DNA of 64,000 nucleotides. Source: Leeuwenhoekiella aequorea (GTDB lineage: Bacteria > Bacteroidota > Bacteroidia > Flavobacteriales > Flavobacteriaceae). The stretch is from NCBI RefSeq assembly GCF_004104375.1, contig NZ_QOVM01000005.1, forward strand, positions 186,001 to 250,000, in the 5' to 3' direction. The notes beneath the pieces were generated by a model that was not told where the DNA came from, did no database searches, and worked only from the letters and a program-made list of their open reading frames with translations. The position numbers were made by a program, and so were the translations under genes. Shown here one piece after another: positions 1 through 64,000 of the stretch. Positions within the stretch are counted from its first letter, which is position 1; each line of letters starts with the position of its first letter.

Positions 1-1
1 T

Positions 2-466
2 GCCAGCGTATATTCTGCCTCGCGAATGTTGGGTATGTTAAGCAATATGAAACAAGTTCCTGATATGAACAGAATGAAGCAACTTAAAAATCCTTCGCTG
101 ATTTTTACTGTTTCTTTAGCGATACTTTTGACTGTTTTGTTCGATTTAACTCGCATAGCTTCCATTGGTGCTATTTTCTATTTGATAATGGACATTGCTA
201 TTCATTGGGGACTTTTTAAATATTTGAAAAAGGAAGTAAAATTCAACCCGATTATTCCAATAATTGCCATACTGTTGGATGTTGTTATTTTGGCAGCATT
301 TATCTATTTAAAATATGTAAACGACCCATTTGTACTAATAGTTGCTGCAATTGGTATTGCCCTCATTTTTCTTTCTCAATTTATTTTTATGAAATCGCAT
401 ACAGATAAAGACGGAAATATGAATATGGGAATGGAAAACAGTGAAAAAGAACAAATGAAAATGTAA
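2..466 (+). CDS. APC-family amino acid permease, C-terminal part (5' end off the window)
   Basis: The frame is open from base 2, so the first ATG at 26 is probably internal. The residues just before and after it read YSASRMLGMLSN, which matches the conserved YSASRML segment found after the central helices of APC permeases. Four hydrophobic helices follow (roughly codons 40-140 of the visible part), then a Met- and charge-rich tail. It ends 14 bp before the copper ATPase, suggesting co-transcription. The substrate cannot be told. The Met-rich end (MNMGMEN...MKM) is odd for an amino acid carrier and could bind copper, but that is inference. Confidence 0.7.
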   Translation, partial: ASVYSASRMLGMLSNMKQVPDMNRMKQLKNPSLIFTVSLAILLTVLFDLTRIASIGAIFYLIMDIAIHWGLFKYLKKEVKFNPIIPIIAILLDVVILAAFIYLKYVNDPFVLIVAAIGIALIFLSQFIFMKSHTDKDGNMNMGMENSEKEQMKM

Positions 467-480
467 AAATAACAGATACT

Positions 481-3018
481 ATGAAACACACCTATAAAAT
501 ACACGGAATGACCTGCAATGGTTGTCGAAATCACGTAGAAGGAACACTTTCCAAAGTGAAAGGTGTCTCAAAGGCTACTGTGAATTTAGCAAAAGCTGAA
601 GCTACCATTGAAATGGAATCACATATTCCTATTGAGAAATTCCAAGATGCCCTTAAAAAAGAAGGTGGTACTTATTCTATCCACAAATCTGGAGAGCGAC
701 ATCATCAAAACGATACCGCCGGAGTTGATGCTGAGCGTAGTCGAAGTACGAAAGCAAAAAATGAAAAACCTAAAGGTAAAGGAACTGGCACTTTTTACTG
801 TCCGATGCATTGTGAGGGAGACAAAACATATGAAAAAACTGGAGACTGTCCTGTCTGCGGAATGGATTTAGTTGAAGAGCAAAATTTATCTGCAAAAACT
901 TCTGAACAATGGACTTGCCCAATGCACCCGGAAATTGTAAAAGATGAACCTGGAGCCTGCCCAATCTGTGGGATGGACTTAGTCCCAATGGAAGCAGATA
1001 GTTCAGCCGAAGAAAAGACCTATAACAAATTACTCAAGAAATTCTGGATTGCAGTCGCCTTTACCTTACCTATTTTCTTAATCGCAATGAGCGATATGAT
1101 TCCGAATAATCCGTTATATACGGTAATGAAGCAAAAAAACTGGAACTGGATTCAGCTTGCACTTTCAATTCCTGTGGTGTTTTATGCTACGTGGATGTTC
1201 TTTGAACGTGCCTATAAAAGCATCAAAACCTGGAACCTCAATATGTTTACCCTAATCGGCATTGGTGCTGGCGCAGCGTGGTTATTCAGCGTATTCGGTA
1301 TGCTTTTTCCCGATTTTTTCCCGGCACAGTTCAAAACAGAATCTGGTGCCGTTCACGTATATTATGAAGTATCCACTATTATTTTGACCTTGGTGCTCTT
1401 GGGTCAGGTTTTGGAAGCACGTGCCCACGGCAAAACCAATTCAGCAATAAAGGAATTGCTAAAGCTCGCGCCAAACAAGGCCATACTAGTCAAAGATGGC
1501 AAGGAAGAAGAGGTTACGATTGATAGCATTAAATTGGGCGATATCCTACGGGTGAAACCAGGCGAAAAAATTCCAGTTGATGGCGTGATTTCCGAAGGTA
1601 GTACAACGGTCGATGAATCTATGATTACAGGCGAACCTATTCCCGTAAACAAAGCGGCAAATGACAAAGTTACCAGTGGCACCATCAACGGCAACCAATC
1701 TTTTTTGATGAAAGCCGAAAAGGTGGGTGCAGATACCCTACTGTCCCAAATTATCCAAATGGTCAATAATGCCAGTCGCAGTCGTGCACCAATCCAAAAA
1801 TTGGCGGATACCGTCTCGGGATATTTTGTACCCATAGTTGTCCTTATTTCCATTATCACATTTGTGGTTTGGGCTATTTTTGGTCCGGAACCCGTCTATG
1901 TTTATGCCTTTGTAAATGCAATTGCAGTATTGATTATCGCCTGTCCCTGTGCCTTGGGCTTGGCAACACCAATGTCCATTATGGTCGGTGTTGGTAAGGG
2001 CGCACAAAATGGTGTGCTCATAAAAAATGCCGAAGCTTTGGAAAAAATGGACAAGGTGGATACACTTATTATCGATAAAACAGGAACCATAACAGAAGGC
2101 AAACCAACGGTTGAAAAAGTCGGAGCCTTCGGAACTAATTTTTCAGAAAAAGAAGTGCTTCAATACATCGTTTCCCTAAACAGCAAAAGCGAGCATCCGC
2201 TTGCCGAAGCAACTGTAAAATATGGTAAAGAAAAGAATGTTGAGTTTTTGAGCGCTGAAAAGTTTAGCGCAGTTACCGGAAAAGGTGTTGAAGGAAACAT
2301 CAACGGGAAAAAAGTGGATTTAGGGAATTCCAAAATGATGGCATACGCCAAGGCTGAATTAACTTCGGAAATGGAAACCGAAGCACAAAGTTTTCAAAAG
2401 CAAGGAAAAACAGTTTCATACCTATCCATCGATTCAAAAGTTGTGGGATATGTTGTCATTGGCGACAAAATAAAGGCGACCAGCGCCAAAGCGATCAAAG
2501 CACTTCAAGACAAAGGTATCGCAGTAATAATGCTTACTGGCGACAATCACGATACTGCCCAAGCGGTCGCAAAAGAATTAAATCTTGCTGATTTTAAAGC
2601 AGGAATGTTGCCCGAAAACAAACTTCAGGAAGTAGAAAAATTACAGAACAGCGGAAAAGTTGTAGCAATGGCAGGCGACGGCATCAATGATGCGCCAGCC
2701 TTGGCAAAAAGTGATGTTGGTATCGCAATGGGAACAGGAACAGATGTTGCCATTGAAAGTGCAATGATAACCTTGGTAAAAGGCGATTTGCACGGTATTG
2801 TCAAGGCACGGGAATTGAGCGACGGTGTAATGCGTAACATCAAGCAAAACCTATTTTGGGCTTTAGGATATAACATTTTAGGAATCCCAATCGCAGCAGG
2901 TGTTTTGTTCCCTATTTTCGGGTTGTTATTATCACCAATGATAGCGGCTTTGGCAATGAGCTTTAGTTCAGTTTCCGTTATTATGAACGCTTTGCGGTTA
3001 CGTTCGTTAAAACTTTAA
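481..3018 (+). CDS. copA: Copper/silver-exporting P1B-type ATPase with N-terminal HMA and two HMBD zinc-ribbon-like domains
   Basis: An inner-membrane pump that expels Cu+ (or Ag+) using ATP. Domains in order: HMA with GMTCNGC at residues 9-15; a linker; two heavy-metal-binding domains with CPMH...CPVCGMDL and CPMHPEI...CPICGMDLVP (about 105-175); transmembrane helices; a TGEP actuator loop; the CPC metal-translocation motif C488-P489-C490; the phosphorylated Asp532 in DKTGT; and a GDGINDAPALA hinge. At 845 aa it is longer than a plain CopA because of the HMBD pair, an arrangement also seen in SilP-like and Bacteroidetes pumps. A PepSY gene follows 2 bp downstream, so it is in an operon. Metal specificity among Cu and Ag is not resolved. 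Confidence 0.93.
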   Translation: MKHTYKIHGMTCNGCRNHVEGTLSKVKGVSKATVNLAKAEATIEMESHIPIEKFQDALKKEGGTYSIHKSGERHHQNDTAGVDAERSRSTKAKNEKPKGKGTGTFYCPMHCEGDKTYEKTGDCPVCGMDLVEEQNLSAKTSEQWTCPMHPEIVKDEPGACPICGMDLVPMEADSSAEEKTYNKLLKKFWIAVAFTLPIFLIAMSDMIPNNPLYTVMKQKNWNWIQLALSIPVVFYATWMFFERAYKSIKTWNLNMFTLIGIGAGAAWLFSVFGMLFPDFFPAQFKTESGAVHVYYEVSTIILTLVLLGQVLEARAHGKTNSAIKELLKLAPNKAILVKDGKEEEVTIDSIKLGDILRVKPGEKIPVDGVISEGSTTVDESMITGEPIPVNKAANDKVTSGTINGNQSFLMKAEKVGADTLLSQIIQMVNNASRSRAPIQKLADTVSGYFVPIVVLISIITFVVWAIFGPEPVYVYAFVNAIAVLIIACPCALGLATPMSIMVGVGKGAQNGVLIKNAEALEKMDKVDTLIIDKTGTITEGKPTVEKVGAFGTNFSEKEVLQYIVSLNSKSEHPLAEATVKYGKEKNVEFLSAEKFSAVTGKGVEGNINGKKVDLGNSKMMAYAKAELTSEMETEAQSFQKQGKTVSYLSIDSKVVGYVVIGDKIKATSAKAIKALQDKGIAVIMLTGDNHDTAQAVAKELNLADFKAGMLPENKLQEVEKLQNSGKVVAMAGDGINDAPALAKSDVGIAMGTGTDVAIESAMITLVKGDLHGIVKARELSDGVMRNIKQNLFWALGYNILGIPIAAGVLFPIFGLLLSPMIAALAMSFSSVSVIMNALRLRSLKL

Positions 3019-3020
3019 AG

Positions 3021-3734
3021 ATGGTGAAAAGGAAAACCGCACTAAAAATACGAAAGACCCACAGATATTTGGGGCTCTTTTTGGGGGTACAGTTCCTGTT
3101 TTGGACCATTAGCGGAATGTATTTCAGTTGGACAAACATAGACGACATTCACGGTGACCAATTCTGTAATTTAGATTACGTGCCCAAAGCCTTTGATGAT
3201 TTAATAAGTCCTTCACAAATAAACAATCCTGAAGGCATTGGAAGTATCGAAATTAGGGACATCAACAACGAGCCTTATTACTGGATAAACAATCAAAAAT
3301 TGTACAGTGCAAAAACTGGGAAAGCAAAAAAAAATATTACGGAAGAAGAGGCCTTGTCTGTTGCCAAAAACTATATGAAAGATGGTTTGAAAGTCGCCAA
3401 CATCGAAAAAATAACCGAAGTGGACGACTATCACGAATATCGGGAAAAGCTATTGCCAGCCTATGTTATTTCATATGATACCGATGAAGCTCTTAATGCT
3501 TATGTTTCGGTAACAGACGGAAAATTCCAGACTGTAAGGCATCGAGCGTGGCGTTGGTTCGACTTTTTATGGATGACCCACACAATGGATTATGACACGC
3601 GCGACAATTTCAATACCATTGTATTAAGGGCGTTTTCGCTCTTGGGATTGATTACGGTGTTAAGCGGATTCCTGCTGTGGTACACCTCCTCGCCAACCAT
3701 TAGAAAATTAAAAAAGAAAATAATTAAATCATAA
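3021..3734 (+). CDS. PepSY-domain inner-membrane protein
   Basis: A 237-aa protein with one N-terminal helix (about residues 15-37), a periplasmic PepSY-like stretch in the middle containing the EEEALSVAKNYM segment, and a C-terminal helix (about 205-227). The layout matches PepSY-associated TM proteins, several of which act in metal uptake or reduction. It starts 2 bp after the copper ATPase and is probably translationally coupled. Its precise role is unknown; by position it supports copper export or reductive handling at the membrane. Confidence 0.75.
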   Translation: MVKRKTALKIRKTHRYLGLFLGVQFLFWTISGMYFSWTNIDDIHGDQFCNLDYVPKAFDDLISPSQINNPEGIGSIEIRDINNEPYYWINNQKLYSAKTGKAKKNITEEEALSVAKNYMKDGLKVANIEKITEVDDYHEYREKLLPAYVISYDTDEALNAYVSVTDGKFQTVRHRAWRWFDFLWMTHTMDYDTRDNFNTIVLRAFSLLGLITVLSGFLLWYTSSPTIRKLKKKIIKS

Positions 3735-3751
3735 CCAAAAACTCTAAAACA

Positions 3752-4231
3752 ATGAAAAATTCAAATCAACACACAAACAAAGGCAATTACACAAAATTTA
3801 TTTTGATGCTTGTCGCATCTTTTATTGCAATGTACATCACGATGTATCTAAATAGTTATGCGTTAGACCACGTATATTTTAGTTTAACCAGATTCTATAT
3901 GAGTTGTTTGGGTATTGCAGCAATGGCAGTAATAATGTGGTTTTTTATGCGGAAAATGTATCAAAACAAGAAAAAGAACATCGCTATTTTATTAGGTAGC
4001 TTGGTGCTATTTTTAGGCGCACTTGGTTTGGTTAGGGCACAAAGCCCAATCATTGGCGATATTCTGTGGATGAAAGCAATGATTCCCCATCACTCAATTG
4101 CAATTTTAACAAGTGAAAGAGCCGATATCAAAGACCCTGAAGTGCGCAAACTGGCTGATGATATTATCAAAGCACAACGTAAAGAAATTGGAGAAATGAA
4201 AGCAATGATAAAGCGTTTGCAAGCAGAATAA
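3752..4231 (+). CDS. DUF305 membrane protein
   Basis: A 159-aa protein with three predicted helices (about 16-36, 43-65 and 74-94) and a C-terminal DUF305 segment. The hallmark reads WMKAMIPHHSIAI, followed by an amphipathic helix rich in Lys, Glu and Met. DUF305 proteins repeatedly sit in copper and silver resistance clusters, and the MxxHH motif is a plausible metal ligand; no enzymatic activity is established. It follows the PepSY gene by 17 bp and is followed by a hairpin that probably ends this transcript. Confidence 0.82.
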   Translation: MKNSNQHTNKGNYTKFILMLVASFIAMYITMYLNSYALDHVYFSLTRFYMSCLGIAAMAVIMWFFMRKMYQNKKKNIAILLGSLVLFLGALGLVRAQSPIIGDILWMKAMIPHHSIAILTSERADIKDPEVRKLADDIIKAQRKEIGEMKAMIKRLQAE

Positions 4232-4242
4232 TAATAATTACC

Positions 4243-4276
4243 AAAACCTAACTGGTCTTAAAATCTGTTGGGTTTT
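4243..4276 (+). terminator. Probable intrinsic terminator after the DUF305 gene
   Basis: Arms AAAACCTAAC (4243-4252) and GTTGGGTTTT (4267-4276) form a 10-bp stem with one G-U pair, ending in a short T tract. It lies between the DUF305 gene and the CusB-like gene. Confidence 0.5.
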
Positions 4277-4299
4277 ATAAAGAAATAAAAAAATATACT

Positions 4300-6084
4300 A
4301 TGAAAAAATACATCATTTATACCGCAATTTTAGCCATAGGATTGGTCTTGGGCTATGTCTTTTTTGGCCCTTCTGCGGAAGGTTCCGTAAACAGCAAGAA
4401 AGTAACAGATTTGAGCGAAGACGTTAACCACTCCGAAGAACATCAAATGTGGACCTGTTCAATGCACCCACAGATTATGCAACCAGAACCTGGCGACTGC
4501 CCAATATGCGGTATGGATTTAATTCCCGCCGAAACTGGTGCGGAAGGGCTTGCAATGAACGAAATAAAAATGAGCGACAATGCAATGGCACTGGCGAATA
4601 TCCAAACTACAATTGTAGGAAATATTTCAGGAACCGACGATAACAAAATAACACTTTCCGGAAAAATAATGGCCAACGAAGAAGCCAATGCGGTACAGGC
4701 AAGCTATTTTGAAGGACGTATTGAAAAGTTGAATGTCAATTTCACGGGCGAAGAAGTACGAAAAGGACAGTTGTTGGCAACGATTTATGCACCAACGCTC
4801 GTTGCTGCCCAACAAGAACTTTTAACTGCTTCTGACCTGAAAGAATCACAACCAGGTTTATACAAAGCAGTTCGAAACAAATTAAAATTGTGGAAACTTT
4901 CTGAAAGCCAAATAGACCAAATAGAAAGTTCTGGCAAGGTGCGGGAAAATTTTCCGATTTATGCAACTGTTTCAGGCACCGTTTCCCAAAAAATGGCAGA
5001 AGAAGGCGACTATGTAAAACAAGGCCAGCCCATTGTTAAAGTAAGTGATTTGGGTACTGTTTGGGCAATGTTTGACGCCTACGAAAGACAAATCTCGCAA
5101 CTAAAGGAAGGTCAAAAGGTAACAATCACTAGTAACGCTTATCCCAATAAAGAATTTGAAGCATCAGTTTCATTTATCGACCCTACTTTGAATACAAAGT
5201 CCAGAACTGTTTCAGTGCGCGCCACATTGAACAATAAGGAAAATCTATTAAAACCAGGAATGTTCGTAACCGCAAAAGTGGCAATGACAAAAGGCAATAC
5301 TATGGAAATTGCGATAAGCATACCTGCAACGGCAGTAATGTGGACAGGCGAGCGCTCATTGGTGTACGTAAAGACCAATCCCAATGAACCCGTTTTTGAA
5401 ATGCAAGAAGTGACTTTGGGAACGAAAAATGGTGAGAACTATACCATTATCGAAGGGCTTTCTAACGGCGATGAAGTGGTAACCAACGGAACATTTACCG
5501 TAGATGCCGCTGCACAGTTACAAGGAAAAAAATCTATGATGAATGCATCAGGTGGTAAAACAATGACAGGTCACGAAGGGCATTTGGGAATGGAAAATTT
5601 AAACAACACAGTTGATGCCGCCAAGCGTATGGATGTAGCTTCCAAATTCCAAGAGCAGCTCAAAACAGTTTTTGATGATTATATTATGCTTAAAACAGCA
5701 TTGACAAACGACCAAAGTGAAAAAGCAAAAACGGCCGCACAGACCTTACAGAAAAGTTTAACACAAGTTGACCTTGCTTTGCTAAAGGATAAAAATGCGA
5801 ATAACCACTGGGCGCAACTTGAAAAAGAATTGAAGGCTTCCTCAAATGAAATTGCCCAGACATCCGATATTAAAACCCAGAGAAATCATTTTATCAGTCT
5901 TTCAGCACACCTCATAAATGCAATGAAAGCGTTTGGCATCAACCAAGAAATTTACATAGATTTTTGTCCAATGGCAAATAATAATGAAGGCGCATATTGG
6001 TTGAGCACGGAAAAAGAAATACAAAATCCCTACTACGGACAAGCAATGCTAAACTGTGGTGAAGTAACAGAAACCGTACAATAG
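4300..6084 (+). CDS. cusB: CusB-like RND efflux periplasmic adaptor with HMBD and DUF3347 domains
   Basis: A 594-aa membrane-fusion protein of the copper/silver CusCBA type. It has an N-terminal signal anchor (about 5-24), an HMBD with WTCSMHPQI...CPICGMDLIP (about 50-76), barrel-sandwich and beta-barrel adaptor domains (about 90-400), and a C-terminal DUF3347 four-helix domain (about 470-590) ending in an FCPMA...NPYYG segment typical of Bacteroidetes adaptors. Adaptors normally need a CusA pump and an outer-membrane channel, and neither is encoded nearby in the window. They may lie to the left in the element, or the protein may act as a periplasmic metal carrier; the first is more likely. 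Confidence 0.88.
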   Translation: MKKYIIYTAILAIGLVLGYVFFGPSAEGSVNSKKVTDLSEDVNHSEEHQMWTCSMHPQIMQPEPGDCPICGMDLIPAETGAEGLAMNEIKMSDNAMALANIQTTIVGNISGTDDNKITLSGKIMANEEANAVQASYFEGRIEKLNVNFTGEEVRKGQLLATIYAPTLVAAQQELLTASDLKESQPGLYKAVRNKLKLWKLSESQIDQIESSGKVRENFPIYATVSGTVSQKMAEEGDYVKQGQPIVKVSDLGTVWAMFDAYERQISQLKEGQKVTITSNAYPNKEFEASVSFIDPTLNTKSRTVSVRATLNNKENLLKPGMFVTAKVAMTKGNTMEIAISIPATAVMWTGERSLVYVKTNPNEPVFEMQEVTLGTKNGENYTIIEGLSNGDEVVTNGTFTVDAAAQLQGKKSMMNASGGKTMTGHEGHLGMENLNNTVDAAKRMDVASKFQEQLKTVFDDYIMLKTALTNDQSEKAKTAAQTLQKSLTQVDLALLKDKNANNHWAQLEKELKASSNEIAQTSDIKTQRNHFISLSAHLINAMKAFGINQEIYIDFCPMANNNEGAYWLSTEKEIQNPYYGQAMLNCGEVTETVQ

Positions 6085-6148
6085 TTTAAAACTATACTTA
6101 ATTGGGTAGTTTAAATTAGTCATCTTGATTTTTTGAAGGAGAACGAGG

Positions 6149-6325
6149 ATGAGTGAGAGTAGAAGAAATAGAAGAAAAAATGACAGAAAGAAACATCAGC
6201 CTAAAAGTGATATTCCAAAAAAAGATAAAATTATAGCTTTAGTTGTGATAGTATTGATTTTTGTAGTTGCTGCAACAGCTGCCGTTTATTATTCTCTATA
6301 CAAATCTGGATTAAAATTATTTTGA
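6149..6325 (+). CDS. Small basic single-pass membrane protein (58 aa)
   Basis: An ATG at 6149 follows AAGGAGAACGAGG, an unusually good Shine-Dalgarno sequence for this group, and the frame runs to a TGA at 6323. The product has a very basic N-terminus (MSESRRNRRKNDRKK), one hydrophobic helix (about residues 28-48) and a short basic tail. It would insert with the positive end in the cytoplasm. It sits between the CusB-like gene and the AraC regulator, 13 bp before the latter. No family is recognised. It could be a small accessory subunit of the efflux or regulatory system. Confidence 0.6.
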   Translation: MSESRRNRRKNDRKKHQPKSDIPKKDKIIALVVIVLIFVVAATAAVYYSLYKSGLKLF

Positions 6326-6337
6326 AACAAGTACTAT

Positions 6338-6904
6338 ATGAATGAGACTATCCATATTAAAAATATGGTCTGCCCAAGATGTATCTCAGCAGTTTCCAAT
6401 ATTTTGGAACAACTTAAAATACTGTATGTTTCTATAAAATTGGGGGAGGTTAAATTAGTTTCATCGTTAAGTCCCAACACAAAAAATAGTCTTTCCAAAG
6501 CGCTTCAAAATTCAGGTTTTAGTTTGATTGACGACCGTAAAAGTCAACTTATTGAACAAATGAAAACATTGGTTGTAGATAAAATCCATCATTCTTCCGA
6601 GGAGCTCGATTTCAAATGGGCAGATATTGTTACAGGCGAACTTCACTTGGACTACAAATATTTAAGTTCACTTTTTTCGTCGGTAGAAAATATTACGTTC
6701 GAGCAGTACATCATAAACCAGAAAATTGAACGTGTTAAAGAACTTATAGTTTACGATGAATTAACCTTGAGTGAAATAGCATTTAAACTTCATTATAGTA
6801 GTGTTGCATACTTAAGCAATCAATTTAAAAAGGTTACAGGAATGACACCTACACAGTTTAAAAAAAGCACAAATCAGAATCGTAAATATTTGGATAAAAT
6901 ATGA
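6338..6904 (+). CDS. AraC-family regulator with an N-terminal HMA-like metal-binding region
   Basis: A 188-aa one-component regulator. The N-terminus (about 1-75) reads like a heavy-metal-associated fold with MVCPRC (Cys12 and Cys15). The C-terminal half carries the AraC double helix-turn-helix: LSEIAFKLHYSSVAYLSNQF, then KKVTGMTPTQFKK. Such HMA-AraC fusions occur in Bacteroidetes metal clusters and are thought to sense Cu+ directly. It lies just upstream of the storage-protein and second ATPase genes, whose leaders share a 19-bp motif, so they are its likely targets; that link is inferred. Confidence 0.85.
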   Translation: MNETIHIKNMVCPRCISAVSNILEQLKILYVSIKLGEVKLVSSLSPNTKNSLSKALQNSGFSLIDDRKSQLIEQMKTLVVDKIHHSSEELDFKWADIVTGELHLDYKYLSSLFSSVENITFEQYIINQKIERVKELIVYDELTLSEIAFKLHYSSVAYLSNQFKKVTGMTPTQFKKSTNQNRKYLDKI

Positions 6905-6931
6905 TGTTAAATTCTGTTAATCCGAAAATTT

Positions 6932-6950
6932 TACAAATCATTCGGCATAT
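6932..6950 (+). promoter_or_regulatory. Candidate metal-responsive operator, copy 1
   Basis: TACAAATCATTCGGCATAT lies about 98 bp before the copper-storage gene and matches 17 of 19 positions with 7535-7553, upstream of the second copper ATPase. The surrounding leaders are otherwise not obviously alike. Proposed as a binding site for the adjacent AraC-type regulator; no direct evidence. Confidence 0.45.
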
Positions 6951-7047
6951 TTTATAACAAAAAACGATATTACATACATTAAATTGTCTTTAGTAATATC
7001 CGCTATAGTAGTGGACTATTTTTAACAATTTAAATTCTAATATATTT

Positions 7048-7368
7048 ATGAAAAATTCAAAATTAATCGAAGCTTTAAACAATTGTGTAGCACATTGTAA
7101 TTACTGTGCAGATGCTTGTCTTGGCGAAGAAAACGTCAAGATGATGGTAGATTGTATAAGAACTGATAGGGCTTGTGCTGCAATCTGTAGTGCAACAGCA
7201 AATTTGCTTGCGTCAAATTATAAAGATGTTAGAGGTATGGTAGAACAATGCCGTGATATCTGTAAAAAATGCGCTGATGTATGTGCCAAGCACGACCACA
7301 AACACTGTCAAGAATGTGCAGATGCCTGTAGAAAATGTGAGGAAGCTTGTAACGAATATTTAAAATAA
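7048..7368 (+). CDS. Four-helix-bundle copper-storage protein (Csp / DUF326)
   Basis: A 106-aa protein with 16 cysteines and no signal peptide, so cytosolic (Csp3-like). The cysteines recur in CxxxC and CxxC spacing along predicted helices (residues 13, 17, 20, 24, 36, 43, 47, 68, 72, 75, 79, 87, 90, 94, 97, 101), with a His-rich loop at 81-86. Csp proteins fill the core of a helical bundle with Cu+ and buffer excess metal. It is preceded by a 143-bp leader holding one copy of the shared 19-bp motif and is followed by hairpins, so it is probably a single-gene transcript controlled by copper. Confidence 0.92.
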   Translation: MKNSKLIEALNNCVAHCNYCADACLGEENVKMMVDCIRTDRACAAICSATANLLASNYKDVRGMVEQCRDICKKCADVCAKHDHKHCQECADACRKCEEACNEYLK

Positions 7369-7394
7369 TACAACTTATCTCAATTCATTATAGT

Positions 7395-7450
7395 GAGGTG
7401 CAACAACCTCAAATTCCGAAAGGCTACAACTCACATTGTAGTCTTTTGTT
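7395..7450 (+). terminator. Hairpin pair with terminator after the copper-storage gene
   Basis: A first small stem (GAGGT 7395-7399 with ACCTC 7406-7410) is followed by an 8-bp stem GGCTACAA (7422-7429) with TTGTAGTC (7436-7443) and then TTTTGTTTTAT. The second one looks like an intrinsic terminator. Confidence 0.6.
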
Positions 7451-7534
7451 TTATAAAAAATCGGGTATAAGTTATCTTGTTTGTATCGGAAACTTGGGAA
7501 AATTACATATTGGTGACCCTTAACAAGCAAATTC

Positions 7535-7553
7535 TACAATTCATTCAGCATAT
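7535..7553 (+). promoter_or_regulatory. Candidate metal-responsive operator, copy 2
   Basis: TACAATTCATTCAGCATAT, about 50 bp before the second copper ATPase, matches 17 of 19 positions with the copy at 6932-6950. Same proposed role and same limits. Confidence 0.45.
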
Positions 7554-7602
7554 AACGTAATATATTAAAAACTTTAAATCCTAAAATTTGTGATGTATTA
7601 AG

Positions 7603-9873
7603 ATGAATACGATTATGGAGACAATCAACATATTTGAAACCAAAGAAAAGAAGCAAAAACAGGGAATAAAAGAATCATTTCCTGTTACGGGAATGACCTG
7701 CGCATCGTGTGCAGCGAGCGTTGAATCTGTTTTAAAACACACAGAAGGAGTGTTTGATGCCAGCGTCAATTTCGCTAATAGTTCTGTTCTTGTGGAATAC
7801 GACAAAGCGTTGAGTCCTAATCAACTTCAAAATGCACTTCGCGAGGTAGGCTATGATATTATTATAGATACAGAAAATCCTTCGGAAGTACAACAAGAAC
7901 TTCAGCAAAAACATTATCAGGACATAAAAAGCCGTACTATCTGGTCGGCTATACTTACGCTACCCATTTTTGTATTAGGAATGTTTTTTATGCAATGGGA
8001 ACCAGGTAAGTGGATTTCTTTGGTGTTAACTTTTCCAATTCTTTTTTGGTTCGGTCGTAGCTTTTTCATCAATGCTTTCAAGCAAGCCAAACACGGTAAA
8101 GCAAATATGGATACCTTGGTAGCTTTGAGCACAGGAATCGCTTTTATCTTTAGTGTATTCAATACCTTTTTTCCAGAATCTTGGTTGAGTCGTGGTATTG
8201 AACCTCACGTTTATTATGAAGCGGCTACGGTAATTATAACCTTTATTTCCTTGGGGAAACTATTGGAAGAAAAGGCAAAATCCAATACGTCTTCAGCCAT
8301 CAAAAAATTAATGGGTCTTCAGCCTAAAACCCTTAAAATCATTGAGAATGGAGAAGAAAAGGAAATTCCTATTTCATCCGTGCAAGTTGGCCAGACCATT
8401 TTGGTGCGTCCCGGAGAAAAGATTCCTGTGGATGGAGAAGTTTCCAAGGGAAGCTCGTATGTAGATGAAAGTATGATTACGGGAGAACCTGTTCCAGTAG
8501 AAAAATCAACTGATGAAAAAGTATTTGCAGGCACGGTAAATCAAAAAGGGAGCTTTCAATTTACTGCCGAAAAAGTAGGTGGAGAAACCTTACTATCACA
8601 AATCATTAAAATGGTTCAGGAAGCTCAAGGAAGCAAGGCGCCTGTTCAGAAACTGGTCGATAAAATTGCTGGAATATTTGTTCCCGTTGTGTTGGCTATT
8701 TCCATTATTACCTTTATTGTATGGATATCAATTGGAGGCGATAATGGTTTTTCACAAGCCTTATTAACTTCTGTAGCCGTGTTGGTTATCGCTTGTCCTT
8801 GCGCATTGGGATTGGCCACACCTACTGCCATTATGGTGGGTATCGGTAAAGGCGCTGAAAATAATATTTTGATAAAGGATGCCGAAAGTTTAGAGCTTGG
8901 CCATAAAGTGAATGCAGTAATCCTTGATAAAACGGGTACGATTACTGAAGGAAAACCTTTGGTAACCGACATACTTTGGAAGGACAAGCTTGAAAATCAG
9001 AACGATTACAAGGAAATTCTTTTGGCTATCGAAGCACAGTCAGAACATCCCTTGGCAGGGGCTGTAGTCAACCACTTAAAAGATGAAAATGTTGAACAAA
9101 CTGAAATGGCTTCCTTCGAAAGTATCACAGGAAAGGGGGTAAAAGCTCAAACAGAAAATGGTTCAAAATACTATGTTGGAAACCATAAGCTAATGGTTGA
9201 AAAGAATATTCAAATCGACGCTTCCTTAATGCAAACGGCAGAAAGTCTCGAAGAGCAGGCTAAAACGGTCATTTTCTTTGGCAATGAAAAACAAGTGCTG
9301 GCGATACTCGCCATTGCTGACAAGATTAAAGAAACTTCAAAAAAAGCTATAGAAACACTTCAAGACAGAGGCATCGAAGTCTATATGCTTACTGGAGATA
9401 ACAATAAAACCGCATCTGCTGTCGCAAAACAAGTAGGAATAACAAATTACCAAGGAGAAGTGATGCCTTCACAGAAAGCAGCTTTTGTTGAAAAATTGCA
9501 AGCTGATGGAAAGATAGTCGCAATGGTGGGCGATGGTATCAACGATTCGCACGCTTTGGCACAGGCCAATGTAAGTATAGCAATGGGTAAAGGGTCTGAT
9601 ATAGCAATGGACGTCGCGAAAATGACATTGATAACGTCAGATTTGCAATCTATTCCCAAAGCTTTGGAACTATCGAAAAGAACCGTGTTGGGCATACGTC
9701 AGAATCTATTTTGGGCATTCATTTATAATCTTATTGGTATTCCAATTGCAGCAGGCGTTTTGTATCCCGTAAATGGATTTTTATTGGACCCAATGATTGC
9801 GGGAATGGCAATGGCTTTCAGTAGCGTATCTGTAGTTCTAAATAGTTTAAGGCTTAAAGGAGTAAAACTTTAA
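7603..9873 (+). CDS. copA: Copper-exporting P1B-1 ATPase CopA
   Basis: A 756-aa pump with the classical CopA layout: one HMA domain with GMTCASC (about residues 30-36), paired N-terminal helices, an actuator with TGEP, CPCALG in the transport helix, DKTGTITEG at the phosphorylation site, an HP dipeptide (SEHPLAG) in the nucleotide domain, and GDGIND near the hinge. The hinge continues SHALA rather than the usual APALA. It lacks the HMBD pair of the ATPase at 481, so the two pumps are distinct paralogues. Two possible starts (7603 and 7615) both precede the HMA domain. A CopZ-like gene follows 23 bp downstream. Confidence 0.94.
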
Positions 9874-9896
9874 TATTAATTATAAATTCAAATACA

Positions 9897-10109
9897 ATGA
9901 AAACTTTAAAATTTAAAACAAATATCAATTGTGGTGGTTGTGTATCAAAAGTGACCCCTTTTTTAAACAAGCAAGAAGGTGTCGAAAGTTGGGAAGTGGA
10001 TACCGCTAATCCTGATAAAATTTTAACCATAGAAAGCGATGGTGCTTCAGAAGAAGATGTAAAGGCTACCTTGCAAAAGGTAGGCTTTAAAGCGGAACCT
10101 GTAGATTAA
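9897..10109 (+). CDS. CopZ-like HMA metallochaperone
   Basis: A 70-aa single-domain HMA protein with the metal-binding loop NINCGGC (Cys14 and Cys17 or nearby) and the beta-alpha-beta pattern ending in KVGFKAEPVD. Family members hand Cu+ to the N-terminal domain of CopA. Its position right after the copA gene supports that partner. The loop is CGGC instead of the commoner MTCxxC, a variant frequent in Bacteroidetes chaperones. Confidence 0.85.
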   Translation: MKTLKFKTNINCGGCVSKVTPFLNKQEGVESWEVDTANPDKILTIESDGASEEDVKATLQKVGFKAEPVD

Positions 10110-10123
10110 TACCTCGCTATAAT

Positions 10124-10909
10124 ATGGTTTATATTTTAATTTTGGTTGTGATTCTTCTGTTTGCTATTCATTTTTATCGAAAAGAGAAACGGCATAGCGT
10201 AAAGCCATTTCCAGAGCATTGGCACAAATTATTAATGGAGAATGTTCTTTATTATAAAAATCTTTCAAAAGGCAGGCAACTTGTTTTTCAACAAAAAATG
10301 ATGCAGTTTTTAAGTGAGGTTTATATAGATGGCGTGCAGTTTGAATTGGAAGAATTAGACAAAATTTTAATTGCAGCAAGTGCGGTAATTCCTGTTTTCG
10401 GCTTTAAAGAATGGCATTACACTAATTTAAGTGGAATCCTCTTATACCCAGATAATTTTAATGAAGATATGCAATTTAGCAGTAAGGATAACTCGCGCAA
10501 TATTGGTGGGATAGTCGGGAACGGACGTTTTGAGAAACAAATGATTTTATCTAAAAAAGCATTGTATCACGGTTTTAGAAACACAACAGATAAAAGCAAT
10601 ACAGGCATACACGAATTTGTACACCTTATTGATAAGCTGGATGATAGAACAGATGGCGTTCCATAGCGATTATTAGAACATCAATATGCAATACCTTGGC
10701 TGAATTTAATTCATAAGGAAATAGAAGCCATAAACGACAACCATTCTGATATCAGAAAATATGGTGGTACAAACCAAGCAGAATTCTTTGCAGTAGCTTC
10801 AGAATATTTCTTCGAGCGCCCAGATTTGCTCAAAAAGAAACATCCAGAACTTTATAAAATGTTAGTTAAATGCTTCAATCAAAAATTAGCAAATCCAATT
10901 AAAAATTAG
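10124..10909 (+). pseudogene. mtfA: mtfA-type M90 zinc peptidase interrupted by an in-frame TAG
   Basis: The frame encodes an N-terminal membrane helix, an MtfA/M90 peptidase body and the zinc motif HEFVH (nt about 10610-10624), then stops at TAG 10664-10666 after GVP. The same frame continues without a gap for 80 further codons (RLLEHQYAIPWLN...) to a TAG at 10907. That segment contains a conserved-looking NQAEFFAVASEYFFE helix that supplies the third zinc ligand (Glu) in this family. One change from GAG or similar to TAG explains the break. The 180-aa product would lack that ligand and is probably inactive. Sequencing error is the main alternative. Confidence 0.82.
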
Positions 10910-10950
10910 TTTCTATTTAGGAGAGATTAAATCTGTAATTGAAAATCGTA

Positions 10951-11006
10951 AAGAGCGGATATTTTGAATATGCTAAACTACTTATAGCAATAAAATATCC
11001 GCTCTT
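10951..11006. terminator. Long bidirectional terminator between mtfA and the integrase
   Basis: Perfect 15-bp arms AAGAGCGGATATTTT (10951-10965) and AAAATATCCGCTCTT (10992-11006), with a further TGCTA/TAGCA inner stem, separate two convergent genes. A/T tracts at the stem base would serve both directions. Confidence 0.7.
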
Positions 11007-11021
11007 CAATTATTTATTTCC

Positions 11022-12236
11022 TCAAAAGTTTATAACACTATCCAATGCATCATCTGCCTCTTTATGGATGAAATTGGCTTGATAGTTCAAGGTGGTTTTC
11101 AAATCACTATGGCGATATAATTTCTGTAGCATCAACGGATGAATGGCATCCCCAGCAATATTTCCAAAACTATGCCGTGCTATGTGCATCGTTATTTTCT
11201 TATTTATTTTAGCCTTTTTAGAGATTGATTTTAGATTGTCATTAAACCTCTTTGTAGCAGTTTTTCTCTTGTTATATAAATCTTTCGCATTTTCAGGGTC
11301 TGCCTTTTTCAATTCAGGGAAAACAAAATCATCATCACTTCTTTTATCATCTTTATATTGGTCTAAAATCTTTAGTACTTTTTCAGGAATTTTTAATGAT
11401 AGAAGTTTTGCGTTTTTATGCATTCTATAATGCAGCCTGTTATCATAAATATCTGACCATTTGGTTCGTAGAACATCAGAAACCCTCATACCAGCAAAAT
11501 TGAAACTAAAAAGCCAAACATTTCTAGTATGTATTTCAGAAGGTTTGAGATTTATCAAATTTTCAATTTGTTGAATCTCTAAAATATTTAGTCCGACTTT
11601 GGTAGTTTCAGGAAATTTGATTTTTATTTTATCGCCACCGAAGGGATATAATTCTCTGCTTACAATTTTGTATTTAATTGCTCTGTTAAATAATAGCCTT
11701 ACAAATACCAAAATGTTCATTATTGAGGTTTCAGACAGGGAGTACTTAACTTTTAAAGTTAACATCAGTTTTTTAAGAAAACGTTCATCAATTTCTTGAA
11801 AAGACAATTGTTTCGAATTGTGATATTTTATAATAAAGCTCAACCACGCTTTATCAGTAGATAAACGATTTAGCTTTTCTGTACTTTCTAAATCGTCAAG
11901 ATGTTCTTGTGCTAATTCAAAGAATGAAGCATTGATACCGGAGGAATATATTTCCTTCTTAATTTGATTGGCAGAAGCATCTTTTTGTTCGGATTGAAGC
12001 GTAATAAGAGCATTGTTTAATTCAGAAAGTTTCAAGGATAACAAATTGTTCAAGGTTTTGAAATTTATGTGTGATTTCTTAACCCGAATATTCTTTTCAT
12101 CCCAATCTTCCAATTCAATGTAGTGACCTATATATTGGTATGTTGAGCGACGATTTTTTGTAATACGTATGGCAAGAGGATACAAGCCTTCTTTATTAGG
12201 CTTTTTGCGAAGAACTATTTTAGCGTTTGATGACAT
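11022..12236 (-). CDS. Tyrosine recombinase (integrase) of the element
   Basis: A 404-aa site-specific recombinase. The ATG at 12236 (MSSNAKIVLRKK) is chosen; a TTG ten codons upstream is less likely. It has an N-terminal arm-binding region, a SAM-like core-binding domain (about 95-190) and a C-terminal catalytic domain. Catalytic residues are visible as the Arg of GMRVSDVLRTKW, then HIARHSFG, then a His in KLYRHSDLKTTLNYQ and the Tyr nucleophile in that last segment. It is read inward from the tRNA-Leu fragment about 240 bp upstream, so it probably drives integration and excision of the copper element. Confidence 0.92.
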   Translation of the reverse strand: MSSNAKIVLRKKPNKEGLYPLAIRITKNRRSTYQYIGHYIELEDWDEKNIRVKKSHINFKTLNNLLSLKLSELNNALITLQSEQKDASANQIKKEIYSSGINASFFELAQEHLDDLESTEKLNRLSTDKAWLSFIIKYHNSKQLSFQEIDERFLKKLMLTLKVKYSLSETSIMNILVFVRLLFNRAIKYKIVSRELYPFGGDKIKIKFPETTKVGLNILEIQQIENLINLKPSEIHTRNVWLFSFNFAGMRVSDVLRTKWSDIYDNRLHYRMHKNAKLLSLKIPEKVLKILDQYKDDKRSDDDFVFPELKKADPENAKDLYNKRKTATKRFNDNLKSISKKAKINKKITMHIARHSFGNIAGDAIHPLMLQKLYRHSDLKTTLNYQANFIHKEADDALDSVINF

Positions 12237-12270
12237 AATTGACCTAGTTTTGCGTACGAAAGCCAAATCA

Positions 12271-12375
12271 GGTACAACATAGGTACAACATTCAATTTTG
12301 AATGTTTAGTTTACCAAGAAGTTTCCCTAAAGATACAAATTTATTAGTTTCTCTGGGTACAACATAGGTACAACA
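12271..12375. repeat. Direct repeats between integrase and attachment site
   Basis: The 20-mer GGTACAACATAGGTACAACA occurs exactly at 12271-12290 and at 12356-12375, 85 bp apart. Each copy is itself two GGTACAACA units. They lie between the integrase start and the tRNA fragment, where tyrosine recombinases have arm-type binding sites, which is the proposed role. Confidence 0.65.
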
Positions 12376-12474
12376 AATGTTGAAATCAATTGATATTAGA
12401 TGATATCAAAGAAAATGACATATTATATAATCAATTGAAAATGAGTGGCTTTGGTGCTGTTTGGGCAAATGTAC

Positions 12475-12530
12475 GCTAGACTTAGGATCTAGTGCCGCAA
12501 GGTGTGAGAGTTCGAGTCTCTCCGCCTGTA
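12475..12530 (+). tRNA. tRNA-Leu(UAG) 3' fragment, element attachment site (not a full gene)
   Basis: The anticodon arm is CTAGA-CTTAGGA-TCTAG (12476-12492, anticodon TAG at 12483-12485), followed by a long variable arm, a T arm GAGAG-TTCGAGT-CTCTC (12506-12522) and a 3' acceptor strand CGCCTGT with discriminator A. The matching 5' acceptor strand and D arm are absent upstream, so this is a truncated copy. It marks the right junction of the element; the functional tRNA is expected at the left junction. Confidence 0.85.
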
Positions 12531-12540
12531 CAAAGTAAAA

Positions 12541-12569
12541 AACCTCTTGTGAAATCAAGAGGTTTTTTT
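12541..12569 (+). terminator. Terminator of the original tRNA-Leu gene
   Basis: AACCTCTTG (12541-12549) pairs with CAAGAGGTT (12556-12564), followed by T5. It is ten bases past the tRNA end, as expected for the ancestral chromosomal tRNA transcript. Confidence 0.8.
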
Positions 12570-12612
12570 ATGCTTACTACTTATATATTCTGATTGGCGC
12601 GTGCTAGCCACA

Positions 12613-12659
12613 GTTTGTAAAACAATTACAAACAAAAATCGACTTGTCAGGTCGGTTTT
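12613..12659 (-). terminator. Hairpins downstream of the minus-strand gene at 12684
   Basis: On the minus strand the gene is followed by a 9-bp stem (12651-12659 with 12635-12643, one G-U) and a T run, then a second stem GTTTGTAA/TTACAAAC (12613-12620, 12626-12633). The first fits an intrinsic terminator. Confidence 0.55.
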
Positions 12660-12683
12660 CTTACTACAGATTATTAGGGATTT

Positions 12684-13301
12684 CTATAGTGTCTTTCTTT
12701 TGTACTGCAGACCGATAAAATAAATGAGTCCCGCTAACACTATAAAGCCTGCAATGTAACCTGAAGGAAAAACAGAAGCTTCTTCAGTTATTTGTTCTAT
12801 AAATTCGTTGTCACTTGTTACTAATGTTAGTTTATGATCTTTTTCAGCATTTAAAGTGAATTTCTTCTTGATAAAATTCTGCTTAAAAAGAAATAATGAA
12901 TTTTGATTTCTGTAAATATCCTTAAAGATGGTATTTGTAAGGTCTACTTGCTCAATAGTATTAGGAAGGCCGTGTACTTCAAATACCACCTTTGTTTCGT
13001 GTCCTAGTTGAACCGTGCCTCCGGTTAATTTTATTGAGATGTTTTTATTCAAAAGCAACTCAAAATTCTTTTTTATATGTTGTAACACCTGAGCTCTAAA
13101 CTCTTCTGGGGTTTGATAAGGAGTTTCAGCATAATGTAACTGAATCTCTTGTTGAAATGCCGTTAATGAGGCGCTTATCTGAAGTATCCAGCTCAAATCA
13201 TCTTTCTCGATTAGAACCGTACTTGAGGTATTTGTTTGATGTGCAAAACCAGATATCGACACGAATATCAAGAATAAACAAAGAATTAATTTTCTCATCA
13301 T
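12684..13301 (-). CDS. Exported protein with C-terminal membrane helix, unknown function
   Basis: A 205-aa protein with a signal peptide (about 1-20, ending GFA), a soluble mixed alpha/beta stretch, and a C-terminal helix (about 178-198) followed by a basic RKTL tail, so it is probably anchored in the inner membrane with a periplasmic domain. There is some resemblance to DUF6702-type Bacteroidetes proteins in size and topology, but this is weak. It starts 9 bp after the stop of the YHYH lipoprotein gene and is very likely in the same operon. Confidence 0.6.
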   Translation of the reverse strand: MMRKLILCLFLIFVSISGFAHQTNTSSTVLIEKDDLSWILQISASLTAFQQEIQLHYAETPYQTPEEFRAQVLQHIKKNFELLLNKNISIKLTGGTVQLGHETKVVFEVHGLPNTIEQVDLTNTIFKDIYRNQNSLFLFKQNFIKKKFTLNAEKDHKLTLVTSDNEFIEQITEEASVFPSGYIAGFIVLAGLIYFIGLQYKRKTL

Positions 13302-13310
13302 TACAGTTTA

Positions 13311-14297
13311 TTAAATTGCATAAGCTCCTTTGAGCCCATTTATAAAGTTATTAGATCCAGCAGCATCTACGTGGTAGTGGTAACCGCGTACCGTGTCACT
13401 ATGACCTCTTAAATCATCGAGGTCTGTTGCTGTATTTCCATCACCATCTTCCAATTCGTAAATTCCTATACCGTCAAGTGCATAACCTATTAAAGCCGCG
13501 TGCCCGTCAGACTGATTCACTTTTGTGCTGAATCCCGTTGCTGCGTGATAATGATACCCTTGATGTGCATTAATATGACCTCCGGCATCATCAAATGGCG
13601 CAAGGGTGTATGCGTCTAAAATATTATCTGTAGGTGCCGGTGCAGAAAATTCTATACCATTCAGTGCGATTCCTCGAGTAGAAGGGGCGCTGTTACCCGG
13701 ACCACCAGGTCCCGTAGAAAATAGTGTCGCAGTATTTTGTAGAACTGGTTTTATAGGAATTAAATAAGATTGTGAGACATCAGTAATGTAAGAAGGCAAG
13801 CACTCTACGCAAAAATTCTCATATTCTTCACCTACATTAGGATTAGCTGCATTTAAACAGTCTTCTTCGGTTTTTGTGACATATACCTCTCCTTGATCGT
13901 TATACATTAACCAATTTGAATCGTTGTAAAGGGTTGCCATATTTTGAATAAAGGCACCATCCACATCATAAACTTCTCCATTTTCAAGCCAGATACCACC
14001 TGCGCTCGCATCATCTGTAATTGATGTAGGGCACCAAGGTCCCATTTGATGATCTGTAGGGGTGCTGCTGGTCACAATCTCGTAGCAATTTGTAGAAGAG
14101 CCATCAGATAAGGTGCAGGGTACAATTGTTATAGTTACTGCATCTGTAACAAAATTAGATAACGCAACATCTTGTGTAGTTTCGGTACTGGCTTGCGTGT
14201 CTGATTTATCGTCGCTAGAGCAAGATGTGCAACAGAAAGTCAATGATAGAATTAATACGGCCGCTAACATTTGAATTCTGAATAATTTAATTTTCAT
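13311..14297 (-). CDS. YHYH-domain lipoprotein
   Basis: A 328-aa predicted lipoprotein: an N-terminal signal with the lipobox near LTFCC (about residues 19-23) and a Ser/Asp-rich tether. The YHYH domain lies in the second half, with HQGYHYHAAT and RGYHYHVDAA, the paired motifs that name the family, plus a GYALDGIGIYE segment between them. The His-rich pairs suggest a metal site, but no activity is established. It is first in a two-gene operon with the membrane-anchored protein at 12684. Confidence 0.82.
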   Translation of the reverse strand: MKIKLFRIQMLAAVLILSLTFCCTSCSSDDKSDTQASTETTQDVALSNFVTDAVTITIVPCTLSDGSSTNCYEIVTSSTPTDHQMGPWCPTSITDDASAGGIWLENGEVYDVDGAFIQNMATLYNDSNWLMYNDQGEVYVTKTEEDCLNAANPNVGEEYENFCVECLPSYITDVSQSYLIPIKPVLQNTATLFSTGPGGPGNSAPSTRGIALNGIEFSAPAPTDNILDAYTLAPFDDAGGHINAHQGYHYHAATGFSTKVNQSDGHAALIGYALDGIGIYELEDGDGNTATDLDDLRGHSDTVRGYHYHVDAAGSNNFINGLKGAYAI

Positions 14298-14353
14298 AGG
14301 TGTAGGTATTTAGAAATTTGAAATATTTGTGTGGTATGATTGGTTATCAAATA

Positions 14354-14387
14354 AAATAAGCTTCATAATTACTTACGAAGCTTATTT
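14354..14387 (-). terminator. Terminator after the EF-hand gene
   Basis: Perfect 11-bp arms AAATAAGCTTC (14354-14364) and GAAGCTTATTT (14377-14387). It is symmetric, but it lies directly downstream of the minus-strand EF-hand gene and upstream of the YHYH gene. Confidence 0.6.
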
Positions 14388-14423
14388 CTAATCAAATCAA
14401 ACTAATCAAACAATTCTTAATAT

Positions 14424-14717
14424 TTATTTGCGATCTCTCTGGCCTTTATCTTTAGGCTTAGGCGCTTTTTTAAATTCTTTTTCAGAAATAAAACCGTCTT
14501 TATCGGTGTCTATTTTATCAAAATCTTCTTTTAATGGTCCTTTTAATTCTGCTTTAGAAAGTTTACCATCTTCGTTTTTATCTAAGTCTTTTAAAAGCTG
14601 AGCGTATGTAGGTGGCTCTTTGCGTTCTCTTTTTTGGTCTTGTGCGTTAGATAATGTTACAGAACCTATGCAGCATAAAATGACTAATACGGCTTTTTTG
14701 ATGTTGTTACTTTTCAT
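14424..14717 (-). CDS. Small exported EF-hand calcium-binding protein
   Basis: A 97-aa protein. The ATG at 14717 begins a clear signal peptide (MKSNNIKKAVLVILCC...SNAQ); a longer upstream frame is not protein-like. Two EF-hand loops follow: DKNEDGKLSKAEL and DTDKDGFISEKEF, both with Asp at positions 1, 3 and 5 or equivalents and an acidic residue at position 12. The ends are rich in Lys, Arg and Pro. It is probably a periplasmic or surface calcium-binding protein. A single-gene transcript is suggested by flanking hairpin and spacing. Confidence 0.82.
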   Translation of the reverse strand: MKSNNIKKAVLVILCCIGSVTLSNAQDQKRERKEPPTYAQLLKDLDKNEDGKLSKAELKGPLKEDFDKIDTDKDGFISEKEFKKAPKPKDKGQRDRK

Positions 14718-14957
14718 ATTATTTTTTTTAAAGTTTCTTATTTGATAGTAAAGATGGACAATATATGTGTATGAAAAACAGGCATTCAACGGGTGGTAGG
14801 AGATTTTAAGTGATTGCAAAAAAACATTCGGTAAGCACTTTTATACAATTTAGTTTTTTACTATAAAATTGAAGTTTGTATGGGGATACTGTTGGTTGAT
14901 AAACGAAATTGTAGATGTGTAATGCTGGTTATTGAGTTGTGGGAGATTGCAAAAAAA

Positions 14958-14990
14958 AGATCAGCAAACGCTAGTTTGCTGGTCTTTTTA
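14958..14990 (-). terminator. Terminator after the dienelactone-hydrolase-like gene
   Basis: A 12-bp stem (14958-14969 with 14974-14985, one G-T) and a four-base loop, flanked by an A8 run that becomes the U tract on the minus strand. Confidence 0.75.
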
Positions 14991-15010
14991 TACTGATGAT
15001 TATGTATTTG

Positions 15011-15895
15011 TTAGCTTAAATGCTCTTTAAAGAAAGCAATCGTTCTGCTCCATGCAAGTTCTGCAGCTTCCTTATCATAGCGTGGAGTCGTTGTATTGTG
15101 AAAACCGTGATTAACATCTGGATAAAAGAATACGCCATATTCCTTATTAAATTCTTTAAGCTTAGCTTCATATTCTGGCCACCCACCATTAATGCGCTCA
15201 TCTAAACCGGCGTAGTGTAGTAATAATGGCGCGTTGATGTTGTCGATTTCTTCAGTAGGTTGCCCTCCGTAAAACGGAACCGCTGCCGCTAGATCAGGAA
15301 CGTTTACCGCCATCATATTTGAAATTGAACCACCAAAACAAAATCCTACCACGCCTACATTTCCATTGCAATCTTCATGATTTTTTAAATATTCATAGGC
15401 AGCAATAAAATCCTGAAGCATCTCACCGCTATCACGCTTACGTTGCATTTCACGACCCGCATCATCATTACCAGGATAACCTCCTAACGGACTCAATGCA
15501 TCGGGTGCAATAGTAATAAAACCATCTAGTGCTGCTCTGCGGGCTGTATCTTCAATATAAGGATTGAGACCGCGATTTTCATGAACGACAACAATACCTC
15601 CAAGTTTTTGAGTTGCATCTTTCGGTTTAGAGAGTAATGCTTTGATAGCTCCTCCGCCTTTAGGCGAATCATAAGTGATAAATTCTGAATCCAGATTAGG
15701 ATCATTTTTATCTATGAGCAAAGTGCTCTCATAATCTGGCATTAGAAAACTTAATAATGCAGGAACTGTAACACTTCCTACTGCAAACATAGAAAGCTTT
15801 TCAACAAATTGTCTACGCTCTAATTTGTTATGTGCATATGCGTCGTATAAATCAAATACTTCTTGTTTAATATCTTCTTTTTTCAGCATTCTCAT
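15011..15895 (-). CDS. Dienelactone hydrolase family protein, probably exported
   Basis: A 294-aa alpha/beta hydrolase. The nucleophile elbow GFCFGG has Cys186, as in carboxymethylenebutenolidase; an HENRG segment (about 105-109) supplies the conserved Glu, and later Asp and His residues (LDERINGG, VNHGFH) complete the triad. The N-terminus has a twin-arginine-like pattern (ERRQF at about 26-30 then a hydrophobic stretch to about 52), suggesting Tat export. The substrate is unknown; many homologues are general carboxylesterases. It stands alone, with a terminator downstream. Confidence 0.82.
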   Translation of the reverse strand: MRMLKKEDIKQEVFDLYDAYAHNKLERRQFVEKLSMFAVGSVTVPALLSFLMPDYESTLLIDKNDPNLDSEFITYDSPKGGGAIKALLSKPKDATQKLGGIVVVHENRGLNPYIEDTARRAALDGFITIAPDALSPLGGYPGNDDAGREMQRKRDSGEMLQDFIAAYEYLKNHEDCNGNVGVVGFCFGGSISNMMAVNVPDLAAAVPFYGGQPTEEIDNINAPLLLHYAGLDERINGGWPEYEAKLKEFNKEYGVFFYPDVNHGFHNTTTPRYDKEAAELAWSRTIAFFKEHLS

Positions 15896-15924
15896 AACAA
15901 ACAGGATTTAGTTAAACATAACTT

Positions 15925-17106
15925 TTATTGGGTAATGTACATTACAGCAGAATCTTCTATATATTTTGAAGGATTAAAGACTGCATTAAAGTTAGCATTT
16001 ACTTGGTCTATACTGCTTTGTAATTCTTTAATTTTTGAACGAAATTCTTCTGGAAGCAATTCATTTTTAGAAAATTGTACTATAAGTTCGTTGTACTTAG
16101 CAATATTGCTTTTCATTCGTAAGGTAAGCATCCCAAAACGCTGACGTAGCGATTGTGTTTTTACCATAAAACGCTCTACTTCGGTGAGCCACTCTTTATT
16201 GTGCTCTTTTTCCATAGCCCCGATTTTTGTATTTATGGCTCTTCTAAAATTATTCTTTAAAGTCTCACGCTCGCTATCTAGTGTAGCATTTTGATATTGC
16301 TTTACCATAACCATATTTAGCCCGTAATACGTTGCCTGCTCTTCTAAAAGGCGGTTGTATTCATTCTCAAGTTTATTCAACTCATCATTTATACTTCTCC
16401 ATTCATTATCAATAATGCTTTGTTGCTGGCTAAACTGGCTGGCTGTATTTAATACGTTAAGCATCGCAGGTGTTTTATCTCTTAGATCTCTACTTGCACC
16501 ACCTACTATTTCTATTGCAGAGGTGATTCCGGTAGAAAATGTTTGATAAAGCGAACCATATAGCGGTACATTACTCGCCGGTTTGTTAAGTACTGTAAGA
16601 CTATTATTTATTAAATCTAACCAGTTGTCTTTTCCTTTTTTACGCTCATACCAGTCTTGATATTCTTTAAACCAACTTTGATACGCCGAATAATTTGTAG
16701 GATTGTTTATCGCTGCTATTTTACTGAAAAATTCTTGAGATGATAAGAGTAAGTTACTAGGTTTGATATCTCTGTGAATACTCATCAACTCGGTAAAAGC
16801 AAGTTGACCGTTGAGCTTAAGCTGAATTTTTCTAGAGTTTTCAAGAAGGGTAATTCTATTTTCTTGTTTAGAAATAATACTATCTAAACTCCCCAGACGC
16901 TGGCTGGTACGGTTAGGGTTAAGGTCTGAAAATTCACCTTGAAGTGATTTTAATTTTATTGCATTGTCCTCTAATTGCTTATTAAGATTAAGTAATAGTG
17001 AGTCACGCTCCTTAATAATCTGTGCAGATACCTGATCTTGTGCCGAGCTTGGTAGGGCAACAAGAAAGCAAATTGCTATAACTAAAATGTGTTTTCTATA
17101 ATGCAT
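15925..17106 (-). CDS. Exported coiled-coil protein, unknown function
   Basis: The start is set at ATG 17106, where a clean signal peptide begins (MHYRKHILVIAICF...SSAQ); the longer TTG start is rejected. The 393-aa product is mostly helical with heptad-like stretches near the N-terminus (RDSLLLNLNKQLEDNAIKLK) and in the C-terminal half, and it lacks Cys after the signal. No family is recognised. By composition it resembles periplasmic scaffold or structural proteins of Bacteroidetes. It lies 29 bp upstream of the hydrolase gene on the same strand and may be cotranscribed. Confidence 0.6.
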   Translation of the reverse strand: MHYRKHILVIAICFLVALPSSAQDQVSAQIIKERDSLLLNLNKQLEDNAIKLKSLQGEFSDLNPNRTSQRLGSLDSIISKQENRITLLENSRKIQLKLNGQLAFTELMSIHRDIKPSNLLLSSQEFFSKIAAINNPTNYSAYQSWFKEYQDWYERKKGKDNWLDLINNSLTVLNKPASNVPLYGSLYQTFSTGITSAIEIVGGASRDLRDKTPAMLNVLNTASQFSQQQSIIDNEWRSINDELNKLENEYNRLLEEQATYYGLNMVMVKQYQNATLDSERETLKNNFRRAINTKIGAMEKEHNKEWLTEVERFMVKTQSLRQRFGMLTLRMKSNIAKYNELIVQFSKNELLPEEFRSKIKELQSSIDQVNANFNAVFNPSKYIEDSAVMYITQ

Positions 17107-17435
17107 ATAATGAAAAGTTTGAGCCAAAAATAGCAAAATAACTTATGCTATTATGTTAACTATTTACTATGTAGAATTAGCCATTCTTAAATGATTGAAT
17201 AATTGATTAAGAACTGAATACGCGTTGTTATATATTCAAATTACTCAATAAGTATTTGCTTAGATATTTTTTTAAATGCTTAATCGTTCTCTTTTACAGT
17301 GATCAATCTTTTAAAATAGAACACATATTCTCATATTTGTAAGAATGATTTTAGTAAGTGAATAGTTGGTAGGCTATATCACTTATTTTTTGGTTTACAG
17401 TTTCTTCATATTTGAAGTTCACTAATAAAAATACT
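17107..17435. other. Divergent intergenic region
   Basis: AT-rich spacer between two divergent exported-protein genes. The only structure noted is an inverted repeat TTCTTAA (17184-17190) and TTAAGAA (17207-17213) with a 16-bp spacer, which could be a regulator site. No convincing -33/-7 promoter pair was identified. Confidence 0.35.
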
Positions 17436-19322
17436 ATGCATACAGGACAATTTTTTAAACTCAGTTTGATTCTTCTTCTTGCCGCCTTCTTTGTTTTCTG
17501 CGAAACAAGCGCACAGAAATATGAAATACCTCTTATTCCGCGTCCTTCAGAATACGAGTTTCAATATGGAGATTTCGAGTTGAATGAAAGAACCCAGTTT
17601 TATGTAGACACGTCAAATTACCGTGCTGTTGATGTGGCAGATTATTTTCAGTCTCGTATCAGAACCGTAAGTGGGATGAAAGTTCCTATAAAACCACTTT
17701 CAGAATTTAATCAATATATGACTGGAGTCGTGGTTTTCCGCTTAGATTCATTAGCACAATTAGGAAATGAAGGATATGAACTCGACGTAGCAAGATATCA
17801 GGTAAATATCACTGCAAAAGATCCTGCAGGCTTATTTTATGCTGTTCAAACTATAAGACAACTGTTGCCGGTAGAATTTGAACACGATCAAATCCTAAGA
17901 GGTTTTGAGTGGAAGATTCCTGGAGTTCATATAAAGGATGTTCCTAAATACAAGTGGCGCGGACTTCATTTAGACACGGGAAGGCACGTGAGTTCTGTGT
18001 CGTTTATAAAGAAGTACCTTGATAATATGGCTTTGCATAAACTCAATACCTTTCATTGGCATCTAACCGAAGACCAGGGATGGAGATTAGAAATTAAAAA
18101 ATATCCGCGTCTTACAGAAGTTGGTGCTTTTCGAGATTCTACTTTATTAGGTCATTATGGATCTAACAAATATGACGGAAAACGATACGGAGGTTTTTAT
18201 ACTCAAGAAGAAGCCAGAGAGATCGTAGAATATGCGAGAAGTTTATTTATTACAGTTGTTCCAGAAATAGAAATGCCTGGCCATGCAACCGCTGCGATTG
18301 CTGCTTATCCAGAATTAGGAAATACCAATAGAGCTGTAAAACCGGTTACTACCTGGGGAGTATTTCCAGATATTTTTAATGTAGAAGAAAGCACGTTTAA
18401 TTTTCTTGAAGATGTACTATCTGAGGTAATCGATATTTTTCCATCAGAATATATTCATATAGGAGGAGATGAAGCTCCAAAAGATCAATGGAAAAATTCG
18501 AGAAGAGTACAGGCAAAAATGGATTCGCTAGGATTAAAAGATGAACACGAGCTGCAGAGTTATTTCATTAAACGTATTGAGTCGTATCTAAATGATAAAG
18601 GAAGGCAAATTATAGGCTGGGATGAAATTTTAGAAGGTGGTCTCGCTCCTAATGCTGCTGTGATGTCCTGGCGCGGAGAAGAAGGCGGTATCGCTGCAGC
18701 AAAAAGTGGACATCAGGTGGTTATGAGTCCTAATTCTCATCTTTACTTTGATCACGCACAAGGAGATGTAGAGCAAGAGCCTTTGAGTATAGGAGGTTAT
18801 CTTCCTTTAGAAAAGGTGTATTCTTATGATCCCACACCTGCGGTTTTAAACGCTAGAGAGCGTGATTATATTTTAGGCGCACAAGCTAACCTTTGGACCG
18901 AATATTTACCCACAAATGCTAGTAGATGGTATATGTTGCTTCCGCGGGTAAGTGCTTTGTCTGAAGTGGTATGGAGTGGTAAAGAACATAAAAACTGGAG
19001 TAGTTTTAAAAATCGTCTTCCCGGTCAGTTTAAACGTTATGAAGCTATGGGTTTGCCGTATGCAAAAACAATTTTTGACATCGAAATTAATGCTAAGTAT
19101 GATGAGAAACATAAAAATTATAGGGTAAACCTGCATAAGCAATGGGATGGGATACTGTTTTTCACTACAGATGGAAGTACTCCTACCTCAAAATCAAAAT
19201 TATATAGTAAGCCTTTAGAGCTGAAGCCGGGAACTACTATACGTGCAGGCCTTTTTAAAAATGGAAAATTACAAGGTAAAATAACTTCCGAAACATTAAG
19301 AGATCCCAAAGCTAAAAACTAG
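17436..19322 (+). CDS. GH20 beta-N-acetylhexosaminidase, exported
   Basis: A 628-aa enzyme that removes terminal GlcNAc or GalNAc from glycans or chitin fragments. ATG 17436 is preferred over a TTG eight codons upstream because a signal peptide starts there. It has an N-terminal GH20b domain (about 25-150), the TIM-barrel catalytic domain with HIGGDEAP (Asp345-Glu346 as the catalytic pair for substrate-assisted cleavage), and a C-terminal domain with DGSTPTSKSKLY typical of chitobiase/beta-hexosaminidase C-terminal folds. The cutC gene starts 4 bp after its stop. It likely acts in the periplasm on imported or recycled amino-sugar glycans. Confidence 0.93.
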   Translation: MHTGQFFKLSLILLLAAFFVFCETSAQKYEIPLIPRPSEYEFQYGDFELNERTQFYVDTSNYRAVDVADYFQSRIRTVSGMKVPIKPLSEFNQYMTGVVVFRLDSLAQLGNEGYELDVARYQVNITAKDPAGLFYAVQTIRQLLPVEFEHDQILRGFEWKIPGVHIKDVPKYKWRGLHLDTGRHVSSVSFIKKYLDNMALHKLNTFHWHLTEDQGWRLEIKKYPRLTEVGAFRDSTLLGHYGSNKYDGKRYGGFYTQEEAREIVEYARSLFITVVPEIEMPGHATAAIAAYPELGNTNRAVKPVTTWGVFPDIFNVEESTFNFLEDVLSEVIDIFPSEYIHIGGDEAPKDQWKNSRRVQAKMDSLGLKDEHELQSYFIKRIESYLNDKGRQIIGWDEILEGGLAPNAAVMSWRGEEGGIAAAKSGHQVVMSPNSHLYFDHAQGDVEQEPLSIGGYLPLEKVYSYDPTPAVLNARERDYILGAQANLWTEYLPTNASRWYMLLPRVSALSEVVWSGKEHKNWSSFKNRLPGQFKRYEAMGLPYAKTIFDIEINAKYDEKHKNYRVNLHKQWDGILFFTTDGSTPTSKSKLYSKPLELKPGTTIRAGLFKNGKLQGKITSETLRDPKAKN

Positions 19323-19325
19323 CTT

Positions 19326-19961
19326 ATGCACGTATCCTATATGAAAGAAGCTTGCGTTACATCTAAGGCTGAAGCTGCAACTGCAGCATTAAAAGGAGCT
19401 AATCGATTGGAGCTTTGTGTCAACTTAGAATGTGGTGGATTAACCCCGTCCTCTTCAATTATTAACGAAGTAATGGCTCAGGTACAAATTCCTGTTCGTG
19501 TTATGATTAGACCACGAAGCGGCGATTTTATATATAATGATGCGGAAATAGAGCAAATGAAAGCGAGTATAGCTAATTGCAAAACAGCTCAAGTTGAGGG
19601 AATTGTTTTTGGTGTATTAAATGAAGGTAATACACTGAATCTAAAAGCTATAAAAGAGCTTTCAGAATATGCACAACCATTAAAAATTGTAATACACAAA
19701 GCTATCGATGCATGCGAAGATCCGGTGGTTGCACTTAAATCTTTACTTAAGCTTTCATTAATTGATACGGTACTAACTTCTGGAGGTCGCGAAACTGCAG
19801 AAGATGGGATTCCCATATTAGCACAAATGATTAAAATCGCTGGTTCTAAAATAGAAATTATGCCCGCTGGTAAAATTACGAAGCATAACCTTACAAAACT
19901 GCATAGTCACTTAGCGGCTAGAGCATATCACGGTAAACTAATCGTAGGTGCTTTAAACTAA
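19326..19961 (+). CDS. cutC: CutC family protein
   Basis: A 211-aa TIM-barrel protein matching CutC through GANRLELC at about residues 24-31, MIRPRSGDF and TSGGRETAEDG. CutC was named for copper homeostasis, but the biochemical role is disputed and it may be a sugar-related enzyme. Here it is cotranscribed with a GH20 hexosaminidase rather than with the copper element, which fits a carbohydrate link better. Its last nine bases overlap the end of the convergent DeoR-type gene. Confidence 0.9.
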   Translation: MHVSYMKEACVTSKAEAATAALKGANRLELCVNLECGGLTPSSSIINEVMAQVQIPVRVMIRPRSGDFIYNDAEIEQMKASIANCKTAQVEGIVFGVLNEGNTLNLKAIKELSEYAQPLKIVIHKAIDACEDPVVALKSLLKLSLIDTVLTSGGRETAEDGIPILAQMIKIAGSKIEIMPAGKITKHNLTKLHSHLAARAYHGKLIVGALN

Positions 19962-20705
19962 AGTAAGCTTGATTCCCATTTCTTGAATGCGATCTGCAAG
20001 TGCAGAAGAAAGATCTTTATCGGTAATAATCTCGCTTATATCATCAAGATTACAAATCTTAGCTAAACTGCGTTTTCCAAATTTTGAAGAATCTGCCAAA
20101 ATAATAGTTTTTTGGGCAGCCTGCATCATTTTCTGATTGAGAATAGCTTCTTCAATATTTGTGGTCGTGCAACCATAATCTAAATCAATGCCATCAACAC
20201 CCATAAAAAATTGGTTAGATGAAATATGATTTAAGATATGCTCTGCATAATGACCGGTAACAGAGGCAGAGCGGTGTCTTATATTTCCTCCTAGTTGTAT
20301 AATGTCTATGTCTTTGTGTTTTATAAGCTCAATCGCTACAAGCAGAGATGAGGTAATTACATTAAGTTTTCCCTTTGGTTTTATAGCGCTACCTAGTTGC
20401 TGTACGGTTGTACCGCTTGCAATTATAATCGAGTCATTTTCTTGAATACGTGAGGCAGCGGCCTCTGCAATCATTGATTTTTCGGTAGCAGATATAGTTG
20501 CTTTTTCAGATACATCTCGCTCATTCATATAGGGGTTTTCTAATGAGGCACCGCCATGTGTTCTGTATAAAAGCCCTTTATCTTCTAAAAGTTTCAAATC
20601 TTTTCGAATAGTTACTGCAGATACGTCGAGAAGTTCGCATAATGCTGCAACTTTTATATGTTTTTCGGTTTTTAAATGATCTAAAATTAATTGGTGTCGC
20701 TCCAT
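19953..20705 (-). CDS. DeoR/GlpR-family repressor
   Basis: A 250-aa regulator. ATG 20705 (MERHQLI) is chosen because the DeoR helix-turn-helix begins immediately (LCELLDVSAVTIRKDLKLLE at about 22-41), then RTHGGA and a sugar-phosphate-sensing domain with ASGTTVQQLG and DGIDLDYGCTT. It faces the glycerol operon across a region holding tandem TTTCGTTTTA sites, the half-site type bound by this family. It most likely represses glpD-glpK-glpF and responds to glycerol-3-phosphate, by analogy with GlpR; not proven. Confidence 0.87.
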   Translation of the reverse strand: MERHQLILDHLKTEKHIKVAALCELLDVSAVTIRKDLKLLEDKGLLYRTHGGASLENPYMNERDVSEKATISATEKSMIAEAAASRIQENDSIIIASGTTVQQLGSAIKPKGKLNVITSSLLVAIELIKHKDIDIIQLGGNIRHRSASVTGHYAEHILNHISSNQFFMGVDGIDLDYGCTTTNIEEAILNQKMMQAAQKTIILADSSKFGKRSLAKICNLDDISEIITDKDLSSALADRIQEMGIKLTLV

Positions 20706-20773
20706 AATACTAGTATACACAATATTTAGCAAGATTCTAGCAAATATAATAGATCGTTTGTAAAGTATACAAC

Positions 20774-20860
20774 TTCGTTTAGCTTTCGTTTTATTTCGTT
20801 TTATTAATTTTAAGTCAATTTAAACGAAACTTTAACTTTCATTCACATTCGTTTTATTTC
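20774..20860. promoter_or_regulatory. Cluster of DeoR-type operator half-sites
   Basis: TTCGTTT-type elements occur at 20774-20780, 20784-20793 and 20794-20803 (the last two are identical TTTCGTTTTA units directly in tandem) and at 20848-20860, with one inverted copy AAACGAAAC at 20822-20830. About 10-bp phasing puts the first three on one face of the helix. This matches the TTTCRTTT repeats reported for DeoR-family AgaR sites. Confidence 0.7.
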
Positions 20861-20868
20861 AATATCTA

Positions 20869-20876
20869 TATATTTG
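20869..20876 (+). promoter_or_regulatory. Putative -7 box of the glp operon promoter
   Basis: TATATTTG matches the Bacteroidetes TAnnTTTG element, 25 bp before the glpD start and right after the last operator half-site. No clear -33 element is seen. Confidence 0.5.
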
Positions 20877-20901
20877 AGAGAACTAATTATAGTAACACAT
20901 C

Positions 20902-22497
20902 ATGGAGGAGAATATTTTTAACCGCGAACACCTAGTAAATTCTTTACCCAACACTTCAAAATGGGATGTAATTATAATAGGTGGAGGTGCAACAGGACTA
21001 GGAGTTGCAGTTGATAGTGTTACTCGAGGATATAAAACTTTATTGTTAGAGCAAGTTGATTATGCTAAAGGTACTTCAAGCAGAAGTACAAAATTAGTTC
21101 ACGGTGGTGTACGGTATTTAGCTCAAGGAAATATTGATCTTGTACGTGAAGCACTTCATGAGCGTGGACTTCTGGAAAAGAATGCACCGCATTTGGTAAA
21201 AAATCAAAGTTTTGTCATTCCTAACTACAGATGGTGGGAAGGAATTTACTATACAATAGGTTTGAAAGCATATGATTTTCTAGCAGGAAAATTAAGCTTG
21301 GGAAAATCTACACATATCAATAAAACTAAAACAGTAGAGCGATTATCTACACTACGTAAAAAAGGACTGTACGGTGGTGTTGTTTATAAAGACGGTCAAT
21401 TTGACGACTCGCGATTGGCAATTAATCTGGCGCAAACTGCTATTGAAAATGGAGCAACTTTACTTAATCATTTTAAGGTTACAGATCTCATTCAAGATCC
21501 TACGGGTAAGATAACCGGAGTAAATGCTCAGGATACTGAAACGTCTAAAGAGTATGCATTTGCAAGTGATCTTGTAATTAATGCAACCGGGGTTTTCTCT
21601 GATGAAATTTTAAAAATGCAGAAAAAAGATGCCCGTAAATCAATTGTGCCTAGTCAAGGTGTGCATTTAGTTTTTGATAAATCTTTCTTGCCGGGTGACG
21701 ATGCGATTATGATTCCTAAGACAGATGATGGAAGAGTTCTGTTTGCTGTGCCTTGGCACGATAAAGTACTTGTAGGTACGACAGATACAAATCTTGATGA
21801 TCATAGCTTAGAGCCACAGGCACAAGAACAAGAGATAGAATTTATTCTTAAAACATTCAATAATTATCTCGATAAGCCGGTAAAACGCTCTGATGTACGT
21901 AGCATTTTTGCAGGTTTACGTCCACTTGCTGCACCCAAAGATGATTCAGAAAAAACAAAAGAAATATCACGAAGTCATAAAATTATTGTTTCAGAATCTG
22001 GTCTGTTAACTATTACAGGTGGAAAATGGACCACTTATCGCCGTATGGCTCAGGATACAATTAATAAAGCAATTAGTTTAAAAAAGCTTCCTAAGAAAAC
22101 CTGCCAAACTAAAGACCTTGCAATTCACGGAGCAAAACCTACCGAAGACAGAAGTAGTCATTTATATATTTATGGTACAGACCGAAAGGCATTAGCTGCA
22201 CTTACCGCAAGCAATCCAGAATTAGGTCAAAAATTACATCCGCGTTTGCCTTTTACAAAAGCAGAAGTAGTATTTGCTGCACGTAATGAAATGGCGAGAA
22301 CAGTAGAAGATGTCTTAGCTAGAAGAGTGAGGGCTTTATTTTTAGATGCAGACGCAGCTTTAAGTATGACTGAAGAAGTAGCTGACCTTTTAGCAAAAGA
22401 GTTAAATAAAGACGAGGTCTGGAAGCAAAATCAAATTCAACAGTTTAAAAAATTAGCAAGCCAGTATTGCATTGATGCAAGTCCGGTTTCAGCATAA
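20902..22497 (+). CDS. glpD: Glycerol-3-phosphate dehydrogenase
   Basis: A 531-aa FAD flavoprotein that oxidises glycerol-3-phosphate to dihydroxyacetone phosphate and feeds electrons to the quinone pool at the inner membrane. The dinucleotide-binding loop GGGATG is at 28-33. The family signatures SSRSTKLVHGGVRYL and TTDTNLDDHSLEP are present, and a C-terminal DAO_C-type helical domain follows after about residue 400. It is the first gene of the glycerol operon, preceded by operator sites and a -7 box. Confidence 0.96.
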   Translation: MEENIFNREHLVNSLPNTSKWDVIIIGGGATGLGVAVDSVTRGYKTLLLEQVDYAKGTSSRSTKLVHGGVRYLAQGNIDLVREALHERGLLEKNAPHLVKNQSFVIPNYRWWEGIYYTIGLKAYDFLAGKLSLGKSTHINKTKTVERLSTLRKKGLYGGVVYKDGQFDDSRLAINLAQTAIENGATLLNHFKVTDLIQDPTGKITGVNAQDTETSKEYAFASDLVINATGVFSDEILKMQKKDARKSIVPSQGVHLVFDKSFLPGDDAIMIPKTDDGRVLFAVPWHDKVLVGTTDTNLDDHSLEPQAQEQEIEFILKTFNNYLDKPVKRSDVRSIFAGLRPLAAPKDDSEKTKEISRSHKIIVSESGLLTITGGKWTTYRRMAQDTINKAISLKKLPKKTCQTKDLAIHGAKPTEDRSSHLYIYGTDRKALAALTASNPELGQKLHPRLPFTKAEVVFAARNEMARTVEDVLARRVRALFLDADAALSMTEEVADLLAKELNKDEVWKQNQIQQFKKLASQYCIDASPVSA

Positions 22498-22512
22498 TAA
22501 CTAACAACCTAT

Positions 22513-22535
22513 TCCCCTTACTTTTTGTGAGGGGA
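22513..22535 (+). other. Hairpin between glpD and glpK
   Basis: TCCCCTTAC (22513-22521) pairs with GTGAGGGGA (22527-22535), with a T5 loop and one G-U. There is no T tract after it, so it is more likely an RNA stability or processing element than a terminator. Confidence 0.5.
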
Positions 22536-22560
22536 TGATAATCAATAAAACCACAGTAGT

Positions 22561-24054
22561 ATGGAGCAGTATATTTTATCACTAGATCAAGGAACTACAA
22601 GTTCACGCGCAATCGTTTTCGATAAGAAAGGGAAAATTGTTTCAATAGCTCAAAAAGAGTTTAATCAGCATTTTCCACAACCGGGTTGGGTAGAACACGA
22701 CCCTCAGGAAATATGGTCTACTCAAGCAGGTGTAGCAGCAGAAGCTACTGTGTCTAAAGGTTTAAACGGAAAAAATATCGCAGGAATAGGTATTACTAAT
22801 CAACGGGAAACGGTTGTCGTATGGGACCGTAAAACCGGTGAGCCAGTTTATAATGCGATTGTATGGCAGGATAAAAGAACTGCAGATTATTGTGACGAAC
22901 TTAAAGAAAGCGGTAAATCTGAGATGATTCAGGAAAAAACAGGTCTTGTAATCGATTCTTACTTCTCAGGTACAAAGGTAAAATGGATTCTTGATAATGT
23001 TGAGGGCGTTCGGGAACGAGCAGAGGCAGGAGATTTAGTTTTAGGAACTATAGATACCTGGCTTATCTGGAAATTTACAAAAGGAGAATTACACGTTACT
23101 GATGTGACTAACGCTAGCCGAACACTCTTATTTAACATCAATACCATGGAGTGGGATGATGAGCTTTTAGATTTATTTGGAATACCAAAAAGTATGTTGC
23201 CCGAAGTAAAAGATTCTAGTGAAATTTATGGTCATACAAAAACTACTGTTTTTGCTTCTAAAATACCGATAGCAGGTATTGCGGGGGATCAAATGGCGGC
23301 ACTTTTTGGACAAATGTGTACAAAGAAAGGTATGGTTAAAAGTACTTATGGTACAGGATGTTTTATGCTAATGAACATAGGAGATAAACCTATTATTTCA
23401 AAAAATAACCTGTTAACTACTGTAGCGTGGCGTATAGATGGCAAAACCGAATATGCTCTCGAAGGAAGCATTTTTATAGGTGGAGCAGTAATTCAGTGGT
23501 TGCGCGACGGTCTGGGAATTATTAAAAAATCTAAGGATGTTGAACAATTAGCTGCCTCAGTAGATTCCACAGAAGGAGTTTATTTTATTCCTGCTTTTGC
23601 TGGTATGGGAGCACCTTATTGGAATCAAAAAGGTAAAGGGACAATATTTGGAGTTACCAGAGGAACGACTGATGCCCATATTGCTCGAGCAGCAATAGAA
23701 TCTATCGCTTACCAAACAATGGATATTTTAAAAGCGATGCACGCAGATTCTGATATTGAAATAAAAGAATTGCGAGTAGATGGAGGTGCGTCTGTAAATG
23801 ATACGCTTATGCAGTTTCAGGCAGATGTTTTAGATTCTGTAACAATCAGACCTAAAATTATTGAAACTACAGCATTAGGTGCAGCTTATCTTGCGGGACT
23901 TGCAGTAGGCTTCTGGGACAGCAAAGAACAGATTCAGGAAATGTGGGAAGAAGATAAGCGTTTTGAACCTGTAGATGATAAATCAAAAGTAGAAGATGGA
24001 ATCCAAGGATGGTATAAAGCGATTAAAGCTCTAGAATACTGGACTACACTATAA
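22561..24054 (+). CDS. glpK: Glycerol kinase
   Basis: A 497-aa FGGY-family kinase that phosphorylates glycerol to glycerol-3-phosphate with ATP, trapping it in the cytoplasm. It has the phosphate-binding [10 protein letters not shown] at 8-17, [10 protein letters not shown], the glycerol-site segment [11 protein letters not shown], and [11 protein letters not shown] in the C-terminal domain. Length equals that of typical GlpK. It lies between glpD and the facilitator gene, 63 bp after glpD with a hairpin in the gap. Confidence 0.97.
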
Positions 24055-24063
24055 TAGCGCGAT

Positions 24064-24795
24064 ATGACACCATTTATAGCAGAAATTATAGGAACAGCCT
24101 TATTAATACTATTGGGCGGAGGTATTGTCGCAAACGATATACTTAATAAAACAATCGGTAAAGGTAGCGGTTGGATGGGAATCACCACAGCTTGGGGATT
24201 GGCTGTATTCGTTGGTGTAGTAGTAGCCGGCCCTTATAGTGGAGCACATTTAAATCCGGCAGTTACACTAGGATTAGCAGTAGGAGGTTTGTTTCCTTGG
24301 GCAGATGTACCCACATATATTGCTGCAGAATTTATAGGCGCAATGATAGGGTCTTCTCTGGTTTACGTTATGTATAAAGATCACTTTGACGCTACTGAGG
24401 ATCCTACGGTTAAGAGAGCGGTTTTTTGTACAGCGCCGGCAATTCCGAATACATTTAGGAACATGATGAGTGAAATCATTGGGACATTCGTTTTGGTTTT
24501 TTGTGTATTCTATTTTTCAGAAGCTGAAATTAGCGACGGCTCAGGAACTAAAGTGGGATTAGGTTCTATAGGGGCTATTCCTGTTGCTTTTGTAGTATGG
24601 GGAATTGGGTTATCTCTGGGAGGAACGACAGGATATGCCATAAATCCGGCCCGGGATTTAGGTCCGCGTATTGTACACGCATTGCTACCTATAAAGGGAA
24701 AAACGCATAGCAATTGGAGTTATTCCTGGATACCCGTTTTGGGGCCAATTATTGGTGCAGTTATAGCGGCATTGCTGTTTTTAATATTAGGGTAA
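24064..24795 (+). CDS. glpF: Glycerol facilitator (aquaglyceroporin)
   Basis: A 243-aa MIP channel with six helices and two half-helices. The selectivity motifs are NPA at 64-66 (AHLNPAVTLG) and NPA at 194-196 followed by Arg197 and Asp198; that Asp is the residue that marks glycerol-conducting rather than water-selective channels. It starts 9 bp after glpK and allows diffusion of glycerol across the inner membrane for immediate phosphorylation. Confidence 0.96.
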   Translation: MTPFIAEIIGTALLILLGGGIVANDILNKTIGKGSGWMGITTAWGLAVFVGVVVAGPYSGAHLNPAVTLGLAVGGLFPWADVPTYIAAEFIGAMIGSSLVYVMYKDHFDATEDPTVKRAVFCTAPAIPNTFRNMMSEIIGTFVLVFCVFYFSEAEISDGSGTKVGLGSIGAIPVAFVVWGIGLSLGGTTGYAINPARDLGPRIVHALLPIKGKTHSNWSYSWIPVLGPIIGAVIAALLFLILG

Positions 24796-24812
24796 ACACT
24801 CAGAATTTTATT

Positions 24813-25592
24813 ATGAAAATCATTAAATCGATAGTAGCGTTGGTATGTATATGTACATTTCAATCGCTTGAAGCGCAGGAGGACGTACGTGCATCTGAAC
24901 TGGAAATTATAGATTCTACGGCAAATGATTACAAACCTTTTGATTTTAATGTACAACTAAAAAATATGCATTTGTGGAAAGGACTACGAGTAACTGACGC
25001 TCCTATGACCGCCGCAGATATAAATTATACTTCTAGAGATGGCCGGTTTAAAGCAGGTCTTTGGGGTGGAGCCGGATTCAATGGGTACTACTCAGAGTTT
25101 GATTATTATGTTTCCTATACGGTAAATGGTTTTTCGGTTTCTGTATGGGATATTAATAATTCAAGTGATTTTCCGGAAGCTAAAATATTTGATTATGACA
25201 GAAGTACAACTTCACATTTTATAGACGTCACCGTTGGATATGAGTTTGACCAACTTCCTCTAAAATTATCCTGGAGTACATTGGTTCAAGGTAGAGATAC
25301 TTATGTAAATGGTGCAGGTCAACTGCGCAATGCATTTTCAAATTATGTAGAAGCCAGTTATACGGTTTTAGTAAAGAAAGATTGGTCGTTGAGTTTATAT
25401 GCAGGAGGTGCTTTTTCCTTTGAAAGTGAAGCACACTTTTATGGTGACAAGCCTAATTTGACAAATTTGGGTGTTATTTATGCTAAAGAGATTAATGTGT
25501 TTAATAGTTATATAATTCCGGCTTCAGCAACTGCTATGTGGAATCCAGAGCAGGAATATGGAGCAATACAAGTTGCCCTGACCTTATTTTAA
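24813..25592 (+). CDS. Predicted outer-membrane beta-barrel protein of the glycerol operon
   Basis: ATG 24813 starts a signal peptide (about 1-20, ending EAQ); the longer frame that overlaps glpF is rejected. The 259-aa product has alternating amphipathic strands with many aromatic residues and ends in Phe after IQVALTLF, as outer-membrane barrels do. It resembles TorF-type putative porins in size and pattern, though the match is only by eye. Cotranscription with glpF (17 bp gap) suggests it is the outer-membrane route for glycerol or a glycerol derivative. Confidence 0.7.
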   Translation: MKIIKSIVALVCICTFQSLEAQEDVRASELEIIDSTANDYKPFDFNVQLKNMHLWKGLRVTDAPMTAADINYTSRDGRFKAGLWGGAGFNGYYSEFDYYVSYTVNGFSVSVWDINNSSDFPEAKIFDYDRSTTSHFIDVTVGYEFDQLPLKLSWSTLVQGRDTYVNGAGQLRNAFSNYVEASYTVLVKKDWSLSLYAGGAFSFESEAHFYGDKPNLTNLGVIYAKEINVFNSYIIPASATAMWNPEQEYGAIQVALTLF

Positions 25593-25711
25593 GGCGTTCT
25601 TAGCACCGTTATTTTGACTGAAAATCATGATAAACAATAGAATTATCAGGTTCTTTGAAGGGATACTTTCTAGTGGGAATAGAAACAACTAGTTTTGCCA
25701 AAAATTAAAGT

Positions 25712-27136
25712 ATGAAAGCAAAGCCCGAGGCACGATTAGAGTTGACTGAAGCAGAAATGCGTGATTATGGTTATAAAGTTATTGACTCGATCATTGCTCA
25801 TCACCTCAATCAAGAAGATAAAAAGCCGGTATCGCTTGCAACTCGTAAAGAAATGGATTCTCTCTTAGGAGAAGATATTCCTGAACACGCCACAGCGGTA
25901 GATAGCGTTCTGGAAACCGTGATGGAAAAAGTAATGCCGTATACAAACCTATTAAGCCATCCTAAATTCTTTTCCTTTGTACCAGGACCTAGTAATTATG
26001 TAAGTGCAATTGCAGATACCCTAGCTACGGGATTTAATGTTTTTTCAGGAGGGTGGGTAGCCTCTCCTGCAGCGGCAGAGCTAGAGATTTTAACCATTAA
26101 CTGGCTGTTAAATCTTTATGGATTTCCTCAGAAAAAAGGAGGAGGTATATTTACCAGCGGTGGTTCGATGGCAAATTTAACCGCTTTAGTTACTGCTCGT
26201 AATATTAAATGCGGAGATGATTATTCTAAAGCAGTTATTTATTTATCAGATCAGGCACATTCTTCAAATATAAAAGCCATTCGCATAATAGGTTTCAGAA
26301 AAGATCAAATACGCATCATTCCTACTGATGGAGAATTTAAGTTTAGTTTAAACAAACTAAAAAATGCAATCAATAAAGATAGACTAGCAGGTCTTGTTCC
26401 TTTCTGTTTATTGGCTTCTGCTGGTACAACAAATACGGGCACTGTAGATCAACTTCAAGACCTTGGGGCAATTGCAAAAAGTGAAAATTTATGGTTTCAC
26501 GTAGATGGTGCTTACGGTGGAGCAGTAATTTTAGCAAAGAACGGAAAGCAACTTTTAAAAGGTATTGAAAAAGCAGACTCGCTTACTGTAGATCCGCATA
26601 AATGGTTTTATCAACCTTATGAAATGGGTTGTTTACTCGTGCGTAATCACAAATGGTTGAGTGGGACATTTACAGAAAAGCCAGAATACTTAAAAGATAT
26701 AGAAGGCAATAGTTCTGAAATTAATTTCTATGATCACGGCATACAATTAACCAGACGTTTTAGAGCACTTAAATTTTATATGAGTGTAAAAACGTTTGGG
26801 TTAAAAGCGTTTCGAGAAGCGGTACAATACAATTTTGATCTGTGCGAAGAAGTAGAGCGTATATTACGTAAATCGCCAAAGTGGGAAGTTGTTTCTCCCG
26901 CGACTTTAGCGATTATCAATTTTAGATACAACCCGATAGATCAAAATCTTTCTGAGCAGGAACTCGATAAATTAAATTCAAGAATTTCTGAAAAAGTTGT
27001 TTCATCCAGAGAAGCTATGCTGGTAACCACTATCTTAAACAAACAAACGGTTTTAAGAATGTGCTTAATTAACCCAAGAACTACTTTAGCACACGTTCTA
27101 GAAACTATTGAATTATGTGAAAAAATGGCGGAATAA
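25712..27136 (+). CDS. PLP-dependent group II decarboxylase (aromatic amino acid / glutamate type)
   Basis: A 474-aa fold-type I decarboxylase. The cofactor lysine is K297 in TVDPHKWFYQ. Upstream are the substrate-loop GGSMANLTAL and HVDGAYGG (cofactor Asp), both typical of the DDC/GAD group. The exact substrate (tyrosine, tryptophan, 2,4-diaminobutyrate or other) cannot be read from the sequence. A TAGTTTTG -7-like box lies at 25690-25697. Its last five codons, including the stop, are inside a palindrome shared with the convergent kinase gene. Confidence 0.88.
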   Translation: MKAKPEARLELTEAEMRDYGYKVIDSIIAHHLNQEDKKPVSLATRKEMDSLLGEDIPEHATAVDSVLETVMEKVMPYTNLLSHPKFFSFVPGPSNYVSAIADTLATGFNVFSGGWVASPAAAELEILTINWLLNLYGFPQKKGGGIFTSGGSMANLTALVTARNIKCGDDYSKAVIYLSDQAHSSNIKAIRIIGFRKDQIRIIPTDGEFKFSLNKLKNAINKDRLAGLVPFCLLASAGTTNTGTVDQLQDLGAIAKSENLWFHVDGAYGGAVILAKNGKQLLKGIEKADSLTVDPHKWFYQPYEMGCLLVRNHKWLSGTFTEKPEYLKDIEGNSSEINFYDHGIQLTRRFRALKFYMSVKTFGLKAFREAVQYNFDLCEEVERILRKSPKWEVVSPATLAIINFRYNPIDQNLSEQELDKLNSRISEKVVSSREAMLVTTILNKQTVLRMCLINPRTTLAHVLETIELCEKMAE

Positions 27137-27151
27137 TTATTCCGCCATTTT
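27122..27151. terminator. Perfect 30-bp palindrome shared by two convergent stop codons
   Basis: The 15 bases 27122-27136 (AAAATGGCGGAATAA) are exactly complementary to 27137-27151. Both strands read Lys-Met-Ala-Glu-stop in frame, so the decarboxylase and the kinase end identically. As RNA it folds into a GC-cored hairpin flanked by A and U tracts, a bidirectional terminator inside two coding regions with no spacer. Confidence 0.85.
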
Positions 27152-28030
27152 CTCTGCGATAATTTCTGGAGTAATTTTTGAATTTGCTCCTTTTTGACCG
27201 GCTACAAGTGCACCTAATGCGCAAGCAAAAGCTAAAGCATCGTCTGGCGAACTCTTTTCTAAAAATAACTGGCAGATTAAACCAGCTAGAAAGGAATCTC
27301 CTGCGCCTACAGTATCTACAACTTTAGTACTATAACCAGCGTGAGTGTGTAAACTACCGTCTTTATATAAAACTGCTCCTGCATCGCCGCAGGTAATGCA
27401 AATAATATTAGTATTAGTAAGCTTACTTATTATCTCAAGCTGGTCTTCCATCACTTTACTTTCTATCTCTAAATGAGCAGCAATTTCAATGAGTTCTTCA
27501 TCATTCATTTTGATCATTTGCGCTTGTTTCATAAACTGAACCAGGTGCTCTAGTTTATAATGTGGTGCTCTAAGATTTACATCAAAAATTGCAAATTTTG
27601 TCTGCGGAAGCAATTCTTTTAGTGTAGTGCGTGTAGTGCTATTGCGAGCAGCGAGTGAGCCAAAAATAAACAAGTCTGCATGCGCAACAGCCTCTTGATT
27701 TGCCTGTGTAAGTTTAATATTATCCCATGCGACCGGACTTTTAATTTTATACGAAGCGCTTCCTTGCTCATTGAGGGAAACCAGAACCTTGCCTGTTTCT
27801 AATTCATCATCTTCTTGAATAAGATCTTGGTTGAGGTTAAATTCATCAATTGCGGCACGTGTTTCTTCTGCGAGGCCATCTGTCCCAAGGCGGCTTATCA
27901 TACGCATAGAAGCACCTAAACTTTTCATTCTCAAACATAAATTAAGTGGAGCGCCTCCCAGTGATTTTCCATCTGGAAATACATCCCATAAAATTTCGCC
28001 AAAGCTTATTGCAGTAAGTGATTGTTTCAT
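27137..28030 (-). CDS. PfkB-family carbohydrate kinase, probable fructokinase
   Basis: A 297-aa ribokinase-fold enzyme with SLGGAPLNLCLRMKSLG near the N-terminus and the catalytic loop DTVGAGDSF, base Asp245. Homologues beside GH32 and sugar transporters phosphorylate fructose. It starts one base downstream of the transporter stop on the minus strand, so the GH32-transporter-kinase order makes one operon for release, uptake and activation of fructose. Its C-terminal KMAE lies in the shared palindrome. Confidence 0.87.
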   Translation of the reverse strand: MKQSLTAISFGEILWDVFPDGKSLGGAPLNLCLRMKSLGASMRMISRLGTDGLAEETRAAIDEFNLNQDLIQEDDELETGKVLVSLNEQGSASYKIKSPVAWDNIKLTQANQEAVAHADLFIFGSLAARNSTTRTTLKELLPQTKFAIFDVNLRAPHYKLEHLVQFMKQAQMIKMNDEELIEIAAHLEIESKVMEDQLEIISKLTNTNIICITCGDAGAVLYKDGSLHTHAGYSTKVVDTVGAGDSFLAGLICQLFLEKSSPDDALAFACALGALVAGQKGANSKITPEIIAEKMAE

Positions 28031-28031
28031 T

Positions 28032-29369
28032 CTAGTTTAATAATTTATCTTCTAATTCTTCGAGTGAGATGCCTTTAGTCTCAGGCATCATAAATTTTGT
28101 AAATAGCAATTGCAGAACCATCATGCCTGCAAAAAATGCAAAAATGGGCCAGGGATTGTCTTTAAAAATCCCATCCTCTCCATCTAAAAATACGGGTGTT
28201 AATAATGTGATTAAAGCCGCAAAAACCCAGTGTGTTCCGGTTCCCCACGATTGACCGTAAGCGCGTACTTTATTCGGGAAAATTTCAGAAATAAAAACCC
28301 AAATAACAGCACCTTGTCCTATAGCGTGAGAGGCAATAAACATTAGAATAAATGCTAGTAAAAGTGTTGAATTTGCACTCGTATAAAAGCACCACGCCAC
28401 ACTAGCGAGACTTATGATATAGCCTAACGATCCTATAAACATAAGTGTGCGTCTGCCTAATTTATCGATTAGACCTAAACCTACAAATGTAAATAAGAGA
28501 TTTATAACCCCTATTGAAATAGAACTGAATAGTGAATCTTCTGTCGCTAATCCCGCTTTAACTAAAATTTCGGGAGCATAGTACAGTATAAAATTGATAC
28601 CAGAAACCTGGTTAAAAAAAGCAATTAGAAATGCGAGAATTAATGGTTTTTTTAATCGCTTTGTAAACAGCTTAACTTCATCTGAAGTTTTAGCTAGTTC
28701 GTTCTTTATATGATCAATTTTTTGTTGAGCTTCGGCACTGGGATAAACGCGATTTAAAATTGTGAATGCTTCTTTTTCTGCTTTATGTTTATGTAAAAGC
28801 CATCGCGGACTTTCTGGAACACCTAGCACAAGCAAAATATATAAAATGGCAGGAATGCTTTCAACCCCCAACATCCATCTCCAGTCATTAGAACCTTGAA
28901 AACCTTCTAGAAGGTAATTTGAAAAGAATGCAATTAAAATTCCAAAGACAATATTAAACTGGTACAAAGCAACAAGTTTGCCTCTGTTTGATGCAGTAGA
29001 AATTTCAGAAATATAGGTGGGAGCAGCTACAGAAGAGGCACCTACGCCTACACCGCCAATAAACCTAAAGAATGAAAATAGATAGGGATCATGAGAGAGC
29101 GCTGAGCCCATTGCTGATATTAAATAAAGTATACCAATCCAAAATAATGTCTTTTTCCTTCCAAAACGATCACAAGGAATACCTCCTGTGAGTGAACCCA
29201 AGACTGTTCCCCATAGTGCCATAGACATAATGAATAGACCGTGAAATAATGGAGATAAATTCCATAATTCCCGTACAGGTAAATTTGCACCAGAAATAAC
29301 AACGGTATCAAAGCCAAAGAGAAAACCGGCAAGTGCAACTGTGATCGACCATTTTTGAACTGCTTTCAT
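28032..29369 (-). CDS. MFS sugar transporter (sugar porter family)
   Basis: A 445-aa protein with 12 predicted helices. The sugar-porter signatures are present: DRFGRKKT after helix 2, PESPRWLLHKHK at the end of the first half, QVSGINFILYYAPEI in helix 7, DKLGRRTL after helix 8 and PETKGISLEELE at the C-terminus. It is a proton symporter or facilitator of the inner membrane; by its neighbours the substrate is fructose or a fructoside. It lies between GH32 (20 bp upstream) and fructokinase (1 bp). Confidence 0.93.
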   Translation of the reverse strand: MKAVQKWSITVALAGFLFGFDTVVISGANLPVRELWNLSPLFHGLFIMSMALWGTVLGSLTGGIPCDRFGRKKTLFWIGILYLISAMGSALSHDPYLFSFFRFIGGVGVGASSVAAPTYISEISTASNRGKLVALYQFNIVFGILIAFFSNYLLEGFQGSNDWRWMLGVESIPAILYILLVLGVPESPRWLLHKHKAEKEAFTILNRVYPSAEAQQKIDHIKNELAKTSDEVKLFTKRLKKPLILAFLIAFFNQVSGINFILYYAPEILVKAGLATEDSLFSSISIGVINLLFTFVGLGLIDKLGRRTLMFIGSLGYIISLASVAWCFYTSANSTLLLAFILMFIASHAIGQGAVIWVFISEIFPNKVRAYGQSWGTGTHWVFAALITLLTPVFLDGEDGIFKDNPWPIFAFFAGMMVLQLLFTKFMMPETKGISLEELEDKLLN

Positions 29370-29389
29370 TGATTAAAATATTTTGTTAA

Positions 29390-30952
29390 TTACCAGATAG
29401 AAGGGATGTGTATAATACTTAACTCCTTTATTTCATCTTTTGTTGCTAAGCTAAAATTGGTAAAAGCATCATTAGGAAAAAACTGGGCTGTGAGTGCATT
29501 AGAGCCACCATCTGCAAAAAATTCTATTGATGAGGAATCTAAATATATGGCAAAATCACTAGCCGTATTATCTTTAAAAATTGCCGGAGCTTTCATTAAT
29601 GGAGAAGCAAATTTATCTGAAAAAGAAACCTGCCCACTTTTACTGCGGTCTAAACTATATTCTTTTGTAGTTGCATTATAATTGATAGCAAGAAATTCAC
29701 CTTTGGTGTTGCTAAGCTTTAATTCAAAATTAGAGAGCGGTTTTGGCAGTTTGAAGGATATCTTTGATTGATTTAAGTTAGGATCTGTAAACTTTGTAAC
29801 ACCCGATTCTTTTTTAATTTCTGGAGAACTAGTATCTAGACCCGCTGTTAATTCGGGTAGAGGGTTGTTTGATAGAAAATAATCAGTTGTTTTATGTAAT
29901 TCAAGTTTACGAGGGAGGGTCATTGCACTGCGCCAAGCTTCAGTAGGAGTTTCTTGTCCATACTCCCAATTACTCATCCAACCTATAAAAATGCGCTCTT
30001 CTTGCGGTAAATTGTTATACGTTATTCCTGCATAATTATCACGACCGAGATCGATCCACTTTTCATCTTGTTGATTTGATGTAAATGTTTTTCCGTCAAA
30101 ATCACCTACAAAATATTGTGTGCCAGATCCACCATTGGGAGCGCCTGGATTTATACTTATTAACAGGATCCATTTTGTTTCTCCCGTTTCAGCAATCGTT
30201 AGCGGAAATAAATCTGGACATTCCCATACGCCTCCGTGAGCCCCACGATCTCTACCAAATTCGCTTAAATACGTCCAGTCTATTAAATTATCTGAATTAT
30301 AAAACATCGCATAATCCCCGGCAACTAATATTAAAATCCATTTTTGAGTACTCGTATCCCAGAAGACTTTAGGATCTCTAAAATCTACCAATTTATCGGT
30401 ATTGGGAACAACAGGATTATTTTTATACTTGGTAAATGTTTTGCCATTATCAAGACTATAAGCAATACCTTGATATTGATAATCTGTGGTTTTAGCTTCG
30501 GCTCCTTTAGGATCGTGGTAGGTGAACATGGCTACTAATGGTGGATTTTCTATAGTGCCTAATCCAGATGAATTTAAAGAATCTACTACAGCACTGCCTG
30601 AAAATATATAGCCTAGAGAATCTGGAGCCAATGCTACAGGTTCATTTTCCCAATCTTTTAAATTTTTACTTGTTGCGTGGCCCCAATGCATAGGACCCCA
30701 AATTGAAGACTCCGGGTGATACTGAAAGTACAAATGATACGTTCCATTATGGTAAACAAGTCCGTTAGGATCATTCATCCAATGTGCTTCTGGAGAATAA
30801 TGATATTGTGGGCGAAAATTTTCGTTGTATGTCATCTCTGTAGTATCTTTAGGCTTTATTATTGACTTGTTATTTTCCTTACAGGATATAAGGACTATGA
30901 ATAATGAAAAAATGGCTATCTCTTTCAATGTTAGATGTTTTAGATTAATCAT
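29390..30952 (-). CDS. GH32 lipoprotein (invertase/levanase/fructan hydrolase)
   Basis: A 520-aa glycosidase that cleaves terminal beta-fructofuranosides of sucrose, inulin or levan. Cys24 in LISC is the lipid anchor. The catalytic residues are visible: NDPNG with nucleophile Asp61, FRDPKV (transition-state Asp) and WECPDLF (acid/base Glu). A C-terminal beta-sandwich with AIYLDSSSIEFFADGG follows. As a lipoprotein it works in the periplasm or at the surface and hands fructose to the MFS transporter. Sucrose versus fructan preference is not decidable by eye. Confidence 0.93.
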   Translation of the reverse strand: MINLKHLTLKEIAIFSLFIVLISCKENNKSIIKPKDTTEMTYNENFRPQYHYSPEAHWMNDPNGLVYHNGTYHLYFQYHPESSIWGPMHWGHATSKNLKDWENEPVALAPDSLGYIFSGSAVVDSLNSSGLGTIENPPLVAMFTYHDPKGAEAKTTDYQYQGIAYSLDNGKTFTKYKNNPVVPNTDKLVDFRDPKVFWDTSTQKWILILVAGDYAMFYNSDNLIDWTYLSEFGRDRGAHGGVWECPDLFPLTIAETGETKWILLISINPGAPNGGSGTQYFVGDFDGKTFTSNQQDEKWIDLGRDNYAGITYNNLPQEERIFIGWMSNWEYGQETPTEAWRSAMTLPRKLELHKTTDYFLSNNPLPELTAGLDTSSPEIKKESGVTKFTDPNLNQSKISFKLPKPLSNFELKLSNTKGEFLAINYNATTKEYSLDRSKSGQVSFSDKFASPLMKAPAIFKDNTASDFAIYLDSSSIEFFADGGSNALTAQFFPNDAFTNFSLATKDEIKELSIIHIPSIW

Positions 30953-30992
30953 AAGTAATTTATAACGTTGGAAAATTAATAAATATAAGTAT

Positions 30993-31010
30993 AACTTAAT
31001 CGATTTAGTT
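30993..31010. promoter_or_regulatory. LacI-type operator in the divergent sugar promoter
   Basis: AACTTAATCGATTTAGTT is an 18-bp palindrome around a central CG, broken by a single symmetric pair. It lies between the divergent GH32 and lacI genes, the position and form expected for the adjacent LacI-family protein. Confidence 0.65.
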
Positions 31011-31088
31011 CGTTAGTTTTGTAAAAATTTTAGAATTAAGTATTGATACTGGGTAAAATCGAATATAAATTATATTAGGATTTAAGAT

Positions 31089-32132
31089 ATGAAAAGAAAA
31101 CTGACTCTCAAACTAATAGCAAAAGAACTAGGTGTGTCTATTTCTACGGTTTCAAAAGCCTTACGAGATAGCCCCGAAATAAGTGAAGAGACACGTGAGA
31201 AGATAAAAGCATACGCAAAATTATATAACTACAAGCCTAATAATATTGCACTTAGTTTAAAGAATAGAAGAACAAATACAATAGGAGTAATTATACCACA
31301 GATTGTACATCATTTCTTTACAACTGTTATTAGTGGAATAGAGCAGGAAGCCCGTGATCGCAATTACAATGTGATTATTTGTTTGTCAAACAATGGTTTT
31401 GATAAAGAAGTAGAGAACATGGAGCTTTTAGCAAATGGAAGTACAGATGGTTTTATACTTTCGATTTCTAAGGAAACTATGCTTAAAGAAGATTATCATC
31501 ATTTAAATGAAGTAATAGAGCAAGGTATGCCGGTTGTTATGTTTGACCGCGTTGTTGAGGGTATTTCTTGTGATCGTGTACTTATTGATGACAAAGCAGG
31601 TGCTAAAAAAGGGGTTAGTCATATGATACGCACCGGATGTCGTAAAATTGGAATAATCACTTCTGAAGATTATATTAGTGTAGGCCGTTTGCGTACCGAA
31701 GGTTATCTAGACGCGCTTGATGATTATGGAATTGCCGCAAATGATAATCTTATATTGAAGTTAGATAATATAGATGATCTAACTGAAGAATCAAAGAAAC
31801 GTATTGAAGATTTTGTTACTAAAAATGACTTAGATGGGATTTTTACTGTTAACGAATTTTTTGCAGTACACGCAACTCGTGTACTTACTAAATTAGGGAA
31901 AAGGATTCCTGAAGATGTTTCTATAGTTTGTTTTACAGATGGGCAATTGTCTGAAAATATGATACCAAGCCTAACCGCTGTAAGTCAGCATGGAGAGGAG
32001 ATGGGGCGTAAAGCAGCTTCTATTTTAATTGAAAAATTAGAACGTGAAGATAGTGAGACAGCACCGTATGATACCGCATATATAGATACCAGTCTGGTAG
32101 AAAGAGAATCAACCCGAAAATTAAACCGATAG
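31089..32132 (+). CDS. LacI-family transcriptional regulator
   Basis: A 347-aa regulator with an N-terminal helix-turn-helix (TLKLIAKELGVSISTVSKAL, about 5-24), a hinge region and a periplasmic-binding-protein-like sensor domain. It is divergent from the GH32 operon and starts the pgmB-GH65 operon, with a matching palindromic operator at 30993. It probably controls both transcripts in response to a sugar or sugar phosphate. Confidence 0.93.
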   Translation: MKRKLTLKLIAKELGVSISTVSKALRDSPEISEETREKIKAYAKLYNYKPNNIALSLKNRRTNTIGVIIPQIVHHFFTTVISGIEQEARDRNYNVIICLSNNGFDKEVENMELLANGSTDGFILSISKETMLKEDYHHLNEVIEQGMPVVMFDRVVEGISCDRVLIDDKAGAKKGVSHMIRTGCRKIGIITSEDYISVGRLRTEGYLDALDDYGIAANDNLILKLDNIDDLTEESKKRIEDFVTKNDLDGIFTVNEFFAVHATRVLTKLGKRIPEDVSIVCFTDGQLSENMIPSLTAVSQHGEEMGRKAASILIEKLEREDSETAPYDTAYIDTSLVERESTRKLNR

Positions 32133-32138
32133 CACAAA

Positions 32139-32795
32139 ATGCAAAAAAAAGGATTTATATTCGATCTTGATGGAGTGATCGTAGATACAGCAGGCTTCCA
32201 TTATCTTGCCTGGAAAACCCTAGCCAATGATTTGGGTTTTGAATTTACAGAAGAACAAAATGAGCGATTTAAAGGTGTAAGCCGCGTTCGTTCATTAGAA
32301 ATATTATTAGAAATAGGAAAGAGAAAAGCAACTCAAGAAGAAAAAGATGGGTGGCTAATATCTAAAAACGCAGAATATCTGGGTTATATTGAAAAAATGA
32401 CCAAAGAAGATATTTTACCAGGAGTTTTAGACGTGCTTAACTATTTAAAGGAAAAAAATATACCTATGGCTCTGGGATCTGCGAGCAAAAATGCACAACC
32501 CATCTTAAAACGCGTTGGACTTTTTGATATGTTTGACTTTATCGTAGATGGTAACCACGTAGAAAAAGCAAAACCAGACCCCGAGGTGTTTACTATGGGA
32601 GCAGAGGAATTAGAGATTGACTATAAAAACATAATAGTTTTTGAAGATTCTATCGCTGGGGTACAGGCTGCTAATAGTGTAGACATGGTAAGTGTAGGAA
32701 TTGGTGATGCAAGTGTGCTACATGAAGCCGATTATATATTTAAAGATTTCACAGAAATCAGTACAAACTTTTTAGATCAACTAATCAACGCTTAA
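32139..32795 (+). CDS. pgmB: Beta-phosphoglucomutase
   Basis: A 218-aa HAD-superfamily enzyme that converts beta-glucose-1-phosphate to glucose-6-phosphate. The nucleophile motif FDLDGVIVDT has Asp9 and Asp11. It also has the substrate-specificity segment RFKGVSRVRSLEILL, GSASKNAQPILKR (motif II) and FEDSIAGVQAA (motif III/IV). It is 4 bp before the GH65 phosphorylase gene, whose product is its substrate, so the pairing is functional. Confidence 0.95.
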   Translation: MQKKGFIFDLDGVIVDTAGFHYLAWKTLANDLGFEFTEEQNERFKGVSRVRSLEILLEIGKRKATQEEKDGWLISKNAEYLGYIEKMTKEDILPGVLDVLNYLKEKNIPMALGSASKNAQPILKRVGLFDMFDFIVDGNHVEKAKPDPEVFTMGAEELEIDYKNIIVFEDSIAGVQAANSVDMVSVGIGDASVLHEADYIFKDFTEISTNFLDQLINA

Positions 32796-32799
32796 ATAA

Positions 32800-35106
32800 A
32801 TGAATCAAGATTATATCATACCCGCACCGTGGGCGATTTTAGAAGAAGGATTTGAAAAAGAGCATGTAAAATCTTCAGAAAGCTTATTTAGTATAGGTAA
32901 TGGCGCGATGGGACAACGCGCAAATTTTGAAGAAGACTATAGCGGAAAAACGTTTCAGGGAAGCTATATAGGGGGTGTATACTATCCAGATAAAACACGT
33001 GTAGGCTGGTGGAAAAACGGCTACCCTGAGTATTTTGCTAAAGTACTTAATGCGCCAAGCTGGATAGGAATTAAAGTTGTAGTTGATGGTGAATCACTTG
33101 ACCTGAATACCGTAAAATCTGTAAAAGATTTTAGAAGAGAGCTTAATATGAAAGAAGGCTGGTTAGGTAGAAGTTTTGAAGCCGAACTTCAAAATGGAAC
33201 CAAACTCAAAGTTGAATCAAAAAGATTTTTAAGCTTAGAACACGATGAGCTTGGAGCTATTAATTACGAAGTAACACCATTAAACAGGGATGTTAGTATA
33301 AGCTACGAACCTTATTTAGATAGTGGTATTACAAATGAAGATACAAACTGGGATGATAAATTCTGGAATACGCTAAGTGTAGAAGAGCAAGAAAATAAGG
33401 CATTTATAACTGCGCATACGATGAAAACATTATTTCACGTGTGTACTGCCATGTCAAATACATTTACCGTAGATGGCAAAGAAATTTCTCTTACTTTAAA
33501 AACAAATAAATCTGAAACGTACATAGGTCACGTTTATGAAACAGATATTCGTGAAGGGGAGACCTTTGCTATTCAAAAGTATGCAGGGTATATAACCTCA
33601 TTAAATCACGATAAAGATTCTTTGAAAAACGCGGCTAATGCTGTATTGGATATAGCATTAAATAAGAGTTTTAGGAATTTATTAAACAAGCAGAAAGAAG
33701 ATTGGGCAGATATCTGGTCTATGGCAGATATTGTTATTGATGGGGATGTAAAAGCACAACAAGGTATTCGTTTCAATATATTTCAGTTAAATCAGACGTA
33801 TTTAGGTAAAGATGCGCGTCTTAATATTGGACCTAAAGGATTTACTGGTGAAAAATATGGAGGTTCTACCTATTGGGATACAGAAGCGTATTGTTTACCA
33901 TTTTATATGGCTACAAAAGATCAGGAAGTGGCACGTAATCTACTTACCTATCGCTACCAGCATCTAGACAAAGCAATTGAGAATGCTCAAAAACTAGGTT
34001 TTAAAGATGGTGCTGCATTGTATCCTATGGTTACTATGAATGGCGAAGAATGCCATAATGAGTGGGAAATTACTTTTGAGGAAATTCACCGTAATGGAGC
34101 AATGATTTTTGCTATAAGTAATTATGTGCGTTATACAGGTGATTACAGTTACATTCCGGAGAAAGGGTTAGAGGTAATTATTGCAGTGGCACGATTCTGG
34201 AAACAACGTGCAACTTGGTCAGATAAAAAAGAGCAATATGTAATCTTAGGAGTAACGGGACCTAACGAATATGAGAACAACGTAAATAACAACTTCTATA
34301 CAAATTATCTGGCTAAATGGTGTTTAAAATACGCCAGTGAGCAGGTAAAGAAAGTGGCTAAAGATTACAATTCAGATTATAAGCGTATTGCAGATAAGAC
34401 TTCAGTTTCTACAGAAGAATTAAACATGTGGTTAGAAGTTTCTGAAAAGATGTACTTACCTTTTTCTGAAGAAAATGATATTTACCTACAGCAAGACGGA
34501 TTCTTAGATAAAGAATTAGTAACTGTTGCAGATCTTGATAAAGCAGAAAGACCTATTAATCAAAAATGGAGCTGGGATAGAATTCTTAGATCTCCATATA
34601 TTAAGCAAGCGGATACATTACAAGGTTTCTATGTCTTTGAAGATCACTTCACAGAAGAAGAATTAAAAAAGCATTTTGATTTTTACGAGCCGTTTACTGT
34701 ACACGAATCTTCTTTAAGTCCGTGCGTTCACGCCATACAAGCTGCTAAACTTGGCCAAATGGATCAAGCTTATGAGTTTTACTTGAGAACATCTCGTCTT
34801 GACCTTGATGATTACAACAAAGAAGTTCACGAAGGTTTACATATTACAAGTATGGCCGGTACGTGGATGAGTGTTGTAGAAGGTTTTGGAGGTATGCGTA
34901 TTAAGAATGATATGTTATCTTTTGACCCCAAAATGCCAAGTGCGTGGGATGGTTTTTCTTTCAAACTTAATTTTAGAGGTCAGATATTAAAGGTATCTGT
35001 ATCTAAAGGAAAACATACGTTTAGTTTAGATAAAGGTTCAGATTTGACACTATTATTAAATGGAAAAGAAATAAGAGTTGTAGCAGGTCAGACGACTGAA
35101 GCTTAA
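32800..35106 (+). CDS. GH65 glycoside phosphorylase (maltose/trehalose/kojibiose type)
   Basis: A 768-aa inverting phosphorylase that splits an alpha-glucoside with phosphate into beta-glucose-1-phosphate and the aglycone sugar. It has an N-terminal beta-sandwich, an (alpha/alpha)6 barrel with the catalytic-acid segment NEWEITFEEIHRNGA (about 420-434), and a C-terminal jelly roll. The partner pgmB fits beta-glucose-1-phosphate as product. Most pgmB-linked flavobacterial members are annotated maltose phosphorylase, but kojibiose, nigerose, trehalose and glucosylglycerol specificities are also known in GH65. Confidence 0.92.
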   Translation: MNQDYIIPAPWAILEEGFEKEHVKSSESLFSIGNGAMGQRANFEEDYSGKTFQGSYIGGVYYPDKTRVGWWKNGYPEYFAKVLNAPSWIGIKVVVDGESLDLNTVKSVKDFRRELNMKEGWLGRSFEAELQNGTKLKVESKRFLSLEHDELGAINYEVTPLNRDVSISYEPYLDSGITNEDTNWDDKFWNTLSVEEQENKAFITAHTMKTLFHVCTAMSNTFTVDGKEISLTLKTNKSETYIGHVYETDIREGETFAIQKYAGYITSLNHDKDSLKNAANAVLDIALNKSFRNLLNKQKEDWADIWSMADIVIDGDVKAQQGIRFNIFQLNQTYLGKDARLNIGPKGFTGEKYGGSTYWDTEAYCLPFYMATKDQEVARNLLTYRYQHLDKAIENAQKLGFKDGAALYPMVTMNGEECHNEWEITFEEIHRNGAMIFAISNYVRYTGDYSYIPEKGLEVIIAVARFWKQRATWSDKKEQYVILGVTGPNEYENNVNNNFYTNYLAKWCLKYASEQVKKVAKDYNSDYKRIADKTSVSTEELNMWLEVSEKMYLPFSEENDIYLQQDGFLDKELVTVADLDKAERPINQKWSWDRILRSPYIKQADTLQGFYVFEDHFTEEELKKHFDFYEPFTVHESSLSPCVHAIQAAKLGQMDQAYEFYLRTSRLDLDDYNKEVHEGLHITSMAGTWMSVVEGFGGMRIKNDMLSFDPKMPSAWDGFSFKLNFRGQILKVSVSKGKHTFSLDKGSDLTLLLNGKEIRVVAGQTTEA

Positions 35107-35123
35107 TTGAATATCACTATCTT

Positions 35124-35158
35124 AAAATCCCTATAATCGTTTCGGTTATAGGGATTTT
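35124..35158 (+). terminator. Terminator of the lacI-pgmB-GH65 operon
   Basis: Perfect 13-bp arms AAAATCCCTATAA (35124-35136) and TTATAGGGATTTT (35146-35158) with a short loop and a T tract, 18 bp after the GH65 stop. Confidence 0.85.
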
Positions 35159-35216
35159 TATATTGTAAAATTTTATAAATGTATATTTAAATATTAATTA
35201 TCATTACTGCTTTATT

Positions 35217-35837
35217 ATGGATGAAACGTTGACCTATTGTATATCGGTGTTTACAGGTTTTTTTGCTATAATGAATCCACTTTCTAACATTCCTATTTTC
35301 TTATCCTTGACCGAAGGTGCCAGTAAAGAAGAAAAACAACGGGTTAACAAGAAAGGTATTCTGGTAGCATTCATAATAATTGCTGTATTTACAGTACTCG
35401 GAAAATTTATCTTCCAAATTTTTGGAATAACGATTCCTGCATTTAAAATCACTGGAGGATTACTAATTTTCTTCGTAGGTTTTGATATGCTTCAGTCTCG
35501 AAAATCTGGAGTAAAACATCTTAAGGAAACTAACTTTGATGAAAATATAGCAGTATCTCCACTTGCCATACCTATTCTAGCTGGTCCCGGAACTATTGTT
35601 ACAGCGATGAACTTTACATCAAACACTTCCTACGTAAACATAGGCTTAGTGATTTTGATTTTCGGATTAATGTGTTTGCTAACTTATATAACGTTTAGTC
35701 TTAGCGATTTTATTGCAGCTAAGATAGGAGATAATGTCATCTCGGTTATCGGGAAAATTATGGGTCTTATAATCGCCATTATAGGAACTACGATGGTTAT
35801 ACAAGGCCTTAAGCTTACGTTTGATTTTCTAAATTAG
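35217..35837 (+). CDS. MarC-family integral membrane protein
   Basis: A 206-aa protein with six predicted helices; FAIMNPLSNIPIFLSLT near the N-terminus and LAIPILAGPGTIVTAMNF in the middle are the repeated MarC signatures. MarC was named after an antibiotic-resistance locus but is not required for it, and the transported substrate is unknown. It is a single gene that converges on the end of the FG-GAP operon with a 25-bp gap. Confidence 0.9.
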   Translation: MDETLTYCISVFTGFFAIMNPLSNIPIFLSLTEGASKEEKQRVNKKGILVAFIIIAVFTVLGKFIFQIFGITIPAFKITGGLLIFFVGFDMLQSRKSGVKHLKETNFDENIAVSPLAIPILAGPGTIVTAMNFTSNTSYVNIGLVILIFGLMCLLTYITFSLSDFIAAKIGDNVISVIGKIMGLIIAIIGTTMVIQGLKLTFDFLN

Positions 35838-35862
35838 ATCAATTTAAATACCTAAAACATTT

Positions 35863-36765
35863 TCAAGGAGCAGATTTTTCTACCACTGGTAAATAGATAT
35901 CTGCTTTCCAATCTAAATCGTTTCCACCCATATTTGGGTTGTTAAAAAATACCTCTATGGGTTTCTTTTCTATATCCAGATTGTTTTTACGTGCATAGGC
36001 AAGTATTGCATACCACGCTCGATCTGAAGTTAAATAATTACCATTATAAACAGCGTGAATTGATTTTTTTGGGAATAACTTTTTGTATTTGATCTCATCA
36101 GTAATCGGCAAATTTTCTGACTGAATTATTGGAAAGCAAAAATTATAAGATATACTATCATTTTCCACATTCCAATCTGTAATTTCTACAATAGGAGAGC
36201 CGTTAAAAGTCACATCATTAGCAGCAAGAATATCGCCTATATATCCATAATTCTTCATCATACCCATCGCTTTCTCCCGCTGAAGACCTTTCAAAGAAAT
36301 ATAAGCGCAGTAGGTAGCTGGAGAATCCTCGATGCCTGTCACCTCAACATTAATCTGACTTAAATGAGTAGTTAGTAGTTCAAAAAAAGATGTTATCTCT
36401 TGCGCGTTTTTTGTTTTGAAATCTGTAGTCGTAAAGGGCAATGTAATTCTATTATACAGACTATTATTTAAATCTTTAATGCCCACACTTACTTTTGTAA
36501 TGGAGTCATTAATTTCATAAAACCGATATGTATAATTAACTACTGAATCTTGAAAAGTACGCTGCTGCACGAGTCCGTCGAACCCATACTGTGCAATAAT
36601 TTTACTGTCTTCGAGTTCATAATCCCAGATTTTTACAGTTTGTATAACTGTTCCGGGAGTTGTTTTGACTTTAAAATTTACTGTAAAATCGCTAGGTTTT
36701 ATAAAGAGATACCAGCAGAGTGCAACGATTAGCAAAGTGATAACTACAAAAAGTAATTTTCTCAT
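35863..36765 (-). CDS. Membrane-anchored GyrI-like / effector-binding domain protein
   Basis: A 300-aa protein with one N-terminal helix (about 4-24), an SRPBCC-like middle and a C-terminal GyrI-like small-molecule-binding domain (about 170-297; PIVEITDW and the closing EVFFNNPN...ADIYLPV are typical). There is no DNA-binding part. It is the last gene of the susCD/FG-GAP operon, 1 bp after the haloperoxidase-like gene. It could bind a substrate or product of the system at the periplasmic face of the inner membrane; that is inference. Confidence 0.65.
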   Translation of the reverse strand: MRKLLFVVITLLIVALCWYLFIKPSDFTVNFKVKTTPGTVIQTVKIWDYELEDSKIIAQYGFDGLVQQRTFQDSVVNYTYRFYEINDSITKVSVGIKDLNNSLYNRITLPFTTTDFKTKNAQEITSFFELLTTHLSQINVEVTGIEDSPATYCAYISLKGLQREKAMGMMKNYGYIGDILAANDVTFNGSPIVEITDWNVENDSISYNFCFPIIQSENLPITDEIKYKKLFPKKSIHAVYNGNYLTSDRAWYAILAYARKNNLDIEKKPIEVFFNNPNMGGNDLDWKADIYLPVVEKSAP

Positions 36766-36766
36766 A

Positions 36767-38116
36767 TTAATTAGCTGCTTGAGCAGTATCTGTTTTAAGA
36801 TTTAGATTTTTAACGATATAATCACCTATTTGACGGCCTTGTTTAAGTCCCTCTTCAATAGCGGCGCGGTAATGAATACCTCCATAAAGTCTGCTCATCG
36901 CGGCTTCACTTGATGCGGTTCTAAAGGATGTGAAATTGCGAACGGGTAAGCCATATGCAACCTCGGTATCATCTTCAAAGCTAAAATCATCTCCGTAAAT
37001 CTGGGTAAGAACCTCTGCAGCTGCACCAGATACTACAGAATGACCACTACTGTATTCAGGAAATGGAGGCGTTTGTAAAACCGGTGCCCAGCTATCATCT
37101 ATATATTGATTTATTAATGTTTCTGGGCGTATAAGATTACTACGGTATTTCTCATCCCAGCAGCTTATAAAACCATCAAACAAAGCGATAGAGGTTTTTG
37201 TATAAGCGTGCACAGTTTCCATTAAATTAGAATTTGTTTTCTGTGTCGCAATTTTTACAATACCAATCCAATGACCACCAGGCGTTATTTTTTTTGTTGC
37301 AAACATCAGGTGACCTTTATGAGTAGATACGTATGGATTACAATCCCAAAATTGAGCTATTGCTATCTTTTCAGAATCATCACCTTCAGAAGTCATTGCA
37401 TTACGCACATCATAAACTTCTATTAGCTGTTTATAAAACTCAGAATCTTTTTCCATAGAAAATTCAGGAGGAGGTAGTGGTTTAAACTGTGAAGCAGAGT
37501 CAATAACAAAAGGTCTTATTTTCATCCAGTGTGGTTCTATACCATCCATATAGGCAGGAGGTGTAGGTTGCCAGCGAGATGGATTATCTGGATTTACAGA
37601 AAACTTAGGCATAGTACGGGTTTGTTTGTACATATCTCCATCCATCCAGGACTTTATATGATCGGCAACTTTTAATCCGTATTCTTTTGATGCAGAAAGT
37701 TCGGTAGGATTTTGTTTTTCCCAAGACGTATATAAACTATCTCTTAGAGCAGTTATCTTGTCTTCAGAAAATATAAGAGTCTTAGCTATTTCCATCTGGG
37801 CTATAAGTGCAGCAAGATCATAGTTAACCGGTGCATCAGCAGATGCTTGCGGTGCTGGTTTTAAATCTGTGAGTTTTCCTGCCAGTGATTTATAATCTTT
37901 GTTTTTCTGAACCAAAACTTCGTAGGCAGCTATATTAGAATACGCATAAATACGACTTGCAACAGGAGGAGAAAAAATATCGTGAATTATAACTTCTGTT
38001 ACTTTATCTACAGCATTATTATAATCATTAGGTGTAATAACAATTGGTTTTTCATCTTTAGAGCACGACCAAATGGAAAGAGCTAAAAGAAAAAATATCG
38101 TAGGGTATTTGTACAT
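36767..38116 (-). CDS. Vanadium-haloperoxidase/PAP2-like lipoprotein
   Basis: A 449-aa predicted lipoprotein (SIWSC, about 14-18). It carries the PAP2/vanadium haloperoxidase signature in full spacing: K323-x6-R330-P331, SGH with His359 (SSGHSVVSG rather than PSGH), and S408-R409-x5-His415. The Asp usually found four residues after the last His is Ala419. The fold binds vanadate or phosphate, so it may be a haloperoxidase or an acid phosphatase; the variant leaves activity open. It follows the third FG-GAP gene by 9 bp. Confidence 0.82.
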   Translation of the reverse strand: MYKYPTIFFLLALSIWSCSKDEKPIVITPNDYNNAVDKVTEVIIHDIFSPPVASRIYAYSNIAAYEVLVQKNKDYKSLAGKLTDLKPAPQASADAPVNYDLAALIAQMEIAKTLIFSEDKITALRDSLYTSWEKQNPTELSASKEYGLKVADHIKSWMDGDMYKQTRTMPKFSVNPDNPSRWQPTPPAYMDGIEPHWMKIRPFVIDSASQFKPLPPPEFSMEKDSEFYKQLIEVYDVRNAMTSEGDDSEKIAIAQFWDCNPYVSTHKGHLMFATKKITPGGHWIGIVKIATQKTNSNLMETVHAYTKTSIALFDGFISCWDEKYRSNLIRPETLINQYIDDSWAPVLQTPPFPEYSSGHSVVSGAAAEVLTQIYGDDFSFEDDTEVAYGLPVRNFTSFRTASSEAAMSRLYGGIHYRAAIEEGLKQGRQIGDYIVKNLNLKTDTAQAAN

Positions 38117-38125
38117 AGTTAAAAG

Positions 38126-41100
38126 CTAATTTTTAATAGATTTTCCTATTTGATAAAGCTGGACTTTACCGTTATTAGGTGTCGCAATTAGATAATTTCT
38201 ATTTTGAAATAGAATTGTATTTAGATGTCTTATTGATTTCTGAGCAAAATCTAATCCAAGTTTATCTCCAGTGATTATAGTTTTTTCATCTTTGATTAAG
38301 GCTCCTGTAAAACTATCTAATCTTCCGTGAAATGGTTGTACTCCAAAGTAATTACCGGCAGCAAGTATCTCATCTGCACCATCATTGTCAAAATCGAATT
38401 TACAAAAAGTCATTATAGGAGCGACTTGAAAATCTCTATTAAAAGGAACAAATGTATAGGAGCCAGAATCGTTACGTAAATATCCCGATTTGAGTGTATT
38501 TACTTTGAGCTTTTTGCTGGATTTGAGTTGATTATAACTTAAAATTTCCTCGATAGTTTGGCCAGCAAAACTTTTATAGGTACTGTATTTTTTACGTAAA
38601 CTTACAAGCTGTGAGGCTAATGCATCTAATCCTAAAAGTGGATAATAGCTTTCATTTTTTTCTGTAACAACTAGTGTTTCAGTTTGACCATTTGCATCAA
38701 AATCACTGTAATACATCAACATAGGAAATTCATCTGAAGCCTTAAATTTGCTGTTTTCTCCCCAGTTTCCTAATACATAATCTGTATCGCCATCGTGATC
38801 AATATCAAAGGCTATAATACTTTGCCATAAACCATATAAATCACCCTTTATCTTATCTTGTTTAACCAGTTTATCGCCCGTATTTTTAAGAAATATAGGA
38901 TGCATCCATTCACCAGTGACGATAAGGTCTTTTTTACTGTCTCCATCAAAATCATCCCATATAGCAGACGTAACCATACCAAGTTCTTTAAACTCTTGCG
39001 CTATTGCAAAATTGCCGTTTTTATTTTCTAGCAAATACGAGGTAGGTAGTTTACCAAAACTTCCTGTTATACTTTGAGAGCCTACAAACACATCAAGATC
39101 TCCATCTGCATCATAATCGTGTACAGCAAGAACAGAAGTGTTTTCAAAAAGCTGAGGTAGGTTAGCCCTAATAAATTCTGATTTATTATTTAAATATAGA
39201 GCGTCTAACAAGGGTTTTGATTTATTTGAAAAATCACCTCCTGCCGTAGCAGTAAATAAATCATTAGCTCCGTTTTTATTGAAATCTGCTATAACAGCGG
39301 CGACTTCTTCATTTATAGAGTCGTTTTGAATGGTATGGATTTTTGATTTTACAAATGAAGAATCAGTTTGCATAAATATCTGAGAAGCGATAAATTTTGA
39401 ACCTCCAAAGAAAATATCATCCTTACCATCTCCATTGAGATCACCTATCGCAACGGCAGGACCACGATCTCCTACTTGATATGGAATAAGTTTTTCCCTG
39501 TCAAAATCGGAGTAAGCATCTTCACGATGAGTAAAATCTAAGCTGGTACTGTCATTTACTTTTAAAAATAAAGGACGTTGTTTACTTAGAAGCGTCTTAT
39601 AATTAAATGCTCTTGTGTTTGCTTGCTGAACTAACAATATTTGATTAACCTCAATATTTGTCAATAATTGAGTGGTGCGGTCTGGCCAAATGATACGTAC
39701 CGAATCTATCATTTCAATATCCTTAAACCCAAAATGGAGTATAGGTTCTGAAGAAGCTTGAAATCCACGTACAGTATATAGTTCTTTTAACTGTTTAATA
39801 CCACCTGCGTATACATAAGCTTTTGCACCTATGGCAAAAGGATTAGCTGTATTTGATTTTAGTCTTACTTTTAAATAATTACCTTTATTATTTGTTTGAT
39901 TTACATATAGTGTTGGCGAACTGTTGAGGTTATTTGTAATTAAATCTAGATCACCATCATTATCAAAATCACCATAAGCTGTAGCCCCAGAAGCAAGAGT
40001 GTCATTTGCAATCCAGTTTGAAGATCGATCTTTAAATACAAGTTCTGAGGTACCTTCAAATATATAATTGTGCGTTTTTCCACTAGGCATTTTCTCCAGC
40101 GCTTTTTGATCTATAAGTCCGGTATTGCTTATTTTATTCTGAATCTGCTCACTTGATACAAATTTTATGTAATCTAGATCATTAGGACGTTTAGGAATAC
40201 CATTAGAAATAAACAAGTCTTGCTCCATATCTTGATTAAAATCCCCAAAAAGTGCACTCCAGCTCCAATCTGTAGCAGCTACACCACTCAATAGTCCAGA
40301 TTCTTGATAATTGCCTCCTTCACGATTGATGTAAAGCATATTACGCGTAAACTGGTAGTGATAACCATATTTATCTGTGCGTAGGCGTTGAGTTTGAATA
40401 TTGTCATCACCTTCTGAAGATTTTAGAACGTGCTCATCTTCAGATAGCATATCTAGAGAAATAAGATCTGGCCATCCATCATGATTTAAATCGGCTACAT
40501 CACTTCCCATTGAGAATCGTGAAGTATGTCCAAAATGGCTTTTTAAATCTTCAGTAAAGGTACCATCTCCATTATTTAAATAATAATAATCATCCTCGTG
40601 AAAGTCATTACCTACATAAATATCGGGGTAGCCATCTAAATTAAAATCGGAAACTGCGATACCCAGACCATAACTATTTATTCCGCCATAAATACCGGCT
40701 TCTTCGCTTACATCGGTAAATGAGCCTCCATCGTTTCGCATTAGTCTATCTCCGGTTTGCGCATTGCGTTCATAGCGTAATTCGGCTTTGCCAAAAGAAT
40801 TTTGTGTATGTACCGCGTGATTTAATATGTAAATATCAAGATCACCATCAAGATCATAATCTAAAAATGCAGCAGATGATGAAAAGGTATCTAAATCTAA
40901 GCCATACTTTTCTGAAGATTCTGTAAATGTATTGTCTCCATTATTAATGAATAGTTCATTATGACCATCTAGACCATTAAGACCTACTACTGCGCAAACA
41001 TAAATGTCTAGGAAACCATCACCATTTACATCGCCCATTATAGCAGATGTATTCCAGTCACTTGTACCAGCTACGCCGGCTTGCTCTGTAATGTTTTCAA

Positions 41101-41377
41101 ATTGAAGATTACCTTTATTAAGGTAGAGTTCATTTTTAACCTGATTTCCGGAGAAATAAATATCTGGGAGACCATCATTATTAATATCACCTACAGCAAC
41201 ACCACCACCATTATAAAAATAGAGGTAATCAAGAATATTCATATCCTCATTAGGAGTAAGCGTATTTTTGAAACTAATCCCTGCTTTCTCGATATCTGGA
41301 TTTGTAAATAATTCAGGTTCTCTAGAACAAGAAATTAAAACAAAAACCAAAAAAAGCGCTTGAATATATTTATTCAT
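38126..41377 (-). CDS. FG-GAP/VCBS-repeat and ASPIC/UnbV lipoprotein, third of three paralogues
   Basis: A 1,083-aa surface or periplasmic lipoprotein. ATG 41377 is chosen; Cys17 or so in LISCSREP is the anchor. The first half (about 35-480) holds FG-GAP/VCBS blades with Asp-rich loops such as DYDLDGDLDIYI and DFNLDGYPDIYV; an ASPIC/UnbV segment (about 500-590) has ELYTVRGFQASSEP and IIWPDRTTQLL; a second blade set fills the rest. Eukaryotic CRTAC1 is the best-known relative. It overlaps the previous paralogue by 8 bp. No enzymatic motif is seen, so a binding or scaffold role is likely. Confidence 0.88.
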   Translation of the reverse strand: MNKYIQALFLVFVLISCSREPELFTNPDIEKAGISFKNTLTPNEDMNILDYLYFYNGGGVAVGDINNDGLPDIYFSGNQVKNELYLNKGNLQFENITEQAGVAGTSDWNTSAIMGDVNGDGFLDIYVCAVVGLNGLDGHNELFINNGDNTFTESSEKYGLDLDTFSSSAAFLDYDLDGDLDIYILNHAVHTQNSFGKAELRYERNAQTGDRLMRNDGGSFTDVSEEAGIYGGINSYGLGIAVSDFNLDGYPDIYVGNDFHEDDYYYLNNGDGTFTEDLKSHFGHTSRFSMGSDVADLNHDGWPDLISLDMLSEDEHVLKSSEGDDNIQTQRLRTDKYGYHYQFTRNMLYINREGGNYQESGLLSGVAATDWSWSALFGDFNQDMEQDLFISNGIPKRPNDLDYIKFVSSEQIQNKISNTGLIDQKALEKMPSGKTHNYIFEGTSELVFKDRSSNWIANDTLASGATAYGDFDNDGDLDLITNNLNSSPTLYVNQTNNKGNYLKVRLKSNTANPFAIGAKAYVYAGGIKQLKELYTVRGFQASSEPILHFGFKDIEMIDSVRIIWPDRTTQLLTNIEVNQILLVQQANTRAFNYKTLLSKQRPLFLKVNDSTSLDFTHREDAYSDFDREKLIPYQVGDRGPAVAIGDLNGDGKDDIFFGGSKFIASQIFMQTDSSFVKSKIHTIQNDSINEEVAAVIADFNKNGANDLFTATAGGDFSNKSKPLLDALYLNNKSEFIRANLPQLFENTSVLAVHDYDADGDLDVFVGSQSITGSFGKLPTSYLLENKNGNFAIAQEFKELGMVTSAIWDDFDGDSKKDLIVTGEWMHPIFLKNTGDKLVKQDKIKGDLYGLWQSIIAFDIDHDGDTDYVLGNWGENSKFKASDEFPMLMYYSDFDANGQTETLVVTEKNESYYPLLGLDALASQLVSLRKKYSTYKSFAGQTIEEILSYNQLKSSKKLKVNTLKSGYLRNDSGSYTFVPFNRDFQVAPIMTFCKFDFDNDGADEILAAGNYFGVQPFHGRLDSFTGALIKDEKTIITGDKLGLDFAQKSIRHLNTILFQNRNYLIATPNNGKVQLYQIGKSIKN

Positions 41378-44300
41378 CAATTTTAAAAATCTTAGGTTTT
41401 TCGTTATTAATAGCTGCGATTATAAAACTGTTACCTGCTTTATCTTTAAACTTAGCAAGATGCTTTACCTCGCCTTTTATAAAGAAACCGCTATCATTAT
41501 AGTTTTGCCATTTGTAATTAGCATCACCACTGTTAAGCAACACACTACCATAATTTGCATCAAGCTGTGAGTATTGTGGTTTATATTCAAAATTATTGCC
41601 AGCCATTATTAGATCTGCTAGGCCATCTTTATTAAGATCTGCTGTAATGATATCGCAAACACAAGATAATTGAACTTGATAGGGTAGGGGTTTTAAAGTG
41701 AAATTACCTTTACCATCATTGATTGCCAGCATAGATTGTGAGTAGTAAACCGTTTTCTTAATCGAATTTTCAAGGCTCTCTGCAGAAAAAATACCATCTA
41801 TAGAACGTTGCGCATAATCTGAAGCTTTTAAGTTTTGCTTTTTCAACGAACTCATTTGCGAAGTGATTTCTTTTTTCTGGTGAATAGGAAAATCTTTTCC
41901 GTTTTTACGTATTGTAGTTATTTGTTCGATCGTACCATTATTGTCAAAGTCGTTTATATACATCACTAACGGACTATCTGTTGTAGGTTGATAATGCAAG
42001 TTTTGACCTTCATTGCCCAGAATTAAGTCCATATCCCCATCATTATCTAAGTCTGCAGCTTTAATTGAACTCCACCATCCTGTATGATCACTCAATTTAT
42101 TCGTTATTCTAGAAAGTCTTTTTCCAGAATTTTTAAATAGAATAGGACTACCCCATTCTGAAGTGGTGATCAAATCTTTTTTATTGTCCCCATCTATATC
42201 GAGCCAGATTGCCGAAGTAATCATACCGGCATCTTTTGTGTCGTAGGCAAGGCGTTCTGTGGCATTTACAAATTTGCCACCTCCTACATTCTCTAAAAAT
42301 AAATGTGTAGGATCTATACCATAAACACCTACGACACTTCGGGAACCTATAAAAACGTCTATGTCGCCATCCCCGTCAAAATCTTCTGGAGCAACTACAC
42401 TCATATTTTGAAAAGCAGAAGGCAACTCATTTTCAGACTTTTTGAAATTGCCATTACCATCATTAAGGTAAAGACGTGGTTTAAACACTTCTTTCCTGCC
42501 TACTTCGTTACCTCCCGATGCTACGATTAAATCTAAATCACCATCTCCATCTGCATCAAGAAAGCTTGCAGCAGTATCTTCATAATAATTATCTTGATCA
42601 AAAACAGGTTGCTTTTTAATTGCAAGCTTACCTGTTCCTTGATGTAAATAAATAATTCCTGGTTGTCCCTTTGCGCCACCTAAAAATATATCCTCATTAC
42701 CATCATTATTGACATCGCCTACAGCCAGAGCAGGACCTTCTTCAGATAATTTTTTATAGATCATTCCCTCATAATCAAAATCGTTGTATGTGTTTTCTGG
42801 GCTTGAGATTAAAGAGTTGCTTGTGAGTTCTGAAAGAAGTGTTTTAATCTTTTTATTTTTCTGCGGAATAAAAACTTCGGTGGCTTCAGCTTCATCTAAT
42901 TGTAGGGTTTGATCGGCTTTGACTGAAGTAAAAAGCTGAGTTTTATCATTAGGCCACAACACGCGCATAGAATCTATACGGGTCGCCTCACCAATTCCTA
43001 TTGTCATTGGATATTCCATCGAAGACTGAAAACCGCGTACAGGATATAATTCTTGTAAAATGATTTGATCTTTAATAAAAAGCTTTACCGAGGCTCCAAT
43101 CGCAAACGGATTTTTCTCTCCTCCTTTAAATTTCAGTTTGATAAAATGATTTTCGGTTTCCTTTTCAGCATTATTGCGAAACAAAAATGATTTCATATTT
43201 ACATTGTTAACAACAAGATCAAGATCACCATCATTATCTAAATCGGCGTAAGCACTCCCATTAGACATACTTAGCGTATCAAGACCCCATTCTAATGCTG
43301 CGTTTTTGAAGGTAAGATCTTTGTTGTTTTTGTAGGCGTAATTAGATAATGGCTTTTTTGGCATTTTGTTTATAATAGAATCAATTGCTTGCCTTTTACC
43401 GGTAAGTGCCATATTTTGAATAATCTCATCAGCAAAAAAGTCGACAAAATCCAGATCTGTAAGATCGTGATTGATACCATTAGTAACATATATATCTCGA
43501 TAACCATCATTATCAAGATCTACAAGCAAACCGGCCCAACTCCAGTCTGTAGCGTCTACGCCACTGTAATAGGCAGTTTCAGAAAAAGAACCATTTCCGT
43601 TATTTACTTGTAATGTATTTTGAATAAACTGCTGGTAGAAGTCTTTACTTTGTTTGAGTTTGTACACATTATAGTTGTCAAATTCCATTACAGATTTTAC
43701 CCGCTCTTCTGGTTCGGGAAGCATATCAGTTATGAAAATATCCTGAAGACCATCATTATTTATATCTGCCATATCAACTCCCATAGCCGAAAGTGATAAA
43801 TGCGAGGTCCAGTTTTTAATTTCTTCTATAAAAGTTCCATCTTTTTGATTTATGTATAAGTAATCCCGCTCATAAAAGTCATTAGAGATGTAGATATCTG
43901 GCCATAAGTCATTGTTTATATCTGTAATCATAACTCCCAAGCCAAAACCTATGAGACTGCCGTAAATACCGGCTTCCTCACTTACATTTGTGAAAGTGTC
44001 TCCATCATTACGCATAAGTAAATCACCCACACCCTTAAAAATATCCGGAACGTTCTCCCAGTCTTCTGCACGGGTATCTCGCTGCTCTGCGTAGCCTAAC
44101 CCACTTACGGGTACATTACTATTATTTAAGATATATACATCCAGATCTCCGTCTTTATCATAGTCAAAAAATGTAGCTTGTGTAGAGAACCCAGATTTTG
44201 CCAAATTATATTGTGCCGCTTTTTCAGTGAATGTTGAATCCCCGTTATTTATATATAAATCATTATCGTGATTATCACCTTTCATGTTTCCGGCATTACT

Positions 44301-44720
44301 TACATAGATGTCTAATAATCCATCACCGTTAACATCTGCCATTACTACACCGGTAGACCACGGTTTATTACCGCCCACTCCTGCTTTGTCTGTAATATCC
44401 TCAAATTTGAAATCTCCTTTATTTAGGAAAAGTTTGTTTGAGCCCATATTTGCAGTCATATAAATATCTGCAAGGCCATCATTATTTATATCACCTATTG
44501 CTACCCCGCCACCATTATAAAAATTGCGGTATTTAAAAATGTTGAAATCCTTACTGTTCGTAATTGCATTTGTAAAATCAAAACCTGTATCCTGAGGATC
44601 TAATAAACTGAATAACCTAGGAGTTTCAGGAAGACGATCTTTCTGCTCATTGTCTTTTGAATTACAAGAGCAAACCAGTAAACAAAAGCTTAATAGGTAT
44701 AGGGTATGTTTAAAATTCAT
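41370..44720 (-). CDS. FG-GAP/VCBS-repeat and ASPIC/UnbV lipoprotein, second of three paralogues
   Basis: A 1,116-aa lipoprotein (LLVCSC near residues 14-19) with the same plan as its neighbours: FYNGGGVAIGDINNDGLADI opening the first blade, Asp-rich loops such as DYDKDGDLDVYI, an ASPIC/UnbV segment with ELYPVRGFQSSMEYP and LWPNDKTQLF, and a second propeller-like set. Its ATG directly follows the stop of the first paralogue with no gap. Many DxDxDG loops suggest calcium binding. It differs enough from the other two to imply specialised ligands. Confidence 0.88.
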   Translation of the reverse strand: MNFKHTLYLLSFCLLVCSCNSKDNEQKDRLPETPRLFSLLDPQDTGFDFTNAITNSKDFNIFKYRNFYNGGGVAIGDINNDGLADIYMTANMGSNKLFLNKGDFKFEDITDKAGVGGNKPWSTGVVMADVNGDGLLDIYVSNAGNMKGDNHDNDLYINNGDSTFTEKAAQYNLAKSGFSTQATFFDYDKDGDLDVYILNNSNVPVSGLGYAEQRDTRAEDWENVPDIFKGVGDLLMRNDGDTFTNVSEEAGIYGSLIGFGLGVMITDINNDLWPDIYISNDFYERDYLYINQKDGTFIEEIKNWTSHLSLSAMGVDMADINNDGLQDIFITDMLPEPEERVKSVMEFDNYNVYKLKQSKDFYQQFIQNTLQVNNGNGSFSETAYYSGVDATDWSWAGLLVDLDNDGYRDIYVTNGINHDLTDLDFVDFFADEIIQNMALTGKRQAIDSIINKMPKKPLSNYAYKNNKDLTFKNAALEWGLDTLSMSNGSAYADLDNDGDLDLVVNNVNMKSFLFRNNAEKETENHFIKLKFKGGEKNPFAIGASVKLFIKDQIILQELYPVRGFQSSMEYPMTIGIGEATRIDSMRVLWPNDKTQLFTSVKADQTLQLDEAEATEVFIPQKNKKIKTLLSELTSNSLISSPENTYNDFDYEGMIYKKLSEEGPALAVGDVNNDGNEDIFLGGAKGQPGIIYLHQGTGKLAIKKQPVFDQDNYYEDTAASFLDADGDGDLDLIVASGGNEVGRKEVFKPRLYLNDGNGNFKKSENELPSAFQNMSVVAPEDFDGDGDIDVFIGSRSVVGVYGIDPTHLFLENVGGGKFVNATERLAYDTKDAGMITSAIWLDIDGDNKKDLITTSEWGSPILFKNSGKRLSRITNKLSDHTGWWSSIKAADLDNDGDMDLILGNEGQNLHYQPTTDSPLVMYINDFDNNGTIEQITTIRKNGKDFPIHQKKEITSQMSSLKKQNLKASDYAQRSIDGIFSAESLENSIKKTVYYSQSMLAINDGKGNFTLKPLPYQVQLSCVCDIITADLNKDGLADLIMAGNNFEYKPQYSQLDANYGSVLLNSGDANYKWQNYNDSGFFIKGEVKHLAKFKDKAGNSFIIAAINNEKPKIFKIDE

Positions 44721-47700
44721 TTATTTCTCTTTTCTTAAAAATATAGGGGTGTCGTTATTTCTTCCAATGATGTAGTATGTAATATCTTTTATTGTAATCG
44801 ATGTGTGACTGCGGGAAGCTCCTTTAATAATAATATCGTGTTTATTTGTAAACTTAAAATTGCCTTTACCGTCATTAAGTAAAATTATTCCGGTTGAGGC
44901 ATCTTGACGACCTAGTTGGGTGCTTATTTCGCTGTCATTGCCTAGTAACAAAATATCTATATACCCATCAGCATTAAAATCGTCTGTTAATATTGATTTG
45001 GTACTTGAAACTTGTGCCATAAATGGAAGTTTATGCGCTTTAAATTCAAGATTTCCTTTGTTTTCAAAATAAGTAGTATTTAGAGTATAAGCATATTTTT
45101 TATCAGCTTTTTTCAAACTTTCATTAGAAAACAGATCCTCTATACTTGCCTGTGCGAAGGTATTATAACTCAGGAATTTCTTATTAAGAGGAGGAATTTG
45201 TTTTACAAGTTCGTCTTTTGTAGCTAGAACTGTTTGAGTGCCTTTATAAAAATAAGTAGTTATGGGATCTATTTTTCCATTGGCATCAAAATCAAATCTA
45301 TAAAGAGTAATAGGTTCTTCTGCAGATGCAGCTAGTCTCGTGTTAAGTCCCCAATTACCTACAACAAGATCGAGATCACCATCATTGTCAAAATCTTTAG
45401 CGGCAATTGTGTTCCATAAACCATTTGATTTTTTAAAACTGGAGTTTGAACTGCGTTTTAAAAATTGACCTGTATTTATAAAAATTTGAATTGGCATCCA
45501 ATGACCACATACAATAGCATCCTTAAATCCATTACCGGTAAGGTCTGTCCAAATAATATCTTTTATATTTCCGAAGTTAGAAAATTCAGGAGCATATGAT
45601 TGAGTAATATCTTTAAAATTCCCGTTACCATCATTTTGAAAAATATAGCTTTTAGGTGTTGCTCCAAATTCTTGAGGAACTAAATCACTGCTGATTGCTA
45701 GATCTAAATCGCCATCATTATCCAGATCAACAGTACGTATTTGAGATGCATTAATATATAAATCTTTAAAAGCATCTTGACTTTTTCTAAATCCCGTTTT
45801 TGAATTTAAATAGAGTCTGGGAGTTAATGCTTTCCCTTGAGTAAACTCGTTTCCGCCACTAGCAATTAAAATATCTATTTGTCCGTCGCTATTCGCATCA
45901 AACAAAGCTACTGCCGTGTCCTCATTAATTGCATCAGATTGAGAATCGGGTAGAGGCGCATTTATAAATTCCCCATTGGATTTCTGAAGGTAAATTTGAG
46001 TTTCTTGACCTTTTGCTCCCAAAATGATAAAGTCTTCAAGAGCGTCGAGATTTAAGTATCCAGCTCGTACTTGTGGACCTGTGTTTGTATTTGCATATGG
46101 AATTAAAGCATCTCTACTAAACTCAATAGAACTACCATCATTATGTTTAAAATCTACTTTAGGTAATGTATTTGAAATTCTAAGTTCTGAATTTTCAGAA
46201 TTAGGATTAACGCTATCAATTGCATTTTTTTCGTAAAAGGTTAATACCTTTTTTAATGCGACATTCTTTAGCTTCTGCATTTTTCCTGAAGGCCAGGTAA
46301 TACGCATAGAATCAATTCTGCGGGTGCTTCCAGGAGTTAAAAATACAGCCGGCGTAACGGCTGATAAATATCCTCGAGTTGTATAATTTTCTAAAACTTG
46401 AGTTTTACCATTCACAAAGGTGGTGACTTTTGCACCTATTCCGAATCTATTAGCAGAGTCGCTTCTAAGATTTATAGTTATTCCTTTTGAGTAGGTAGTG
46501 TCTTGCGCAGTCCTATTTTCTAGTATGTATGCCTTTTCATTAATATTGTTGACTACTATATCTAGATCCCCGTCATTATCCAGATCTGCATACGAAGCAC
46601 CATTACTAAATGATAAATTTGCTGCCGTCCAATTTTTAGTAACATTTTCAAAATTACCATTGCCTTTATTTTTATACATATAATTGGCAACGTGTGTGGC
46701 TGGTATTTTTTCTATGAACTCCATCTCTTGCTGACTCATAGATTTCCCCAAGCGCTTTTGAATAGATTCATTAGATATAAAATTTACAAAATCCATATTG
46801 TTGGTTGCGCCCAGAATTCCATTTGCGATGTAAATATCTTTGTGTCCGTCATTGTCAAAATCTGCAATTAACGGACTCCAAGACCATTCTGTAGCTGCGA
46901 TGCCACTCTGAAATGCAGTTTCTGCAAACCTGTTTTTCCCAAGATTTATTTGTAAAGCATTTTGCATAAACTGATGGTTATACCCATTACGCAACTGATT
47001 TTGATAAATTGGATATGCATATTCTGTACCTGAAGCTTTTAGTGTCTGTAGATTTTCAGGAAGCATATCTAAGCTTAAAATATCTACAAGGCCATCATTA
47101 TTTACATCTGCAATGTCAGAGCCCATCGAAAAATGGGAAGTATGGCCCAAAATTTCTGAGGTGGTATTTAATTCTTTAAACGTGCCATCTTGCTGATTCA
47201 CGTAGAGATAATCGTTTTCAAAAAAGTCATTTGCGATATATAAATCGGGGTAATTATCATTATTTATATCGCCTACAGAAATACCCAAGCCATATCCTAT
47301 TTTACTAGATAAAATTCCTGCTTGATTTGTATAATCTTTATAGTAACCATTTTCATTTTTATAAAACCGATCTCCATTTAAGGCATCCGGTTGATTGCGA
47401 ATTATCGCACGACCGTAATTTGCATTAGGATGTACTGAATGATTGAGTAGATATACATCCAGATCTCCATCACTATCATAATCAAAGAATGCCGCTTGAG
47501 TAGATAAACCTGAAAAGTTTAAACCGTAAGCTTTTGATTCTTCTTTAAAAGTAGGCACTCCATTTACAATTCCCTGATTCACATATAGTTTGTTATGACC
47601 TTTGAGATTTAAATGACCACTTACGGTGCAAACATATATGTCTAAGAGACCGTCTGCATTGATATCAACTGTGGTAACACCAGTGTTCCAAGTATTGGAA

Positions 47701-48017
47701 AGGTCAATGCCTGCGTGTTTTGAAATATCTTTAAATTTTAGATTTCCAGTATTTAGATAAAGTTTATCTGAAACTTGATTGCCAGTAAAATAAATGTCTG
47801 GAAGATTGTCATTATTAAAATCTGCAACTGCAACACCTGCTCCATTATAGAAATAGAGGTAATTAAGAATATTGAGTTCTGGCGAATTTTTTATTTCGTT
47901 ATTAAAATCGATTCCAGAATCGATCACTTTATTCAATTTGTAGGATTCTTGTGTATTAGTACAAGAATAGAAGCATGCACACCATACAATTAAAATGTAA
48001 AAACGCACTTGTTGCAT
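44721..48017 (-). CDS. FG-GAP/VCBS-repeat and ASPIC/UnbV lipoprotein, first of three paralogues
   Basis: A 1,098-aa lipoprotein with anchor Cys19 in FYSC. Blade loops read VADFNNDNLPDIYF, DYDSDGDLDVYL and DINNDNYPDLYI, then ASPIC/UnbV with ENYTTRGYLSAVTP and ITWPSGKMQKL (about 530-580), then further blades. It follows susD after a 94-bp gap holding a hairpin, so it may be made at lower levels than SusCD. By analogy with surface-glycan-binding lipoproteins beside SusCD it could capture a ligand for import, but its fold is unlike any known SGBP; this is inference. Confidence 0.88.
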   Translation of the reverse strand: MQQVRFYILIVWCACFYSCTNTQESYKLNKVIDSGIDFNNEIKNSPELNILNYLYFYNGAGVAVADFNNDNLPDIYFTGNQVSDKLYLNTGNLKFKDISKHAGIDLSNTWNTGVTTVDINADGLLDIYVCTVSGHLNLKGHNKLYVNQGIVNGVPTFKEESKAYGLNFSGLSTQAAFFDYDSDGDLDVYLLNHSVHPNANYGRAIIRNQPDALNGDRFYKNENGYYKDYTNQAGILSSKIGYGLGISVGDINNDNYPDLYIANDFFENDYLYVNQQDGTFKELNTTSEILGHTSHFSMGSDIADVNNDGLVDILSLDMLPENLQTLKASGTEYAYPIYQNQLRNGYNHQFMQNALQINLGKNRFAETAFQSGIAATEWSWSPLIADFDNDGHKDIYIANGILGATNNMDFVNFISNESIQKRLGKSMSQQEMEFIEKIPATHVANYMYKNKGNGNFENVTKNWTAANLSFSNGASYADLDNDGDLDIVVNNINEKAYILENRTAQDTTYSKGITINLRSDSANRFGIGAKVTTFVNGKTQVLENYTTRGYLSAVTPAVFLTPGSTRRIDSMRITWPSGKMQKLKNVALKKVLTFYEKNAIDSVNPNSENSELRISNTLPKVDFKHNDGSSIEFSRDALIPYANTNTGPQVRAGYLNLDALEDFIILGAKGQETQIYLQKSNGEFINAPLPDSQSDAINEDTAVALFDANSDGQIDILIASGGNEFTQGKALTPRLYLNSKTGFRKSQDAFKDLYINASQIRTVDLDNDGDLDLAISSDLVPQEFGATPKSYIFQNDGNGNFKDITQSYAPEFSNFGNIKDIIWTDLTGNGFKDAIVCGHWMPIQIFINTGQFLKRSSNSSFKKSNGLWNTIAAKDFDNDGDLDLVVGNWGLNTRLAASAEEPITLYRFDFDANGKIDPITTYFYKGTQTVLATKDELVKQIPPLNKKFLSYNTFAQASIEDLFSNESLKKADKKYAYTLNTTYFENKGNLEFKAHKLPFMAQVSSTKSILTDDFNADGYIDILLLGNDSEISTQLGRQDASTGIILLNDGKGNFKFTNKHDIIIKGASRSHTSITIKDITYYIIGRNNDTPIFLRKEK

Positions 48018-48055
48018 ATTGAGAAGAATTCAAATTTTAGGGAATTTACTAATTT

Positions 48056-48088
48056 AAAAGAGAGGACCATTTTAGGATCCTCTCTTTT
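48056..48088 (-). terminator. Hairpin between susD and the FG-GAP genes
   Basis: Arms AAAAGAGAGGA (48056-48066) and TCCTCTCTTTT (48078-48088) form an 11-bp stem with a T tract on both strands. It looks like an intrinsic terminator or attenuator that would lower expression of the downstream five genes relative to susCD. Confidence 0.75.
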
Positions 48089-48111
48089 ATTTAGGCTATA
48101 AATATTAATTA

Positions 48112-49710
48112 TTAGTAACCTGGATTTTGAGTTAAATTAGGGTTAGATAAGAGGGCAATTTCCGGGATTGGAAATAAATTTTTATTTGGGTCACCGGTTA
48201 CTTCTTTCAGACTCCAAGGTGAAGTAAATTGATCAAAACGTACAAGATCATTTCTTCTCCATGTTTCAATAAACAATTCTCTTGCACGCTCATCTAATAA
48301 TGATGTTTCGTCCAGACTGGTAAGAGCAGGAGTATTGTCTCTTTTTGATCTCAAATCATTGACCATTGCTAAAGCTTCTGCTGTTTGACCTTTTCTAAAA
48401 AGAGCTTCAGCTTTCATTAAATATGCATCTGCATATCTAAAAAAGATTTGATGTCTTCTAAAAGATTCTATTAATGGGCTGTCATCGCCAGTATCTGGGA
48501 TAGGATCGTATGGGTGATATTTAAGTAATCTTATACCCTGGACTTCAGTATTACCTACAAGAGCAGGTATTTCCTTTGTAAATGCAAGTGGTCCTCCTTG
48601 TCTATTTTTTAACATTGTTCCATCAGAGTTATACTGTTGACCAATTAGAAAACCATATCCAATACCAAGATTTAAATCATTCGCATTGGTGTTATCCCAA
48701 ACTATACCTCGTCGTTCTTCTTGACCATCACCAGCATAATTAGAATTGGGATCACCCTCAAATTTGTCATAGAATTCAGCCAAAGTAGAGAACCCATTCC
48801 AACCTCCACCAGTATTGTCGGGAGCATTTTGATTATAATGTAAAGAGTTCCATATTCTTGCGGCAACTTCACTTCTTAAGAAAAAGATCGTTTCGGTATC
48901 TTCTGTAGGCTCGAAGATCTCAAAATAATTTTTATCAGATTCAACTGCAAAACCACTTGCAGTTATAGCGTCTACAGCTGCAATTACGGCATCCATATCT
49001 GTAGGGTCAAAAGTTCCGGACCCATTATAAACAGAAGCATTTAAGTACAGCTTAGCCAATAAAAATTGTGCCGCTTGCTTAGTTGCTTTCACAGTTTTTG
49101 TTAAATCTGGACCAGTTGTAGGTAAATCTGCAAGCGCTTCTGTAAGATCTTGCATAACAAAATCATAGGCCTCCATACGGGATAATACTCGTGGGTCTAC
49201 ATCAGGACCTTCAGTCACTTCTCTAAAAGGAACAGAACCAAAAAAGTCCATTACAAAGAACATATTATATGCTCTTAGAAACTTTGCCTCGGCAACAACT
49301 GCAGTCGAAGGATTACTTTCTATAATTTCAGTAGCCCTAAATACATTTTGATTTAAAGTGTTCCAAGAGTTTAAAATAAATATATGAGCTGCATTCCATG
49401 TGTGAGTATGCAATTGTCTCCATACGCCATTATCTCCCCAGTCTGTTCCTCGTGTTGGAACCAGGAGTTCATCAGTAGTAACTTCATTTAGCGCATATAT
49501 ATTATCTTGCCCTTGAAAATCACCACCGACTTTATTATAAAGATCGCTCAAAGAAGATGCAGGATCCGCAAGAGGAGTAAATGTAAAATCTCCTGTATCT
49601 TCACTAATAATAGAATCGGTCTCTTCTATTTCCAAATCTGTACACGATACCAGAATAGCTATAGCAAAAGCTGAAAAGGTAAAGGGTTTAATTAAAGTCT
49701 TTATTTTCAT
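48112..49710 (-). CDS. susD: SusD/RagB-family outer-membrane lipoprotein
   Basis: A 532-aa helical lipoprotein (LVSCTDLEIEE, Cys23) with TPR-like SusD architecture: AKFLRAYNMFFVMDFFG near residues 122-138, QFLLAKLYLNA, and RYADAYLMKAEALFRKG in the C-terminal part. It caps the SusC transporter and captures ligand at the cell surface. It begins 10 bp after susC. No glycosidase accompanies the pair here, so the ligand may not be a polysaccharide. Confidence 0.95.
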   Translation of the reverse strand: MKIKTLIKPFTFSAFAIAILVSCTDLEIEETDSIISEDTGDFTFTPLADPASSLSDLYNKVGGDFQGQDNIYALNEVTTDELLVPTRGTDWGDNGVWRQLHTHTWNAAHIFILNSWNTLNQNVFRATEIIESNPSTAVVAEAKFLRAYNMFFVMDFFGSVPFREVTEGPDVDPRVLSRMEAYDFVMQDLTEALADLPTTGPDLTKTVKATKQAAQFLLAKLYLNASVYNGSGTFDPTDMDAVIAAVDAITASGFAVESDKNYFEIFEPTEDTETIFFLRSEVAARIWNSLHYNQNAPDNTGGGWNGFSTLAEFYDKFEGDPNSNYAGDGQEERRGIVWDNTNANDLNLGIGYGFLIGQQYNSDGTMLKNRQGGPLAFTKEIPALVGNTEVQGIRLLKYHPYDPIPDTGDDSPLIESFRRHQIFFRYADAYLMKAEALFRKGQTAEALAMVNDLRSKRDNTPALTSLDETSLLDERARELFIETWRRNDLVRFDQFTSPWSLKEVTGDPNKNLFPIPEIALLSNPNLTQNPGY

Positions 49711-49720
49711 GTCTATTTTT

Positions 49721-52700
49721 TTAAAAAGTTAAGTTTACTCCTAAACTATATATTCTAGGTCTTGGAAAAGACGAGTAATCAATACCAGCGATGGGTAAAC
49801 CATTTAATAAATCTCCTCCACCTGGCACTACACTCACTTCAGGATCTAAACCACTATAGCTTGTAAGAACAAACAAATTTTGACCAGTTAGGCTAAAGCG
49901 CATTGTTTTAAAGAACCCTACATTTTCCATTGGTACATTATATGCAATAGAGGCAGTTTGTAATCTTAAGAAGTCTCCTTTTTCTAAAAACCTTGTAGAA
50001 ACTGATGCTTCTGCAAATCTACCTTCAACACCTGCTAAGTCGATTACATCTGTAGTAACATTATTTCCACTACCTATTGCACCTCCTGTGAAAAATGCAT
50101 TTGCAGTATTATTATAAATATAATTTCCAGCTTGGCCATTAAAATATAATGAAGCACTCCAATTTTTGTAACTAGCAGATGTTGAAATACCACCAGTTAT
50201 GTCTGGTAAAGCGCTCTTTCCAACAAATTTTTGATTATCCACACCTCCCTCGAAAGTCGGGTTGCCATTATCATCAAACCCTGTGAATTCTCTTAAATAA
50301 AATGAGTATATAGGTCGGCCAGTTTCAAGTCTTTGGGCAAAAGCACCTGTTAGCCCAGCGCCTCGAATTGTACCAGCTGCTAGTCTTCCATCAAAATCTT
50401 GAATTTCATTTTTATTATATGCTAGATTCACACCAATTGTCCAGCTAAAATCGTCACCTTGTAAAATATCGTAATTAAGTGCAGCTTCAACACCAGTATT
50501 TAAAACAACAGCGTCTATATTCTGAAAAAAGAACGGTTGTGGAGATGGCTGAGCGGCATTAATATTAAGTAATAAATCTCGTGTTTCTTTACGATACAAA
50601 TCAAGACTACCACTAAAACGATCATTGTTAAGACCAAAGTCTAATCCTACAGCGTATTGTGTAGTTTCCTCCCATTTTAAATCTGGATTAGGGAACGATA
50701 CGGTTGTAATACCAGGGATGTTGATAGCTCCATCATCGTTAATTCCTCCTCCAGAATATCTTTGTCTCTGTAAAAATTGTCCGTAACTTAAACCATCTTG
50801 ATTTCCTGTAATACCATAACTTAATCTTAATTTAAGAGTGGAGAATGTATCCCCTGCAAAATCTTCATTGTTAATTTTCCAAGCAAAAGCTGCAGAAGGG
50901 AAAATACCGTATTTATTGTTTTTTCCAAATTTAGAAGATCCATCCGCTCGCACTGTAGCAGTAAATAAATATTTATCATTAAGAGTATAATTAACTCTAG
51001 CGAAATAAGATTGAAGTTCATCTGTATTATCAAAAGTATCAGCAAAAACTGATCTTAATGGAAGTGATGTAACATCACCCAAAGATTCACTAGATGGAGA
51101 TGGAAATAGTCTATTAACAAATAAACCAGTCCCTGCAGAGTATCCGTATTGTTGATAGCCTCCTGAAATTAGAGACTCCAAACGTGAAGCTGAAGAATTG
51201 AGATCATCAGCCATTTGATCTAAATTAGTTGATTGGTAACCAAAACCCTCAATGTTTCTTCCTGAAACTTGAAATTCTTGGTAAGAAAAACCTACAAGAG
51301 CATCGAAATTAGAATTGTCAAACGCTTTTTTATAATTAAGCGTTACTTCTAGAAGACGGTTATCATTTTCGATATCATTAAGAGCACCTCTACCATTACC
51401 ACCCGCACCACGAGATACGTTAAAAGTATTGGCGTTTATAGATCCATTTCTAGTTGATTCTGCTCGATCATAGCCTATTGTAGTTTTAGCTGAAAAGTCA
51501 TCAGTAATGTCATATGAAGCAGAAAGGTTAAGTAAAAAACGATCAGTTTCAGATTGACTCTGGAAATTCTGAATTAAATTTAAAGGGTTAATTCTATCTC
51601 CTGGATTAAATGTTGGGTCTGCTGGCCAAGTAGGATTTGCAGAATATGATGCACCTAAAAGATCACCGGTAGATCCTGCACTTCCACTAAGAGGAGGTGA
51701 TTCATCATTAACTCGAGATAAAGTACTTTGCAAAGTAAGCAACAATTTATCATCAAAAAGTCTTTGTGAGGCGTTTAATCGTCCTACAATACGTTCTTGA
51801 GAAGATTTTTGAACTACACCTTCTTGATTCCCGTAATTAAAAGTTGCTCTTACATTACCTGATCCATAATTTTGTGAATAAGCAAAGTTGGTATTAGTAG
51901 AAATAGCAGTTCGGGTTGCAAGAGATTGCCAATCTGTATCATTCCCAAAATCTGTAGCTGATCCACCAAACGCAGCAACTGTACTTAAAAATTGCTGGCG
52001 ATCCAATAAATCATATTCATTTGCAGCATCAGAAACACTTACTTCAGATGAAACCTCAAATGTTCCTCCGCTTGCCCCACCTCGGCCGCTTTTAGTAGTA
52101 ATTATAACTACACCATTTGCTCCACGAGAACCATAAATCGCTGTTGATGAAGCATCCTTAAGAATACTTATGTTTTCAATATCATTAGGATTTAAGAAAC
52201 TCAAAGGGTTTTTTGCAGAACTTGTTCCTACACCAATATTAGAGCCTTCTGCTGATGTATCTCCTGACGGAAGCGGTACACCATCGACTACAAATAGAGG
52301 GTTGTTATTTGAGCGCACAGATGAAGTTCCTCTTATTCGTATTGCAACTCCAGATCCGGGTTCTCCACTACCTGATGCAATTTGAACACCTGCGGTTTTA
52401 CCCTGAATTAGTTGCTCTGGAGAAGATATTACTCCTTTTTGAAAATCTTCAGATGTTACAGAGGCAACAGACCCTGTAGCATCTTTTACAGTTGTTGATC
52501 CATAACCAATAACTACAACTTCTTCTAAGGCAGCCGCATCTTCTTGAAGGGTTACATTAATTGTAGATTTTCCATTAACAGCTACTTCCGTTGCTGAAAA
52601 TCCAACATAACTAAAGATTAATGTGCTACCTGCAGCTACATTATTAATAGTGTAGTTTCCGTCAAAATCTGTTGTAGTACCATTTGTCGTTCCTTTTACG

Positions 52701-52828
52701 AGAACGTTTGCGCCCGGTAAGGGACCATTGGGCTCGGATACTGTTCCCGATACTGTTTGCGCATTTGCTATACCTGCCAGTAAAAGCGAAGCGCAAAAAA
52801 GTATACTTCTAAGTATAAATTGCTTCAT
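49721..52828 (-). CDS. susC: SusC/RagA-type TonB-dependent transporter
   Basis: A 1,035-aa outer-membrane importer. It has a signal peptide (about 1-23, ANA), a carboxypeptidase-like beta-sandwich (VSGTVSEPNGPLPGANV) ending in the GYG segment, a plug with RIRGTSS and the DASSTAIYGSRGANGVVII signature, and a C-terminal barrel ending in LGVNLTF. It lacks an N-terminal STN domain, so regulation by an anti-sigma factor is unlikely. It leads the seven-gene operon. Confidence 0.96.
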   Translation of the reverse strand: MKQFILRSILFCASLLLAGIANAQTVSGTVSEPNGPLPGANVLVKGTTNGTTTDFDGNYTINNVAAGSTLIFSYVGFSATEVAVNGKSTINVTLQEDAAALEEVVVIGYGSTTVKDATGSVASVTSEDFQKGVISSPEQLIQGKTAGVQIASGSGEPGSGVAIRIRGTSSVRSNNNPLFVVDGVPLPSGDTSAEGSNIGVGTSSAKNPLSFLNPNDIENISILKDASSTAIYGSRGANGVVIITTKSGRGGASGGTFEVSSEVSVSDAANEYDLLDRQQFLSTVAAFGGSATDFGNDTDWQSLATRTAISTNTNFAYSQNYGSGNVRATFNYGNQEGVVQKSSQERIVGRLNASQRLFDDKLLLTLQSTLSRVNDESPPLSGSAGSTGDLLGASYSANPTWPADPTFNPGDRINPLNLIQNFQSQSETDRFLLNLSASYDITDDFSAKTTIGYDRAESTRNGSINANTFNVSRGAGGNGRGALNDIENDNRLLEVTLNYKKAFDNSNFDALVGFSYQEFQVSGRNIEGFGYQSTNLDQMADDLNSSASRLESLISGGYQQYGYSAGTGLFVNRLFPSPSSESLGDVTSLPLRSVFADTFDNTDELQSYFARVNYTLNDKYLFTATVRADGSSKFGKNNKYGIFPSAAFAWKINNEDFAGDTFSTLKLRLSYGITGNQDGLSYGQFLQRQRYSGGGINDDGAINIPGITTVSFPNPDLKWEETTQYAVGLDFGLNNDRFSGSLDLYRKETRDLLLNINAAQPSPQPFFFQNIDAVVLNTGVEAALNYDILQGDDFSWTIGVNLAYNKNEIQDFDGRLAAGTIRGAGLTGAFAQRLETGRPIYSFYLREFTGFDDNGNPTFEGGVDNQKFVGKSALPDITGGISTSASYKNWSASLYFNGQAGNYIYNNTANAFFTGGAIGSGNNVTTDVIDLAGVEGRFAEASVSTRFLEKGDFLRLQTASIAYNVPMENVGFFKTMRFSLTGQNLFVLTSYSGLDPEVSVVPGGGDLLNGLPIAGIDYSSFPRPRIYSLGVNLTF

Positions 52829-53289
52829 AAAATTAATTTTAAATTATTTTAGTTTTTAAAAGATTCTGGTTGTTAAATTTATAGAAAAAAATGAATAATA
52901 TCAGCTACTACAACGTTTAAGTTGCGAAATCGTTGTAGTTGAGAACAATAAATTTAATCAGCTAATTGATAATTTATTAGGAATTAATTAATAATTTGAT
53001 AATATCTCCCCTTATTTTTGTGAATTATTGAATGTTTCTACGGATTGTCAACTTTAGCTTCAGTAATTAGTGAGATCATTTAGTATTGTAATTGTAGATA
53101 CTTATTGCTAAATATTTTAATAAAATGTGGCCATATGTGTTCATTTTTAGATTTTAAGCGTCAGATTTCAGAAATTTTCTACCAAATGCTCTTCAAATTA
53201 AATTTCAAGAAGTTTCTTATAAAATTAATAGTTTCTCGTTATCAATTTTTTTTAGTATATCTATTTATTGACACAGTATCTTTGCAAAT
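52829..53289. promoter_or_regulatory. Divergent regulatory region upstream of susC
   Basis: 461 bp without a gene. A 9-bp inverted repeat ACTACAACG (52907-52915) and CGTTGTAGT (52931-52939) lies about 80-110 bp before the susC start and is the best operator or leader-hairpin candidate. The rest is AT-rich, with an A/T palindromic stretch near 52960-53000 and no further structure I can support. Confidence 0.5.
53277..53284 (+). promoter_or_regulatory. -7 box TATCTTTG directly before the flavoprotein gene
   Basis: Matches TAnnTTTG and ends 5 bp before the ATG, so transcription would start at or next to the start codon and give a leaderless mRNA. A near-identical GTATCTTTGCAAA occurs at 58852. 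Confidence 0.5.
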
Positions 53290-54546
53290 ATGAATTATGA
53301 TGTAGTTGTTATAGGTGGTGGTGCTGCCGGTTTTTTTACAGCAATTAACCTTGCAAAACAAAATCAGGAGCTTTCTGTTGTTATTGTCGAGCGTGGAGCT
53401 CAAGTACTGGAAAAAGTTAAGATTTCTGGCGGTGGCAGATGTAATGTTACCCACGCAATATTTGAACCTAAACCTCTTACTGAAAATTACCCTAGAGGGC
53501 AACGCGAACTATTAGGACCTTTTCACACCTTTCTTTCTGGGGATACTATAACTTGGTTTGAAGAGCGTGGGGTTCCGTTAAAAATCGAAGACGATGGCAG
53601 AATGTTTCCTGAAAGTAATAGTTCGCAGACAATTATTGATTGCTTTTTAGAGGAAGCTAAAATCTATAATGTTGATATTAAAACAAAATGGCCGGTAATT
53701 AATATAGAAAATGAGGGGGTCAACTGGAAATTACAAAGTAAAAATGAAAAGCTAAATTGTAAAGTGGTGGTTGTAGCTACAGGAAGTAATCCTAAGATGT
53801 TGAGTCTACTCCAAAATAAAGGCATTGCTATTACATGGACAGTACCTTCTTTATTTACATTTAATATAAAAGATAAACGTATAAATGATCTTGCAGGATT
53901 GTCTACTTTAGCTGAAGTAAGTCTGGAGATCCCAGCTGAGCTAAATGCTAAGAAGAGGGCTTATTTAAATCAAAATCTCAAATATATTAGAGGGCCAGTT
54001 CTTATAACGCACTGGGGTATGAGTGGTCCAGGTATATTGAAGCTTTCTGCTTGGGGAGCTCGCATATTGAACGAGCTTGATTATAAGTTTAATCTATGTG
54101 TGAACTGGCTTCCAGATTTTAAATCTGAATTTTTATATGAGAAATTACGAGATTATAAAGTTGAATTAGCAAAACAGACGTTGCATAAATGGTCACCGTT
54201 TGATTTGCCAAAGCGGTTGTGGCAAAGTCTTCTAAACGCATCAGGTGTTAACCACGAAAAAAAGTGGGCAGATATCACAAAAATTGACATCGAGAATTTA
54301 GTGAAGCAGTTACAAAACGGAATATTTCAGGTTGATGGAAAAAGCACCTTCAAAGAAGAGTTTGTTACAGCAGGTGGTGTTAATCTTAAAGAAATTGATT
54401 TTAAAACTTATCAATCTAAACAACATACTAATCTCTATTTAGTAGGAGAGGTTTTAGATATAGATGCAGTTACCGGTGGTTTTAATTTTCAAAATGCATG
54501 GACGGGAGGTTTTATTGCCGCCAATGCGATTGCAAATAGCTTTTAA
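53290..54546 (+). CDS. BaiN/HI0933-family FAD-dependent oxidoreductase
   Basis: A 418-aa flavoprotein with the Rossmann motif VVIGGGAAGFF at 6-16, the family signature KISGGGRCNVTH (about 45-56), and the closing TGGFNFQNAWTGGF that contacts FAD. Family members include BaiN-like reductases and many unknown flavoproteins; the substrate is unknown. It is the first gene right of the susC promoter region. Its end overlaps the convergent tspO gene by 4 bp. Confidence 0.88.
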   Translation: MNYDVVVIGGGAAGFFTAINLAKQNQELSVVIVERGAQVLEKVKISGGGRCNVTHAIFEPKPLTENYPRGQRELLGPFHTFLSGDTITWFEERGVPLKIEDDGRMFPESNSSQTIIDCFLEEAKIYNVDIKTKWPVINIENEGVNWKLQSKNEKLNCKVVVVATGSNPKMLSLLQNKGIAITWTVPSLFTFNIKDKRINDLAGLSTLAEVSLEIPAELNAKKRAYLNQNLKYIRGPVLITHWGMSGPGILKLSAWGARILNELDYKFNLCVNWLPDFKSEFLYEKLRDYKVELAKQTLHKWSPFDLPKRLWQSLLNASGVNHEKKWADITKIDIENLVKQLQNGIFQVDGKSTFKEEFVTAGGVNLKEIDFKTYQSKQHTNLYLVGEVLDIDAVTGGFNFQNAWTGGFIAANAIANSF

Positions 54547-55025
54547 TTTAATCGCCAGATTTCAAAGTTTAGCGCTGCAGCATAAATTACCCAGAGTATA
54601 TAGGGAACAAGTAAATAGGCAGCAGTGTTATTAACAACTTTAAACCATTTAAAGGTGAAGAGCAGTAATATAAATAAACCTATAATTATAAAGAGTGCGG
54701 GTAAAACAAGTTGCAATCCAAAGAAGAAGATAGACCAGGAAGCATTTAAAAGCAACTGAAAACCGAAATGATAAAGAGCCGTTTTCACCCATTTATGGTA
54801 AGAGCCTCCATCCCATACTAGACCAGCAGCTATACCCATTACAATATATAAGATTGTCCAGACTGGTGCAAAGAGCCAGTTTGGCGGCGTAAAAAATGGT
54901 TTTGCTAATGTAGGATACCAGGTTTGCACACTACTTTGTGTAGCTACAGAACCTATAAATCCTATTAAAAGACATATAAATATAGCTATTAAAATACGTT
55001 TAGCTTTCTTTGAAAACATAGGCAT
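54543..55025 (-). CDS. tspO: TspO/MBR-family membrane protein
   Basis: A 160-aa protein with five helices. FFTPPNWLFAPVWTILYIVMG and WSIFFF...NASW-type aromatic stretches (LLLNASWSIFFFG) match the TspO tryptophan-rich family, which binds porphyrins and related ligands. It is a single minus-strand gene between the flavoprotein and the mevalonate-pathway genes. Bacterial roles include stress and tetrapyrrole handling. Confidence 0.9.
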   Translation of the reverse strand: MPMFSKKAKRILIAIFICLLIGFIGSVATQSSVQTWYPTLAKPFFTPPNWLFAPVWTILYIVMGIAAGLVWDGGSYHKWVKTALYHFGFQLLLNASWSIFFFGLQLVLPALFIIIGLFILLLFTFKWFKVVNNTAAYLLVPYILWVIYAAALNFEIWRLN

Positions 55026-55102
55026 AATTCTTAAGACTAATTTATAAAAATATTTCTTAGAGCTAACTCTTTAAAATGTGTAATAAGCCTTTAAGAAGTT
55101 TT

Positions 55103-55110
55103 TATATTTG
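55103..55110 (+). promoter_or_regulatory. -7 box TATATTTG before mvaD
   Basis: Matches TAnnTTTG and lies between two possible starts of mvaD (55076 and 55115). It favours the downstream ATG and a near-leaderless transcript. Confidence 0.5.
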
Positions 55111-55114
55111 CGCT

Positions 55115-56197
55115 ATGACAAGTACAAAGTTTTTACCTGCAGATTATACTCAGAATTTATCAAGCACATCGTTTAGTTATGCGTCGCCAAGCAATATCGC
55201 ATTAATAAAATATTGGGGTAAGCAAGGAATTCAAATACCTAAAAACCCTTCTATTAGTTTTACATTAGATACGTGTAGAACGACCACAACATTGCATTTT
55301 GAAAAGCGAGATAATCATAAGGAGAATTTTGAGGTAAAGGTAATTTTAGACGGAAAGCATAAGCCTGGGTTTGAGGCTAAAATCCATCAATTTTTTAGTC
55401 GTATTCTGCAGTATATGCCATTTGTAAAAGAGTATAAATTTATTGTTGAAACAACCAATAGCTTTCCGCATAGTTCTGGGATTGCATCCTCTGCAAGTGG
55501 TTTTAGTGCTATTGCATTGTGTCTAATGGAAATGGAGCGCGAGATGCAGCCAGGGCTTACCGATACTTATTTTACTCAAAAAGCGTCGTTTATAGCTCGA
55601 TTAGGTTCTGGGAGTGGTTGTCGTTCTCTAGAAGGTCCTCTTGTGGTTTGGGGAGAGCATTCAGAAATTGAAGGAAGCAGTGATATTTATGGAGTTTCAT
55701 ACCCCTATGAAGTTCACGAGAATTTTAGAGATTTTCAAGATGCGATACTTCTGGTAGATCAAGGTGAAAAACAGGTGAGTAGTACCGTAGGTCACAACTT
55801 AATGCATAATCATCCGTATGCAGAGAGTAGATTTAATCAAGCGCATGAGAATCTGGCAAAGCTTATTCCTATCCTAAAAAATGGTGATCTAGACAGTTTT
55901 ATACATATTGTCGAGAGTGAAGCGCTTACTTTACATGCTATGATGTTAACGAGTTCGCCATACTTTATCTTGATGAAGTCTAATACACTTAAAATCATAG
56001 AGAAGATCTGGGAGTATCGTAGAGAAACTGGTATCCCATTATGCTTCACGTTAGATGCTGGGGCGAACGTTCATGTATTGTTTCCGAAAAACTATAAAAA
56101 TGAAGTTCAGGATTTTATAAAATCTTCACTTAGTGAATATTGCCAAAATAACAGGTATATTTTTGATAGCGTGGGAACTGGAGCAATAAAGTTGTAA
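55115..56197 (+). CDS. mvaD: Diphosphomevalonate decarboxylase
   Basis: A 360-aa GHMP-fold enzyme that makes isopentenyl diphosphate from mevalonate diphosphate with ATP. The start is set at 55115 because the likely -7 box lies between it and the upstream ATG 55076. It has the characteristic SNIALIKYWGK (about 27-37), the ATP loop SSGIASSASGFSAIA, and an Asp-containing C-terminal TLDAGANVHVL segment. It is followed by a GHMP kinase of the same pathway. Confidence 0.93.
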   Translation: MTSTKFLPADYTQNLSSTSFSYASPSNIALIKYWGKQGIQIPKNPSISFTLDTCRTTTTLHFEKRDNHKENFEVKVILDGKHKPGFEAKIHQFFSRILQYMPFVKEYKFIVETTNSFPHSSGIASSASGFSAIALCLMEMEREMQPGLTDTYFTQKASFIARLGSGSGCRSLEGPLVVWGEHSEIEGSSDIYGVSYPYEVHENFRDFQDAILLVDQGEKQVSSTVGHNLMHNHPYAESRFNQAHENLAKLIPILKNGDLDSFIHIVESEALTLHAMMLTSSPYFILMKSNTLKIIEKIWEYRRETGIPLCFTLDAGANVHVLFPKNYKNEVQDFIKSSLSEYCQNNRYIFDSVGTGAIKL

Positions 56198-56226
56198 CTT
56201 TGCAGTCGATTAACTTAGATCATTCT

Positions 56227-57165
56227 ATGAAAGGACCATTATTTTATTCAAAAATTCTTTTGTTTGGTGAGTATGGGATTATTAAAAATTCTAAAGGCTT
56301 ATCAATACCTTATAATTTCTATAATGGCGCTCTTAAAGTAGATGAAAATCCGAGTGAAGAAGCAATAAAATCAAATGAAAGTTTAGGTCGTTTTGCTTCA
56401 TATCTGGAGGCTTTACAGGTTGATCAGCCAGATCTTGTTCAATTTAATATTGAAACGTTAAAGGCAGATGTAGCCGAAGGGATGTATTTTGACAGCACCA
56501 TACCCCAGGGTTATGGAGTGGGAAGTAGTGGAGCTTTAGTAGCATCTATCTATGACAAATATGCACTTGATAAAATCACAATTTTAGAGAATCTTACTCG
56601 TGATAAGCTGCTTAAGCTGAAATCCATTTTTGGTCAAATGGAATCTTTTTTTCACGGAAAATCTTCTGGTCTTGATCCATTGAATAGTTATTTAAGTCTG
56701 CCTATTCTTATAAATAGTAAAGACGATATAGAACCGGCAGGAATTCCTTCGCAAACTATTGATGGAAAAGGAGCTGTGTTTCTTTTGGATAGCGGAATGG
56801 TAGGAGAGACTGCACCTATGGTAAACTTGTTTATGGAAAACATGAAACAAGAAGGTTTTAGAAAAATGCTTAAAACGCAATTTGTGAAACATACTGATGC
56901 TTGTGTAGATGATTTTCTAAAAGGTGACGTTAAGTCACTTCTGAGTAATGTAAAGCAGTTGTCTAAAACTGTTTTAGGTAATTTTAAACCTATGATTCCT
57001 GCGAGTTTTCATGATCTATGGAAGCAAGGGATAGAGTCTAATGATTTTTATCTGAAACTTTGCGGCTCTGGAGGAGGAGGTTATATTTTGGGCTTTACCG
57101 AAGATATCGAAAAAGCACGAAAAGCTCTGGATGGTCACAAGCTGGAAGTGGTTTACAACTTCTAA
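56227..57165 (+). CDS. GHMP kinase, probable mevalonate kinase
   Basis: A 312-aa kinase. ATG 56227 is used; the TTG at 56200 is part of a TAACTTTG box that overlaps the mvaD stop and may be an internal promoter. It has LLFGEYGIIKNSKG near the N-terminus (GEY-type loop), the ATP loop GYGVGSSGALVA and GSGGGGYILGF near the C-terminus. Linkage to mvaD supports mevalonate kinase in the flavobacterial pathway. Confidence 0.85.
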   Translation: MKGPLFYSKILLFGEYGIIKNSKGLSIPYNFYNGALKVDENPSEEAIKSNESLGRFASYLEALQVDQPDLVQFNIETLKADVAEGMYFDSTIPQGYGVGSSGALVASIYDKYALDKITILENLTRDKLLKLKSIFGQMESFFHGKSSGLDPLNSYLSLPILINSKDDIEPAGIPSQTIDGKGAVFLLDSGMVGETAPMVNLFMENMKQEGFRKMLKTQFVKHTDACVDDFLKGDVKSLLSNVKQLSKTVLGNFKPMIPASFHDLWKQGIESNDFYLKLCGSGGGGYILGFTEDIEKARKALDGHKLEVVYNF

Positions 57166-57192
57166 TTACACATTTCCTATAAAATGTAGAAT

Positions 57193-58104
57193 ATGTCTCG
57201 CATAAGTCGAAGAAACAAACTTTTACTTCTTAAATTTTTAAGTTTGTTTTCGGTGGTGAGAGGTTATAATATTCTCATAATTGTACTCGCACAATATTTA
57301 GCATCTATATTTATATTATCACCAGATATCCCACTCAGGGATGTGCTTTTTGATGTAAATCTTTTTTCTATAGTACTGGCGTCTTCCTTAGTTATTGCAG
57401 GAGGATATATCATCAATAGTTTTTATGACAGTGAAAAAGACTTAATAAATAGACCGCATAAAACGCGATTGGATCATATGGTAAGTCAAAACAAAATACT
57501 AACGCTGTATTTTATTTTAAATTTTTTAGCAGTTGTGGTGGCAAGTTCGGTGTCTTTTTTTGCCGTTCTTTTCTTCTCAGGTTATATTTTCGGAATATGG
57601 TTTTATTCACATAAACTCAAGAAAATACTCTTTTTGGGTAACCTTACTTCAGCCTCATTAGCTCTTATTCCTTTTTTTGCAATCTTTATTTATTATAGAA
57701 ATTTTGACAAGGTTATATTTGTACACGCTACCTTTCTGGGGCTAATAATTATTATGCGTGAGCTTATTAAAGATTTAGAAAATATAAAAGGAGATGTAGC
57801 ACTTGGTTATAAAAATATACCTATAGTATATGGTGAGCGTGTGACAAAATTTGCAATTACATTTCTAATCATCCTTACGATTTTACCCACATATCTTTTA
57901 GTTACTAACTTTGATGTAGGTCTTATGCGCTATTACTTCTACGGAAGTTTTTTCTTATTGATTATTTTTTCATATTGGCTCTGGTGGTCTCGCGCAAAAA
58001 TGCATTATGTTTTATTGCATAATATTTTAAAATTTATTTTAGTCCTGGGTGTGTTTAGTATTCTTTTAATAGATACAGACTTAGTGCTCAAAAGAATTTT
58101 ATAA
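57193..58104 (+). CDS. UbiA-family prenyltransferase
   Basis: A 303-aa protein with about eight or nine helices. The first Asp-rich motif NSFYDSEKDLINRP and the second RELIKDLENIKGD (DxxxD type) bind a prenyl diphosphate and Mg2+. Flavobacterial copies beside mevalonate genes are usually annotated geranylgeranylglycerol-phosphate geranylgeranyltransferase-like. The acceptor is not known. It is third in the isoprenoid operon and ends in a strong terminator. Confidence 0.9.
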   Translation: MSRISRRNKLLLLKFLSLFSVVRGYNILIIVLAQYLASIFILSPDIPLRDVLFDVNLFSIVLASSLVIAGGYIINSFYDSEKDLINRPHKTRLDHMVSQNKILTLYFILNFLAVVVASSVSFFAVLFFSGYIFGIWFYSHKLKKILFLGNLTSASLALIPFFAIFIYYRNFDKVIFVHATFLGLIIIMRELIKDLENIKGDVALGYKNIPIVYGERVTKFAITFLIILTILPTYLLVTNFDVGLMRYYFYGSFFLLIIFSYWLWWSRAKMHYVLLHNILKFILVLGVFSILLIDTDLVLKRIL

Positions 58105-58107
58105 TGA

Positions 58108-58138
58108 AAAAGCCACCGCATTGCGGTGGCTTTTCTGG
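58108..58138 (+). terminator. Terminator of the isoprenoid operon
   Basis: AAAAGCCACCGC (58108-58119) pairs perfectly with GCGGTGGCTTTT (58123-58134) around a 3-base loop. Flanking A and T tracts may also serve the convergent gene at 58164. Confidence 0.9.
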
Positions 58139-58163
58139 CTAATTCAAATAAATAAGAGGATGC

Positions 58164-58499
58164 TTATCCTTTTTTAATTTTGTATGGTAGGTGAAAAATG
58201 CGGTTACCCGTGATTTCTATTTCAGCTTTTTTATAGTTAAGTCTGCTTTTAATATAATTTTCTAATTGTGGATTTTCTGTAGACACATTAAGCACAACTA
58301 TGGTATTTTTAGAAGTAACCATAAATTGAATCGTACTCTCTAATAAGTCTTCGTTTAATTCGAGTTCAGGAACACCAAGTAGGTTAATGATTTGAGTTCT
58401 TAATTTTCCACTAGTAGTTTCTGGTTTTGGGTCTGCTGCGGCAGATACTGCTGCAAAATTGAATACCGCTAAAAATAAAAGGATTTGTACTTTTTTCAT
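58164..58499 (-). CDS. Small exported protein, unknown function
   Basis: A 111-aa protein with a signal peptide (about 1-21, ending SAAA). The mature part looks like a small alpha/beta domain with a LLGVPELEL turn and an IVVLNVSTENPQLENYIKSR stretch. No family is recognised; short periplasmic proteins of this form are common in flavobacteria. It converges on the isoprenoid operon terminator and has no obvious partner. Confidence 0.65.
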   Translation of the reverse strand: MKKVQILLFLAVFNFAAVSAAADPKPETTSGKLRTQIINLLGVPELELNEDLLESTIQFMVTSKNTIVVLNVSTENPQLENYIKSRLNYKKAEIEITGNRIFHLPYKIKKG

Positions 58500-58875
58500 G
58501 ACTTTTTGTTTTTAAGATTGATGTGTCAAATGTACTACTCCATAAGATGTTTTTCTTTAATATAGCAGTTATCAAATAAGGACTAAATCTTTCCTTTTGA
58601 GTTAATTAAGCGATTGTTTACGTTATGTATACAAATACTAAAACCCACTCTAGATTCTAAATTTTATTAGATGATTATCAGCACTAACTGGTTTTTTGTG
58701 TCAATTAGTTTATAAAAATTAAGGAGTATTCAAATATCAATAGATTTCTGCTGTATGAATATGAATTTAAGGTTAATTTGAGGCTACTTTTCTCTTAGCT
58801 AATTGGTGTTTTGAGGCCATTTTATATACTCTGTTTTCGCTATTTAAATATGTATCTTTGCAAAAATTTATAATT
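58500..58875. other. Intergenic region with a -7 box at its right end
   Basis: 376 bp, AT-rich, without a supportable gene. TATCTTTG at 58853-58860 matches TAnnTTTG, 15 bp before the ATG of the pseudouridine-synthase-like gene. Nothing else structured was seen. Confidence 0.4.
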
Positions 58876-59754
58876 ATGAGCAGACATCAAGAAAGCAGTA
58901 GAGACGGGAAAGCGTCTGGTCGCGGATCTAATAATTTACGTAGTAAAAGTAATGCCAGGGGCAATGCTCCTATAAAGAGAAAAACAGGAGCTTCTGCAGA
59001 TAAAGCAGCGAGTGCAGCAAAAGGTTCTTCACAAAAGAATAAAGATAAAGACGGTATTCGTCTTAATAAGTATATATCAAATAGTGGTGTTTGCTCTAGG
59101 AGAGAGGCAGACATGTATATAGCTACAGGTCAGGTTTCCGTAAACGGGGAAATCATAAATGAAATGGGCTACAAGGTGAAGTTAGATGATGATGTACGCT
59201 TTGACGGTACGCGCATTAATCCAGAGCCAAAAGCATATGTATTACTAAATAAACCAAAAGGGTTTTCAGTTACCACGAGTAATGAAAAAGGAATGACGGT
59301 AATGGATCTTGTTGCACCGGCAACAAAATCACGTATTCAGCCTGTAGGTCGATTAGGTCGCAATGCAACCGGACTTATTTTATTTACTAATGATGAAAAG
59401 TTAATGCAAAAATTGACTAATTCTAAAGCAGGACTTCCACGCTTGTTTCATATAGAATTAGACAAAAACCTTAAAGCAGAAGATTTAGAAAAAATCTCTA
59501 AAGGATTGAGTGTTGACGGTAAGAAGATATTTGTAGAAGACATTAGCTACGTAAACGGATCTCCTAAAAAAGAAATAGGTTTAAAATTACGCAATGTAGG
59601 AAGTAGTGTGATTCGTACTATTTTTGAACACCTGGAGTATCAAGTGGTTCGTGTAGATTGTGTAACGATTGCTTCGTTAACTAAAAAAGATCTTCCACGC
59701 GGTAAGTACAAGCATTTAAGTCAGCAGGAAATAAACAATTTAATGATGCTATAA
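58876..59754 (+). CDS. RluB/RsuA-family pseudouridine synthase homologue lacking the catalytic Asp
   Basis: A 292-aa protein; ATG 58876 is used because the TTG at 58858 overlaps the -7 box. It has a basic low-complexity N-terminus (about 1-55), an S4 RNA-binding domain (about 60-105, RLNKYISNSGVCSRREAD) and a PseudoU_synth_2 domain. The catalytic motif normally reads GRLDxxTxGL; here it is GRLGRNATGL with Gly161 (codon GGT at 59356). A second conserved basic stretch (GRNRIVRRMFEHL in relatives) reads VGSSVIRTIFEHL. It is probably an rRNA-binding pseudoenzyme, or a recent inactivating change. Confidence 0.85.
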   Translation: MSRHQESSRDGKASGRGSNNLRSKSNARGNAPIKRKTGASADKAASAAKGSSQKNKDKDGIRLNKYISNSGVCSRREADMYIATGQVSVNGEIINEMGYKVKLDDDVRFDGTRINPEPKAYVLLNKPKGFSVTTSNEKGMTVMDLVAPATKSRIQPVGRLGRNATGLILFTNDEKLMQKLTNSKAGLPRLFHIELDKNLKAEDLEKISKGLSVDGKKIFVEDISYVNGSPKKEIGLKLRNVGSSVIRTIFEHLEYQVVRVDCVTIASLTKKDLPRGKYKHLSQQEINNLMML

Positions 59755-59924
59755 GTGTCATTTTTATAATAGTTTAGTAATTCAATATTTAAATTAAAAT
59801 CTAAAACTGTTTAATTTTAAAAAAAAACTAATTCAGGTAAAACATAAGTCTTTTACAATACCTTAAGATTTTCTGGCGTTTTATCTCGATTTCTTTTTTT
59901 ACATTTCACACTTTAAACTATTTG

Positions 59925-61325
59925 ATGAATACGAAATATATAGATCTCATAGATCAATCCTTTTATTTTCCTCAGGAAGATTTCAAACTTGAGGACAACC
60001 ACTTACAATTTCACGATATAGATTTGATGGCATTAGTTGAGCAATATGGTGCTCCACTAAAATTTAGTTATTTGCCTAAGATATCTGATAATATCAACAG
60101 AGCCAAAACCTGGTTTAGAGATGCAATTCAAAAGCATAATTACAAAGGGAATTACAATTACTGTTACTGTACAAAGAGCTCACACTTTAAGCATGTTCTT
60201 GATGAGGCTTTAAAAAATGATATTCATATCGAGACTTCATCGGCCTTTGATATTGATATTGTAAATAAGCTTAAAGAAAATGGAAAAATTACAGATGAGA
60301 CTTTTGTCATTTGTAATGGTTTTAAAAGGGATCAATACATCGAGAACATTACAAATTTGATGAATAATGGCCATAAAAATTGTGTGCCTATTATAGATAA
60401 CTATGAAGAAATTAATCTTTTATCTGAAGGGATAAAGGGTGACTTTAAAATAGGAATACGTATTGCATCTGAAGAAGAACCTAAATTTGAGTTTTATACA
60501 TCTCGACTAGGAATAGGTTATAAAAATATCATACCTTTTTACGAGGATCAGATCAAAAATAATGATCAGGTTGAGTTAAAAATGCTTCATTTTTTCATTA
60601 ATACCGGTATACGAGATAATGCTTACTACTGGAATGAATTAAATAAGTGTCTTAAAGTATATACACGTCTTAAGAAAATCTGTCCTAGCTTAGATAGCTT
60701 AAATATAGGAGGAGGCTTTCCTATAAAAAATTCTTTGGCTTTTGACTATGATTATGCCTATATGGTTGATGAAATTATCAATCAGATAAAAATTACTTGT
60801 GAAGAGGCAGATGTTGTAGTACCTAATATTTTTACTGAGTTTGGTAGTTTTACTGTAGGAGAGAGTGGAGGTGCTATTTACGAAGTGCTATATCAAAAGC
60901 AACAAAATGATAGAGAGAAGTGGAACATGATAAACTCATCGTTTATCACCACTTTACCAGATACGTGGGCAATTAGCAAGCGTTTTATTTTACTGCCTAT
61001 AAACAGATGGGAAGAAGAATACGAGCGTGTGTTATTAGGAGGTCTTACGTGTGATAGTGATGATTATTATAATAGTGAACAGCATAGTAATGCTATTTAC
61101 TTGCCTAAATACAAGAAAGATAAACCATTATACATCGGCTTTTTTAATACCGGTGCCTATCAAGAGTCAATAGGTGGATATGGTGGTCTGCAGCATTGCT
61201 TAATTCCGCAGCCAAAACATATTCTGATTGATAGAGATGAAAATGGTAACTTAACAACCCGTATATTTAACGAACAACAAAAAGCAGAACAATTGCTCAA
61301 GATTTTAGGTTATGAATACAACTAA
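59925..61325 (+). CDS. speA: Arginine decarboxylase (fold III, Bacteroidetes type)
   Basis: A 466-aa PLP enzyme of the alanine-racemase-fold decarboxylase group that converts arginine to agmatine. The cofactor lysine is in NYCYCTKSSHFKH; NIGGGFPI binds the phosphate, and CDSDDYYN carries the C-terminal catalytic Cys/Asp. It is shorter than the proteobacterial SpeA and matches the flavobacterial form. It overlaps speB by 14 bp, so the two are translationally coupled. Confidence 0.9.
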   Translation: MNTKYIDLIDQSFYFPQEDFKLEDNHLQFHDIDLMALVEQYGAPLKFSYLPKISDNINRAKTWFRDAIQKHNYKGNYNYCYCTKSSHFKHVLDEALKNDIHIETSSAFDIDIVNKLKENGKITDETFVICNGFKRDQYIENITNLMNNGHKNCVPIIDNYEEINLLSEGIKGDFKIGIRIASEEEPKFEFYTSRLGIGYKNIIPFYEDQIKNNDQVELKMLHFFINTGIRDNAYYWNELNKCLKVYTRLKKICPSLDSLNIGGGFPIKNSLAFDYDYAYMVDEIINQIKITCEEADVVVPNIFTEFGSFTVGESGGAIYEVLYQKQQNDREKWNMINSSFITTLPDTWAISKRFILLPINRWEEEYERVLLGGLTCDSDDYYNSEQHSNAIYLPKYKKDKPLYIGFFNTGAYQESIGGYGGLQHCLIPQPKHILIDRDENGNLTTRIFNEQQKAEQLLKILGYEYN

Positions 61326-62256
61326 AAACTATGCCGGCATCCCTGATGAATTTGCCAAACTTGAAACCTCAAAAATAGTTCTAATACCGGTGCCTTATGA
61401 TGGTACTAGTACTTGGGGAAAAGGAGCTGATAAAGGTCCACAGGCCTTTTTAGATGCTTCTGAAAATATGGAGATTTATGATATTGAGACCGATACAGAG
61501 GTGTATCAGCAAGGTATCTATTTAGCTCCGGCAATTACAGAAGACAGTTCTCCGGAAGCACTCGTTTCTGAGGTGCATAAGGTTACTAAAGACTTTATAA
61601 AGCGCAATAAATTTGTTACGCTTTTTGGAGGTGAACATTCGGTTTCAATAGGTGCTATTCGTGCATTTAATGAGCTTTTTGATAACCTTACAGTTGTTCA
61701 GATTGATGCTCATGCAGATTTGCGTCAAGAGTACATGGGAAGCACATGCAATCACGCTTGTGCAATGTATGAGGCGAGCCAGAATACAAATTTAATTCAG
61801 GTAGGTATCCGTAGTATGGATGTACTTGAAAAAACGGTCATGGATGAGGATAAAACCTTCTTTGCTCATCAAATGATCCAAGATGAATACTGGGTAGATA
61901 ATGTGATAGACTTATGTACAGACAATGTATTTATCACGTTTGATCTAGATGGTTTAGACCCATCAATAATGCCTTCTACAGGAACACCAGAACCGGGCGG
62001 TTTATTCTGGTATGAAACAATGGATTTCTTAAAGCGCCTTTTTGCTGAAAAGAATGTGGTAGGTTTTGACCTTATGGAACTATGCCCTAATCCTAATGAT
62101 AACTCATCAGACTTTTTAGCAGCAAAACTTTATTATAAAATGCTAAGCTACAAATTTGAAGGGCAGGATATAGAAGAGAATTACGATAATAGTTACGTTG
62201 CAAAACCAGGTAAGGGTAGCGTAAATAAATTTGATTTAAATGACGATGAAGACTAA
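61312..62256 (+). CDS. speB: Agmatinase (ureohydrolase family)
   Basis: A 314-aa Mn2+ enzyme that hydrolyses agmatine to putrescine and urea. The metal ligands are in GGEHSVS, QIDAHADLRQ and FDLDGLDPSIMPSTGTPEPGG. It is sandwiched between the arginine decarboxylase and the DHS-like gene with overlaps on both sides, so one polyamine operon is clear. Confidence 0.93.
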   Translation: MNTTKNYAGIPDEFAKLETSKIVLIPVPYDGTSTWGKGADKGPQAFLDASENMEIYDIETDTEVYQQGIYLAPAITEDSSPEALVSEVHKVTKDFIKRNKFVTLFGGEHSVSIGAIRAFNELFDNLTVVQIDAHADLRQEYMGSTCNHACAMYEASQNTNLIQVGIRSMDVLEKTVMDEDKTFFAHQMIQDEYWVDNVIDLCTDNVFITFDLDGLDPSIMPSTGTPEPGGLFWYETMDFLKRLFAEKNVVGFDLMELCPNPNDNSSDFLAAKLYYKMLSYKFEGQDIEENYDNSYVAKPGKGSVNKFDLNDDED

Positions 62257-63220
62257 GGGAGCAATCTCTCAATTTATAGAGAAATATTATTTACACTTCA
62301 ATTCAGCTTCTGTTGTTGATGCAGCAAAAGCTTATGAAGAGCAGTTAAACAATGGAGCAAAAATGCTCGTTTCTCTTGCAGGTGCGATGAGTACAGCAGA
62401 GATAGGGAAAATTTTTGCCGAAATGATTCGCCAGGATAAAGTACAAATTATATCATGTACTGGAGCAAACCTGGAAGAAGATATCATGAATCTCGTAGCA
62501 CATTCTCATTATAAGCGTGTGCCAAACTATCGCGATTTAACAGCTCAGGATGAATGGGATTTATTAGAAAAAGGTTTAAACCGTGTTACAGACACATGTA
62601 TTCCAGAAGAGGAAGCTTTTAGAAGATTGCAAAAGCATATTCATAAAATATGGAAGGATGCAGATGATGCCGGCGAGCGTTACCTGCCGCACGAATTTAT
62701 GTATAAGATGTTGTTAAGTGGTGTTCTTGAAGAATATTACGAGATAGATCTTAAAGATTCGTGGATGTATGCAGCTGCGGAAAAGAACTTACCTATAATT
62801 TGCCCGGGTTGGGAAGATAGTACAATGGGTAATATCTTTGCGTCCTATGTACTTAAGGGAGAGCTTAAAGCGACTACAATGAAATCTGGTATTGAGTATA
62901 TGACTTTCTTAGCAGACTGGTACACAGATAATAGTGCAAATGGTATAGGCTTTTTCCAAATAGGTGGTGGTATTGCGGGAGATTTCCCAATTTGCGTTGT
63001 GCCTATGCTTTATCAGGATATGGAGCGTGAAGAAACTCCTTTTTGGAGTTACTTCTGTCAGATTTCTGACTCTACAACAAGTTACGGTTCTTATTCTGGA
63101 GCAGTGCCTAATGAGAAAATCACATGGGGTAAACTAGACATTAATACGCCTAAGTTTATTATAGAAAGTGATGCGACAATTGTAGCGCCACTTATATTTG
63201 CTTATTTGTTAGATATGTAA
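62240..63220 (+). CDS. Deoxyhypusine-synthase-like protein of the polyamine operon
   Basis: A 326-aa NAD-dependent DHS-family protein (an alternative ATG lies at 62246). LVSLAGAMSTAEIGK and the NGIGFFQIGGGIAGDFPICV region align with the NAD- and spermidine-binding parts of DHS. The active-site Lys of DHS and plant homospermidine synthase lies in a GGGxxKH context; here that position reads GGGIAGD, without Lys. Bacteria lack eIF5A, so the product is probably a polyamine, not deoxyhypusine. The chemistry is open. It overlaps speB by 17 bp. Confidence 0.88.
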   Translation: MTMKTKGAISQFIEKYYLHFNSASVVDAAKAYEEQLNNGAKMLVSLAGAMSTAEIGKIFAEMIRQDKVQIISCTGANLEEDIMNLVAHSHYKRVPNYRDLTAQDEWDLLEKGLNRVTDTCIPEEEAFRRLQKHIHKIWKDADDAGERYLPHEFMYKMLLSGVLEEYYEIDLKDSWMYAAAEKNLPIICPGWEDSTMGNIFASYVLKGELKATTMKSGIEYMTFLADWYTDNSANGIGFFQIGGGIAGDFPICVVPMLYQDMEREETPFWSYFCQISDSTTSYGSYSGAVPNEKITWGKLDINTPKFIIESDATIVAPLIFAYLLDM

Positions 63221-63241
63221 GCATCTGTTGTAAAGAATAAT

Positions 63242-63280
63242 AAAAGCCTCACAATGTTTTATATTGTGAGGCTTTTTGTG
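63242..63280 (+). terminator. Terminator of the polyamine operon
   Basis: Perfect 14-bp arms AAAAGCCTCACAAT (63242-63255) and ATTGTGAGGCTTTT (63263-63276) with a T tract, 21 bp after the stop. Confidence 0.92.
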
Positions 63281-63367
63281 TTTTATAGATTCTTTAGTCA
63301 ACAAAAACTTGTGTTCTTTAGAATTGCTTTAGAAGTAATGCTTATTTTCGCAAACTTATTTATTACT

Positions 63368-64000
63368 ATGTCTTATAGATTAACCGTAGTGGTTCCTGTG
63401 TATAATGAAGAAGAAAATTTGCTTCGGGTAGAACAGGTATTTCGGGATTATTTTAAAATTGCAGCAGTTCCTACTCAAGTACTTTTTGTTAATGATGGGT
63501 CAAAAGATGGAAGTCAAGATCTAATAGAACAAATTTGCAATAGGGGAGAGGGCTTTAAGTTTATAGCCTTTGAAAAAAATTGTGGTTTAAGTGCTGCAAT
63601 TAAAGCTGGTTTTGATGCCACCACTACACCTTTAGTAGGATATATAGATAGCGACCTTCAGACCACACCAGAGGACTTTAATATACTGCTTCCTTATATA
63701 GATGAATATGATCTTGTAACAGGTCATCGTGCTGATCGCAAAGACTCTTTTGTAAAAAATATGTCAAGTGCAATAGCAAACAATATACGCAGAGCATTTA
63801 CTAATGATGGGATGGATGACACTGGGTGTCCTTTAAAAATAATTAAAACGGAATACGCAAAGCGTATTCCTATGTTTAGAGGGCTTCACCGTTTTCTTCC
63901 TGCGATGATTATGTTGCAACAAGGTAAAACAGTACAAATTCCTATTAGGCATTTTCCAAGAGTTGCGGGTACTGCAAACTTTGGAGTTTGGAATCGATTA
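63368..64000 (+). CDS. Family-2 glycosyltransferase (partial, runs off the window)
   Basis: Open from ATG 63368 to the window edge (211 codons). MSYRLTVVVPVYNEEENL is the nucleotide-binding start of GT2; the DxD region reads YIDSDLQTTPEDF and FVNDGSKDGS precedes it, as in dolichol-phosphate-mannose-synthase-like and ArnC-like enzymes that charge lipid carriers. Acceptor and sugar are unknown, and the C-terminal part that would show any membrane helices is missing. Confidence 0.88.
   Translation, partial: MSYRLTVVVPVYNEEENLLRVEQVFRDYFKIAAVPTQVLFVNDGSKDGSQDLIEQICNRGEGFKFIAFEKNCGLSAAIKAGFDATTTPLVGYIDSDLQTTPEDFNILLPYIDEYDLVTGHRADRKDSFVKNMSSAIANNIRRAFTNDGMDDTGCPLKIIKTEYAKRIPMFRGLHRFLPAMIMLQQGKTVQIPIRHFPRVAGTANFGVWNRL

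Follow-up and report, generated by a model that had tools for sequence, protein, structure and literature searches.

In the marine bacterium Leeuwenhoekiella aequorea, the convergent genes of a PLP-dependent decarboxylase (dec) and a PfkB-family sugar kinase meet in a perfect 30-bp palindrome (Table 1; positions are those of the window, i.e. the whole stretch of 64,000 nucleotides analysed), which probably acts as a bidirectional intrinsic (Rho-independent) terminator located inside the reading frames of both genes; judging from the sequence, we put the probability of this reading at about 75%. It is favoured because the hairpin energy and the T-rich tails match the form of many of the genome's other predicted terminators. 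The junction is real, rare and kept in a part of the genus; its sequence, predicted fold, rarity and partial conservation are direct observations. Bidirectional terminators are already known, and what sets this one apart is a whole stem-loop that codes for two genes in mirror phase, with the stops at the loop.

Table 1. Features at and around the dec/kinase junction (window positions)
Feature	Position	Strand	Details
PLP-dependent decarboxylase gene (dec)	25712..27136	+	474 aa; tail ..ELCEKMAE-TAA; Pfam PF00282 Pyridoxal_deC, E 1.2e-73
PfkB-family sugar kinase gene	27137..28030	-	297 aa; tail ..IIAEKMAE-TAA; Pfam PF00294 PfkB, E 1.4e-40
Sugar transporter gene, upstream of kinase	28032-29369	- (same as kinase)	PF00083
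GH32 gene, upstream of kinase beyond transporter	29390-30952	- (same as kinase)	PF00251
Perfect 30-bp palindrome	27122..27151	both	RNA of either strand: 13 pairs + 4-nt loop
Extended inverted repeat	27119..27154	both	one mismatched pair; takes in A/T tracts
Core stem-loop	27126..27147	both	TGGCGGAATAATTATTCCGCCA; A/T tracts trimmed off
U-tract of decarboxylase transcript	27148..27154	+	TTTTCTC
U-tract of kinase transcript	27119..27125	-	TTTTTTC on minus strand
Abutting stop codons	27134..27139	+ and -	TAA (27134-27136, +) and TAA (27139-27137, -); in + beside the loop

The palindrome reads AAAATGGCGGAATAA to the left and TTATTCCGCCATTTT to the right of an axis between 27136 and 27137, and according to the ORF coordinates 0 bases separate the two stop codons. 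The original prediction of an exact palindrome, abutting stops and two proteins ending in KMAE agrees with both the sequence and the ORFs; its statement that the last five codons of each gene lie within the palindrome holds for four codons plus the stop, while the fifth shared residue, E, is encoded just outside the 30 bp, by GAA in one gene and by GAG in its partner. The two unrelated proteins thereby share the C-terminal sequence EKMAE. The common KMAE arises because the palindrome axis falls between the two stops in mirror phase, a geometry that makes codon n, counted from the end of dec, identical to its counterpart in the kinase gene. The identical tails call for no separate explanation, being a consequence of the position of the palindrome and no second finding, and a repeat at the dec gene of another genome (G007, below) codes two different tails. 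That the kinase tail was copied from that of dec was considered and rejected, as KM-E tails are present also in congeners in which a spacer separates the genes.

The rarity of the arrangement was assessed in an 800-kb sample of the genome, with genes called by a simple longest-ORF script and not by a gene finder. Among 645 gene tails, matches of 15 bases or longer were found in 4 of 415,380 ordered pairs, i.e. in two unordered pairs: dec/kinase, and the copies of a duplicated 165-aa gene, whose tails are identical. The tail identity of dec and the kinase is not due to chance. The same sample contains 79 perfect inverted repeats (arms of at least 10, with at least 3 G+C), of which 62 are intergenic, 10 lie over one gene end, 6 lie within a gene and a single one spans two gene ends; the latter is the dec/kinase palindrome. 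The 30-mer occurs once in the whole genome, which rules out a repeated, REP-like element, and Rfam gave 0 matches at the gathering score within 26000-28200. A search for the KMAE-palindrome pattern, with one mismatch allowed, retrieved 2 of 299 genomes of the family, both from Leeuwenhoekiella (a genus represented in this search by the source genome, G000, and G009 only).

Abutting convergent genes as such are not unusual: 71 pairs with a gap of at most 5 were found in 1.6 Mb of three congeners (G000, G001 and G011, genes called as above). A fold of -14 kcal/mol or lower on both strands was predicted for just two of them, namely the dec/kinase junction of G000 and its G001 orthologue. Perfect hairpins of at least 8 are present at the junction in 1/71 abutting pairs, compared to 37/59 where the gap measures 31-120 (Fisher p 6e-16), and with both ORFs of at least 150 aa the figures are 1/48 and 28/41, respectively. 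The G001 orthologue, with its interrupted stem, counts among the 70 pairs that have no perfect hairpin; the size of this group indicates that abutting pairs generally need none.

The predicted folding energy of the junction RNA (60 nt) is -22.9 kcal/mol on one strand (z -6.2) and -23.4 kcal/mol on the other (z -6.8), with 0/200 shuffles as good. As expected for an intrinsic terminator, a G+C stem with a short loop (13 pairs, 5 of them G-C, and 4 nt) is followed by a U-tract, with T at 5/7 positions after the stem on the plus strand and 6/7 on the minus strand once the A-T pairs are trimmed. A stable hairpin with a T-tract on each strand, at the point where facing genes meet, corresponds to the form of a bidirectional terminator, and the succession of A-tract, G+C stem and T-tract recurs in many of the genome's other predicted terminators. 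A simple promoter/terminator scan, which follows other rules, did not list the junction hairpin among its predicted sites. The earlier description of a terminator hairpin coding on both strands stands as far as the predicted hairpin and the missing spacer are concerned; termination, in both directions, would be its likely consequence.

According to the proposed mechanism, each transcript would fold its own last four codons and stop together with 15 antisense bases of the facing gene into the 13-pair hairpin, followed by the U-tract, and polymerase arriving from either side would be released about 12-20 nt past the stop codon, which would be retained in the mRNA. The stops of both genes lie at the loop, so that in each transcript the 3' arm comes after the stop. 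Since the last bases of the coding sequence form the 5' arm, a ribosome following closely behind the polymerase would hold the hairpin open; the terminator should therefore be sensitive to translation, working best when translation lags and leaking when the ribosome is close. One may go further and imagine a reciprocal translation-gated terminator, in which, on either mRNA, a ribosome close behind keeps the common hairpin from forming and a well-translated gene is read through into the antisense of its neighbour, poor translation closes the terminator, and the facing genes sense each other's transcription-translation coupling, but we find this extension decidedly improbable.

The stem-loop of E. 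coli arfA yields a non-stop arfA mRNA. A hairpin of this type is ruled out here, as in either transcript the stop comes before the 3' arm. The E. coli mscL-arfA junction (PMC10070815) resembles ours in having tail-to-tail overlapping genes with a stem-loop within coding sequence; that stem-loop (PMC10070815; also annotation and our own folding) lies inside arfA alone, before the arfA stop and downstream of mscL, whereas at the dec/kinase junction the stops are retained and the stem is common to both genes. Bidirectional intrinsic terminators between convergent genes, as far as they are described in PMC7566282, PMC5381666 and PMC1852404, likewise consist of one hairpin with an A-tract and a T-tract serving two facing genes; unlike the wholly coding dec/kinase stem-loop with its stops at the loop, they are placed between the genes. 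Some terminators overlap the preceding gene, and stop-proximal ones are repressed by the ribosome (PMC4824070); the dec/kinase geometry is of the same kind, only more extreme, and constitutes a natural two-gene site, whereas that source used an E. coli reporter carrying the tR2 terminator of lambda. The literature matches listed contained no terminator within both coding sequences of a convergent pair, a weak statement given that subscription journals were mostly outside the search.

The position of the stem relative to the stop codon is unusual too. Predicted stems near gene ends start most often 24-27 nt after the stop, in 39/131 cases in the three congeners (G000, G001, G011) vs 1/23 in E. 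coli (250 kb, same script; Fisher p 0.009), and 20-31 nt after the stop in 68/131 vs 5/23 (Fisher p 0.012). The rule is not strict, with 17/131 stems starting 1-15 nt past the stop, and 4/131 start at the stop or upstream of it, a number that includes the dec/kinase hairpin twice, once per strand. On both strands its stem starts 11 nt before the end of the stop (-11). The sharp 24-27 nt spacing looks like ribosome clearance and is close to the distance required in an E. coli reporter.

In this reporter (PMC4824070), a stop placed 5 bp before the terminator reduced termination from ~90% to <10%, a stop-terminator distance of >27 nt was needed for maximal efficiency, and the loss due to stop proximity was abolished when translation was absent. 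By analogy with these E. coli data, poor termination of a translated gene would be predicted for position -11, and the reporter effect leads us to expect that the dec/kinase terminator works with a lagging ribosome and leaks with a close one. Whether the ribosome lags in these bacteria is indicated differently by two hints. The coding-strand purine fraction (0.539, 0.534 and 0.529 vs 0.51 in the E. coli sample) leans, following the purine-bias argument as given in PMC13323073, towards runaway, loosely coupled transcription, while the stop-to-stem spacing hints at coupling; the two hints disagree. The junction places a probable terminator and two protein ends on the same 30 bases, and its relatives form a series with the hairpin either within the genes or in the space separating them. 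It offers a natural system for testing whether the polymerase runs ahead of the ribosome in Bacteroidota. Efficient termination while both genes are translated would mean that polymerase and ribosome are not tightly coupled there, and poor termination would mean that the site is sensitive to translation.

The dec gene is present in 13/13 Leeuwenhoekiella genomes and the kinase gene faces it in 12. Zero spacer, hairpin and KMAE-like tails occur together in five of the 13 congeners (dec/kinase tails KMAE/KMAE in G000, G003 and G006, QMAE/KMAE in G001, KMAG/KMAE in G009). Another five have spacers of 47-65 nt and tails that are less alike: G010 (47 nt, KMAE/KMRE), G011 (51 nt, SMAE/KMEE), G002 (59 nt, AVAEKI/KMEE), G004 (65 nt, AVAEKI/KMEE) and G005 (57 nt, AVAEEI/KMEE). 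The spacers of G008 and G012 measure 359 nt and 109 nt, and in G007 the kinase gene is found elsewhere and does not face dec. A hairpin is predicted at the junction in 10/10 genomes with a gap of at most 65 nt, its place shifting between the inside of the genes and the space between them (in the five spacer congeners it lies in or beside the spacer and was predicted without a shuffle control). The expected co-occurrence of KMAE and palindrome in relatives is thus borne out by the five zero-spacer genomes and by the less similar tails of those with a spacer, but G010 keeps KMAE on the dec side only, in spite of its spacer, which on the sequence evidence speaks against a strict link of tail with palindrome. 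The same genome comes near to the counter-case originally named, a one-sided KMAE with no hairpin, yet it possesses a separate hairpin in the spacer. In G011 (L. blandensis; L068, ~4420-4490) a hairpin with 13-bp arms is composed of the kinase tail and spacer DNA, and with one arm provided by the kinase tail the predicted kinase terminator is half coding.

Despite considerable divergence of the five zero-spacer taxa (363/475 dec third positions are variable), the last 15 nt contain 3 variable sites in dec and 1 in the kinase gene. As little variation in both 15-nt tails jointly is seen in 577 of 138,474 window pairs; taken singly, the dec tail is ordinary (63/471 windows as little varied) and the kinase tail is low (5/294). 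Pairing is retained in 62/65 stem cells (95.4%). One pair changed on both sides, which was equalled by 293/500 shuffles, so covariation among these five sequences is not significant. In G001, G006 and G009 one stem place is an A-C mismatch on one strand, with G-U at that place on the opposite strand, and G001 has lost also the outermost pair. The Ala codons of dec and kinase are GCG/GCG in G000, GCA/GCA in G003 and G009, and mixed in G001 and G006 (GCA in dec, GCG in the kinase gene, with a G-U pair on the kinase strand), as if two lineages had perfected this pair in opposite ways.

A tree built from both genes divides the zero-spacer taxa into G000+G001 and G006+(G003+G009); a single clade is rejected (p-AU 0.0014), and the zero-spacer state needs at least two changes on this tree, whose deep branch order is unsure (support 47/19 and 72/99) and in which G000 differs in letter make-up; the kinase tree alone does not settle the deep forks. 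Zero spacer was either gained early, with a spacer later inserted in G010/G011, or gained twice. Early gain followed by insertion seems likelier from the sequences, because both groups share the phase and the tails.

The same data bear on explanations other than a terminator in two reading frames. The hairpin could cap the mRNAs without terminating transcription: polymerase would run on until Rho or a head-on collision halted it, and the transcripts would then be trimmed by 3'-5' exonucleases back to the hairpin, which would protect their 3' ends. As 70/71 abutting convergent pairs have no comparable perfect hairpin, other transcript endings must serve them, and a ribosome at the stop would impede co-transcriptional folding (PMC4824070), both of which fit capping; the flanking T-tracts, together with an A-tract/stem/T-tract form that matches other predicted terminators of the genome, do not, and we regard this explanation as unlikely. 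Nor do we give much credit to a coincidence under protein selection, in which ends of the type E-K-hydrophobic-A-E were favoured independently in the two proteins and similar codons yielded the palindrome. Many dec tails of other genera indeed show C-E-x-F-A, the kinase ends in KMEE or KMRE in the spacer congeners, and EKIAS is found within the kinase tail of G007. However, even given KMAE twice, all four synonymous codons would match with a probability of about 0.07 (genome usage), Met occupies the corresponding dec position in 5/80 loci, all from Leeuwenhoekiella (F 44, Y 22, I 3, V 2, H 2, L 2), and the KMAE-like form is absent from the kinase tails in the 13 other-genus matches listed, which makes the coincidence very improbable.

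Template switching perfects quasi-palindromes. Such repair, copying one arm onto the other, could have produced the palindrome as a mutational product devoid of function, and the perfect match of the Ala codons reached by opposite routes, GCG/GCG in G000 vs GCA/GCA in G003 and G009, is what it would leave behind. Every step fits one point mutation equally well, though, and persistence in the face of strong divergence (363/475 dec third positions vary) suggests upkeep, so that a purely mutational account appears highly doubtful. Template switching would explain the origin of the palindrome and not its maintenance, and can be compatible with a bidirectional terminator.

In G007 (MAG SAT51) dec meets a gene for an outer membrane efflux protein (Pfam OEP), with the stops 1 nt apart (L070:4413-4440). 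The inverted repeat at this junction has 11-bp arms and a 6-nt loop and codes the differing tails ..EKFAVA and ..GNMDLQ; its T-tracts are poor and its folding z is only about -3. This genome, a metagenome assembly with contamination 9, serves as an illustration only. In 12 Aquimarina loci (L071, L074, L076, L077, L081, L095, L102, L120, L125, L132, L137 and L140) dec shares 4 nt with another convergent ORF (267-272 aa), and the best perfect arms at these junctions are just 4 or 5 bp. The decarboxylase gene often has abutting partners.
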